DNA of 64,000 nucleotides. It comes from Apostichopus japonicus (Eukaryota > Echinodermata > Holothuroidea > Aspidochirotida > Stichopodidae). A program made the position numbers and the translations under genes. Location of the stretch: NCBI RefSeq assembly GCF_037975245.1, contig NC_092576.1, positions 17,752,111-17,816,110 on the forward strand, given 5' to 3'. The notes under the pieces are model-generated. The model was not told the DNA's origin. It was given only the letters and a program-made list of their open reading frames with translations, and did no database searches. Of the stretch, positions 1 to 64,000 are shown piece by piece; position 1 is the first letter of the stretch; each line of letters opens with the position of its first letter.

Positions 1-949
1 TACTGTACAGTACTGTAGGTGTACAGGTTGTTGTGTACATGGTTTTAACATATACAGTACTGTATCCATGGGTGGTAGTGTGTAACATGGCTTATAAACT
101 TTGCAGTGCATAACTGTACTGTACTACAAACACATACAGTAATGGGACAGTATGTCATGGATAAAGGATGGACACAATGACGTATATAATTGAAACCATA
201 ATTGTTAGGTTAAAGGGGGACGCAAACCAAACCATCAGAAATCGTTCAAGGGTTTGTGGCTCCATAAATTCTCCAGCCAGTCAGTCAGTCATTTAATGTT
301 GTTCTTCCAGAAGTGTTAACGTACAGTACCCACAAATATAAAGCAAACCTACTTTTGTTTCATTTTTAGAATTGTTGAACCATCAGTTTCTCACTCCTAT
401 CTGTAAATTAGTTTGTACACGTCCTAATTAAAAGAGACCAAACCCGTTGGCCTACTGTACCATCGACATTGGTCATGTGATAAAGTAAGCAACAGTATCA
501 TGAGCAACTTCACCATGGAAGCTGAGAAAAAGGAAAAATCTTGTTATATTTAGGATGATCAATCAAAAGGTTCATCTTAATTTTCACACACAAGGTCTGA
601 GACCGGGAGACTTGAGGAGTCTAAATATGACATCATTGAGCCACATGCAGTACTAACTGTTTATAAATATCAAAAACATGTTTATTGTCTGTAAATGACA
701 TCGGCTTGTTTACCCAGTGTTGACTATATTACATATTGAAGCACTTTACAGGACTCATGACCTAATTATTAATTAATGTTGTCATTGGTTATCAGTGTCA
801 GCATAAACATTGTACAGAAAATAAAATATATGAAAATATGAAGAGAACAACAAAGAGAAAATAAAAATAGGCTTCAGATTCTTCCAGAATTTTTGGCAAT
901 CAAATAGCTGCACCTCAGCTGAACGCTAGATCCTAGAGAACTAACTGTG
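1..949. other. AT-rich non-coding stretch
   Basis: I see no exon-like reading frame with splice signals here. Short CTGTACAG/TACAGTA palindromic motifs are scattered through it (for example at the extreme left end), as in the rest of the first 9 kb. Confidence 0.6.
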
Positions 950-2510
950 TCAAGTCTATGACATGATCATCACAGCTGGACACAAAATGGCAGCAGTCCA
1001 CAGACATGACACTTTAAAAACTACTTACAGTATGATACTGTTTAGTATATCCGAAACCAGAACGATATTTTTCTTAGCTGCTTGAGAGAGTTGTTATGAT
1101 TATTATTAATATTATTATTAACTATGTATTTGATAAGAGTGCTCTACAAAAGATCACAGTGCTTTACAGAGTTGTTCTAAGTCGCAAAGATATATATCTG
1201 TCAATGAATATCAGACGACATGAATCTATGACATTATCATGACAGCTGGACACAAAATGGCAGCAGTCCACAGACATGACACTTTAAAACTACTCACAGT
1301 AGGATACTGTTAAGTATCTCCAAAACCAGAACATGATTTTTCTTAGCTGCTTGAGAGAGTTGTTATGATTATTATTATTATTATTTTTATTACCTGTACT
1401 ATGTATTTGATAGAGCGCTTTACAAAAGATCATAGCGCTTTGCAGAGTTTTACAGAGTTGATCTTCACAGCTGGACATAAAATGGCAGCAGTCCACAGAC
1501 ATGACACTTTAAAAACTACTTACAGTAGGAAACTGTTTAGTATCTCCGAAACCAGAACGATATTTTTCTTAGCTGCTTGATAGAGTTGTTATGATTATTA
1601 TTAATATTATTATTATGTATTTGATAAGAGTGCTCTACAAAAGATCACAGTGCTTTACAGAGTTGTTCTAAGTCGCAAAGATATATATCTGTCAATGAAT
1701 ATCAGACGACATGAATCTATGACATTATCATGACAGCTGGACACAAAATGGCAGCAGTCCACAGACATGACACTTTTAAAACTACTCACAGTAGGATACT
1801 GTTAAGTATCTCCAAAACCAGAACCAGATTTCTCTTAGCTGCTTGAGAGAGTTATTATTATTATTACTAACTATGTATTTGATAGAGTGCTCTACAAAAG
1901 ATCACAGTGCTTTACAGAGTTGTTCTAAGTCGCAAAGATATATATCTGTCAATGAATATCAGACGACATGAATCTATGACATTATCATGACAGCTGGACA
2001 CAAAATGGCAGCAGTCCACAGACATGACACTTTTAAAACTACTTACAGTAGGATAGTTTAGTATAGATCTCCGAAACCAGAACGAGATTTTTCTTAGCTG
2101 CTTGAGAGAGTTGTTATGATTATTATTATGATTATTATTATTACTATATATTTGATAGAGCGCTCTACAAAAGATCACAGCGCTTTACAGAGTTGAACAT
2201 TCTAAGTCGCAAAGATATACTGTCATGAATATCAGACGACATGAATCTATGACATCATCACAGCTGGACACAAAATGGCAGCAGTCCACAGACATGACAC
2301 TCTAAAAACTGCTTACAGTAGGATACTGTTTAACTGTATCTCCGAAACCAGAACCAGATTTCTCTTAGCTGCTTGAGAGAGTTATTATTATTATTACTAA
2401 CTATGTATTTGATAGAGTGCTCTACAAAAGATCACAGTGCTTTACAGAGTTTTACAGAGTTGTTCTTCACAAAGATATGTACAGTATATCTGTCATGAAT
2501 ATCAGACAAA
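950..2510. repeat. Tandem array, ~225-270 bp unit, six copies
   Basis: The block AGCTGGACACAAAATGGCAG (one base differs in the third copy) recurs at about 974, 1244, 1468, 1735, 1992 and 2262, giving spacings of 270, 224, 267, 257 and 270 bp. Each unit carries a TTA-rich microsatellite followed by a GCGCTCTACAAAAG / GCGCTTTACAGAG segment, a type of motif common in dispersed repeats of marine invertebrates. The short open frames inside (about 70-88 aa on both strands) repeat with the unit and are not genes. Confidence 0.9.
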
Positions 2511-5064
2511 GATGATTGTGTGTCTACTTTAACTATATCAGGAATTCAAATTGAATGATTGCATTCTATTTTAGTGAATATAAGTGGTATACATGTACAT
2601 ATATTCTAGTGTTTTTTGAACACTGTAAGTGTGCCTTGGGCAGAACAATTTTACACAGTAATGTTTATATACTACAAAATTATTTTCAACCCATAAAGGA
2701 TCTAGATCTTTATATCCATTCATTGTACATTGCATTTCTGAAGGTTGGGCACTGTGGGAAATGTTTCTGTTCCTGCATAGACACCACTGTATACATGTAC
2801 AGTATTAGAGCATACAGTACAGTAAGTCTACAATACTTGGTCTTAAGCACAGTGTGCGCAGGCAACAGGTTGTATTGATTCTAAAGGTTTCTCATGTATT
2901 AATAGCAAGTGTCACAGCAGCCATCACAATATTAAAATCAATTAAATAATATTATTTACTGACATAAGGTACTGACATATTGCAGTAGTAATTACTGAAG
3001 TATACATTAGGCATACTGTACAGTTCTCCTGTACTGTACAGTATGTCAGTATTCCACAGGTATCTCAGATTGTCTTTTTTACAGTTTTGTTACCTGGTTC
3101 TTTGGTGTACAGTAGGCAATCAAGTAACCTATATATTGATCAGTCAAGTTCATATGGGGGGGGGGGTGTGTGTTAGTGTATGTGTTGCCTAGCTCTATCA
3201 ACTAGAGGACTTATGTTCTGGTACACACCTTCGCTTTGAGGACATAATTTGGTGTGTGACCGTCAACTTGAGGACGTCCTCAAATTGTGAAAATTGGGGA
3301 ATGGACTCAAAGTGACCTCAGAAAGCTCCTGTATCAGTATGGGGGATGTCCTCATATTGTCACCATCATACACACATTTGGCTGAACTGTGTGTATGGTA
3401 GAAAACCCTGTTACGAAGAGCGCCCTCCTATGTCCTCGAATTGATGTCCTCGAATTGAGGTCCTCGAATTGATGTCCTCAAGTTGAAGTACAGTATATAT
3501 ATATACATCCTGAAATTGTCACTTCATGAAACTGTGTACTGTATGCATTGTCTTTGAATTGGCTGTCGTATTTTTCCTCAGTAATATTATCATAAGAGGA
3601 GTTCTTTCAAACTATAGTAGTCTACATGTATTTTAATATTTCACATTTAGCTTTACAGGATTTTCAAGAACAAGACTTCTTTTTCCTTTTCTGTATCAGT
3701 GGTTAAAAAAGTGATTGCTTCTTGCAAAACCAGTCGCCATGTCTTTAACCATACAGTACGACCATTATATTTGGTATTCGGGAATAATATTTAAGTCTGA
3801 GTTTTCTCATAGACTCTAGCATTGCTGCACAAACTAACCGATCTGATGTTATCAATATATCGTCAAGTCGTTTACGATATGCCGTTTATTATCAGGGCTG
3901 CAGCTTAACCTCATGGTTCCTGTGTGAGATTCATGATACAAGAACTTCCATTTTTCATAAGGATTTGTCAAATTTATGAGTGAATATTCTTGTTTGTGAT
4001 AATTAGTCATACCATTATTATTTGTTTAGATGTAGTCTTAGCTGCAGATAAGTACTAGACAATAAGTTAAGGGTAGTTTATTAATTAACAATTTTAGTAA
4101 CAGGAACTTTCCCTGTTTTCGACTCGTTAAAGTCATATACAGTATGTGCTATTTGATTAGCTGTAGTCCTGTTGGCCAGTTGCCAAAAAACTTAAGTGCA
4201 AACGTTAGAAATATTGATTTTCTGTTAACTTTCTACCATTTTCATTGCTAACGGCCATAGAGACCTTCAACATGACTAGCGATTTTTGTTTCCACAAAGT
4301 TTGGCGAATTATTAAGCCATATATACTGTAGCTCCAGATCGAGATACAATTATTGTGCGTGTATATGTGTCTGTGTGTATGTGACGCCCTAGATATACAG
4401 TATGCATGATATCTCAATACATTACCTCTGTAGAACCCTTATGTTTGCATGTTCCACATATAATGAGTACAAGAACCCTATTGTTTTTTACCTTTGTTTT
4501 TTACAGCAATTTGGCAGGAAAAAATTGGCAGGAAAAAAATGTAGTTGTAATGGAAACAAAAACATTCATTTGGAAAATCAAAAGATACGTATATGTTAGA
4601 CTACTGTATGAATGGTGACGGTTTAAAACTGCTGTTACTGTACAGTAGGTGAAAAAAAGGCCCTTAATTAGCTGCAGGAATTTACCTGTGGAAAAGACAA
4701 GGTGTAATGTACAGTATATGTACAGTGGATTTGAAGGCGGTTGACTATAGGAAGGAAGGGATAAATGGGCGGAGCCAGGGGTGTGTTAACGCAGTGCTAA
4801 AAGATTAACAAGTTTACAACTTAAGAAGAAGGTTGAATGACTAGAATACTCCTGAAGAATAGTGATTATTATTTATTTAAAGAAGAAACATGGATGGGAA
4901 AGTGGAAAGACCGCAAGATACATTTGATACTCAGGACTGGTGTGGTATTACTGTACAGGGCACTGTCATATATACCACCAACAGGAAAGTAACTTAGTAA
5001 GTCTGTAGTCCGATGTAGATCAAGATAGATCAAGATGCAGGATGTAGATCAAGTTAGCCAGTAC
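2511..5064. other. Non-coding stretch with short palindromes and simple repeats
   Basis: No supportable gene. It holds scattered TACTGTACAGTA-type palindromes, a poly-G run near 3157 and a cluster of GTCCTC-AATTG motifs between about 3235 and 3490. An open frame at 2555-2878 (107 codons) has no flanking splice pattern or recognisable family and is probably chance. Confidence 0.5.
3431..3486. repeat. 14-bp minisatellite, four copies
   Basis: Four adjacent 14-bp units of the form TGTCCTCGAATTGA run head to tail, the last one diverged. Related single motifs lie upstream from about 3235. Confidence 0.85.
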
Positions 5065-5068
5065 TTAA

Positions 5069-5433
5069 AGGGTGTGAAGACTCGGGAAAAAAAAAACTGC
5101 TAATGCCGGTTATCTGACCTAGTTTCGAATGAGGTGTAAAAGAAATGTGTAAGACACCACCATCGATCCCAGCAAAAACACACAGCTTGCTACTGTACCA
5201 GCTGTTATTAGACACTAGTGTACAGTCAGTACAAACAGCTGCGGTCAATACCCACAGCACAATGTATAAACGATACAGCGATGGACATCTCAGGTCCAGC
5301 TAAAGATAACAAGTTATCATGTTTCATTACTGTCTGCATTTTGTAGCGACACGAACAAAACGTCACTTGCAAGCAATGGAAAGTTAACTTTTTCAGATGG
5401 CCGCACGCAGTTTTGGGCGAGTCTTTAATGCCT
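5069..5433. mobile_element. TTAA-flanked MITE (365 bp)
   Basis: TTAA lies immediately outside both ends (5065-5068 and 5434-5437). The left end reads AGGGTGTGAAGACTCG. The reverse complement of the right end reads AGGCATTAAAGACTCG, a 12/16 match. A diverged inverted copy lies at 58130-58458, also flanked by TTAA. Size, TTAA target and lack of coding capacity indicate a non-autonomous Kolobok- or piggyBac-type element. Confidence 0.75.
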
Positions 5434-8239
5434 TTAATGGTGCTATGGATACTATACATATACAGTACTGTACAGTACATGTATACAGTGCCACCGTACA
5501 GTACCTAAAACCAACAGCAATATGAATACAATAATACAGAGAAACCATAGCAAAGGCCACACTGACAAAAAAACTGGAGGTCTCCTTGATGTAAAAACCT
5601 CTATGATTAACAATGTCAGATCGACTCTATGTCACTGATAACCTACAATGTATATGCTTGATTACTTATTATTTGATATGTCACTGTGGTTCCCTACATT
5701 GGTACTCATTGCTATGTAATTAGGTAGAGCCTTTCCTGTGTGAATTTTTTTTCCCATTAGTGGAATATTATTAGTAGATGAGTTTCTTCTCTTGAATCTC
5801 TTCTCTGTATACAGTTAGTAGCTCTGTAAATCTTTGTTCTTTTGTCACATTATACGTGAGTTTTATGCAGTCTGATAAAAATTTGTATAAGTACCGACAT
5901 ACAGTACAATACAGTACTTACATGCATGGTGTAACTAATATACGAATTCTCTGTTCGCACGCAGCAGCGCTACGGCATTGATTAATTTTAGTGCAGTGAG
6001 CGTGACTATGCAGTTTCCATGACAACTTACAAGCACATCTCAAAAGGTTCTGCATTAAATAATCAAAGAATAGGGATGACTTTATTGTGTGTTATATTGC
6101 TTACAGAAGTTACATGTAATGTAATATCCATATTTTAAAGCCAAATTGATGCAGTTTTTCAAGGGAAAGCCAGAACCTACTTTAAACAAGGAAAAACAGT
6201 TATGTACCAAATTGATCTTGGGGTTACAGTAGGATGAAAAGGGGAGGGAGGGTTGGGGGAGAGGTAAGACCCCTGTCCACTTTGTGGCTATACCACTGCT
6301 TACTTATCTCCTCACAACCAAGCTTAGTAAGTACTCTATCCTGTCTGGTGTTTATAAATTGCACTTTTACATGAACAATAAATGGCTGACTGCAGTGGAA
6401 ATAATAAAAATTAAACTTGAAAACAGCAAAGACAACTTTTAGCTCTTTAACAGGATTTCAGCCAGTGACGTCAGGATTATGAGCTACAAGCTCAGATACC
6501 AACTGAGCTATTCAGCTATCTTATTGGGTAGCGGTTTTCTTGCCGGGGGTTCAAGATAGAAGCCACAGTACCTTGCGTGTACCTCGTAATGAGTGATTTC
6601 ACCCCATTTTATTTTGATACATGCCTTTAAGCAGCGACTGGGAAGTGATTTCAGGAGAGATTCTGTATATTATCGAGAAAAAACTAAATTGTTAATGTAA
6701 GAGCAATGGAGAATTTGGTCTGACTCATGAATAAGAATTCTGCTGCCCTGACTACTGTACATGTATGGTCAATGCACATGTGTTTATATAATTGAAGATA
6801 TTTAAGGGATAATTCACACACATATGTTGACAATATGTTGACCCACACAGGGTATGTACAGTACTTAATAATATTCTCCCTTATTGCACTCACAGAACTT
6901 CAATAATTATGTTACAGAAAGGGTTGCCACATGGAATGTGAATCAAAGTTTTAAAACTAAATTGTAATTAGGCAGATCGGAGTAAAGAGCTCTATGCATG
7001 CATACAGTTGCGAGATGTTTTTACAGTGGGCCAAAGAAGCTGGTCCAGTATTCCTCTGTTGAAGCTTGGTTCAGATGTGTGGATGTGTGTGTGTGTGGGT
7101 GGGTGCGTGGGTGTATACATATAATGTGTGTTCATTTCAAGGAAATGGTGTACAGCTACACACTTCATGTGCAGTTTGTATCCTTGCCAAGAAGAAATAA
7201 AAATATGAACACCGTTAACCATTGTGGTATATAAATACAGGAATATTGATTTTATGGTGAATTCACTTTGTTTGCTGCAGTCACTGGATCTGCCTATATT
7301 ATAGGTGTTCCCATTGCTTAATATATATGTAGAGCTACAGTAATGAACACTTACAGTATAATATTACATGTGTATGTTAAAACATATGAGTGCACAGTTC
7401 TACTATACTGTACAGATCAATGGGGACACCAGGACAGTACAGTACTGTACTTACAGAGTGTTAAATAGAAAATTGATCATTTAAAACCTACTGCCAGGAT
7501 GTTACTCAAGTGGTTGTTGAGCTTTGTACTGTGTGGGCACTGACACTTAGTATAGCGTGAGTGTACCAGGATCAAGTGTCAGTAGTATGGACTAGTACCA
7601 TCATTTATTTGTTACATGCTATAAAAGGGATGCTAAATGTTAAACAAAGTTTAACAAAAGTACAAATGTGTACATAGTGACCGTCAATGTGTGATTAGTG
7701 AGCTACAGTCCTTGTTTACTGTGTCGCGCCATTGTTCGACCTAATACAGATGCATGCTGGTTACAGATCTCTGAATCACGGTAAAGTGATATATAGGTGT
7801 GAAAGTGCATGCGGTCAGGATTAATTTGCATACGAGAGACCTGGATGGGTTTTGGCTGAACCTTAAACAGTTCCACTTCTGCAGTTTGGCCAAAGGGAAA
7901 CACATTTTAGAAAATGCGGTCAAGGTGCTGAAAGTTCTATATTCTGCCAAGAAAATAATGTCGTTGTTTTTTTTCAGTAAAGCGTGTGCTCGAGTTTACA
8001 GTTTAGCTTTGATTTATGTCCTGTGCTGTGCTGTACTGTACTTGATATTATCAATGTGCTGTATCATTAAGTGAGATGTATGTACAGATAACCTCTTTTC
8101 TTGAACATGCCAATTCCCACTCTCGTCATGCATGTACAGTATATAGGACAATTACGTATAAAGTTCTCTCATTATTAGTAACTCAATTCGTTTGTTAGTT
8201 CTTGAGCGTGCGGTGCTGATGGTGTACAGCACCGTTATA
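5434..8239. other. Non-coding stretch
   Basis: No exon can be supported. Around 6505-6590 there is a tRNA-like remnant: an inverted box-A-like CAACTGAGCTA and a GGGTTCAAGA further on, probably an old SINE. Palindromic TACTGTACAGTA motifs continue to be frequent. Confidence 0.5.
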
Positions 8240-9290
8240 TACGTAGGTTTGAGTTAACATTACTGTATGTACTGTCATTACTGTATGTAGTACTATACAT
8301 TACTGTAAGTACAGTAATTGTACATTAGTGAACAGTACAGTTCCTGTACAGTGCAGCGCAGCACTGTAAAGTACAGTACATTACTGTACAGTATAGTACA
8401 TGACAATACTTTACAGGACATTACTGTACATTGCAAGCAGCACAGCATATCACTGTTCAGTACATTAATGTAAAGTGCTGTACAGAATAGTGCATCACTG
8501 TACAATACAGTACAGTACATTACTGTACAGTATAGTACATGACATTACTTTACAGGACATTACTGTACATTGCAAGCAGCACAGCATATCACTGTACAGT
8601 ACATTAATGTAAAGTGCTGTATATTACTGTACAGAATAGTGCATCACTGTACAATACAGTACAGTACATTACTGTACAGTATAGTACATGACATTACTTT
8701 ACAGGACATTACTGTACATTGCAAGCAGCACAGCATATCACTGTACAGTACATTAATGTAAAGTGCTGTATATTACTGTACAGAATAGTGCATCACTGTA
8801 CAATACAGTACAGTACATTAAGTACTGTAAAGTACATGACATTACTTTACAGGACATTACTGTACATTGCAAGCAGCACAGCACATCACTGTACAGTACA
8901 TTAATGTAAAGTGCTGTATATTACTGTACAGAATAGTGCATCACTGTACAATACAGTACAGTACATTAAGTACTGTAAAGTACTGTACATTACTGTAAAG
9001 TAAGCACTGTAAAGTATAGTACATTACTGTACAGTATGGTACATGACATTACTTTACAGGACATTACTGTACAGTGCAGCACAGCACATCACTGTACAGT
9101 ACATTAATGTAAAGTACTGTATATTACTGTACAGCATAGTACATCACTATACAGTACAGTACATTAAGTAAGTACTGTTAAGTACTGTACATTACTGTAA
9201 AGTAAGTATTACTTTACAGTACATTACTGTACAGTGCAGCACATCACTGTACAGTACAGTACATTATTATAAAGTACTGTACGTTACATT
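8240..9290. repeat. Palindrome-rich tandem array (~139-149 bp unit)
   Basis: The anchor TTGCAAGCAGCACAGC recurs at about 8431, 8570, 8719 and 8868, with a degenerate copy near 9075. Within units almost every 10-15 bp contains CTGTACAG, TACAGTA or TACTGTA, so both strands read nearly alike. The open frames of about 60-75 codons seen here on both strands are by-products of the repeat. Confidence 0.9.
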
Positions 9291-9985
9291 ATATTTCAAA
9301 AATGGGAAGGGTTTGTGTAAAAAAAAAATATGTGAACATTGAAGTACGTAGTTATAGCTACTGTAGTCAATGATGACAATTATTTGTTGTAATTAATGGG
9401 GATATTCGTGATATTCTTGTTCAAATGTCAGAAAATTAGTCCCAATGTCCTTCTGTTACCATGGAAAATTGCCCATTATGAAGATTTTTAGGTATAAAAG
9501 TATCACAAAAGTTGTCAGTATTGCATGCTGTGGCATAACCAACCAAATTGCTGGCTGTATCGGATAAAAAAGGCCAACTCAAGGTGTGGGCAAAAGTGGG
9601 GAAGTGCGACTTTTCTCCTAACCCCCCCCAAAATTTTGTATATATCTCTTCTATAATACTGTATACTACAGTACGTGTGATGACACAAGCCCAGTTACAG
9701 TAAGTGACTTTTTTTTCTGAAAGTTTGCCATCATATGCCATGAATAATACATTCATTGCACGACTCAGCTAAAGTAAATTCAGGAAATATACATACTGTC
9801 TACAGAGTGTCTTCAGATATATATGCGTCTCTTCTTCTATTGTACTGTAATTTTGCTTTGAAATTGTTCCAAGGTTTTACTTGTGCAGTATCTGACACAG
9901 ACAGAACACATCAATTGATTATTTCGATAAACACACTGTTGCATGCATGATTTCACAGGGTCATGTTCCTTAACTTTTCACATCT
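9291..9985. other. Non-coding stretch
   Basis: The palindromic motif density falls sharply after 9300. A 106-codon open frame on the minus strand (9436-9756) has no recognisable domain and lacks convincing exon context. Confidence 0.45.
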
Positions 9986-10315
9986 AATATTAATAACAAT
10001 ATTTGCTTTTAATATAGCGCTTTATACCAGCGATAGGTCGCAAAGTGCTTTACAGACGTTATATTAACCCTGGTCAATGATAACCTGTCCCAGAGACAAT
10101 CCCTCCAGTTGGCAGCAGTTATATACTGCGCTCAATGACAAGTTACCTTACAGGTACCAAATTTAACCCCTGGGTGGAGAGAGGCAAGTAAGATAAAGCA
10201 TCTTGCCCAAGGACACAATGTCATGAACTAAGCAGGAATCGAACCAGCAATCCTTGGGTCACAAGTCCGATGCATTTAATAGCCAATTGGCCACCACGCT
10301 CTCACTATCTATATT
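9986..10315. mobile_element. SINE-like dispersed repeat
   Basis: It shows the hallmark AGCGCTTTATACCAG / AAAGTGCTTTACAGACG segment, a TTGCCCAAGGACACAA block and a GAATCGAACCAGCAATCC block. The last resembles an inverted tRNA box B. This arrangement is typical of widespread tRNA-related SINEs in marine invertebrates. It ends about 20 bp before the first visible exon of the BRICHOS gene. Confidence 0.6.
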
Positions 10316-10335
10316 TTGTTTTTGGCTTTGTACAG

Positions 10336-10500
10336 ATTTCCGAGGAGCCAGCACCTCTCAATCCAGAGCCCATCTACGCCCCGCCCACTCCGAGACGTGG
10401 AGGGCGGGCTTGCAAGTGTCTCTGTCTAGCTCTCACACTCATCTTATTCTTTCTGACGATCATTGTGGCAACCGTACTCTTTCTCGGTTATGGTAACGAG
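10336..10500 (+). other. BRICHOS gene exon: proline-rich tail plus membrane helix
   Basis: 55 codons, phase 0 at both ends, acceptor TTGTACAG and donor GTAAGT. It encodes a Pro-rich head, a basic PRRGGR stop before the membrane, a CKCLC cysteine cluster (possible palmitoylation site) and a hydrophobic stretch of about 23 residues. An in-frame ATG at 10270 lies in the SINE-like sequence before the acceptor and is not accepted as the start. Confidence 0.8.
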
Positions 10501-13500
10501 GTAAGTACATGCACCCTACCCCCCACCTCTCTCAGGACTGCCCTCACCCCGACCATACCTTCCTGACCACAGGCATGAGCTTTTTTCAGCGGAATATCCG
10601 TGATTTCTTTTCTAACTCGGGGACAAAAACTATTATCCTAACACACTGTAGCATACGCAAACTCTAGCCTATACCGCAATATTTGCAAAGTTCCATGATT
10701 TTTTTTTTTACCCCAGGCTCATCCCTGTAACCAGCCAACAACACCCTCTTTTGTCTTTTCACAATAGACTAAAAAAGGACAGATCTATACGATCACCTGC
10801 TGTACTGTACAGTACATGATCAAAATTTTACACCTCAAATATACAGTAGTTTATCCGGTACATCCCTAGTTCTAATGACGTACAGTATGGTGATCAATTG
10901 TCATGACCGGAAGAGGAGACCGTTTTGTTTTGTTCTCCTAATTTTCCACAACCGTACCCGGACTGCCTTCCTCTTTAAGGTTGTCCTACAGTAAAGATAT
11001 CCGGTCAATATACGTGCCACATGATACTGTGCACCTGTATGGAAGGTTGGACAGAAATTAGGACCAATGCTTCAGATTTATTATAATTGCCCAGACTGGA
11101 GTTAACTCATCTCAGACCCAACCAGACAACATTGCCCAAATTTTGTTCCATATCGACATGGAATGTCATGGAAATTTATTGCCATAAAGAGTAGGAATGG
11201 CCTGAAAAAGATATAGCTGTCTCTGCTCTGTGTTGTTGCATTGCCATCTTATCATGGTATCGTTCGTTTTAACGATAGGTATTTTAGTATCAGTTAGTAC
11301 AGGTGTGTTTTTTATTTTATTTATTTATTTATTTTTTTTAAATATTTTAAATTTAAATTTTAAATTTTTATATTGTTGCATTTGGCTTTTACATTTTTTG
11401 GCCTTATTGGTTATATATATATTTAATATTTTGGTTTTTGGTACTATTTGTATTTAGGTGTTACATAAATTGTAAAGCGCTTTGAGCAGGTTTGCTGATT
11501 ACGCGCTATATAAATATTACTAATTATTATGATCATTATTATAACTCACATTTCGATCTCTGCCCCCGACACAGGGGAGCTTCTGCAGTGTGGGCTACTA
11601 CGATGACTGGTACTACGACGACATCGTCTATCCATCCGACTACTACTATAACTTTGACAGCAGCTACGATGGTAGTGATTGGTATCCTGGCAAAAGGCCA
11701 TATGGTGACGACATGCTAGTAAGCTTTAAAGCATTCACAAGGCATTTTTTTCGATCCGGGCATTGCATAACAAAATGCTATGAAAAATGGGTATAAAAGA
11801 GCTATGCAAATATATATACAGTAAAGCAGTTCAGATAGTAAAGTACTAATTTCAGTATTTTATCAGAAATAACATTCATAAACCTAAAAACTGCTACACA
11901 TTAGCAGTCACTCGAGTCACTCCAAGGTTAATGTATGTCATCCAGTTACAGAGTTGTTGATAAATTGACAATTCATAATAATGGACGTTAAATATGAATC
12001 TAAGAGACTGACTTCCGTCAGCTTGTGGCTCTGATAAGCTAATGATGGCTTCTTGGCGAGTTCCTGCCTGCAGGAGGATCTAAAAATACATAAATACATA
12101 CCTACTGTACATATATTACTGGAACGCTCTCCTCATTTAGTCCCTGGATTATCAGGAAAAGAGAATTGTATGCTGTGTTTATATTTGTATTCCTTGCTGG
12201 AAGCTAAGGAACCTATGCAGTCAGGTTCGTGTGTGTGTGTGCGTTAGGGCTGTGTCATTCCGGTTAATTCACTAACCGGTTAACCGTTTCTATTAACCGA
12301 ACGGTTAACGTTTAAACGTAACCCGTGTTGTTGCCTCAAAATAAGAGCCGAAAATCAGAGTTATATAGCTCAGATTATAATTCCGAAAGAGCGCCACCAC
12401 TTTTGATGCGGAAGTACATTCTCAAAATATCGCTTCAAGTATCGTTTTTTCGTAACGCGTATGTCAAGAATTTGGTTGTATTTGCTTAGTTTTGACGATC
12501 GTTGCATTGAAAAAGACGAATCGCGCGTTTTCATGAAGTTTGAAACAGATTTTTGTTTCTCTTTCAGTTCATCGGTAACTGTTACAGAGATATTTGAAGC
12601 AAATATTTCTTCGTTAATTGCGTAGCCCCTACTGTAATAGCGCAGGCATTGTATGGCAGTTATAAGCCTAATATTACTAGGCCTACTTAATATTGGCATT
12701 GTGTATTGAAGTTCGCGATCATAAAGAGTGTTAGACTACAAGGCTTTCACCAGCTAGGCCAAGGTTAGGAAAGTCGGTTGTTAGGAAGCGATTACTACAG
12801 AAGTGTACGGTAGTAGGGCTAGGCCTACGCAATTACAAGTACAGCAATGGGTCACAGATATATTGAATTTGTGCATTGTGGCGGGGTAGGCAGAGGGTAG
12901 GGGGGAAGTGTGGAAAACATTGTAAAATTTCCTGCGAACACCCTGTCGATTTCCCGCCGGAGTTCGCGCAGCAAACACAATTAGCACGCTTAGCATTGAA
13001 TGGCGTGGGGCAGTCCCCCGGTGGGGTCATGTGGTGGAACCCCTTTGGGGGTCCAGGGGTTAACGCCCGGAAAATTTGGCGCGTCTGGCGATAAAATATT
13101 CGCAGCTGTGGATGCAAAATACTGACAACTTTTTAATTTAAATTGTTCCGAAAATGATGAAAATTTTGAAATGACAAGTAAGAGTAGCCATATTTTGTTT
13201 TAAAATGAAAAGAGATCTAACTGTCTTACAATCATTAAAAAGTTTAACTTAAAAAACATGCGATTTTATCAAACAACGTTCGGCAAAGCCCCATTCCTAG
13301 ACTGCCTAACAATGGCTTGCACTATACTACAACTACGGTAGGCTACATTTGCCAAGGTACCTTGCCAAACAACTGTGAGCTCATCCCCTGTCTAACACCT
13401 GTTGTTAACAATTTTTTGGCATGTTGCCAAGGAACGTTTCATGGTCTAGAATGAATAAGGTCAGTCAATAAAGGTTCGGTTAAGTTATGAGAATTATTAT

Positions 13501-16500
13501 CTTAGACGTTTAAGAAAAGTAGGTAAAATATGATCCCCGTAACAGCTAGGTAGCCTAAGTAAAACAGGCAACTGACTCCTCCGCATGAACAAGACAATCT
13601 ATTCCACATGATACATGAAAGTAAACCTTGTAATCACATGTTTAAGACCACTTGGCATGATTATAAATGCATAATATTGTTTCCATGTTCTTGTAGAAAA
13701 CATTAACTTCGCAATATACAAGGGTACTTGTGGTTTTGTAGTTACGTGAGATCCTTACCGACGAGGTGGTTAGGCTATTTGCTATACACTAAACTATGGT
13801 AGGATATTATTTTCTCCGTAATTTTGGAAATTCTAGAAAATACTTTTTCGCCGCTTAACACCAGATGTGTTCTTACGTTTTATTCATAATTGGGTGTACT
13901 AGAGCCTTGTTTACATGACATTAGTTGCATTTAGCACGATATGCCAGTTTCGCGTGAATTTTTGGAAATTTTTTTGCTCGATCTTTCGTAAAATTTGAAA
14001 GGTGTACCAACTTACTTTTCGTACACAATTGGTTATTTCTCTACTGATTTTCAGAGTTTTTTTTACAGTCAAGTGTATACGTTATGCATTGAGTATAAAC
14101 TTATCGCGAATGCGAGAAAACGATGCGGGGATTTCCAGCAGACAAATGTTTTCTTTGTGGGATTACTGAGTCTGTTGAATGGAATCCCGCACCTTAGAGG
14201 GGACACTGAACTGAAATTACATCATAATAAAGAAAACGTTTACTGCTTAAATACAATATAAATTTGAAAGGATTAGATGCAGACTCGCCACGTTGTCGAA
14301 CGGGGTAACAATAGGCGCTGTACGGGTCGCATACCGCTTGGTAATCCCTTCAATCGTACCGCCAATCTTAAAAATCTTTTGTATGGATTGCGTGATAAAG
14401 TTTGCAATTGTTATGTGATTTTCGGCAAGCAAATGTTGTGGTCTATTTCGGGAATAAAGTGATGTGAAGACGCGCCGTTGCGACTGCGTAATTGGCATTA
14501 CAAAAACGGTTAAACTTATACGATGTACGGCGGACGTTTATCCGGCCGTTCGGTCGGTTAACCGGTTAACCGTTTAACCGTTACAGCCCTAGTGTGCGTG
14601 TGTATGTGTGTGTTTGTACGTCTGTGACACCTGCTTGGGTCCGTGATAACTCAACAATGAAGTGATGGATATTTGTCATACTTGCTAGGTAGATGTATTG
14701 CAGTGAGATGATTGTAGTGAGACATTATTTAATTTAAATTACTCAGATGTAAGAATAATTTACACTTTTGACATTGACTCATATCCTCTCTAACCTGGCT
14801 TCCACCCCTTGAGCAGTTTGATCTACGTAACCCGTACAACGATTACTTACGTTGATGACCATGATATGAATCGTAGATCACGCACAGCTTTCTCTTCTGT
14901 CACACTTCTGTCACACATCTGTCACACTCCTGTCACAGAATCCACCAAAGCCGACCGGTCCCCCCATCCTTCGATACCTCAAGGAAGGATTGGACATCAA
15001 CCTGGAACTTCGCATCATCCGAATCAACCGAGGAGAAGATGACATGTTTCCTGCGGTCAATGTACTCCACGACTTCAACAAGGTAAAATTACAGGTGGTA
15101 GTCCTGCTCGTGCACGTCCTTAAAGAACTGAAACAAGAGTGATAAATAACGTATTTTGGGGATTTTTTTTTTTTTTAATTAATTTTTTTTAATACATTGA
15201 AATGAATGACATACTCTAAGCAGCCTGGTGAATTGAAATTCCTACATTGTCCTTTCATGATATTAAGGGTTGACAAATTGTCAGTTGGTACCAGATGCAA
15301 AATTGAAGCAAAACAGGTGTGATGTCATAGTTTCACATTAAGAGCAAAATGTTTTGTATTTCCTTATTTGTTCACATTATTGTATTGACTAAGGAATAGA
15401 CAGCCCTGGATATTAAACTTCAAGAGATGTAATAGTTCCCAGTACCCCACTGACTGTAGTGTATGCATATGTAAATACGTAAAAAAAAAACCCATAAATA
15501 TGCATAAAAAATAAAAAGTTTGGAGAGAACACTTGGAGGTACATTTTCATAGTAAAAGAAATCGAACAAAATTTGTCAGTGTGTGTCTATGACATCACAT
15601 CTGTCTATGGTATCACACCTGTCTATGACATCACACCTGTCTATGACATCACACCTGTCTATGATATCACACCTGTTGCATCAAGTTCACTTTTTGTCAC
15701 TAAACATGTCAACAACAAATGTTTATTATCTCAAAAAGAATGATAATTAGGAAATTCATGCCAATTTAACCAGGTACAGTATATGTTCCTCTGTCATCAA
15801 CAAACTTAAATCTTCCTCAAGATTATCCTTTAAAATGACAATTTTGCATTATGTTTTCTTCAAAGTTCCAAATTGGGGAAAACTTTAGAGTTAAGTCCCC
15901 TGGTAGTAAGTGGCTATGCATGGCCAATTTTTTATTTGGATTCAATGAGAAGATGGCCATTATTAAATAAAATTTAAAAAAAAATTAAATAACCTACATG
16001 ATAATCTGTCACCTTGGTGTATTTGATAATTGATAATTCACAGTCGGCAGTCATATTCAGAAATTAAGATATTGGTAGCTCAAAGTTTATAGAAACACTT
16101 GTGTATTATTATCATTATAATTATTCTGCTATAACATATAAAAAAAAATCATATTCTTCAAAATTGCGACACCAAAGATGAAATATCACAGTATTTCTGT
16201 GACGGTAGAATTAATTGAAATAAAAAACATTTTTTTTTTTTTTTTTTAGAACATCTCCGCTTACTCGATGCCATCCTCAGGTGTCTGTTACATCCTGCCA
16301 TTGGACATGCAGTCCACATTGACTCCCGAAGACTTCCAGTATCTGATGGATGTAAGTTTCTTCCATTAACCATGCCTTAAGGTCAATAGGCTGCAAAGTA
16401 TGGGGCGTTACCCAAACGTGGGCCTTGAAAATTGTTGATGGGTGGCAGGATCCTTTCAGATGTCTGAAATTTGATGCACAGTTTATTAGACAAAGATTGA

Positions 16501-19500
16501 ATCAGTTACTTGAAAGTCCTTGGTCCATGCCTTCTTCTGCAGAGGGGTGAGGGGGGGGGATCTGGTGGGTCGTGGCTCAAGGAAGGGCCTGGGTGTGGTC
16601 CTAAAAGTTTGCCTGACGCTTCCCTAATGCACTTTACTTTGGAGTTGGAGATCTATGGAAAATAAAGCACCCATTCCCATTCCCATTTTTGTATTTTGCT
16701 TTTTCACTCACTTATGCGTAACCCATTCTGCTGGATGTAAGCTGTTCATTAACTGTCCCTTAGGTCAAAGGGATACAAGCTATGCAGGGTGTAACCCAAA
16801 AGTTGGGCCTTAAAAACATTTTGTTGGGTTGCCGGAAGTTTTCAGATATTTGGGAAATTTATCGCTCTTTTGCAGTTTTGGGAAGTTATTATTTCAGCGT
16901 TTGTTTTCAGACAACCAAATAGGGTTCTCAGTTGACATAGTTTGACAACCAGAAAATAAACTAACTTTTGCCCCGAGGAAAGAAAAAACACAAAAAGTAG
17001 CTTTCTGATATTTACTTTGTTCATCGCTTACCTGTATTCCCACAACCTGAGCACCTCCTTCTACCCTGCCTAGAATGAACTGGTAACCTTTTAACATTGT
17101 GAGCCCTCTATGACCAGAACCCCAGGTCTCTGACCTTCCTTCTCATTCTACCATCCAAAAGTGCCAACATGTTAAAATTCCTGATGGATATTTCCTAAGA
17201 CAGCAACAAAAATGATTTGGCATTGCCATATTCAATAATGCTGAAAGGAATAAGAGATAATTATTTTGATCAAAATTAGTGCAGTGACTAAAAGGTACTG
17301 TAGGTATGCTGTGAAACTTTCACTGAAATCTTGCATGATTACAATCACTTATTAAATCAGAAAAAAAGAAAAGAAATGATAAGTTATTACAGGGCTATAG
17401 CCACTTTGACACAGAAACTCTATGAACCGTATAGATCCCTCGTGGGGTCTCAAATGAACCAACTGCACAAGTAGCAAAATGATGTCTGTGTCTGCACCGC
17501 CCGCAACACTGCCCTGTAAATCACCTGTTAAAGACTTCAAGAATGCCCCATTCTTGAAGTTATTACTGTTAGTCCCCTCATAATAATTTGTAAATGTTAT
17601 ATGTCCCTTCAACAAGTGTTGTATGTCCCTTTGTCCTGTCATTTCTGTATGTGGGTTTCTTCTTATCATGAAAAGAATATTACACCCCTTCAGTATTCTG
17701 AAAATTGAAATTGCTGTGGTTCAGTGTAAGTCCGAGCCATATTGTAACTTGCCCCTCTAAAAGTTAGACCACCCCTTTTGATCCTTAATTGAAGCGCCGA
17801 TCTGTCGTTGTAGGAATTAACAAAATGTTCTAGTTATGGAGTAACTTCTCAGGATTATAGAAATGTTCAATACAGTAGCATATTCACAGAGAAGATCTCG
17901 TCTTGATAAAGCGGTAACTAAAATGCCGGTCAGTATGTACATAAACACTATTTACAATGTTTTTTTTTTGTTTTTTTTTCCCCTCTTTCCCTTCCCTCAC
18001 TTTTGTTCCTCTTAGACTGAAGCTTACAAAGACATGGATTTCCCAATGAACAGTAAACTGTACACTGTGAATCCAGAGAGAGCCACTGATCTCGGAGAAC
18101 ACATCGAGGAGATGTGCGACGACTACAGCTCTTACTACATCAGCAGCGTCCCCACCGAACAATGGCCGACCTTCTGGACTACTGCCCGCCAGGTGAGAAT
18201 CCGACCGAACCATTCCTTGCACATCACAAGCATTCATTTACAAAATAGCCACTGTTAGATGTCACTGTATATTTGCTAACCAGTATATCCTTTATTACTT
18301 TTTCCCCCCGCAAGGTTTTGCGTGACCACTTTGGTGGACGAAGAGGTAGCTCCAGCTCTGACGAGGAGGGGCGACGTGGCGGCAGACATCGTGGAGGCAG
18401 CAGTCGCCACGGAAGCAGAGGCAGTAGTCATAGCGACAGCAGCAGTAGCAGCAGCGATGAGGAGGGTGGCCGACGTTCTCGTGGAAGTGAGTATAGTAGT
18501 TGGTACACAGCAGATCTGGGGATGGGATTCTGGGCACCCTGGCCATCTCTACTAAAAGATTTATGGCAATTCAAATCAGCCAAGATCAAATATATTTAAA
18601 ACATGGTACAAAAGTAAAAGCATTTAGCATGCTCTGCTGTAGGGCCTTCCTTACTTTGTACCAATGTTTTCTTGTGTATTTACTTTGATAGAACTTTCAG
18701 TTACCCATTGGTACTTGGTCTCCCCGGCCCCTTCTTCCAAGAAACCTTTGATCGGCTCCGTGTGTTTAGCTTTATCCTTCAGTGATGAGATTTACCAATA
18801 CATTGATCAGATTCCACCAGCTAAGATATAAACTTCATTATGATAATACTACTAAACCGTTGAGGAAGGAATACTTTTGCCTACTTGTGAGTTTGTTATT
18901 GTTTACAAAATATGGGTGAAATAACCAGTAAACGTACAAAATTGTTGTTCCTTCCTTTCACTGTATAGTTTGTAAGACATTTTAGTTGAGGCGGTGGGGG
19001 AAAAAAATTGTGTTTGGTGCATTTTTTTTTAACTCCCATGGGCCTGTATCTATAAGTGACGCTGCATATTTGTACCCCACAGCTCAAGAAGTTGGGGGAC
19101 ATGCAGTCACAGTTTTTATTTTCTTCTCGTTTTGAATCGGTCGAGTTGGGTTCTTTTCCTACTCTGTACAAGTCCCTTTCTGTAATTCCTTTATGAGGCT
19201 TGCGCCAGTGATAACCATCACGTGAGAGTATACTACACGCTGTTTCTCAAGCAGAGCTCTGACTTCAGCGGATTGTTATAATTACTCTTCCGTTATACTA
19301 AGGTGCTTCGACTATCATAATATTGCATTTCTTTGTATTCCATTGCAAAAGGAATATGGAAAATTGAATATTGAAAAGATGAAAAAGAAAGGCGTATCTT
19401 ACTATGTGCGAAAGCTCGTTGGATAACAAAATATACATCCCGCCAGATGGCCTAACGTTTTGATAATTTAAAAATCCAAATTTTTGAAGAGGATAAAAAC

Positions 19501-20336
19501 AGAAACCAAAACAGGCTAACCTGAAGGACACATTTGATGAGTAGTAAGACCTGTCGACAACAAAATTGAAAAATATGACATAGACCTGTATAGTCTCAAT
19601 CCAAATAAAATAAAACTGTTAGCAAACTGCTTATCCACGAGAGAGCCTGTGTAGGAGAACGTGCAAAATTAATAGTTGGCCTGACGTTTTGATCCTAGCA
19701 GCATCTTCTTCAAAGGCTAAATGACAAGTAACAGTAACAGAACTTGGGACAAAAACACGCACAGAATACTGACAGGTTAATGAGCATGGAGAACACAAAG
19801 AGATATATTTAAGGGGATTAGTAGACAAGGGATGGAGAGAAGAAAGAAAGAAACCAACAGGGGAAGATGAGAGGTAGGATATAAACAGTGGAGGGACAAA
19901 GAGAGGATTAAGGGAAGGGGGTAGGGAATAAACTGAAGAAGGACAAAGACAAAAAGGTGTGGAGAAATAAGGGTGGAAGAGAGCTAAGAGAAGAGAGTGA
20001 TGGGGGAACAAGGGGAGAAGGAGGGGGGATCAAGGGGAGAAGTAGGGGAACAGAAGAAAAGTTAGTCATATCCCTGAATGTTGAGCCCATGAGGTTGAAT
20101 GGTGCGAAGGCATTGCATCCACAGCCTCTCCCTTCTGATTCGTTCAATCCACTTTTGATTTCTCTACAGTCGCTCGTGTCAGGGACTATCTGGATAACAT
20201 GCGCTCCTTTGACGGCCAACAAGTGGTGGACATGCATGTGTTCCAGACCCACAACTTGGATGACCTCTCACCAGAGAACCTGGAGAAGTTGACTGATCTT
20301 GTGGAGACAGAGAAGGAAGATGGCTTTATGCCTTAG
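10336..20336 (+). CDS. BRICHOS-domain type II membrane protein (5' end missing)
   Basis: Seven exons join in frame: 10336-10500, 11575-11718, 14939-15082, 16250-16351, 18016-18192, 18315-18486 and 20170-20336 (stop TAG). All have AG/GT borders, and they give 356 visible residues. Order: short proline-rich cytosolic segment; one membrane helix (about 29-51); Tyr/Asp-rich linker; BRICHOS domain (about 123-244) with conserved Asp148 and the cysteine pair Cys164 and Cys219; Ser/Arg/Gly-rich segment (about 250-300); acidic C-terminus. BRICHOS proteins such as the ITM2, chondromodulin and surfactant C families are type II membrane proteins of the secretory pathway, where the domain acts as a chaperone-like module. 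The plan here matches that class. The initiator exon is not recognisable upstream. The family assignment is from the motif pattern; the specific function is unknown. Confidence 0.85.
11460..11530 (+). mobile_element. LINE/SINE-type 3' tail remnant
   Basis: TTGTAAAGCGCTTTGAGC followed by GCGCTATATAAATATT is the characteristic tail found on many invertebrate retroelements. It sits in the second visible intron of the BRICHOS gene, 45 bp before an exon. Confidence 0.5.
11575..11718 (+). other. BRICHOS gene exon: Tyr/Asp-rich linker
   Basis: 48 codons, phase 0, acceptor CGACACAG and donor GTAAGC. About a third of the residues are Tyr or Asp in runs such as YYDDWYYDD. This forms an acidic extracellular/luminal linker between the membrane helix and the BRICHOS domain. 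Confidence 0.8.
12245..14591. mobile_element. hAT-like DNA transposon, non-autonomous (2.35 kb)
   Basis: The termini read TAGGGCTGT (left) and ACAGCCCTA (right). A perfect 8-bp target duplication, GTGTGCGT, flanks the element at 12237-12244 and 14592-14599. Both subterminal regions carry ACCGGTTAACCG-type palindromes. An 8-bp duplication and YAGGG termini are hAT traits. No transposase can be seen; internal open frames (up to 109 codons, 12370-12699 minus) match nothing I recognise. It lies in the intron before the first BRICHOS-domain exon. Confidence 0.88.
14939..15082 (+). other. BRICHOS gene exon: start of the domain
   Basis: 48 codons, phase 0, acceptor CTGTCACAG and donor GTAAAA. It opens with a Pro-rich NPPKPTGPP and contains the first strand of the domain, ending in VLHDFNK. 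The Asp there fits the conserved BRICHOS aspartate. Confidence 0.8.
15583..15675. repeat. 19-bp minisatellite, about five copies
   Basis: Units like TGTCTATGACATCACACC repeat head to tail in the intron between the first two BRICHOS-domain exons. Confidence 0.85.
16250..16351 (+). other. BRICHOS gene exon: first domain cysteine
   Basis: 34 codons, phase 0. It follows a long T tract and TTAG acceptor, with donor GTAAGT. The GVCYILPLD segment matches the family's conserved Cys-Tyr-Ile pattern. Confidence 0.85.
16343..16870. repeat. Tandem duplication (385-bp offset) spanning an exon end
   Basis: The last codons, donor site and following intron sequence at 16343 reappear, diverged, from 16728 (CTGATGGATGTAAG versus CTGCTGGATGTAAG). 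The similarity continues through a TTA(A)GGTCAA block and a GTTACCCAAA / GTAACCCAAA block. Confidence 0.7.
18016..18192 (+). other. BRICHOS gene exon: second domain cysteine
   Basis: 59 codons, phase 0, acceptor CTCTTAG and donor GTGAGA. It contains EEMCDDYSSYYI, the second conserved cysteine near the end of the domain, 55 residues after the first. Confidence 0.85.
18315..18486 (+). other. BRICHOS gene exon: Ser/Arg/Gly-rich segment
   Basis: 57 codons plus one base (ends in phase 1). It is rich in SSSSDEE and GGRR motifs. SSSSDEEG and SSSSSSDEEGG suggest an internal duplication. The acidic Ser runs are typical casein-kinase-type targets. It is unusual to find such a segment after a BRICHOS domain. 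Confidence 0.75.
18487..20169. other. Intron with a purine-rich tract
   Basis: About 19755-20065 is strongly A/G-rich on the plus strand (GGGGAGAAGGAGG type). It creates spurious low-complexity open frames of over 110 codons on both strands. Two related GGCCTRACGTTTTGAT motifs at about 19448 and 19679 suggest two fragments of a dispersed repeat. Confidence 0.6.
20170..20336 (+). other. BRICHOS gene terminal exon
   Basis: Two bases complete the split Ile codon, then 54 residue codons and TAG. Acceptor TCTCTACAG. It encodes an acidic, probably helical tail (VRDYLDNM, NLDDLSPENLEKL) ending EDGFMP. Confidence 0.8.
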
Positions 20337-20617
20337 GGTCAAAGGTCATTCCCCAGTAGTAGTTGTATTTCAATTTATCCTTAAGGGCCAAGCATAATTC
20401 ATACTCTTTATTTTTGTTGATATCAAACCTGTTTATCCCCACGGAGGAAATGATGTCTGACACAAAAAAGTGAAACTCCCATTTGTTGTATTTTTTTATG
20501 GGAAGCCCAATTTAAAGTAACGTGGAACAGGATACTAAGGTTTGCTTAAAAATTCTGTCGGTACAAAATGAAAAAGTTTTATCAAGATAATATCAAAAGG
20601 ATATTGCAAAAATGACA

Positions 20618-20623
20618 ATTAAA
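20618..20623 (+). terminator. Candidate poly(A) signal of the BRICHOS gene
   Basis: ATTAAA lies about 280 bp after the stop codon. It is the nearest acceptable variant signal and is not otherwise supported. Confidence 0.3.
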
Positions 20624-22215
20624 GAAAAAATACTGATTTACACTTTCAGTGTATTACTAAGCGTGCCATTGCTTGAAAAATGATTGCTGAACAGGTAGTA
20701 GCCTGAAAAAGGACCCCCAAAGATGAAAGTAGGAAGTATTCACAGATTCACATTGATACACTGTATGATTAATAATACCCTACTCATGTTTCATGCTTGG
20801 CGCCTTTTCTCTAAAGTACTTTCATTATTTGTTTGATTGGAATTTATGGTTGTATTGGCTTATCTTAAAAACTTTATCTTGTATCTTAAAAATTTTATCT
20901 TGTATTGAAAATTTCCAAAGGAAAGAAGTACCACCTCATGAAGGAATACATGATAGGATGCTTTTTGTTTGTTAATAACTTGGTTTCAAATCTGGAGTTG
21001 ACTGAAGCCAGTTATTGTATTGCAAAAGAGCAATATGACTGGGATTTGAATCTCAAGCCAACTCCATCAGGTGAATTAACCACAGGAATATTTCTTCCTA
21101 TTCGTGGCAAATGTAACTTGGGTTTCTAATCGGAAGGGTGAAAATGATTCATTTATCTGCTAACACCAAGGAATGTCTCAAGAGTAGTTGGTCTTTCATA
21201 TATTCGATCTGACTCTTTCCGTGATGTCTTTCGTGTCGTCGTGAACTCCGTTCGACCGACGAGTGAAATCTCCCCACATTCGTGGGCACCTCCAGAGTTG
21301 AAACCAATGTCGGTTTTGGCAAAGCAGCGTGAGTCTGGCGAGTCTTTCTTGAGGAGTGCGTCTGTATATAGTTTAAAATGTACTACATGATAAAGAAAAA
21401 TCAAATTTGGCACAGACTAGATCCGCAACTTTCCTTTGGACACTCAGGGTCAATTGTTCACATTGGGGTGTTTGCTTTTGTAATTGATAGACCTGAAACC
21501 TACACACCGTAACAATACATTTGGTTGAAAACATTTCTATATATGGTAATGAGAGAAGGAAGGACAATATCTACATTCACATAACTTGTCAAATCTCACA
21601 CACATTGCTTCAACACCTCATTTCAATTTTGGACAGACTGTGTTGTTTTAACCCTGTATGGGGGACCTTGGGCGGCCATTAACAGTCCTTGAATATCACA
21701 CGCATCACTTGGCTGAGTAGACCTTGTTTCTAACACGTTGCATTAACACAGAGATTAAGAGGGTCAGCTCTGCAGGGTTTACCTTGACACTTTGGTTGAA
21801 TGTAACAAAGAAACATGCAGCATACATCCACACAGTTCCAAAGAAGTGTGCCAAATTTGATTATTTCATGTGTACCCTTGACAAATTAAACTTTATGAAT
21901 GTCTTTTTTTTTCAGTTCTTCTTCTTTACCCTTTTTCATAAATATGTAAATGATGAATAATCAAAATTCATCTGGCTTTTTGTAAAAAATATTCATTCCA
22001 TCAGAAAAGTGGTAATGGGGGATTGTTTTGATTGAAAAATTATTATTAAAGTCAATTTTATCCTTTTTATTAAAGTTTTTTTTTCCCCCTTCTTTATTTT
22101 TGTGAAAAGAGTGTTACGTATTACAGTCACAATCGTTTTAATTATTTAATGCCAGAAATGTAATAAGAAGTTTGTAGAAAGTTCAGTCATAAGTTGTTGC
22201 ATGGATTAACAATGC
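20624..22215. other. Intergenic stretch
   Basis: No supportable gene. A 74-codon frame at 20905-21129 (+) and an 86-codon frame at 21153-21413 (-) are not recognisable and may come from repeats. Confidence 0.45.
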
Positions 22216-22219
22216 TTAA

Positions 22220-22235
22220 AGGACATGTGACACGG
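22220..22235 (+). repeat. Left terminal inverted repeat of the Kolobok element
   Basis: 16 bp, identical to the complement of 33350-33365. With the TTAA and three chance flanking bases, the symmetry extends to 23 bp. Confidence 0.95.
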
Positions 22236-22500
22236 AAAACGAAACTCTACTGAACTCTTTATAACGTACAACAATTATCCCAAATCGACTTCGATGGTTT
22301 TCGACAGAAAAATCCTTCAGATTCAAAATTGGTGAAATATAACCGCTCATATCAGGCCATCGAATGCCAGCTAATTTCGTATTCATTTTTGATGACGTAC
22401 GGTATTGTAGCGCAGAACGTCGATGAAGTTGTCACTTCTGCGCAGTATATTTTACTGGACGAATTCACGCTATTACCAGACATCTTTACCGAAAACAAAC

Positions 22501-24746
22501 ATGACAGTGCCATATTTTCCTCTCAGTATCGAAGTAGAGAGCTCAGATACTGACGAAAGTAGCGAGAATGATGGTGAGAATATCGCCGATCAACAATATT
22601 TACCTGGCGGCGGAGATATCCAGCCTTACATGTACGAGCCAGAAACGGATGATTCCGGTGACGAGAACGATGGCGAGGGCCGTGCTGGAGGAGGAGATGT
22701 ACAAGGCGATGAAGGTAATCGCCAAAGGAATTTGGACTGGTACGTACTCAAATAATGAAGGATACGTGAGTTAGTCGAACATTCACCCCATTCACCAGTA
22801 AATATTTGGGAAATTAAGTGTCCTTTATCACAGTGTCAATATCATTGTTTGCCTTCTGATAAGATTATACTTAGTAATCGAACGCCGCCAGAATGCTTCA
22901 TCATATCGACCCTAAGCGCGATGCCTATTTGGGCCAGTGTACGTTGTAGTTGTACATACTTATTATAGAAAGCGAAAGTTTTCGTAGGCATGTAGCCTAG
23001 GCTAATTTGGACTCAATCGAAGGTTGTTCACTCAATCGTGTAAGTGATCAAGCAGGAATTAGGCAAGCCTGTGGCTGCCAAGGCCTAACATAGTTATGCC
23101 TAACGTTAGTTTAGCTGGCTTAGGTCAGTGACAATATGAATTATATTCTATGACCAAGGCCTACATCAGTGGCTTAGGGTACTGTGATTCAGTCACTTAA
23201 AGGTCTGTTCAATCTGTGGTTAATTGGTAAATAGATAAATGAAGGAAATTATTGTTTTCCCTGTTTGTTTGCCCATCAATTTTACTCATGATAATGAAAC
23301 TGTATCTGTATGCAACATTGAGGGTGAACAGAACCTAGGCTTGAATCCATCACAGTACTACAGTGCAGTAGAATAGCTGTTGCTCTAAGAAAAAGTCTGT
23401 GCCTTATTTTGAAAGGACATTATTAAGTTATTTTCAGTTTTTAATGCATGTCTTGAAAGGCACAAGTTGTTGGAATGATATCGGAATGAGTATTTGTTTA
23501 TGGTCAAGCCAATATGAGCCTGCTTATTCCATTAACATAGATTTTGTACGATTAACTGCTCCAATCGACCATGGTACTAACACATAATCACTAATCAGAC
23601 CACTCTTTTATTTTCTCCTGGTCATCAGAGTGTGGCTTCAATTAGCTGACCAAGCGAATACATGTGGTCTGTTCTTCCTGTTTATCTAATCTTGGGGTAG
23701 TGTCTTAGAGAAATAAACAAGGATGATTTGGGCAGTATAAACTTTCAGTAATATTGAACAGTGCATTCTGTCAGTTACAGGCGTTTTTTTTTAATCAAAG
23801 ATCTCTTACATTCTGAAATTTGGTGGGTTGCACTTGGGCTTTCTTGCAGTGGTTCATGAAATACATGATAGACAGCTAGGGCCCTGTTGAAGTTTCTAAC
23901 TGCCTCAGCATTGTCGTTCACTAATTTATTACTCTATATACAGTGGTCTTTCTTGTGGTTTACTACTACTACTTCAATCTTCTTTCACATAAAGGTGTAC
24001 CTGTGGTCATTGTGCCATAATGACAACTGCGAGGGAATGCAGATGCTGCACTGAAATTGATCAGGTGAAAGTTGTTATGGAAGAAGAATAATGTGTAGGA
24101 TGCATCACAACACATCCTGGATTTCATGCTGTCTGTCTTGACAGGTGGGGATTAAGGACAGCATATTTTGCTTACCGCCAACAGTATGGAGAAAATGCAA
24201 GAGAGAGCAGTTTACATGAGTAAGATTTATGAAAAACTTGCATTGCTTACACGAATTGCCATAGAAATTTAATGTTATTATAATTTTAGAAGCCTTTAAC
24301 TACACGGCACCAGTTTTATGCTGAAATGTACAATAAATAAAATGGAATGGGCAGCACTTGTCATTATTGATCATTGAAGAGAGGTACAACTCATGGACTT
24401 TAATTCATCTGGGTGGCCAGCACTCAATGTCATGCTTAAAGTGTTCCTCCATTTGGCATTTAAACATTGTAACTAGCATTAGATTACAATTCAAACAGAA
24501 CTAATGTATGTTTTCAATACACAGCTTGCAAGTATTGGTACTGAACAAGCTTTTTCTCTCTCTTCTTTTCCTTTCTTTTGTATCTGTAGGAAGTATCGAC
24601 ACGTGGCGTATCGACAACTAGTGAGGTTTTGTTGGCAGTTTTTGGGAAAAGATGTCAGGGTGATCCTCCCAGCATGTGCCGTATTAAAAATTAGAGACAC
24701 TTTTCCATCAGACAACTATGAAGGTTTTAGATTGCCTCGACTGTAA
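22501..24746 (+). pseudogene. P2X7 intracellular-domain-like protein, broken by one stop
   Basis: Three exons join in frame: 22501-22739, 23995-24219 and 24590-24746, with donors GTACGT and GTAAGA. Residues 1-79 are acidic (SSDTDESSEND, ETDDSGDEN). From Trp80 the protein has a cysteine-rich module (WCTCGHC, ECRCC, CVGCITTHPGF, CLDRW) and an Arg/aromatic segment (RYRHVAYRQ, RFCWQFLG, LPACAVLKIRDTFPS). This order matches the cytoplasmic zinc-binding 'ballast' domain of P2X7 receptors, which also occurs as free-standing invertebrate proteins. No P2X channel part is present. A TAA at codon 112 (24089-24091) splits the conserved module; all else is open to the natural stop at 24744. It lies inside the Kolobok element, convergent with the transposase. 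Its role in the element is unknown; an earlier in-frame ATG at 22423 is possible. Confidence 0.82.
24089..24091 (+). other. Premature TAA in the P2X7-like frame
   Basis: It sits between MEEE and the conserved CVGC, in the middle of an otherwise uninterrupted conserved exon. One base change from a Glu, Gln or Lys codon would explain it. Removing it as an intron would delete conserved residues or require a 33-nt intron, so a true nonsense change (or a read error) is the simplest reading. Confidence 0.8.
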
Positions 24747-24760
24747 ATTTGTGTGTAGTA

Positions 24761-24766
24761 AATAAA
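24761..24766 (+). terminator. Poly(A) signal of the P2X7-like gene
   Basis: AATAAA lies 15 bp after the stop codon. Confidence 0.6.
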
Positions 24767-24798
24767 CATAACGGTAAATCAAGAGAAGGTGTGTCTCT

Positions 24799-24804
24799 TT
24801 TATT
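24799..24804 (-). terminator. Candidate poly(A) signal of the transposase gene
   Basis: AATAAA on the minus strand, about 860 bp after the transposase stop. It is the first canonical signal I see and implies a long 3' UTR ending just short of the convergent gene. Confidence 0.35.
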
Positions 24805-25665
24805 AATGAAAATCTTCATTGGTCATCTACTTTAAAGTGCTGATTTTGTATGGTTTTCTAACATTAAAGAAAGCAAGAAAAAAAAAAATCAGTGACAAAA
24901 GAAAGTATGAACTTGGAAGTTGTGATTGTTTACAAATATTTATAACTATTTTTAATTTCACAAAACAATGAGGAATAAATGAGTGCTTAATGTGGCAGTG
25001 TGTGAATATGCATGTGCTTGTGTGAAGCCTCGGTTTTCAATTACTTCAAGAAGTTGAAGAAGTTCTCAAGAAGTAGCTGTAGCTTAAAACAAGGAAAATT
25101 AGAGCTAAAGAAAGACTTACATAACATAACAACTACAAGATTAAAAAATACTTCAAATATTCATTTGACATAAAAACAGACTTAAATGAGGGGTCAGGGT
25201 GAGGAGAATGGGGAAGAGGATATGTCCCCTAATGAACAAGGAGGGTGGCCCATACATTATCCCTGCAATGTTCAGGCTAGATGAAAACATTTTGCCCCCA
25301 TAATAAATTTCACTTCATATAAAAAATGTGTAACAAACTTCACATGGGTCCCATACAGTATGTACCATTGGCAAGCGATAGTACTGATTAACTTAAATAT
25401 AATTTGTAGAAGCAGCATTTGAGCATTTTAAAAAAATGGGTGAAAGTGATCACTATTTAACCTTTCATATAACCCACATCCCCCCCCCCCTTTTGTACCA
25501 TTGGTCAATCATAGTGCTCACCAACTTTCATGATCATACAATACAATCAGTTTTTCTTATTTTTGAAAATATATATAATGTTCAAGTGAATCTGTTCAAG
25601 TATGGTGGTATAGTAACATGGCAGATGGACGGACGGATAGATGGCTAGATTAGTAGAGCTGTATA

Positions 25666-28600
25666 CTAGTTATATCTGCTCTTGTGTTGCTGGACAGCCT
25701 CCTCTTTGTCTGGATGGACATAAGAGCTTGCCAGTGGTGGTGGGGCAGAAGCTTCCTCAAGGTCTCCTATAGTGCTTCTTCCAGCCTTACACAACTGAAG
25801 TAGAGTTGATGTCAGTTTCTCTACATAACCTGCAACCCCAATAAAAAAGAATATTTATTCAAGGGGAAAAAGTAACACTGTGACTTAATGGAAAAATTTG
25901 CCTTTACATAACTTATGAAAGTTGCATTTCACTGCAAGAGGCTGTAGTTGCAGGAAAAAGTATTTACCATAAGTTGCATCGGTAAGGACCTTGGAAACAG
26001 TGGCTTGGCCTTTCTTAAACTTTGGGAACCTCATGGCAAACCTTTCTTTTCCCTCATTTGTGGTGGCTTGTGATCTGCTTGAATTTTCATTAAAATGGAG
26101 AGCAGCAAGCTGTAGTCTGAAATCAAAATTAAAGACTAACATGTGAATCATAAGAATTGAGTATGATTAAATGGCAGGTGTCTAAACACCCCTGCTCATT
26201 GTTTTGCTGAAGTATTTCCCTGGGTATAAATATTATTACTTGTGGAGAATACACTGATAATTGTCAACCCCTTATCTTCACTTTCAAACATTTCTGCTGG
26301 TTTCACAGTAAATGTAAGACTGGGAGTACATTGCTTTTACCAGAGATCATGTTTATAAAGTGGACTTAGGAAAGTGTTAGGTATGAACCATTTTGAAAAT
26401 TAAATATTGATGATGTTACTAATAAAAGACATCCATCTGTTTCCAAATATTTTAAAATTCTTAATGGGTGTTAAGGCTATGCAGCTGGTAAGTGCAATGT
26501 CTACATGAGTTAAACCTTGATGCCTAGAACTGATAAAAGTGGTACAATGTTTACCTGCTGATCATTCCATGGTAGCTGTAGTGGGTATTCTTCGGGGCAA
26601 AGTGTATAACTACACTGTGAAAGCTTTCAACGTTTGAAGTTTGATATGCAGATGACAACTGCATAACGTCTTTCTGCAAACACTTAGCAGTTATCACCTG
26701 TACCATTTTCTCACAAACTTCGGTGCCTGTTCAAAAAAAAAGGGATAGATTTTTAGTGTTGTCGTGGACACCATTTTGCATTTATTGTATATGTATAACC
26801 TTCCAATTTCTCAACGTAAGATTATCAAGAAGAGAGATGGACATCCACCCATGTTATAATAGTTACACCTATACCTAGAACCACTTACTAGGTTGCAGCC
26901 ACTTCTTCTTTCTTCCTGGTACATTTAATTCTCCATGCACACATCTTGGGAAAAGATCACTATCATGCTGGTGCACATCTTGGATGTGATTGGCAACAGA
27001 CAGCCACTTGGCCAACATCACATCACCATCACCGTCAGGTGTAGATGCTGCAACCCAGTAGAGGTGGTTGCTTACACTCTTTGCCCAGGCACCAGCTGCT
27101 GCACAGGTTTTCTTTTTCGCCAGCTTGTCAATTTTCTTACAAGTACCTGCAAAATATAAAGCAGAGTGTAATAAATTGTCCATTGCAGAAAAATCACTTT
27201 GAGGCCAAATTTTACGTAATGAAACAAAACATAGCATTGGTAGTAATCTCATCATGGATGATTACCACAATTTGTTTTATAAGTGATGGTGTAGCAATAG
27301 GAACTTGGGCAAGCTTACAAAAATTCATTGTGTATGTTGGTCACTAAACCAAGACAGAGAGTTGTTGCTGTATTAGCTTAATTGAATTTTGGCAACACCC
27401 GTAATATACCCATTTAAAAAGTGGAATAAATAGACACCTTTTGCTATGTGCCAAACATCATAGCGATGGTCAATCTCACTTTGGTCTTCCCTCATATATT
27501 TTGAAATGGAACGGTGCCTGTCTGTCACAAGAGAGTTGACCTGGAGATTTTGCCCTGCAAAGAACTGCAACCCCCGCTTCAGGCCTTCCAGTTCCATAGC
27601 ATTACTGCTGGAAACTTCATTGCTCTGTAAAAGGGAAAAAATTGCAAGGAATATGAAAGATTTGTTTCTGATTGCCTCATTTCATCAAATGTGAGCAAAA
27701 GACATAGTTGTTTAAGGTACATTTGTAGAATCAATGTAAGTTTATATCTTAAATATCAGTACCTGTACTAATTCTTGGTGAAGAACCATGTTCCAGTCAA
27801 GGTCAACGAAAGTGTAGGACCCATATTTTGCAGAGTGACCTGGGCTGTCACTCCTTCCATCTCCACCAAGGTTCACTGCCATACCGATCTCCTTCAGCCC
27901 CTCAATCATCTCCTCCTGCGACTCCCGCCAAACTCTGCTGATTGTTGGATGCAGCCAGTTCCTCTGATGCCTGTGAAATGTCCGTTTTGTAATGGCAGGA
28001 CAATACATATTTGTAAAGACCCGCAGGGTCTTTGAAGGATTTGATCCTGCAAACAGAATCCCTGCACTCATCATCAGGTTGCCATGGGGAATGTTTCCTA
28101 CTAACGTCTGGCTGTCCCAGAAGGTGATGTTGGCACACTCTTTACACCTCTGCCTGACCCTTATCATGGACCCTATAATGTTCCACACCACTGCCTCCAC
28201 AGTTCCACTGCATGCAGAACATAACTTGAAGAGCAGCAGGAGACAACTCTCCATCACCAAAAATACACGTTCTTTGGTCTCCTCAACATTTGGTTTTCTG
28301 CAGATAAAAAAGTTTTGAAAAGTTTTTTTTTTCAGACTTTCTGGCAAACCATGCACTCATCAGTACATTGGAAGTGTATGCAAAGAACAGTGTCAGGGCT
28401 ATCTATGTTTGGGATTTGGCATGTCCAAAAATTTCAGCTCCCACTCACTGAATTTGCAAAGACCACATTCAAATCACTTATAAACAATTTTATTTGATCA
28501 TTCAGACAGAATTTATATTTTTGAGGATATTTTAGAACAGCCTTTTTTCATCATGAAGGTGTGAAAAATGTCAATCAACAAAACAGGCAAAGTCCTTCAG

Positions 28601-30115
28601 AAAAAAAAAAACAGACCCTAATACTGTTCATCTATGATTTGCCAAAAGAAATGTAATTGGAGGGGAATAAATCTAGTAACAGGAAAACCATTTGCACTTT
28701 GAGAATTGCACACACCACTGTTTCATGAAAACCTTTCATATTACTTTCTTACATTAGAGCAGGCAGGTTTTGTGTGCTTGACCGAACGCATGTAAGGCTG
28801 AATTCTAAAAACCAGCAAGATCTGTTGATAATTATTACCTAACAAAACAACCCATTCATCTGCTCACACTTTTTTTTGGGTCTTTGTCTTCAATTTTCAT
28901 TTTTTCACACTTTGAGAGAGAGGATTGACTACATTGTATTTAATATAGTGAATTGAGTTAACATATATGTCATAAACTGACATGCAAATGTGAGAAAGAA
29001 GGATAATAGTTCTTACACTGGAGATGATCCAGGTCCATGATCACCACTGGGATCAGATGAATGAGAAGAAGGCTCATAAATTGGGCTTGATGGCTGGTTT
29101 GGCTCACTGGATTCTTCACTAAGTTCTGATGGTGGCTTTGTAGGGCTAACTGATAATGGAGTGGTTGGCTTGGGGGTAGCTGGCTTAGGAGTAGCTGGCT
29201 TTGGAAACTCCTCAGATGTGTGTCTGAACTCTAGTGGTGGCAGTGGGACAAAAGCACACTGAACGTATGCCTCAACATACTCTGAACGGTCTGTCTGGGT
29301 ATCTGTTCAAAAAATTGAAGGTTGAGATTTATGTACATTGCAAAATGTTTCTTACCTAACTAGACAATAATTTGCACTTACAGGGTTTGACAAACACATG
29401 GCTGCATTGGTTTTTCTTCTGTTTAACAGTTTTAGCAATGTAGTTTAGAAATCCTCAATGTCAATGTCTAATTAATGACATGAATACAACCTTGGGTCTA
29501 TTTCAAATGTCTTAACTGTCAAGCAACATGAAGTCATGTACACACCATATATGAAGTCAATCTCACATTTATTCGCTAAAACCTGCAAATCATTACCATA
29601 GAGCATATTCACAACAAAACCAATAGGGCCCACCATTGTGTCAAGTAGTATTTCAACCAACCCAAAGTTCTATAGATTCTGTGTGAATGAACCAAATTCA
29701 GGCATAAATTTCTCGGGCCCCACCCCTCATATTTAATCAGCAAAATGAAATCTGGCACTGAAAATCTTCAATTCAAACCAACCCACTGTTCTTGACATTT
29801 ACTTACATCAACACACATGTTATCTTGAGTAAATAGTACTTGAGCAAAGGAACCAAAAACTATACAGACAACAATCATCAATAGGGCATGGGCAGAGGTG
29901 ATATATTACCTTTAGACAAAAATGCAGTCTCCACGGCCAACTCATCTCTGACCTCAACGTTGACAGTATCCCTTGGTGCCACAACAATACTACTTTCACC
30001 CTAGAGATGCAAATGATAGATAAATCACTGATGAAACATTGCTCATGACTCCATTCAGTTCTTAGATATTCTGTATTTTGTGTCTATGAACACTTACATA
30101 TTATGCACACAATAA

Positions 30116-30166
<51 letters not shown>

Positions 30167-30178
30167 ATGAAACAATAA

Positions 30179-30247
<69 letters not shown>

Positions 30248-32933
30248 ATGAAATGCTATATATTCAGTGAAAATATCTGACAAAAGTGTTTTCACTAAGT
30301 AGCAAACAATACATGACTGATGAAAGTTGCATTGTTTCTGTATGCAGATTAACTCTCTCCTCTACTACACTCAACTATTCTATTATCAAGGTGACATGTT
30401 AATTTGACCCATAGATCAAAACCATTCATGACAGACTTAGCTTCCAATTCTTGCCACAACAACTAAGATGCAAGATTTATCATTAATTAGAGATTTTTCA
30501 AATTCAACACACCTATTGGAAGCAACATTTACAATACTTTTTAACTGTCATTTATGTAAGTATGACTGCAACAGAAATTTATATTGTTAAAAGAATAATT
30601 AGAAAAAAACTCACCTCTGATGATGCAATATCCATCATCAATGGTGTTGATTCCAGATGAGAGGCTTTCTTTCTTTTTATTAATTCGCGCACTGTTGGGA
30701 GTGGTTGTGCTCGAACAGACGATGGTTTTTCTGATAAACTGCTACCCCCTGCAGCTTCAAGGGTCTTCATGGTAAAGAAAAAGAACATTATTTATTAAAA
30801 TCCAATGAAGCAAGACGCAACGTACCAACATCTTAGTGATTTTCCACACATAGAAAAAGACACTCAACTCTTTCCCTACTCAATAACCCTCTTGAACTAA
30901 AATTCCCATTGCCTCATGCGAGCAACATTGTTCTGTTAAATGAAGAAAAGAAAAGAAATCTATATATGGCAATTGACACGTACAGATCATGTCTCTTTGA
31001 GTCAGGCTATTGCCAATATTTTGCCTTTAATAGCATATAAGCAACTTGCAAGTAGATACAAAAATTATTACAACAAGCAAACTGAACACAAAAATCGCTT
31101 TGAAAAATATTTGTGCCTCTGTTGTCATTTTATTCTGTTTTCTGACTGAAATCAACCCCTTTATGTGTTTGACTTCTGGTATAGAAATGAGCCCAAAAAA
31201 CTGATGCTGGCCTTAAACTGACAGCCTATGAATTCAATTGAAGGCTATCAATCGAAAATCAATCATATTTCAGCCTTCAAAGCCTTTTTCAATACAGGGT
31301 ACTAGCAGAATACTGTACATGTCATGGCATGTAAGTAAACTTTTGTTCTGTTGTAAGCTTTTGCATCTTGCTTATATTGTTGCAAATTTAGCAGATTTAT
31401 TCCTTGCAATTTACATTATCTATCGACATGACGACAAGCCCTGTCAGAATGGCCACCTTGCTAGGCCTACAGCTCAGGTTTTGGGTAGAGTGGATACTTC
31501 ACAACCTATGACTTACCCTCTATTGCCATTATATATAATCAGTTTACCACTACAAATTTACCTTGTGACAAATACATGTACGAACCAGCTGGAAATTGCT
31601 GACATCTCACAGATTTTGCTAAATTTTATAGGCTGTGGCTATTCTTACGACTAGTCGTCATAATTATTTATAAATTATTCTTATGACATCGGCGAATTCA
31701 AAGTAAATAAAGCAACTGCGCATGTAGTAGGGGTAACCCTAACTCTAACCCTCAATCCAACCCTAACCGGAAATTATTGTTACACCTGGTCATGAAAATA
31801 GTACTCCTAGTCTTAAAAGTAGCCACGTTATAGCAACTGTGCATGCGCAAAAGGGAATTATTGTCCCAACGAGTCGTAAGAATAGCCACTTTGAATTTTA
31901 TATACTGTTGGAGCCCAGCAATAGGCCTTAATCATTTTCTTAGCTACAGAAACAGATTGAAATGCTAATAGGTGGCTGCTGGAGTGCACTCTCTGTCAAT
32001 ACTCATTATTGGAAAATCCTAAATGTGTAAAATGAGCTCTATGAACCCACCGTGCTATCCTTTGGTCTCAATAAATAATGAGTTACTCACAGCACTGCAC
32101 GAAACTGTTATGTTAGGTTAGTGTAACTAGGGAAGAACAGTAGGCCCTATTCTCACACTTTTAAAACAATCCATTGTAGGCCTAGGCCATATGCCAAATA
32201 CCTTCCACCTCACAATGTAGGCTCAGCAACATCACTTCATTTCTACATAAATGATCAAGTTGAGGCTAACGCTTTCATATCCTACACCCAACATTAGGAT
32301 AGGACATGTACATAGTAAAAATATGATCATGAGAAGATACCTTGCTCAGTGATAGCTTGGACTAGGCCTATGTTACTAAATCATCATAAATGGGGTAATG
32401 ATTTGAAAGGTGGAAAACCAGCAAAGAGTTTAGTCTAGGCCTAGTCTGAATGCACTCACCCTAGCATGTTCTCTTTTCCTGAAAGCTCCACCGATCTTTC
32501 GTTTCTTCACGACCGTTTCGGCCACGAAAGAGACCGGCCCAGGGGTGGACATGGCACTGCCGCTTGGCTTGCTAGTATTACTGCCAGAACTGCTAACATC
32601 TGGCCTATCCATCGGGCTGCTTCCTTCCTGTTGCCTTGGCCTAGCCTTGCTTCCAAACAAAGTTGGCACAGCATCGTCCTTCAGCCTTCGAAGTTTATGT
32701 GGCGAAAGTCCAAATTCTGAAAACCTACTCCCCACAAATTCTTTGAAACACGTCTCATCGAAGTGTGCACTGCACAAAAACGAATAAGCAGTGGGCTGAA
32801 GCCAGTCTTTGCGGGTGTTTCTCACGGCATTTACCCAAAGTTTCCGAACGGGTTCTCTTTTGGGGAATCCATGAAGACTCACGCCGTCTTTACTGGAGTT
32901 GCTGCATCCGCCAGCGATACAAAATTTTCCCAT
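25666..32933 (-). CDS. THAP-domain DDE transposase (Kolobok type)
   Basis: Ten minus-strand exons join in frame: 32933-32460, 30764-30615, 30000-29910, 29302-29017, 28297-27763, 27624-27438, 27146-26889, 26726-26555, 26116-25968 and 25829-25666. Phases agree at every junction and the sum is exactly 822 codons (821 aa plus TAG). Residues 1-93 are a THAP zinc finger (Cys5, Cys10, Cys54, His57; Pro24, Trp33; AVPTLF box at 88-93), the DNA-binding domain that recognises transposon ends. Residues 160-330 are a Pro/Ser-rich linker. The RNase H-like core has GGDGRSDSPG (Asp480), VTDRH (Asp547), DVWH (His571) and NVESFHS (Glu694), the likely DDE triad, plus a CKEC pair. It should cut and join DNA at TTAA in the nucleus. 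No lesion is visible, so it may be active. The exon starting at 30764 has the weakest acceptor. Confidence 0.88.
26555..26726 (-). other. Transposase exon 8: likely catalytic Glu
   Basis: It holds QTSNVESFHSVVIHFAPK. The Glu is the best candidate for the third acidic residue of the DDE triad. Acceptor TTGAACAG, donor GTAAAC. Confidence 0.75.
27438..27624 (-). other. Transposase exon 6: second catalytic Asp
   Basis: It holds ELEGLKRGLQFF, LVTDRHRSI (second Asp) and YDVWHIAK. Acceptor TTTTACAG, donor GTGTCT. Confidence 0.85.
27763..28297 (-). other. Transposase exon 5: first catalytic Asp
   Basis: About 178 codons. It holds RCKECANITFW, MMSAGILFAGSNPSK and FHRHQRNWLHPTI, then GGDGRSDSPGHSAKYGSY with the first expected DDE aspartate. 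Acceptor TATCTGCAG, donor GTACTG. Confidence 0.85.
29017..29302 (-). other. Transposase exon 4: Pro/Ser/Thr-rich linker
   Basis: It contains three PKPxTP repeats (PATPKPATPKPTTP) and SSEPNQPSSP runs, a disordered spacer between the DNA-binding and catalytic parts. Acceptor TTGAACAG, donor GTAAGA. Confidence 0.75.
30120..30244. repeat. Two (TA)n tracts in a duplicated frame
   Basis: Two pure TA runs (about 44 and 62 bp) are each preceded by AATAAAACAA and followed by TTGTATGAAA, so the microsatellite and its flanks were duplicated together. They lie in a transposase intron. Confidence 0.9.
31635..31889. mobile_element. Small inverted-repeat element nested in the Kolobok intron
   Basis: GTGGCTATTCTTACGACT at the left end is repeated in inverted orientation at the right end (AGTCGTAAGAATAGCCAC), enclosing about 255 bp without coding capacity. 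It also contains a TAACCCTAAC-type telomere-like stretch at 31735-31766. I find no clear target duplication. Confidence 0.65.
32460..32933 (-). other. Transposase exon 1: THAP zinc finger
   Basis: 158 codons from ATG (32933) to a GTGAGT donor. The CIAGGC...CSAHF...AVPTLF layout is the full THAP signature. A Ser/Pro-rich stretch and a basic KKRK patch (possible nuclear signal) follow. Confidence 0.9.
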
Positions 32934-33349
32934 CGTCGGTAACAGCGGTTTAAAATGAAATCACTTTAGCTTTCAGAAACTTATTGAGTAGGGTTAATAG
33001 CCTACAAACTGATGAAATTATAGACAGGCAACTGTAGTAAAACTGAGTATGCTTAGGCCTATGTACAATATTATAATACGTCTCGTACACAAGAATACGT
33101 TTGCGTGTCTACTGTTGTTTTGTTGTTCCTGACCACTGATCTCCTGACGCGTCGCTAGGATATCGTGACTCCATCTCTGTACGTCATCTCATTTGCATAT
33201 TTGTCGCAAATTCAGCCGTTTTGAGAGTTGTGAACGGGACTTAATTAAGCTAATTAGAAAGCAGTAAGAGATGTTTTTCGTCCGAAATGATTCATAAACT
33301 TATATTATCATCCAAAGAATCACTAGTATGAATTTGAGAGGGATCTATA

Positions 33350-33365
33350 CCGTGTCACATGTCCT
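33350..33365 (-). repeat. Right terminal inverted repeat of the Kolobok element
   Basis: 16 bp, the exact complement of the left end, followed by the TTAA target copy at 33366-33369. Confidence 0.95.
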
Positions 33366-33384
33366 TTAAGCACTTTATCTGCTA

Positions 33385-33850
33385 TTGTGTGAATGTTGTA
33401 TGTGACTCACCAGGGACTGATCAGCGAGGATCAACTGTATGTGACGCATGACCAAGTGATCAGTAAAGATCAATTTTGAGTGACTCACCAGGGACTGATC
33501 AGTAAAGATCAATTGTTTGTGACTCATGACCAAGTGATCAGTAGAGATCAATGGTTAGTGATTCACCAGTGACTGATCAGTAAAGATCAGTCGCAAGTGA
33601 CTCATTTTACCCACTGATCTGCACAGATCAATTGTATGTGACTCATTACCGAGTGATCCGCACAGATCAATTGCATGTGACTCATTACTGGTTGATTAGC
33701 ACAGAACAATTTTATGTGACTCATTTTACCCACTGATTAGCAAAGATCAGTCGCAAGTGACTCATTTTACCCACTGATTAGCACAGATCAATTGGATGTG
33801 ACTCATTACTGACTGATCCACACAGATCAATTGCTTTTGACTTTCAGGGA
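33385..33850. repeat. 39-bp satellite, about 12 copies
   Basis: The core TGATCAGTAAAGATCA recurs at 33418, 33457 and 33496 and then more divergently to about 33850, each followed by AATTGTATGTGACTCA-type sequence. TGATC...GATCA in every unit can form a small hairpin. It begins within about 20-50 bp of the Kolobok right end, and scattered relics reach about 34060. Confidence 0.9.
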
Positions 33851-34885
33851 CCGATCAATATGGATTGGTTATTTGTGTCTCAATAGAGGCTGAGTTTGTT
33901 TCATGCGACTTACCAATACAATATTAGTTGTTTTCCGCCTCCCATAGACTTTTGTTTCAGGTCAATTATATGTGACATCACAGATTCGATCATTACAGAT
34001 GGTTTGCATATGACTTAACAGATTCTGATCAGTACAGATCAATCATATGTTACCTCACCCTGAAGTACTTCATTTTCTCATATTTTAAACCTCTCTAATT
34101 ATTCCAAAATGTGTTTCTTTGAATCAAAATTAAAAAAATGTGTTTGATGTCTTGAAATTCTGACTGAGGCTGACGATGGTATAAAGAAGAGTACGGATTC
34201 AGCATTGGAAGCAAACGAGATAAGAGTACTTGTCACGAGGCTTAAACACCAGAAAGAATTGTTTAAATAAAGAAATAGTTAAAAGGTTAAGGAAGACACA
34301 AACTGCAACCACCCTCTCTATAAACATATTTAGCATTTTAACTCTGAAGTTTGCATATGATAATCTTACTATTTAGAACTAAAAGCAACTTTTTTTCATG
34401 TTTCTTGAGGCTTAGATTGTTAGTGAAATATTTTTCTATCATCACCAAATAAACATTTCATTTCTGCACTGAAGATGTTTCTTGTATTTACTTTTTCTCT
34501 TGCTGATTCACACGATCGCAGACGGTGAGCTGATAGGTGTATAGGCTGGTAGTACAGAATGCAGAAACCAGTAGCCTAACACTATACCTAACGTAGCACT
34601 TTGGGACTAGCGATTCGAATCATTCGATCACTAGCACAAGTTAAACCCATTCCCCGTTTGATTATAAAGAATAATATGACGATTAAGCGAATCTACCCCA
34701 ATGATTATCATAAAAAAGGTATTTTACATTGCACTCCTGTGGGGGGGGGGTGGTGGACTGAAATGACGGCTTTTCCACTCACCCAAAAAGTATCGTCAAC
34801 TCTAAGCAAAGATGCAGTACTCTCACTTCTTCCTGAGACGATGATAGAATACGCCCAATGTGGACCCTTTATATACCATCTACAG
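33851..34885. other. Non-coding stretch
   Basis: Decayed satellite units fade out by about 34060. The rest shows no supportable gene. A poly-G run is at 34741-34750. Confidence 0.5.
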
Positions 34886-35309
34886 CAGGGTTGTCCAACC
34901 TACGGCCCGTGGGCCATAGTCCGGCCCGCCGCAGGGTTGCGTCCGGCCCGCCGCAGGGTTGCGTCCGGCCCGCCAGAGATGCTCTACGGTGCGAAATTTT
35001 AGTGAGCAGATTTATTGATAACAATTTGAAGCTATATAATCAATCATTCGAACCTTCTGGGTCCAAAAAACTGCATACAGGTCAGTTTGTGTGACACTCT
35101 CTCAGCGGAGGGGGGGGGGCGGCTGAACTTAATTCATCTGTTTTATCAGGAAGGAAAATAAATCAGTGCGCTCCGCGGGCAGTGCTCACATTTTGTTGCC
35201 TTGGGCTTCGGGCAAAAAACCGGAAAATCGAGCGTAGGGTTCATGCGGCCCCCTCCTTCATCATAATCATTCGATGCGGCCCTCCTCTGTAAAAGGTTGG
35301 ACAACCCTG
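34886..35309. mobile_element. hAT-type MITE (424 bp)
   Basis: Perfect 16-bp inverted ends CAGGGTTGTCCAACCT (34886-34901) and its complement (35294-35309). The flanking 8-mers ATCTACAG / ATCTACAT match at 7 of 8 positions, as expected for a slightly aged hAT target duplication. CpG-rich units (CCGGCCCGCCGCAGGGTTGCG type) are tandemly repeated just inside the left end. It has no coding capacity; the 133- and 78-codon frames that cross it are chance. Confidence 0.9.
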
Positions 35310-35627
35310 ATCTACATCAATGACTTAAAGGATAGCACCGAGCTCTAATAATGCAGGCGCTTCCTAGAGACTTATGGGAGAAAATATAACATGATATTGA
35401 ACCCCGACATATCAACAGCATTAGGGCAAATTAAGTCATAGTAAGGTGGGTGTTGCATCCAAGAGCAATCTACGTTTTTCCCATCTGAAATGGCTTTCTA
35501 AATTGAAAAGATTCCAAATTTGAGTTAAATTGGAAGCCACCCGACGTGAAATTTGTAATCCATACGCCCTTATAGACCTCTCCCACTATCGTGGTCGCTT
35601 AAGCGTCGTGAAAATAACTGCCTGATT

Positions 35628-35635
35628 ATTATTAA

Positions 35636-35671
<36 letters not shown>
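35628..35671. repeat. (TTA)n microsatellite
   Basis: Near-pure ATT/TTA triplet run. It makes a poly-Asn artefact in one minus-strand frame. Confidence 0.9.
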
Positions 35672-35820
35672 GATAGCTGTTTTTGTCATAAAGGCTCGGA
35701 TCAAGACTGGTTATCTTTTTTTGGCCAGCGAAGGATCTCGCTACAAGTTGCACAACATCAGAGGGGCACTTTCTCGTCCCACAACCACCGCTCGTTATGC
35801 TATAAACCGATACACACCGG

Positions 35821-37515
35821 CAGTGGCGGACTGGCCACACGGGCATTTGGACAATGCCCGGTGGATTGGGGAGCCTCGTAGAAGTTACAGCTCATGAAAT
35901 CACCATGTTAGTTAGTCTATGAGTTCGTGTCAAAAGAACGTGCTATTAGCAACCTGTCCGTGCTAATGGATTTTATTTAGGTTTTTTTTTTTCCATTTTT
36001 TTTTCAAGCATGTTGTGACAAAATGCTTGGAAACAAACATCAAGTCTAAAACATATACGTTTGTCTATTTTTGTTTACGTTTTGATCTTTCCTCAGCTTA
36101 ATCAAGTGTTGCTTCTGAAAAAATTATTTTGGGGTCATTTTTAGCTCATACCAGCATGCTGGTGTGAGCTATTGTTACAGTGCGGCGTCTATCACTCTAT
36201 AACTCTATCATTCTATCACTCTATCACTCTATCCGTCAACAATTGGTAAAACCGCTCCCACTCGCACAATGTTTGATGGAATTTCATGAAACTTGGACAC
36301 AAGGACCATTGGGTATAGGGCCATCAGAGATGGTCCGAAATTTGGGGTCAAAGGTCACCTGTGGGCCGTAATGGGCCATTTTGTGGAAACACGCAAAATG
36401 CTTCTTCTCCTACAGATTCCATGGTACAATGTTGAGGGTTTGTCACGATAGTACTATGGAAGTTTTACCTTCAGGGTGTTCATGAATTTGAGATCAAAGA
36501 TCAACTAGGGGTCTTTTGTGGCCCGGGCCGTGGCCCTATATTTTCAAATTGCTCCTGTTTGTACAGTGTATGGCCAGTTATAATGAAACTTGGTCACAAC
36601 GTTCCTCGGGATGAGAGTTATGAGGGGTGTTCGGAAAATTGAGGTCAAATGTCATCGGGGTCATTCTTTGTAATATTTTCAAATATCTCAATCTCCTCAA
36701 GATTTTGATGGATCATATTCAAAATTGAACTGATGATTGTTGGATTGTGTATGAATAAGGTGATGCCTAATAATTTTTGGTCAAAAGTTAATTAATTACA
36801 ATTAATCCCCATTGTTTAAAAAAATCTGAGCCTTCACCTTTTGCCCAAGCTCCTTTAATTTCTCTCCCAGTCTCTGCAGTGTTTGTTTACATTTGTGGTT
36901 AAGCTCTGCAGAGGCTGTTAGTGGAATTAAAGCAGGACTGGGAGTTGTTATTAACTGTTGAACTGTAAGCGTGAGAGCCCTACAGCCAATCAGCACTTGC
37001 CGATTCTTAGAAGTCTTTGAGCCTGAGGTATGTAGGCAGCCAGCCAAAATTTTGGCAAGGAGTGCTTCAGGTCTGCTCAGGTAGAGGGGAGAAAGTTTAA
37101 TAGGGTAGGTCAGTGGTATTGTCTGAGAGAGTGGGTAAAATAGGATTTAAAGGGGAAAAATAGGAATTATAGCCAGTGGTGTGGCCAGGATTCTGCTAAC
37201 GGAGGGGGGGGTTATCCCTCATGGGCCCAAAATTGGTGGAATCTGAAAAATGGCCTGAAATTTGGTGGGCCATAAAGTTTTGTGGGCCCTACATTTTTAA
37301 GCTCGAAAAGGTATGAGCTTCTGCACCATTGGTGCTCTAGTTAAAGGATTATTGTAACCTACACAGTTAAGAACTATAGCACCATTTTGCATCTAAAACT
37401 TCCAAAAACTTAGATCCCTCCCCCAGGACGGCGATCACTATGTAAGTAGCATATCAAGTCTATCACCGGTCTAGGTGGAAAATGCCCGGACCGCTTAAAA
37501 CCCATTCCGCCCCTG
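35821..37515. mobile_element. Dispersed repeat, copy A (interrupted)
   Basis: It starts CAGTGGCGGACTGG and ends in the inverted CATTCCGCCCCTG, an imperfect terminal match. Sequence from about 35888 (CAGCTCATGAAATCACC) to 36142 and from 37340 to the end is shared with copy B at 42258-42686. The middle is a separate insertion. No matching target duplication was found, so the superfamily is unassigned. Confidence 0.6.
36143..37339. mobile_element. 1.2-kb insertion inside repeat copy A
   Basis: Copy B is the empty site: GGGTCATTTTTAAAGG there is split here. The junctions imply a 3-bp TTA duplication. The left end is a 28-bp near-perfect palindrome built on CATACCAGCATGCTGGTGTG. The right end has GCACCATTGGTGC (hairpin) followed by TCTAG. 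AGCTCATACC occurs near both ends in inverted orientation. No coding region is visible. A Harbinger-like or Helitron-related origin is possible but unproven. Confidence 0.6.
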
Positions 37516-39600
37516 CTTACGGGTGTTGGGAGGTTGATGCAATATTCATCAACCAGAAAGTTCTATCCTATATTTGCAATCGTAATGAGCAGTCTCAAAG
37601 CAAAAGTTGTTTTTTAGGGGCTGGAGGTGGGGTCGATGTGGCATGGGCAATAAATATCACCATTTACTCAAAGGGCTGATTTAACTACGGTCAGCTAAAA
37701 CCGGGTCGATGTCTTAAGCAACGGACAATTCTGTTCACCGACGTCACTGTGTATATACATCTTGACTGTCCGTTGGGAAGATTCAGGATACTGTTAGATG
37801 ATATAAAGGCATCGTTTTTAAGACCTTGAAAGAAAACTTTAGGATGATTTTTTTTTGTCTTGATAAGAAAAGAAAAAGAGAGTGCTGATAGTGTTTCAAT
37901 AAATAGCTAATCCGGTTTTCATGATTTTATGCATTAGGATAACATTGATGATGACGTCACTTCCTCATTGCATATCTGAGGTTAAGGTTAATCCACTCTT
38001 CTATCAACTTAAAAATTCAGCTAAAAGTGATTAATATCCAGTATAAACAACAACAGAAAGTATCGTTGGATGACATTGTGCTTGACACATTTGTATATGC
38101 ATTGTTAACATGTCATCTGAGGGCCATAACATGTCTTGTTTTTCCCATTGAGTTTAGTGCTACATCTGATGGAACTGATCTAATAGTCCATTAGTTAGAC
38201 TACATAGTCCAGTCACTTTAACTATTGAACGTCAACTCCTTAAAAGGGTTGAAGTTGAAAAGAAGATATTTACATGAGGAAAAAATAAATTCAATAAGGA
38301 AGTAAGGTCTAATAATAATAATGATAAGAAGAAAAAATAAATAAAACGAAAGCAAAATTTAAAAGAAAAGAAAAGGTCTTCATTTCCAGCCTAACTAAAC
38401 TTAAATAAATGATAATAAATAAATAAAATGTGTATTATGATTAATAAATTGTAATAAATTATAAACATGTCATTTGAGACCATATCATCTTAATTTCTCC
38501 CATTGAGTTTTGTAGTGCAACTGAGGAACTAGTCTGATGGGCTGTGTACTAAACTAAATGGTCCAGTCACTATAATTAGTGAACCTTAACTGTTTAAAGG
38601 GTCATTCCAAAAACAAACAAAAATAAGAAATTGTGTTATAGGAATACAATCCTAGCTAGACTGAGAGCAGTGGTTTTAACGGTCCACCGCATACCAAATG
38701 TTAATTTTGTTCCTGAAGTTATCAAAACACAATACGGGGTATTTTTTTGTGAATCTCAAACAGAGTTCTTCAGAATCACTGTTTCCGAAACTACCTACTA
38801 TCCGGTATGAGAATTTGTTACAACACTAGTGTGGCTTAGAATGGGACCATATTGACACTTTTTTTTCTTGCAAAAGTGATATAGATTGAACTCTATGTAT
38901 ATTAAAACTTTATCTCATGGTCTTGCTGGCTTGTAAATCTCTGACATTGCAACGAATATAATGCTTGTTTTAGTGTAGGTTGTGTAAATCTTGTCAACAC
39001 ATTTATGTCAAACAATAAGTTTAAGTTCCTGCAAACCCTTGTGAACCGCATGACCCTCTGAATGTGGCCTCCCACAAATAACTCATTACAATCAAATCCC
39101 TTCCACCTTCAGAGTGACGAGAACAAAAACGGCTTTTAAGGTATTCGATGGCGCTAGTTTGAAACAGGGTGTTTTTTTAATATAAAATAATTATATGGCT
39201 CTTAAAGGCATCCGTAGATGCACTTTCAGGAGAATAGCACCTCATCAGGCCACGTATTCAGTGGACGGTGGCTGCAAGCATGCCGGTCGCAGAGATGTCA
39301 CCACCTCTGGCCAATGGCAAGGATTCACGCACGCCACCTAGTACGTTTCTGATCGATTTGACCGACCCTCTGCGCATCCTCCCGGGTTCTTTTGCGACAA
39401 CAAGGGAGATATGGCACGGGATCCTAGGCCACAAAAAGCACCATACCTACAGCCAATGGTATTATCGCCAGAGGCCTGTCTTGAACCCTAGCCACGATTT
39501 ACACGACCGACGAGGAATGAGTCTTTCGTCACCCTCTTAACCATATCGGCCATCACATCAGCTAGTAAATTATATGGTTGAATTAATATATCAAGACTTC
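37516..39600. other. Non-coding stretch
   Basis: No gene recognised. Two related ~120-bp segments, at about 38105-38245 and 38465-38605 (CATGTCAT-TGAG, CCCATTGAGTTT, CCAGTCACT), suggest an old local duplication about 360 bp apart. A GC-richer block with a 90-codon frame (39268-39540) looks repeat-derived rather than genic. Confidence 0.45.
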
Positions 39601-39624
39601 AGCGTCGACTACAAAAAGAGAAAA

Positions 39625-39722
39625 AGAAATTTTAACGTGTATAACCATTGATGGAGTCGAACTCAGTATCATTAGGTTACCAGTCCACTGCTCTACCATC
39701 TGAGCCATTAGACGAGTCAACT
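39625..39722 (-). mobile_element. tRNA-derived SINE head or tRNA relic
   Basis: On the minus strand, TGGCTCAGATGGTAGAGCAG (box-A-like) is followed 23 bp later by GAGTTCGACTCC (box-B-like). The anticodon stem does not pair well, so this is a relic rather than a functional tRNA. Confidence 0.5.
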
Positions 39723-42257
39723 TTTAACGAGCTTAAATTTGTATTATTGGTTGGATACAATCTATTGGTAACAGTGAAAGACACTGTCTTCAACCAAATC
39801 TCTATTCATCCTGTTTTACTCTCATTAGAACAACGGATCTGAATATCTTTATTAACAAGAAGCTCACGCTTCAATGTCATTGTTTACATTGCAGCAAGCA
39901 GGAAGAATGTCGTTTCCTCTCAAGACGTAAATATACAATAGGCTTATGCCCGATACTATCGATGACTTCGAAGCAGGCAGTAAAGAAAAACGGATTCCGT
40001 GAAATCTTCTTATTCACTAAAGGTTGCTTAAGATAATGCTCGCAAGAGGTTTCTTGCTGTAAGCTGTCTCCCTTTACAACTATATTCGATGCAGACGATT
40101 ATGAACTGGGATTAAGCCTGAAATTTCAACAAATAGTACCTGTTCACATTTCAAGACCTTTTTGAATGAGGAAGGGACAATACTAATTAAGTCAAACACG
40201 TTAACTTGATGTGACTAATCTTATTTAGGGATCTGAATGGCTGGAAATAGCACGGTTAAATAGGATTCATAGGGTTTTGAGTTTATGCAAGTAGATTTGG
40301 GAAACACGGGGATCGGGAATTCGTCAACTACAAGACTTTGTTTAGTCCGCAGTGACTTGATGTGCTTATTGATCCTCTGAAACTGCGGCATTTGCGTGGA
40401 TAGGTCGCCTCTGCCCCAAATGACTGTTCCACACATATACGGAAGTGTGTATTTAGCTTAATACAAACTATTACAACCTTCTTATTTTGATCTATTAGCA
40501 GCCAACTTGATCACGTCGTTTACAATTGTTGCATTTTGAAAGACTGAATGGTAATAAGGTTGAGACGGTGACGAGGACGGGGTTTGGGTGTTTTTATAGC
40601 TTTTATATGTGCAATACAAGTCAACATTATGACATGCATGGTCGACTACATCAACAGTTATAATCACTCATATAAAACATAATTTATAGGAGGCAATAGC
40701 ATCCCTTTCATGGTCATAGATACCCTCCTTTCACCGCCGCCCATCCTTCCCATACCATTTGCCGGTACGTTACTGAACAATGAACATTGTATATTAGACC
40801 TCTATGACAATGAAATATTCAATTGCATTAGTTTTCGATGAACAGAATAAAGATAAAATTTCCTCCTTCTTCTGCTGATTTGAAAAGAGGTATTTGAGTC
40901 GCTTCTCATATAGAGTATGGTTTTGAAAATTAATCCAAAACGCATCCAGAACTCTGTTTTACTTTCACTTTATCACCTGACCAAATTTATTCATGCAATT
41001 TTATTTAAACGTGAAAAAAAACATCATGTTACAAAGTATTCTTTGAGCTGTTGTAAGTCTGAATCAAAAGGAAGGAATAAACCAATGAGAACATGTGAAC
41101 TATAGAAACATTCTTTGTATTTCCTTGCTAGTCAAAGGAGGATTAGAGATTACGTTGATCCAAGAATTATACTCCACGAAATGGGAGGAATGCTAAAAGG
41201 GAAATCATTCTTGTAAGAAATTCCAACTTAAAATAAACATTCTATAAAATCATAAAAGAGCTTTACATGCTGCTTGATTCTTTCTATGGATCTAAAATTA
41301 ACGACATTAGATCGAAAGAAAGTGAATGATACAACGGTGGCCCACCTTTTTTTCAATCTTTCAATCGCATGAACTCCGATTGGCAGATGCTCACTATTAA
41401 GGGATTCTCCCTAGCAGGGATTCTCCCATCGTGCGAATGAGTGAGGGTTAAACTAATGTACGTAACAATGGTACTAGGAACAGGTATAACATACTGGTGG
41501 GTAACAAGCAAATGTGTCACGCTCACTCCAATGCATGATAAGCAATTATTGGCTTGTGATCAACTTGAATCGTACTATTGTTCCACATTAGGTGACAAAG
41601 AAATAGAGAATTCTTGTAGCTAAGATTACAATTGAATTTTAACAGATAGTAGTATAATTTGCATATGTAAGACATGTTCCCGCTCGAAAAAAAAAACTTT
41701 CAAATCACTGAAATATTTATCCTAACACACTGATACAATCAGACAACACACGCACACAAATTATTTGTGTATAACGAATTTAATATTTTTTGTGTGTACT
41801 GTTTGAATGGGTAAATCTTTGATAAAATTACCGTCTCGTTTCAATCTGCCCGACGTTTCACTGAGTGACGTCACGCTTTAAATTGTTATCAGATACCGTA
41901 TTTTCTTGAGTAACCTTTCAATGTGTTTCTGTCAGGATGTTTAGAATTTAACGCCAAAAGAAAAATGCAGTTTTCACATTACCACGCGTGATTGAAAAAT
42001 CTGGTAGAAATGTTACCAGAAAATTTCACTTTCTGTCAAAGCCGACATAATTGTAGATAAACAAACTTTTATAATCAGAAAATCAGTTTTCAAATCTGGG
42101 CTTAATTTGACATAAGTTCGTTACGTAACTAACCTAGCTGTACATTTCGAAGCGGTTATAGATAGATCATCTATATAAAAAAAAAGGTTACAGCCAATTT
42201 TCACAGTAGTTAATAGAATACAGACGAGCTGTGTAGAAATATTTTTAACTGTTGGAA
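39723..42257. other. Non-coding stretch
   Basis: No recognisable gene or transposon. A 71-codon minus frame (40221-40436) matches nothing I know. Confidence 0.4.
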
Positions 42258-42686
42258 TCAGCTCATGAAATCACCAAAAAAACCTGCTATAAGCAACCCG
42301 TCCGTGGTAGGATTTTATTTAGGTATTTTCAATTTTTTTCAAGCACGTTGTCACAAAATGCTTGAAAAACTTAATAAAATCCAGTCTAAAACATATATTT
42401 TTGTCGATATTTGTTTACGTTTTTATCTGCCCTCAGCTTAATCAAGTGTTGCTTCTGGAAAATTATGTTAGGGTCATTTTTAAAGGATTATTGTAACCTT
42501 GAAAATTGAGAAATATAGCACCATTTTGCATCTAAACTTCAAAAAAACTTTCAATAGGGAGGGGAAACCCTCTCCCCTAAAACTCTCCCCAGGACGACGA
42601 TCACTATGTAAGTAGCATATCAATGAATAATGGCCCGGTCTAGGTGGAAAATGCCAGGGCCGGTTTTAAGACCCAGTCCGCCCCTG
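42258..42686. mobile_element. Dispersed repeat, copy B
   Basis: Shares CAGCTCATGAAATCACC, AGCTTAATCAAGTGTTGCTT and the terminal CCGCCCCTG with copy A at 35821-37515 but lacks the first ~65 bp and the 1.2-kb insertion. Confidence 0.7.
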
Positions 42687-45589
42687 CACACCTGCCATAT
42701 CACTTAAATATATATGTGTTAGTATGCTATCAATACTATTATGGTGCATGTGACTAAATCAACCTAAGTCTGTACTTCTGTCCATCCATAATTTAAAACT
42801 TTCCCAAAAAAAAAAAAAAAAAATCGTCCTGTGTTCAATCCTTGAACAAAAGTCTTTAGCAACGTCGGTTAAATCCTTAGCATGTACAGACTAAAAATAA
42901 ATAATTAAAATAAAATATTCAAATTAACAAAGGCTTAAGATATCCAAAAGACAGTTCTTCATTAAAGGGGCACATTTTATTTGCCAGTAGGGCACATTTG
43001 CTATTTTGGAAAAAAAAGTGTGGGGTGGACGTCTCCCACTGCCCCGGCTCCTAACCCCTGTAAGAAAAGAATTAGTTAATGACCAGTTCCTACATTGGAC
43101 TGTCTTGAACGGACTGCGCAGGAAAGCTTTGTCATTATATATATAAATATATCTCATAAAAACGTTATTCCGAAGTTTTTATAACACCACATTTAACGTT
43201 ATAAAAACATATTCTAGAGGCTCTTTTAAAAATGTTATTATAACGTTTTGTGTTTGCTGAACATACAGATTGAACTTCAGTCAGGTTTAGCTTGCAAACT
43301 GCTCTTTTTCTGCATATGTAATGCCATGGCAAGTGACCGCTGTGAGGGGTTTCCTCTGTTAGTAGTACCGGGTTATACGGACACGTTGCTGTAGCAAGGC
43401 AGTAATAATCATGCTGGCTGACAGTGCTACTTTCTCCAAGGAATACTTTGCAGAGAAATGTATCCTTTCTTATAATTGATCCCATCTTGACTGGGCTACT
43501 CCCTCTGTTTGTTTGCAACGAATTTAGACTAGGCCTATAGTATAACCAAGTATAACACAGCAACTTACATACCTAATCCTGGGTCTCGCCTATGAAGGAG
43601 CATGTATGGGTTGATATTAGGTCTACGTATAATAATATCCCATGCTAAATTGAGAACAGTTCAAGTGACAAGTAACCTGTGCTGTAGTTATATGCAGATA
43701 TTAATACATGATCACCTATACTCATTTTTCACGACTCTGGTTTCTTGATGTCGGCCTAAACCTTACTGCAAAATGATATTGATTGAGTAGAGAAACATGA
43801 TTAGGAGGGCTACAGCCATGTGTTAAATAACACAGGACCAAACACAGAAACCTGAAATCCAGTTTAAGACAACTTTACAAATTATAATACATTTTTATCT
43901 TTTTAATTTTGGTATTTAGACTCCTCGGTCAAAATGGCACAATGCCAAGATTGTTTATTTTGGTAATAGTTTTGAAAATTCCTTCTTGAAACCTACAAAC
44001 TTCCTCAAATCGGTTTTCATTTCCCAGCAGATACATAGCTTGTAGAATGGTCAGGATTTTTTTCAAAGGATGTTCTAACAGTAGAATCAAGCTAGCACAA
44101 TGAATAAAGAAGACACGCAGTACTCACAGCCATAGACACCTTGGACGTTGTTAATGTCCACCAACATTCTTCCTTCACCGATTTCTCACTTCATCCGGAG
44201 ACCAATCAGCAAGAAAGAGAACAAAAAACTCCACCTGTTGCAAACTTGCAGCCTACGTGGATGATAGAGCATATTCCATTCATGTAAAGGATGGAGAACC
44301 AACTGCAGAAAATCTAGATCCAGCAAAATGCCTGGGGCATTCCTTACTGCTAGGAACCAGAAAGGTATCCCTTTGGGTTGCATTTGTATGAAAGGCTTGC
44401 CTTAAGACCACCTGTACTGGAGTAGCCAGCTACAACTAAATAAGCAGAGTATGATCTCAAGTAAGTTTTAATTGCAATTGTTCCAACAATTGTACACTCA
44501 ATAGCTGTACCAGTAAACACAAAGAGGTTTTTGGAGTAGAAACATATGCTGAGAATCCGAAAATACCATCAGTAAATCCTTTGAGAGTTCTTTCGAAGAA
44601 TGATGATACTTGTAAGAAAGTTTACAGGATTTACCTTCAAAAACTACCTTTGAAAGTATACCCACTTGACCGGAACCTGAGATACTGGGAAAGGAAGCAT
44701 AAGTTCGAATTGAGTGGAGAGCAAAGAAGATATAAGTATTCTCCCAAGTCAGGCCAGCAAAGGAAACTAGATTCAAGAAATACAGTTTCGTTGTTCTTTT
44801 GAAACTGCGGTTATAGCTCCTACCGATTTATTTCATATCATCTTTTTTTGAAATCTCAATATCTCCTGTTTTAAAGATTGTAACACATAGATGAAGTTTC
44901 TCTATTCATAGCTAGGAGTTAGTTCTTATCTCCTGTGCAGATAATAGAGAAGTTCTTCACAACATTTATTCTTCCCTGAAATCTAAGTTCCGAAATCTTC
45001 GATGGACCATTGTTTATACAGAGGTTTCCAAACCCAGAAATACAACCTCTCATCTGGTCAAACTGCAAGCATCACATTTCTGTGAAGTTTCTCGTAGCTA
45101 TTGTACCGCATATAGGATGAGGAGTTCTCTCTAAAGCATAACGAGGAAGAGCTTCAGCAATCAGGATGTTTTTATTTGGTTGATCCAGTTGATGTTATCT
45201 AATCGTGGTTTCAGAGAAGATTTATTGTGGCGCCTTGCCACATTGGAAATTCCACCGGCTAACAAAGGATCAGAACAAATTACTAACCAATGATGAAGCA
45301 GAAAACACAAACAGGTAGCAAATGCTTGTATCAATGTTGAACGGGCAATTGGTCGTATGAAAAAATTCAAAATTTTGAAAGTCACTTTACCAATCTCAGT
45401 TATTAATTTGATATAAGACATCATAGTTGTTTGTGCTGCCCTGTCAAATCTACATCCGCCCCTCGTTTCTTGAATTGCTTAAGCCAATGTTAATAGGGAA
45501 ATTTGATCTGCTTAGTAGGTTATCAGCCAATATTTTCTAATGTGCAATTGCTAGTTTTGAATAGGGATCTGAGTGTTCAGGGGGCATGT
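42687..45589. other. Stretch with two unrecognised open frames
   Basis: 43165-43563 (minus, 132 codons) has six cysteines in its central 80 residues. 44453-44802 (plus) is stop-free for about 116 codons, Lys/Arg/Ser-rich, with an NCNCSNNCTLNSC start. Neither shows a known domain, clear splice partners or a nearby poly(A) signal. In AT-rich DNA of this length such frames can arise by chance, so I do not call genes. Confidence 0.35.
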
Positions 45590-46215
45590 GCAAATTGCCG
45601 GGATATATGCTTGGTTTTACAAAAAGTTTGAAAGAGATGTTATGAACGGGGAGGTCTGCTCTTTTACGGAGTGTTCAACGTGGTGATCCTCGGGGATCTG
45701 TTTTGGGACCTCTTTTCTTCTTTGTTCATGTTGGTGTCACTTTTAATATTTGCAAGTTTGCTGATGATGACAAGCTTGATGACATCTCATATTCATCTAA
45801 TTTGCAGGGCGATTTAAACAAGCTAGTTGCATGGTCGAAACTTGGCAAATATCCTTAAATGTTAGTCAGTGTAAAGTAGTCCATCTTGGGTCCATAATGA
45901 TGATGAGCGTGATCTTGGTGTTATTATAATTATTTGTTTGAAGCCATCAAATCAGTGTAGCTGCCTCAAGGCAATCGGATACTCGGTTTAATCAAGCGTA
46001 ACTCTCTCTTCATCGGAAAAGAAGTTGTTTGAACTTGAGCAAACAGTTAGTAACCCCACATCTTTAGTATGCTATACATGCTTGGAATTCTTTCTATGAA
46101 AGGATACATTTGTACTGGAGCAGGTTCAGAGGAGAGCTACTAGGATTATTTCAAACATTCGGTATCTCCCTTATGAAAGTCATTTTAAGAGCTCTTGGGC
46201 TAACAACACTTGAAC
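45590..46215 (+). pseudogene. Decayed LINE reverse transcriptase fragment
   Basis: At 45665-45860 the frame reads RSVQRGDPRGSVLGPLFFF, then FNICKFADDDKLDD and LNKLVAWSK. These are the fingers/palm motif and the FADD active-site motif of non-LTR reverse transcriptases. At 46110-46205 a second frame gives LEQVQRRATRIISNIRYLPY and RALGLTTLEQ, the usual C-terminal region. Stops (after KYP) and frame shifts show that it is dead. CR1/Jockey-like by motif style. The 5' end is missing. Confidence 0.85.
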
Positions 46216-47649
46216 AACACTATAGTACCAAACCAACATAAAATATAGACCTACGTACGCCAGGTCTTCTACGAATGAATTACAAAATAGATTCCGCTAT
46301 GAATTACAAAATGTCAGAAAGGAACCTTCGAATGGAGTTTGTTTGAATAGAATATATGCTTTGTATATACACTACATACATAAATTATTAGAAGGGTTCT
46401 ATAAGTGTATTTTACCATTGTTCTATATCATATTACAATTTCCTACGTTATACGTCCAGTTGTAAGACACAGTGATACGACATATACCATGACGTCACAC
46501 ATGGATGCATGTTAGGGTATATATAACTTGCATGGTTGTAACACATAACATAACATAACACAACATAACATAACAGAAGCCGAACACACTATAATATCTC
46601 GAGATAGGTTTAGTGGCTGAATGTCTTTCGTGTAAAAATAGAAAAAAAAATGCGGTAAACAGAGGTTTCCATTAGCCTGTAGGGAGAGGTCGGCAAACAG
46701 GAAGAACGTTGAGAGGCGGACGAACCTTTCCTCAAATAGCCTAGCTATTAAGTTAATAGAAATGTCTCAGTTAGCTACTACTAACTCCATTGGGCCTATT
46801 TCCCGACCCTCTGTCTCTACAACCCTGACACCTATCCCTCTATGTGGAGATTATGCTCAGACATGTATGCATGTGTACACATGGTAGTTCTGCCGTCATT
46901 AAGTTAACTATGTACAGATCCTCGGCGGTTCCCAAAAGGTAGTCAAATCTTTCATATATTTCGTCATTAGACAAGTTTCCGAAGTAATTTGTCATCCTTG
47001 ACTGATCATCTACATTAAAAGCATGATTTTTTCCAAAGAGGTTAGATGGTGGGGGAGGGAGGGGTGTGACGTTTATATTCAATGCTTGTGATGTAATTAT
47101 TTGAACTAAAATGAAGTTGTGTGGCATCGTAATGTTTAATGGCAAACTATTAACGGATAGTTCACTTATGATGTTTACAACAATTTGCAGTTATCTGTGT
47201 GTACTTTTCTGAGTACTGCCCAGACCTTTATAGCCAGGAATTCCAAGTTGGGTGGAGAGTGGGACGGGGAGGGGACAGCAACAGTTCAAGAAAGGCGAAA
47301 AAAATATACATTTCCTTGTAAAGTTTTGTAGCCTAACTGTAGGATATATGAATATAAAATATGTACTATAGGCACTCTCTCTTGATGGGTTATCTTTTCC
47401 AAAGTTTACACAAACAACCGACAGTATGGGTGTATGTAGGTATGTGTGTAGGTATGTATGTATGGGTGCATGTACGTGTGTGAATGTGTGTGTGTGTGTG
47501 CGTGTGTGTGTATGTGTTTTGAATAAAAAGGCTACTAAGAAAGGATGTTATATTCGCGAAATATATGATTGAGCCACGCCTGTGGATCTGCAGACTAATT
47601 GTAATAGACGTGTAGGCTGCGGTAGGCTGCGGTTGCTGTATGCAGAAAC

Positions 47650-48615
47650 TTAGCTTTGCAAATAAATGTTTCTATCATGGCAGGTTAGGCAAATGAATCA
47701 ATGTCACAAACTGAATAATTAATTAATATATATTGCTGAGATGGAAAAAAATCTTATTTATGAGCTTGTTTTTTGTACGTTCTTCTTACTTGACCTCGGT
47801 AGGTCGGAGAGAGCATCGGTAGTCTTAATAAAGAAAGCAAACCTGCTATTATGACAGGTTAGACAAATGAATCAAAGTCACAAACTTGATTAGTAAATAA
47901 TATATATTGCTGAGATGAAGGATTTTTTTGTTTTTTGTTTTCAGTACGTACTTTTTTACTTGAGTTTAGTAGGTCGGTAACGTAATGTCGGTCCCCGTGA
48001 ACCGACAAACCTAACAACTACAAAATAACTCAATTGACTGACAAACGCAAAGAGAACTGCACCACGTAAATTGCATTCTTGGTCTGCTTGGAACGTAGCA
48101 CGCTTGGCTTTTATATAGAATGAATAAAATAACATGCAAATTTATATATTAACATATATAAAGCAAAAGATCCTTATCAATGGAATATTCGTATTCAAAA
48201 GGTGAGAGCATCGGTAGTCTTCATGAAGAAAGCAAAACTGAAACTAACATTCGCGACAGTACGGAACTGACAAACATCAACTGTGCTAATTGGTATGTAA
48301 AGACGATTAGCATACAATGTTGACATACAACGTTAGGATACAATGTTAGCATACAATGTTAGCATACAATGTTGACATACAATGTTAGCATATATACAGC
48401 AAAAGATCCTTATCAATGGAATATTCGTATTCAAAAGGTGAGAGCATCGGTAGTCTTAATGAAGAAAGCAAAACTGAAACTAACATTCGCTACAGTACGG
48501 AACTGACAGACATCAACTGAGTTAATTGGTATGCAAATACGATTAGCATACAAGGTTGACATACAACGTTAGCATACAAGGTTGGCATATAACGTTAGTA
48601 TACAAGGTTGAAACT
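47650..48615. repeat. Nested tandem repeats inside duplication copy 1
   Basis: A ~240-bp unit beginning AAGCAAAAGATCCTTATCAA occurs at 48161 and 48401. Within it, 13-14-bp units (TTAGCATACAATG / TTGACATACAACG) form runs at 48308-48395 and 48540-48610. The same structures occur at 61690-62190 in copy 2. Confidence 0.85.
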
Positions 48616-50251
48616 ATTCAAAGGTATAGCCTATGTAATCATGGTCGTAATATGAAAAACGTAGTTTTTCTTTTCGTTTTGTGCTTCCTTCTTAAATCAA
48701 CTTCCTCATTTACTTCTCAGAAAACGCTGTTATAACAAAAATTAAACAAACTAAAGAAGCAACAGTACATCACACTGTGAAACATAAAAAAAAACTAAAT
48801 ACTAATAGAATAAACTCGAATCCTAATCATTTGTCAATTATCATGCAAAAACACACACCTCATACACACAGATTCAAACCATGTAATTATCGACATTGGA
48901 TGCAAAAGGTCATATTTGTTAACGATATATTTAACCCTAATGGTAACTTTCTACCTGTGGAGAGACATCTATATAGAAATTCTCTGTAATTAGTATTCAC
49001 TCTCTGGAATATCATGGCTTAGTAAATCTAGTTTAGTCATCTTGGAAATTGGTCTTTGATCAAATTAATTACAAACCTTTGTAATCCTGTTAATAGTTTT
49101 AACAATGTTCTATTTTCTGGCTGTGTTTTCGAAAGTTAATCTATCTACGATCGTTTACTCCAGTCATCGTGTCATCCATAACGTAAATTTTACTTGAAGT
49201 TTTCGGAAACAACTTATCCTTACAAGAGAAATGTTGAATGTTTACTGCTTTATTCCTTTTAATTGTTGTTGTTCCATTGACGTTCCTGTTCGATGGTTTC
49301 AGTATCGTCTGTTCCACATAAACATTCACACAGACAGATAAATACATATTTCAATGTTAAGCAAATAAAGGAACTCACATCAGTGAAGGTAGCATGGATT
49401 ATTAAAAACATCATTTTTCTTTACAAAAATATGTATTTAAAAGAAATATGTTGGACTGTAACTGAGAAAAGGATTGGCTTCCTTGGTTTAACTTGCCTTA
49501 TTTTTCTATTCAGCTGATGTTGACTTAAACAAATGTTAAAGTCTTACTTCCATTATTTTGCTCTGCCATCAAGTACAAATGAATATTTCTTTCAATATTG
49601 ACTTTTCGTTGTATGAACAACAAAGAGCAAAATAATCCACTCATATGATACAGAAAACGCTGTAATAATAACAAAGTTAGAGAAATACAAAGGCAACTAC
49701 ATCATAAAGTAAAAAAGAGAGATAAAATACTAAATAAACTTGAACTATATAATTAGTATAGACCAAGTCATTTTGAACACTGTTTCCAGACCGACCACAG
49801 TACACTTCGGTACATAACCACGGTACGAAGGGAATTCGATGACTTCAGTCATATAAAAATTATTAGAATGGTGTGCGTCTGTTTTTGTTCTCAAGTTGCG
49901 TATATGAAATGATAGCGGTTTATAGGAAAACGACTTAAGATATTGTGTACATAGGGAAGTCGTTAGAATGAAGTACATGGTTGCGGATAAATTTGTAGGG
50001 GATTCTGGAAGACATCCTGTTCGAAAATAGAGTAATATTATGTTTTACCCTTCAGGGGCCCATGTGTATAGAGTTGATCAAATGAGTTAAGACCGATTAC
50101 TATATTATCTAAGGACACTCAGTTATAATGGTAAAAGAAATCATTGACACCAAATAATAGAAATATCGATATTTGAAAAGATCGTCAAAAAGATAACCTG
50201 GTTCATATTCAGTCTAACTACTTTGAATCAACAAAATTATTTTAAATTAAC

Positions 50252-50257
50252 TTTAAT
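50252..50257 (-). terminator. Candidate poly(A) signal of the dispanin gene
   Basis: ATTAAA on the minus strand, about 130 bp after the stop. The surrounding AAATTAACTTTAAT block is preserved in duplication copy 2. Confidence 0.4.
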
Positions 50258-50384
50258 CATTCGGTCTGCTTTAAGAAACAAATATGTAACATCTGAGTAG
50301 TATATTTTTTAAAAAAATGAAAAGAGAAAGAGAGAGAAAAAAGAGCGAATAATGAGATATTCTTTGTCTTTCCATACGTCTCCA

Positions 50385-53543
<3,159 letters not shown>

Positions 53544-54117
53544 CTGGAAGTAATAAAGTTGAGTGGTAACGTCGTTTCCGTGCATGCATTTGTTAACCAA
53601 AGTGTCAAAGACATCTTTCCTCGTGTATTGGAATACATCAAAATTATGACAACTGCTTTACCATGTTCCAAAGTTCATCTTTGCAGCAAGTGGATGCGAA
53701 CAGACAACTACTATGGGTGATTGACAAATAATTGAAGTTAAACGCTTCACATCAACTTTGGATGATATTGATGATTTTCACTCACTCATGACGTCACTTT
53801 GTTTCTGGTTTTGATATTTTGAAACATATGGAGTAAAAAAAAATAATGGATATATTTTCTAGTTTATAATTAGAAAAATAATAAATTGACATTAATTGTC
53901 CCAGAGCCCGACCTTGCTATCCACGCCCAGCTTACACGTGGCCCATGTAAGCTAAGATATATAATGATTTTCGAGTTGGTTTGCATCATGTTTGATCTCT
54001 AGAGTAAGGCAAAATATGTCACCAAAAACAGAACTAGTATTGTTCGATATAGGTGTCAAACGCCTACAGTGAAATTACGACCTTCCTTACCGGTTTCGAA
54101 CCTCTGGACATACAATT
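53544..54117. other. Upstream flank of the visible dispanin exons
   Basis: No initiator exon recognised. Probable intron. Confidence 0.4.
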
Positions 54118-54176
54118 GTTGGTTAGGGTGTCCGCGTACAAAGCGGGAGGCCGGGGGTTCGAATCCCGGTGGAGGC
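54118..54176 (+). mobile_element. tRNA-derived SINE head
   Basis: TTGGTTAGGGTGTCCGCG (box-A-like) and GGGGGTTCGAATCCCGG (box B with a perfect T-arm) are present, but the acceptor stem does not pair. It is followed about 50 bp later by a long TA tract, as expected of a SINE rather than a tRNA gene. Confidence 0.65.
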
Positions 54177-54221
54177 TGGAAGTTTTTCACTGTTCTAGAT
54201 TTTCCTTCTCATTACGTTTTC

Positions 54222-54224
<3 letters not shown>

Positions 54225-54319
<95 letters not shown>

Positions 54320-54490
54320 TAGGTTGGCGTCTATCTTGACGCAGAGTGCTCTATGTCCATTGGACAGAGTGGAATATATGTTGATTGCAGTTGTCTGACG
54401 ATCGCTATAACGCGTGAAACTCCGAGTTACAACTACTAGTGTTCCACTAGTCTCATCTAGTATCTAGTAAATGAAAATTGTAATGAGTTG

Positions 54491-54580
<90 letters not shown>

Positions 54581-54650
54581 TTATATACACATTATTTTAT
54601 ATATATATACACAAATATATATACAAATAATATATAAATATATATGCTTT
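54225..54650. repeat. (TA)n microsatellite cluster
   Basis: A TA run of about 90 bp (54225-54315) and, after a 170-bp gap, interrupted TA runs at 54492-54650. Confidence 0.9.
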
Positions 54651-54779
54651 TCAATACTTAAAGCGCTAATGACTTTACTCAAAGAGTTAATTTTCATGTG
54701 TTTTAAACCGTTACAAGACATTGCTATCAGTTAATAACACTGTTATTTTATTTCTAAATGGACCCTTTAAACACATCAG

Positions 54780-54895
54780 ATAAAGTAGCACAGCAGATAG
54801 CACAGCAGCACAGCAGCACAGCACAGCAGCTTTAAACAAAGTAGCACAGCAGCTTTAAACACAGCAGATAAAGAGGCACATCAGATAAAGTAGCT
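54780..54895. repeat. AGCACAGC short repeats
   Basis: Irregular repeats of AGCACAGCAG with interspersed TTTAAACA and AGATAAAG units. Confidence 0.8.
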
Positions 54896-57800
54896 GTAAT
54901 ACTAAGTCTAGCAAAGGAACCATTAGATCAGTTCTTTACCAAATACTCGATAGGAAATCAAAATTATTTGATGGTATCAAATAACACTTTCTCAATATAA
55001 AGACAAAAACGGTATTTAATGTCATTCAAGGATGCTAGTCGTGTTGGAATTAATGTCGTACTTTGAGCTATCTTGTTTCATGAACACTATTACTTTCGAT
55101 CAAATGAATTAACTTGTTTTTTCCTATGTCAATCAGTATTGACACAATTCACCATACCAAGGACGGTACTAATTAAGTCAAATACGTAGAACCAGCCAGA
55201 AACAGATTATCACAACTCACAGGCATATGCTTTTCACCCATCTTTCTCCTACTCAATTGGTCTCATAGTATGAAGAAATTGATGGTGTATTCTTGAAATA
55301 ACCAACACGAATGGTTATTGGCCTGCGTGATTTCCAAGCTAATGTGACATAGTCCAAATATGTTAAGAACCACTAGGCCTACAGTGCCTTTCCATATCAA
55401 ACCAATTGTTTGCTTTGCCTTCCTTTCCCTGTTTACAGTGTGGGGTTTATTAGAAACACTTCAGCAATAAAAAATCACATGTGTGTGCTTGCTTTAGACA
55501 CATTTCATATACATCTGTCATATACACTGTCGCGCAAAACAATGATTAAGATATGTAAATGAGGTTGCATGTATAAAATCAATTCTACAGGCGTGTTAAT
55601 GGTGCATTGAATGTCTCGAAGAGAGGAAAAAAGCCCAAGGAAGTGGTTTAGTTTGTATATACTATAATTATGCATATAAGGAATCATTCAGTTATAACTT
55701 CCTTTTCAATTCTAGGATTCATAAGAGGAAACAAAGTCGACCTCTTGTACATAATATCCGGTAAACAAGGTTAGCGTTTCACTCCAAAATCGGTGTTTTT
55801 CAAGACCGGAGATTACATACTGACGATCAAACATATTGTTCCGTGTTAGAAACTAAATGCAGTGTTACTTATTGTTACGACCAAAAAGGCGACACAAAAT
55901 TCACTCAAAAACTAACTTTCCTTGAATATTCTTGCAATAATCATTCCACCGTTTTTCAATATTAAAGTATAGTCTATCTGTAATTTGTATCGCTATCATC
56001 CTACCCCTAGGCTAGGCTCGGTAGCCTGATGATGCCAATACTTGTTCTTTAGCCAACCTCGCCCATCCCGTTTAGTATAATATATATATAATTTGTTATG
56101 TTACAAAATGTATGTGTACGTGATTTGGCAACGCCCAACGTGATACACGTACAGTACTGCGTTAACAGTCAATGTGATGTACTGTACTGTGAAAAGATTG
56201 ACTATGCATTGGTAATCTTACGATATGAGTTTTCAGTGTAAAATCAATTATTAAAACATGCAATAGACATATTAATATAGTCATGATTGTTATACAATAG
56301 GAAATTTGAAAGATACAACCAAATTTTACCCAAAAAGAATCACCCAACAAGCTGTGACATACTGTAATTATCAATATTTTCAGATTGACTGTTTTGAACT
56401 AGGATGACATGCTTTCACACTAATACAATTTTAATCAACGAGAATGTATTCATATTATAATGATACATTCACTTCTAAGGTGGATAATTGACGTCAAATG
56501 TTCGAACGAATGAGTCAGTTGTGGTGGCAGAAGAGAGTTTATGTATCTAGACTTCAAATAATGCTAGAATTGTATCCCTGAACTAATTGGCTAGATAACA
56601 AGGGCGTCTGGGGTGTGCCACCATGAAATGAAAACTGCTAAAACGATTGCATTGACGGAGTCTCCATACGTGCCTGTATATGCTTAGCACAAGATATTGC
56701 AATATAGACCTAACGGATAATTTAATCATACGCACTTACTTATTGTTGCAACTACTTATAATATACTAAGATAGTTGAAAATAAAGAGAAGTGCTCTTTA
56801 ATTACCTCAATATGTCGTTAAACCATTCATACAAATACACTGTCATTAAACAATACATACAAATACACCTGTAGTTAAAGCCATACCTACAAATACACAT
56901 GTAGTTAAGCCATACATACTAATACACTGTAGTTAAGCCATACCTGGTACAAAATACACATACACTGTAGTTAAGCCATACTTTTCAAAGAAAAGTCACC
57001 CAGGAAAACCTGGGCACTATGTATCATATGTAAATAAGTACACTTTGTGTCTTCAGCTATTATATACAGTCTTGCGATATTATATTCATAAAGGAGTTCA
57101 AATTAACTACTTTTATCAACGTCTTCACTATCTCTGTTCTATTTACAAACTTACCAGTCATAATGAATAATGTCCTCGCATTCAGTAGAACCTGCCAATT
57201 GGTGAGAACCGAGCTTACGTTGCGAGTGTGTAATAGTAATGTAACATACAACCGGGGTACACGCTATCGTTATCTGAAAGCACCCTTGCAATAAAACCCG
57301 AAAGCAGAAAAGCATTTGTCTTGGGAAACTGATGCTTCAGTTTGAGAAGACGTTATTGTAGTTGTCTTAAGAAATTGTCATGATTGTGCAATAAGGTTGT
57401 AGTTTTTGCATACGACGTGACTGAATTCCATCTGGCTTCGTGACATATGGTATTATTTTTCACTTTGGAAAACTGCTGAGTTATTGCAGTTGCATTAAGA
57501 TATTGTCATTTGCAATAAGGTTGTAGTTTTGGCTCAGTATTTTTGTTTAACTTTTGCCGGTTTATTCAGCAGGGTAAATAGGAAAAAGAAGAACGATGCA
57601 AAAGGGAAAAATTTACAGTTTGGTGAACAAAAAAGAAAGTTCATGTCGCCTCTTCCTATTTTTGTTTATATTAATGATGACATGTATGATCATCGATTTA
57701 GAAGAGACTAACTCCATGGTATAAGGACTATGACGATTTACCCATAACAGTAAACCACACCTCCCCCTAACCTCACCCCCACAACAACAAAAACTGTAAA

Positions 57801-58125
57801 AGTATAAACATTGTAGTTTCTCTTTGTTGGTAAAAGTATTTAATCGGAAAGATATTTTTACATTCTGATGTGATAAGTGTGGTATAACGTTACAAATCTT
57901 AACATAACAATTTTGCACTCTCTTCCATTAAAAAAAAAGCAAAATTCTCAAAACAAGTCTGATAATTTTGAATTTTTGAATGTTTTTGTTAAACTCCATG
58001 AAGGATGATGTTTTGTCTACATCAGAATTCAGAGGAGGTTGAATCTTGTCACAGTGTCACAGAATCTTGTACAGTACACTACACCATTAACATGTTTAAG
58101 GTTCAATGTTTCATTGTATGTCATC
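54896..58125. other. Non-coding stretch
   Basis: No exon could be supported. It may hold the missing 5' exon of the dispanin gene, but none is recognisable. Confidence 0.4.
56818..56981. repeat. Tandem repeat, ~32-36 bp unit, five copies
   Basis: Units of the type CATACATACAAATACACTGT plus AGTTAAGC repeat with small length changes. Confidence 0.8.
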
Positions 58126-58129
58126 TTAA

Positions 58130-58458
58130 ACCGCGTGCAGCCCTCTGAAAAAAAGTTAACTTTCCGTTGCTTGTAAGTGAAGTTTTCTACTTGTCGCTAC
58201 AAAATGCAGACAGTATATGAAACGTGAGACCTTGTTACCGTTTCATCTGGACCTGATCTGGTCCATCGCTGATATGTACATTGTGTTGTGGGTATTGACC
58301 ATAGCTGCATGTATTGACTGTACACTAGTGTCTAATTACCGACGGTAGCAAGCTGTGTGTGTAATTTTGGGGATCGATTGTGGTTGAAACACCTCTGTTC
58401 GAAACTAGGTCAGATTACCGGCATCAGACGTTTCTTTGTGCGCGAGTCTTCACCCCCT
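58130..58458 (-). mobile_element. TTAA-flanked MITE, inverted copy of 5069-5433
   Basis: The reverse complement aligns with the element at 5069-5433 over most of its length, including the GCAAGC-rich centre, CTACTGTACCAGCTG-type middle and the AAGACTCG end. TTAA lies on both sides (58126-58129, 58459-58462). The end facing 58130 lacks about 25 bp of terminal sequence found in the first copy. Confidence 0.8.
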
Positions 58459-58462
58459 TTAA

Positions 58463-59807
58463 TGGGTTGTTGACCCATTTTGTTCGTGGACTTTTTGTTC
58501 CTTAACAAAGTTTCATTCATTAGACATGAAATAAAAAAAGTCCAAGAACAATAAAGAACAATGTAAACTGATAGAACTGTACACTGCAAAATGTTGTGTC
58601 TTTGGAAATATTTGTATCATAAACCCGTGTTTAGTCAAGGTGACAAGCCTTTTGAATTACACTAGTATAGACTGCAGTTAAAATTGAAACTGACACTGCA
58701 AGTGTGCTAATTGGTACTTGTACATGTTATATTTAGTTTCAGTTGCAGGTACAGAGCAAATGTTATTGTATTATAATATTTAAAGCACAACCAAAATGAT
58801 ACCAATCTCTGTTTGTGCACTCAAAAGTGTAAATTAAAATGATAATGACATTGAAGGTGGAAAGTGTCTGGTGGCACACATGTACAAGTGTTGAATACGT
58901 AGCCCTTAATCATCCAATTGATATATCTACAGTGTAGAACCCTGACGCCTCATTGCTATCTTGATTTTGGACGGTCACCAATAATTCAGACGAAAAAAAC
59001 TTGCTGATACTGTATTTGTGGAAAGCAAGTGGAACATATATTCAAGAGCATCATATAAGGTACTTTAAAATTTGCAAAGTATAACATCATTTTGCAACTG
59101 AACGTCTCAAAAGGGGGCCCATCCTCCACTTGGACCACTTCCCCTGGCCACATGAGAAAGCAATAAGATAGCTGTAAAAAAGTTGTAAGCAACAAATGTT
59201 AACCGTATTTTTCCGAAACGACTCAGTGTTATTCAGTGACATCAAGCTAGCCCGTAATGGCATCGCATGATATACTAGACAGTCATAGTTTCCAAAGTTA
59301 AAGCTCCTTAGTAAGTATATGGTGTATAATTATTATATGTTTTGGATGTTGATAAACAGGGCCTGGAAACCGACCGAGCAGTTCTTAATAGACCGACGAG
59401 TGTTACATTTGTGCAATGATAGACCTGCATTGTATTTGTTAGATTAATCGTTCATTAGACCTTCGTAGTCCACCGTATGTTCGTAAAACTAAGCGAGGAT
59501 ACAGTATATTTAACATGCTGTTCAATTTGACCAATCAGTGTCCAGGACTCTGGGTATTCTATGTCACGTCCGGAACAGACGTGAGTCGTGAAAATCGGTT
59601 AATCTGTGATGGTTTTAGTCTAAATTTCTTTGTTTTTATTACAGGCGCATGCTAGCTAGAGTGCTGTTCATAAATATAGCCTAGCTACTTTAAAGGACCA
59701 AAAACCGAACTGGCTTATTCGTGACCGAAATAACTTTAAATTGGTTACAGTAACAAAGACAACTAACTTTCACCTTCACCGGCACTACAATGACACGTAT
59801 TTGTATT

Positions 59808-59862
<55 letters not shown>

Positions 59863-59994
59863 GGCCTTTCCGTTCAACAATCAGCTTGTCGTCGCACAAG
59901 GTGTTAATCCGGCAAAATGATAACCTTCCATTTTAATTAATATTCAAATTGTATCGCCTAACGCTGTATATGTATAGGACACAGGAGGTGAAGT
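58463..59994. other. Non-coding stretch with a TA tract
   Basis: No gene recognised. A pure TA run of about 50 bp lies at 59810-59859. Confidence 0.5.
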
Positions 59995-60784
59995 ACTATA
60001 GTACCAAACCAACATACAACATAGACCTACGTAAGCCAGGTATTCTACGAATGAATTACAAAATGGATTCCGCCATGAATTACAAAATGTCAGAAAAAAA
60101 CCTTCGAATGTAGCTTCTTTGAATTGAATATATGCTTTGTATATACACTACATACATTAATGGAAGGGTTCTGTTAGTGTGCGAGAGATGATATGTTTAG
60201 TGGCTGAATGTCTTTCGTGTAAAATAGGAAAAAATGCATATATTTCGTCATTAGACAAGTTTCCGAAGTACTTTATCATCCCTGACTGATCATTCACATT
60301 AAAAGCATGATTTTTGCCAAGAGGTTGGATGATGGGAAAGGGAAGGGTGTTACGTTTATATTCAAAGCTTGTGATGTTGAGGTTACATAATTATTTGAAC
60401 TTAAATGAAGTTTTGTGGCGTAGTAATGTTTCACGGCAAGCTATTAACGGATATTGAATAAAACCAACTGTTTAATCACTCAGTTCCCTTATGTTGTGTA
60501 CAACTATTTGCAGTTATATCTGTACTGTGTACTTTTCTGAGTACTGCCCGGGCCTTTATAGCCAGGAATTCAAGTTAGGTGGAGAGTGGGGCGGTGGGGC
60601 AGGGCACATCAACACTTCAGGAGGGGCAAAAAAGATGCACGTTTCCTTGTAAAGTTTTGAAGTCTAAATATAGGATATACATATATATATATTAATATAT
60701 ATATATATATTAATATATATATAAATATATATTATATATATATATATATATATCCAATTTATATATATATATATATATGCAATT

Positions 60785-60838
<54 letters not shown>

Positions 60839-61372
60839 TATATATATATTATGTACTATAGGCAATCTCTCTTGATGGGTTATCTTGCCAAAGTTTACAT
60901 AAACTACCGACAGTATGTATTTATGTACGTATGTACGTACGTACGTTTGTATGTACGTATGTATGTCTGTGTATGTGTTTAACTGTAATGGATTAAAGGG
61001 CTACCAGGAAAGAATATTAGATTCACGAAATACATGCTTGAGCCAATCCTATGGATCTGCAGACTTTTTTGCAATAGACGTGTAGGCTGTGGTAGGCTGC
61101 GGTAGCTGTATGCAGAAACTTAGCTTTGCTAATAAATGTTTCTATCATGACAGGTTAGATAAATGAATCAATGTCACTAACTGAATTAGTAATTATATAT
61201 ATGCTGCTGAGATGTAAAGAAAAAAAAATTATTTATGTGCTTGTTTTTAATACGTACTTTTTTACTTGACTTTAGTAGGTCGGAGAGCGCATCGGTAGTC
61301 TTCATGAAGAAAGCAAACTTTATATTATAACAGGTTATACAAATAAATCAAAGTTACAAAATTAAATAGTAA

Positions 61373-61435
<63 letters not shown>

Positions 61436-63979
61436 CTAAGATGAATAATGTAAAAATTTTCTAATTTATGTGCTTGTTTTTATAACGTGCTATTTTACTT
61501 GATTTTAGAAGGTCGGTAATGTAATGTCGGTCCCGGGAACAAACCTTACAACTACAAAATAACTCAATTGGCTGACAAACGCAAAGAGAGCTGCATCACG
61601 TAAATTGTATTCTTGGTCTGCTTGGAATGTACCACGCTTGGCTTTTATATAGAATGAATAACATTACATGCAAGTTAATACATAAACATATATCAAGCAA
61701 AAAATCCTAATCTATGGAATCTTCGTATTCAACAGATGAGAGCATCGGTAGTCGTAATGAAGAAAGCAAACCTGAAACTAACATTCGCTACAGTACGGAA
61801 CCAACATATATCACCTGAGTTAATTCGTATGCATACACGATTAGCATACAATGTTGGCATACAACGTTAGCATGCACGATTGGCATACAAGGTTGACATA
61901 CAACATTCTTATACAATGTTAGCATGCGATGTTGACATACAACGTTAGCATATATACTGCAAAAGGTCCTTATTGATGGAATCTTCGTATTCAACAGATG
62001 AGAGCATCGGTAGTCTTAATGAAGAAAGCAAAACTGAAACTAACATTCGCTACAGTACGGAACCAACATACATCACCTGAGTTAATTCGTATGCACACAC
62101 GATTAGCATACAAGGTTGGCATATAACGTTAGTATACAAGGTTGACATACAACGTTAGCATACAAGGTTGACATACAACGTTAGTATAAAAGGTTGAAAC
62201 TATTTAAAGGAATAGCCTATGTAATCAAAGTCGTAATATGAAAACGTTGTTTTTCTTTTCGTTTTGCGCTTCCCTCTTTAATCAGCTTCCTCATTTACTC
62301 CTCAGAAAACACTGTAATAACAAAAATTAAACAAACTAAAGAAGCAAGTTAACATCACACTGTGAAACATGAAAAAAAAACTAAAAACAGATAAATACTA
62401 ATAGAATAAACTCGAATCCTAATCTTTTGTCAATTATCATGCAAAAACACACACCCCATACACACAGATTCAAACCATGTAATTATCGACATTGGATGCA
62501 AAAGGATATCATACTTGTTAACGATATATTTAACCCTATAATGGTAACTTTCTACTTGTGGAGAGAAATCTTTGGAGAAATCCTTTGTAATTAATATTGA
62601 CTCACTGGAATATCATTTCTTAGTAAATCTAGTTTAGTCATCTTGGAAATTGGTCTTTGATCAAATTAATTACAAACGTTTGTAATCCTGTTAGCGTTAA
62701 TAGTTTTAACAATGTTCTATTGTCTGGCTGTGTTTTCGAAAGTTAATCTATCTACGATCGTTTGCTCCAGTCATCGTGTCATCCATAACGTAAATGTTAT
62801 TTGGCGTGTTCGGAAACAACTTATCCTTACAAGAGAATATTGAATGTTTACTGCTTTATTCCTTTTAATTGTTGTTGTTCCATTGACGCTCCTGTTCGAT
62901 GGTTTCAGTATCGTCTGTTCTACATAAACATTCACACAGACAGATAAATACATATTTCAATGTTAAGCAAATAACGGAACTCCCATCAGTAAAGGTAGCA
63001 TTAATTATTATAAACATCATTTTTCTTTACAATGTATTTCAAAGAAATATGTTGGACTGTAACTGAGAAAAGGATTGGCTTCCTTGGTTTAACTTGCCTT
63101 ATTTTTCTATTCAGCTGATGTTGACTTAAACAAATGTTAAAGTCTTACTTCCATTATTTTTCTCTGCCTTCAAGTGCAAATGAATTTTTCTTTCTATATT
63201 GACTTTTCGTTATATGAACAACAAAGAGCAAAAATCCAATCATACGATACAGAAAACGCTGTAATAATAACACAGTTAGAGAAATACAAAGGCAACTACA
63301 TCATACAGTAAAAAAAGACAGATAAAATACTAAATAAACTAGAAATATATAATGAGTATAGACTAAGTAGTTTTGAACACTGTTTCCAGACCGACCACAG
63401 TACACTTCGGTACATAATCACTGTACAAAGGGCATTCGATGAATTCAGTCATATACAAATTATTAGAATGTTGTGCGTCTGTTTATGTTCAAAAGTTGTG
63501 AATATGAAATGATAGCGGTTTATAGGGCAATGACTTAAGATATACTGTACACAGGGAAGTCGTTAGAATGAAGTACATGGTTGCGTACAGATTTGTAGGG
63601 GATTCTGGAAGACATCGTGTTCGAAAAAAGAGTACATTATGTTGTGCCCTGCAGGTGCCGATGTGTATAGAGTTGATGAAATGAGTTAAGACCGATTACT
63701 ATTTTATCTGAGGACACTCAGTTATAATGGTAAAAGAAATCATTAACACCAAATATTAGAAATATCGCTATTTGAAAAGATCGTCAAAAAGATAACCTGG
63801 TTCATATTCAGTCTAACTATTTTGACACAACAACATTATTTTAAATTAACTTTAATCTTTGTTTTGCTTTAAGAAATAAATATGTAACATCTGAGTAGTA
63901 TAGTTTAATAAAAATGAAAAGAGAAAGAGAGAGAAAAAAAGAGCGAATAATGAGATATTCTTTGTCCCTACGTACGTCA
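59995..63979. repeat. Segmental duplication, copy 2
   Basis: Collinear with 46219-50385, beginning at the shared ACTATAGTACCAAACC. It carries long TA tracts at 60679-60850 and 61376-61433 that are short or absent in copy 1. It continues into the right edge, so the duplicated unit extends beyond the window. Confidence 0.93.
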
Positions 63980-64000
63980 TCAGGAGGAGTAGACGATGGC
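63980..64000 (-). CDS. Last codons of a likely dispanin paralogue (partial)
   Basis: By alignment with copy 1, the TGA at 63980-63982 corresponds to the dispanin stop at 50385. The preceding codons give AIVYSS, against DGYN in copy 1. The rest of the gene would lie to the right of the window. This rests only on collinearity of the duplicated flank. Confidence 0.4.
   Translation of the reverse strand, partial: AIVYSS

Follow-up and report, generated by a model that had tools for sequence, protein, structure and literature searches.

The window, a stretch of 64,000 nucleotides from the sea cucumber Apostichopus japonicus (C16:17752111-17816110), contains a cut-and-paste transposon of the Kolobok type, almost certainly of the Kol0 lineage. 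Two genes are located convergently within its one TTAA/TIR unit: the minus strand carries the gene of a THAP/DDE transposase, the plus strand that of a protein with a P2X7-like ballast domain. The following features were assigned in window coordinates:

22216..33369, no strand: whole Kolobok element, 11,154 bp, TTAA included at both ends
22216..22235, plus: left TTAA and 16-bp terminal inverted repeat (TIR), TTAA + AGGACATGTGACACGG
22501-24746, plus: KolX gene, three exons, both introns GT-AG
22501..22739, plus: KolX exon 1, acidic N-terminus, PYMYEP motif
23995..24219, plus: KolX exon 2, WCTCGHC, CC, CITT and helix; contains an in-frame stop
24089..24091, plus: in-frame TAA of KolX, after the CC pair and before the CITT motif
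24590..24746, plus: KolX exon 3, AYRQL...LPACAV..IR...YEGF, then stop codon
25666..30764, minus: transposase exons 2-10, DDE catalytic region (splice model, as are the nine exons below)
30764-30615, minus: transposase exon 2
30000-29910, minus: transposase exon 3
29302-29017, minus: transposase exon 4
28297-27763, minus: transposase exon 5
27624-27438, minus: transposase exon 6
27146-26889, minus: transposase exon 7
26726-26555, minus: transposase exon 8
26116-25968, minus: transposase exon 9
25829-25666, minus: transposase exon 10
27699..27738, no strand: site matching the insertion point of a second element on C17; empty site, TTAA 27712-27715
32460..32933, minus: transposase exon 1, THAP domain (PF05485, E 2.9e-17)
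33350..33369, minus: right TIR and TTAA, reverse complement of TTAA + AGGACATGTGACACGG

The 16-bp inverted repeat AGGACATGTGACACGG lies beside TTAA at each element end, and the 30 bases of the left end were found once in the window with up to three mismatches allowed, where no occurrence was expected. TTAA, the target-site duplication of Kolobok, flanks the window copy on either side, as it does two copies on C9, and the termini next to it read AG...CT, as in the 5′-RR ... YY-3′ termini described for Kolobok (PMC9587614). A 39-bp tandem repeat array of 11.3 copies is located just beyond the right end (33396-33842). Additionally, a long (AT)n tract was seen in a transposase intron (30117-30250), and the stretch containing it differs in length between the window and the C9 copies.

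The ten-exon transposase model runs from 32933 to 25666 on the minus strand and encodes 821 amino acids without a stop; it was the best of six open GT-AG models ranked by a simple in-house splice score. Kolobok transposases are described as DDE transposases with a C/DxxH signature (PMC9587614), and inspection by eye of the model revealed a putative signature of this kind (GDGRSDSPG, VTDRH, DVWH, NVESFH). A candidate zinc finger, which is expected between C/DxxH and the last E, was likewise recognized only by eye (NHIQDVHQH...CVHG). In the Pfam search no Kolobok-named model matched the transposase, and the score against the Mutator model PF20700 was 23.2 bits, under the cut-off of 26.5. Relatives of the transposase numbered 213 at E <= 1e-3 among 7988 candidates scored.

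The second gene starts 285 bases inward from the left end of the element. Its spliced product, read with X at the stop, matched the Pfam profile P2RX7_C (PF20478) with an E-value of 1.9e-14 and 54.4 bits, above the profile cut-off of 23.5 bits, and P2X7 in the PDB with an E-value of 1.6e-8 and 37.6 bits, while the two rows other than P2X7 returned by the PDB search had an E-value of 0.32 each. P2RX7_C was the sole Pfam match of the 206-aa reading at E <= 0.1, and no P2X channel domain was found there. The best protein match was the uninterrupted window-type protein P0001 of A. japonicus (99%). An earlier note on this DNA, made from the sequence alone, had proposed a gene with a P2X7 ballast-like domain and exons of its own, convergent to the transposase of a THAP/DDE transposon; the profile matches, the three exons facing the ten-exon transposase and the TTAA/TIR unit bear this out. 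The gene is real, but the note had missed the in-frame TAA at 24089-24091. Therefore, the window copy encodes no whole protein and would need KolX from elsewhere.

Kol0 elements of the Kolobok superfamily encode a transposase and a second protein, KolX, which is similar to residues 476-595 of P2X7 including the zinc cysteines, and P2X7 has been explained as arising when KolX was fused to a P2X4-like gene (Kojima and Bao 2022, PMC9587614). The gene at 22501-24746 is almost certainly the KolX of a Kol0-lineage element: as in Kol0, it is encoded besides a DDE transposase in a TTAA-flanked Kolobok element, in the window and in other copies. Unlike the published elements, the present family is not named Kol0 in the main text of that paper, which mentions A. 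japonicus once, as host of KolobokP. Nanor is regarded there as a likely domesticated KolX.

KolX resembles the P2X7 ballast in its predicted fold, in its zinc cysteines and in part of the GDP site. The seven zinc-cysteine positions (WCxCxxC, CC, CIT and C572) appear, as far as sequence can tell, to be present both in the window reading and in P0001. The structure model of KolX had a mean pLDDT of 55.8, i.e. middling confidence, with blocks of 54-80 in the ballast part, and a Foldseek search with this model returned no rows at an E-value of 0.001 or better. KolX differs from P2X7 in having no match to the channel domain and, in its place, an acidic N-terminus bearing PYxFEP. A 37-member alignment contains 21 members with at least 40 residues upstream of the cysteines, and 20 of these show the pattern [PG]Yx[FY]E[PQ]. 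Moreover, KolX of the window type, referred to as type I in the following, has an additional invariant cysteine (VCL) that is not a feature of P2X7, and an alanine after C572 where P2X7 has a second cysteine.

Zinc and GDP are ligands of the P2X7 ballast; in rat P2X7, the residues in contact with GDP are R546, H547, R574, R578 and K583 (Rump et al. 2020, PMC7016195). After rat P2X7 numbers had been assigned by hand to the columns of the same alignment on the basis of the PDB P2X7 alignment, the positions of R546 and R578 were found to be kept in 35 (one Ser, one gap) and 33 (two gaps, one Gln, one Pro) of the 37 KolX sequences, respectively, and that of Y550, a neighbouring residue, in 36 (one gap). 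At the H547 position, 22 sequences have His and 12 have Tyr. R574 (Val in 31 of 37) and K583 (Lys in 1 of 37) are not conserved. The site is thus partly kept in KolX, and a role in guanine-nucleotide binding is therefore testable.

The genome containing the window, 671.6 Mb in 35 contigs, was searched for further copies. The left-end pattern, on which all copy counts are based and which misses copies without that end, was found at nine places including the window, and the other eight were compared with the window element. Two copies on C9 (10667453-10678562 and 10700488-10711579) are full length, have the same ends as the window element, are 99.1-99.8% identical to it outside a masked repeat and carry all three KolX and all ten transposase exons free of stops. 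Two shortened copies also contain three stop-free KolX exons, namely C21:9467113-9458050 and C17:15666829-15661121, both beside transposase exons, one of which has a stop in the C17 copy. The KolX splice sites of these four copies are identical to those of the window. In the copy starting at C17:25116844, KolX lies beside transposase exons and has a stop. The copies at C16:29725468 and C16:30787382 retain KolX exon 1 only, and the copy at C16:29777900 lacks element positions 97-5692 and hence KolX. Altogether, all three KolX exons were present at six of the nine places, four of the six being stop-free. The nine places represent about seven insertions, because the two C9 copies have a common right flank (97.7% across 1000 bases) and 12 flanking bases are the same in both exon-1 remnants. 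The compared flanks of the window and the C9 copies did not match; near-identical copies at different sites point to recent movement of the element.

Pairwise comparison of KolX gave three synonymous and no non-synonymous substitutions between C9 and C21, a dS of 0.041 and a dN of 0.017 between C9 and C17 (15666829), and a dS of 0.057 and a dN of 0.045 between the two C17 copies; for the transposase, dS was 0.029 and dN 0.010 between C9 and C21. These tiny counts suit weak constraint without proving it. Further type I proteins of A. japonicus outside the left-end copy count are P0003, P0007, P0014, P0016 and P0027.

The window-family copy starting at C17:25116844 is split by a second Kolobok-like element (C17:25122537-25135347), the ends of which consist of TTAA and an inverted repeat with 34 of 36 bases alike. 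The insertion left a TTAA duplication with a clean empty site in the window, where the sequence is ...GTTGTTTAAGGTACA..., the C17 copy reading ...GTTGTTTAA before and TTAAGGTACA... after the insert. This element contains a Kolobok-like DDE (C17:25128331-25129571, plus), which is spread over several frames and may be broken, and convergent to it a ballast protein, here called type II (C17:25132490-25131957, minus). The DDE differs from the window transposase, and no match to THAP was observed within the nested element. Frames resembling a non-LTR reverse transcriptase were noticed by eye at C17:25126659-25127256 inside it.

A degenerate pair of the second type, consisting of a ballast fragment convergent to a Kolobok-like DDE, was observed at C16:29718387-29722748. 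Its DDE is 47% identical to the nested one over 149 columns, with pieces of both showing 28-35% identity to the window transposase. A quick 34-row tree, built from the window, the two second-type DDEs (each less than half filled) and 31 of 120 listed relatives, had the second-type DDEs as one side of a branch with an SH-aLRT of 99. A THAP-like stretch (32%) at C16:29712266-29711943 and second-type DDE fragments at C16:29715615-29715417 are perhaps one more old Kolobok. Additionally, an isolated ballast-like fragment, 44-47% identical to pieces of either type, is present at C16:29768682-29768819, about 3.5 kb from the window-family copy without KolX.

Just within the right end of the second element a Cys-rich basic exon was observed (C17:25135005-25134796, minus; CRCRSTC...CPCKVDEKSCGVSCRCGSNRKPC), with a GTGAGT donor directly after it and, in this copy, a stop just upstream. 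Possibly, type II KolX starts with this exon. It resembles a CXC/tesmin DNA-binding motif, but Pfam returned no match for it at E <= 1.

In established families, DNA is bound through THAP domains, and cutting and joining are carried out by DDE transposases. The THAP transposase would thus be expected to bind the element ends and to cut and join at TTAA. The best explanation, and on the whole a probable one, is that KolX is a regular second gene of the Kol0-type transposon which acts as an accessory transposition protein, a role also suggested in the earlier note; for the accessory role by itself, confidence is somewhat lower but still on the favourable side. KolX would act in the nucleus, with the zinc-held ballast fold as its working module and the acidic, PYxFEP-bearing N-terminus possibly serving as docking segment. 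The ballast is the likely working part because it is common to types I and II and the N-termini seem to differ, that of type I being acidic with PYxFEP and that of type II perhaps given by the Cys-rich basic exon. The copy at C16:29777900, which is without KolX, would speak against an accessory role if it moved in that state; the tiny substitution counts, the dS and dN values of the two C17 copies, the missing R574 and K583 and the middling confidence of the structure model also weigh against this explanation. The earlier note had called the gene cargo, and the view that a single transposon copy picked up a host P2X7-like gene as an isolated event has nothing in its favour beyond the one copy first seen. 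This passenger reading is refuted by the other copies and is highly improbable, since the three KolX exons recur at six of nine places with the left end, at several separate insertion sites, and KolX has been published as a standing gene of Kol0 (PMC9587614). The cargo label does not hold, but the suggestion of the same note that the gene is a standing part of the element family does, as the domain was seen next to the transposase in other copies; its observation was sound, its main lines were correctly read, and the system had already been described.

Two further explanations keep KolX as a regular gene but assign it a different task. It might serve the element outside the chemistry of transposition by regulating the transposase or by manipulating the host (chromatin, repair or nucleotide sensing), which is considered rather unlikely. 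To our knowledge, the P2X7 ballast has no known contact with DNA, and KolX is encoded separately and its N-terminus is acidic; both points suit such a role, as does the binding of zinc and GDP by the P2X7 ballast (PMC7016195). However, the convergent pairing with a transposase recurs in the distant second element, which fits a direct partner somewhat better without being decisive. Alternatively, KolX could supply a guanine-nucleotide cofactor function in trans. The P-element/THAP9 transposase also combines THAP with an RNase-H-type DDE domain, but it is a single protein with a built-in GTP-binding domain and an 8-bp target duplication, and the P-element enzyme requires GTP for the pairing and joining of ends (PMC7776569). 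The binding of GDP by the P2X7 ballast and the conservation of R546, R578 and Y550 in KolX agree with this possibility, whereas the lack of conservation of R574 and K583 and the mixture of His and Tyr at the H547 position argue against it. It is regarded as unlikely, a shade more so than a task outside the chemistry, and guanine-nucleotide binding as a part of the accessory role is rated equally low.

Kojima and Bao (2022, PMC9587614) equated KolX with the P2X7 ballast and proposed that the P2X7 tail came from it; the transfer from a transposon to P2X7 suggested in the earlier note is accordingly not new. The kinship to the P2X7 tail recognized in that note is real, but among the sequences compared the type II protein is the better match, with 112 bits against P2RX7_C (window 54, P0001 68) and 74 bits (E 1e-19) against P2X7 in the PDB (P0001 40.2 bits, E 2.5e-9). 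Against the rat tail, type II reached 81 and 75 bits and the best type I protein 62, and the SCC/ACC motif is common to P2X7 and type II where type I has CA. An origin of the tail from the type II lineage instead of that of the window is hence conceivable, at slightly less than an even chance. Identities to the rat tail hardly differ, the three type II rows lying at 30-35% and type I at 25-33% with the exception of one 48-column match of 42%. The type II sample consists of three rows, of which one is degenerate and one, with 53 bits against the rat tail no better than P0001, is truncated, and the P2X7 rows are mammal-like only. A 34-row ballast tree comprised 24 of 39 type I proteins, three of type II and seven P2X7 rows. 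In it, type I formed one side of a branch with support of 100/100, and P2X7 fell among type II; this branch alone does not place P2X7 with type II. A tree with type II constrained as its own clade was not rejected (p-AU 0.394), and P2X7 may therefore attach between the types. As judged from the sampled sequences, P2X7 lies outside type I. A profile search with the P2X7 tail and the type II piece returned 19 proteins, of which 18 were P2X7 fragments with 73-87% identity to the rat tail and one (P0178) was type II-like. The combined proposition that a convergent ballast gene exists in at least two deeply separate Kolobok-like lineages, that the P2X7 tail came from type II and that its guanine-nucleotide site survives from a nucleotide-dependent transposition cofactor is improbable, clearly more so than the cofactor function by itself.

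New in the present study are a well-preserved sea-cucumber family and another ballast gene, likewise convergent and with higher scores, whose element has a clean empty site. Thus another genome supports the view that the cytoplasmic domain by which P2X7 differs from the other P2X channels is part of a family of transposon genes, with a second transposon lineage as the better-scoring match to the P2X7 tail. Where this drug-target domain came from, and what its zinc and GDP sites are used for, can now be tested directly by transposition assays. Beyond PMC9587614, the literature search, which probably did not cover Repbase reports, yielded nothing on a link between P2X7 and Kolobok or on the sea-cucumber family; one review contains both words, but apart. 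The family may be listed in Repbase. Rump et al. (2020, PMC7016195) described the ballast domain across animals without a link to transposons, and the string "transpos" does not occur in the main text. Their short stand-alone ZCD/NANOR-like proteins of invertebrates and fish share the cysteine motif of KolX but are called host genes with "ancestral synteny". The two markers of this synteny, which accompany the ballast genes in animals ranging from sponge to sea urchin (Fig. 6 of PMC7016195), could be the transposon's own genes.
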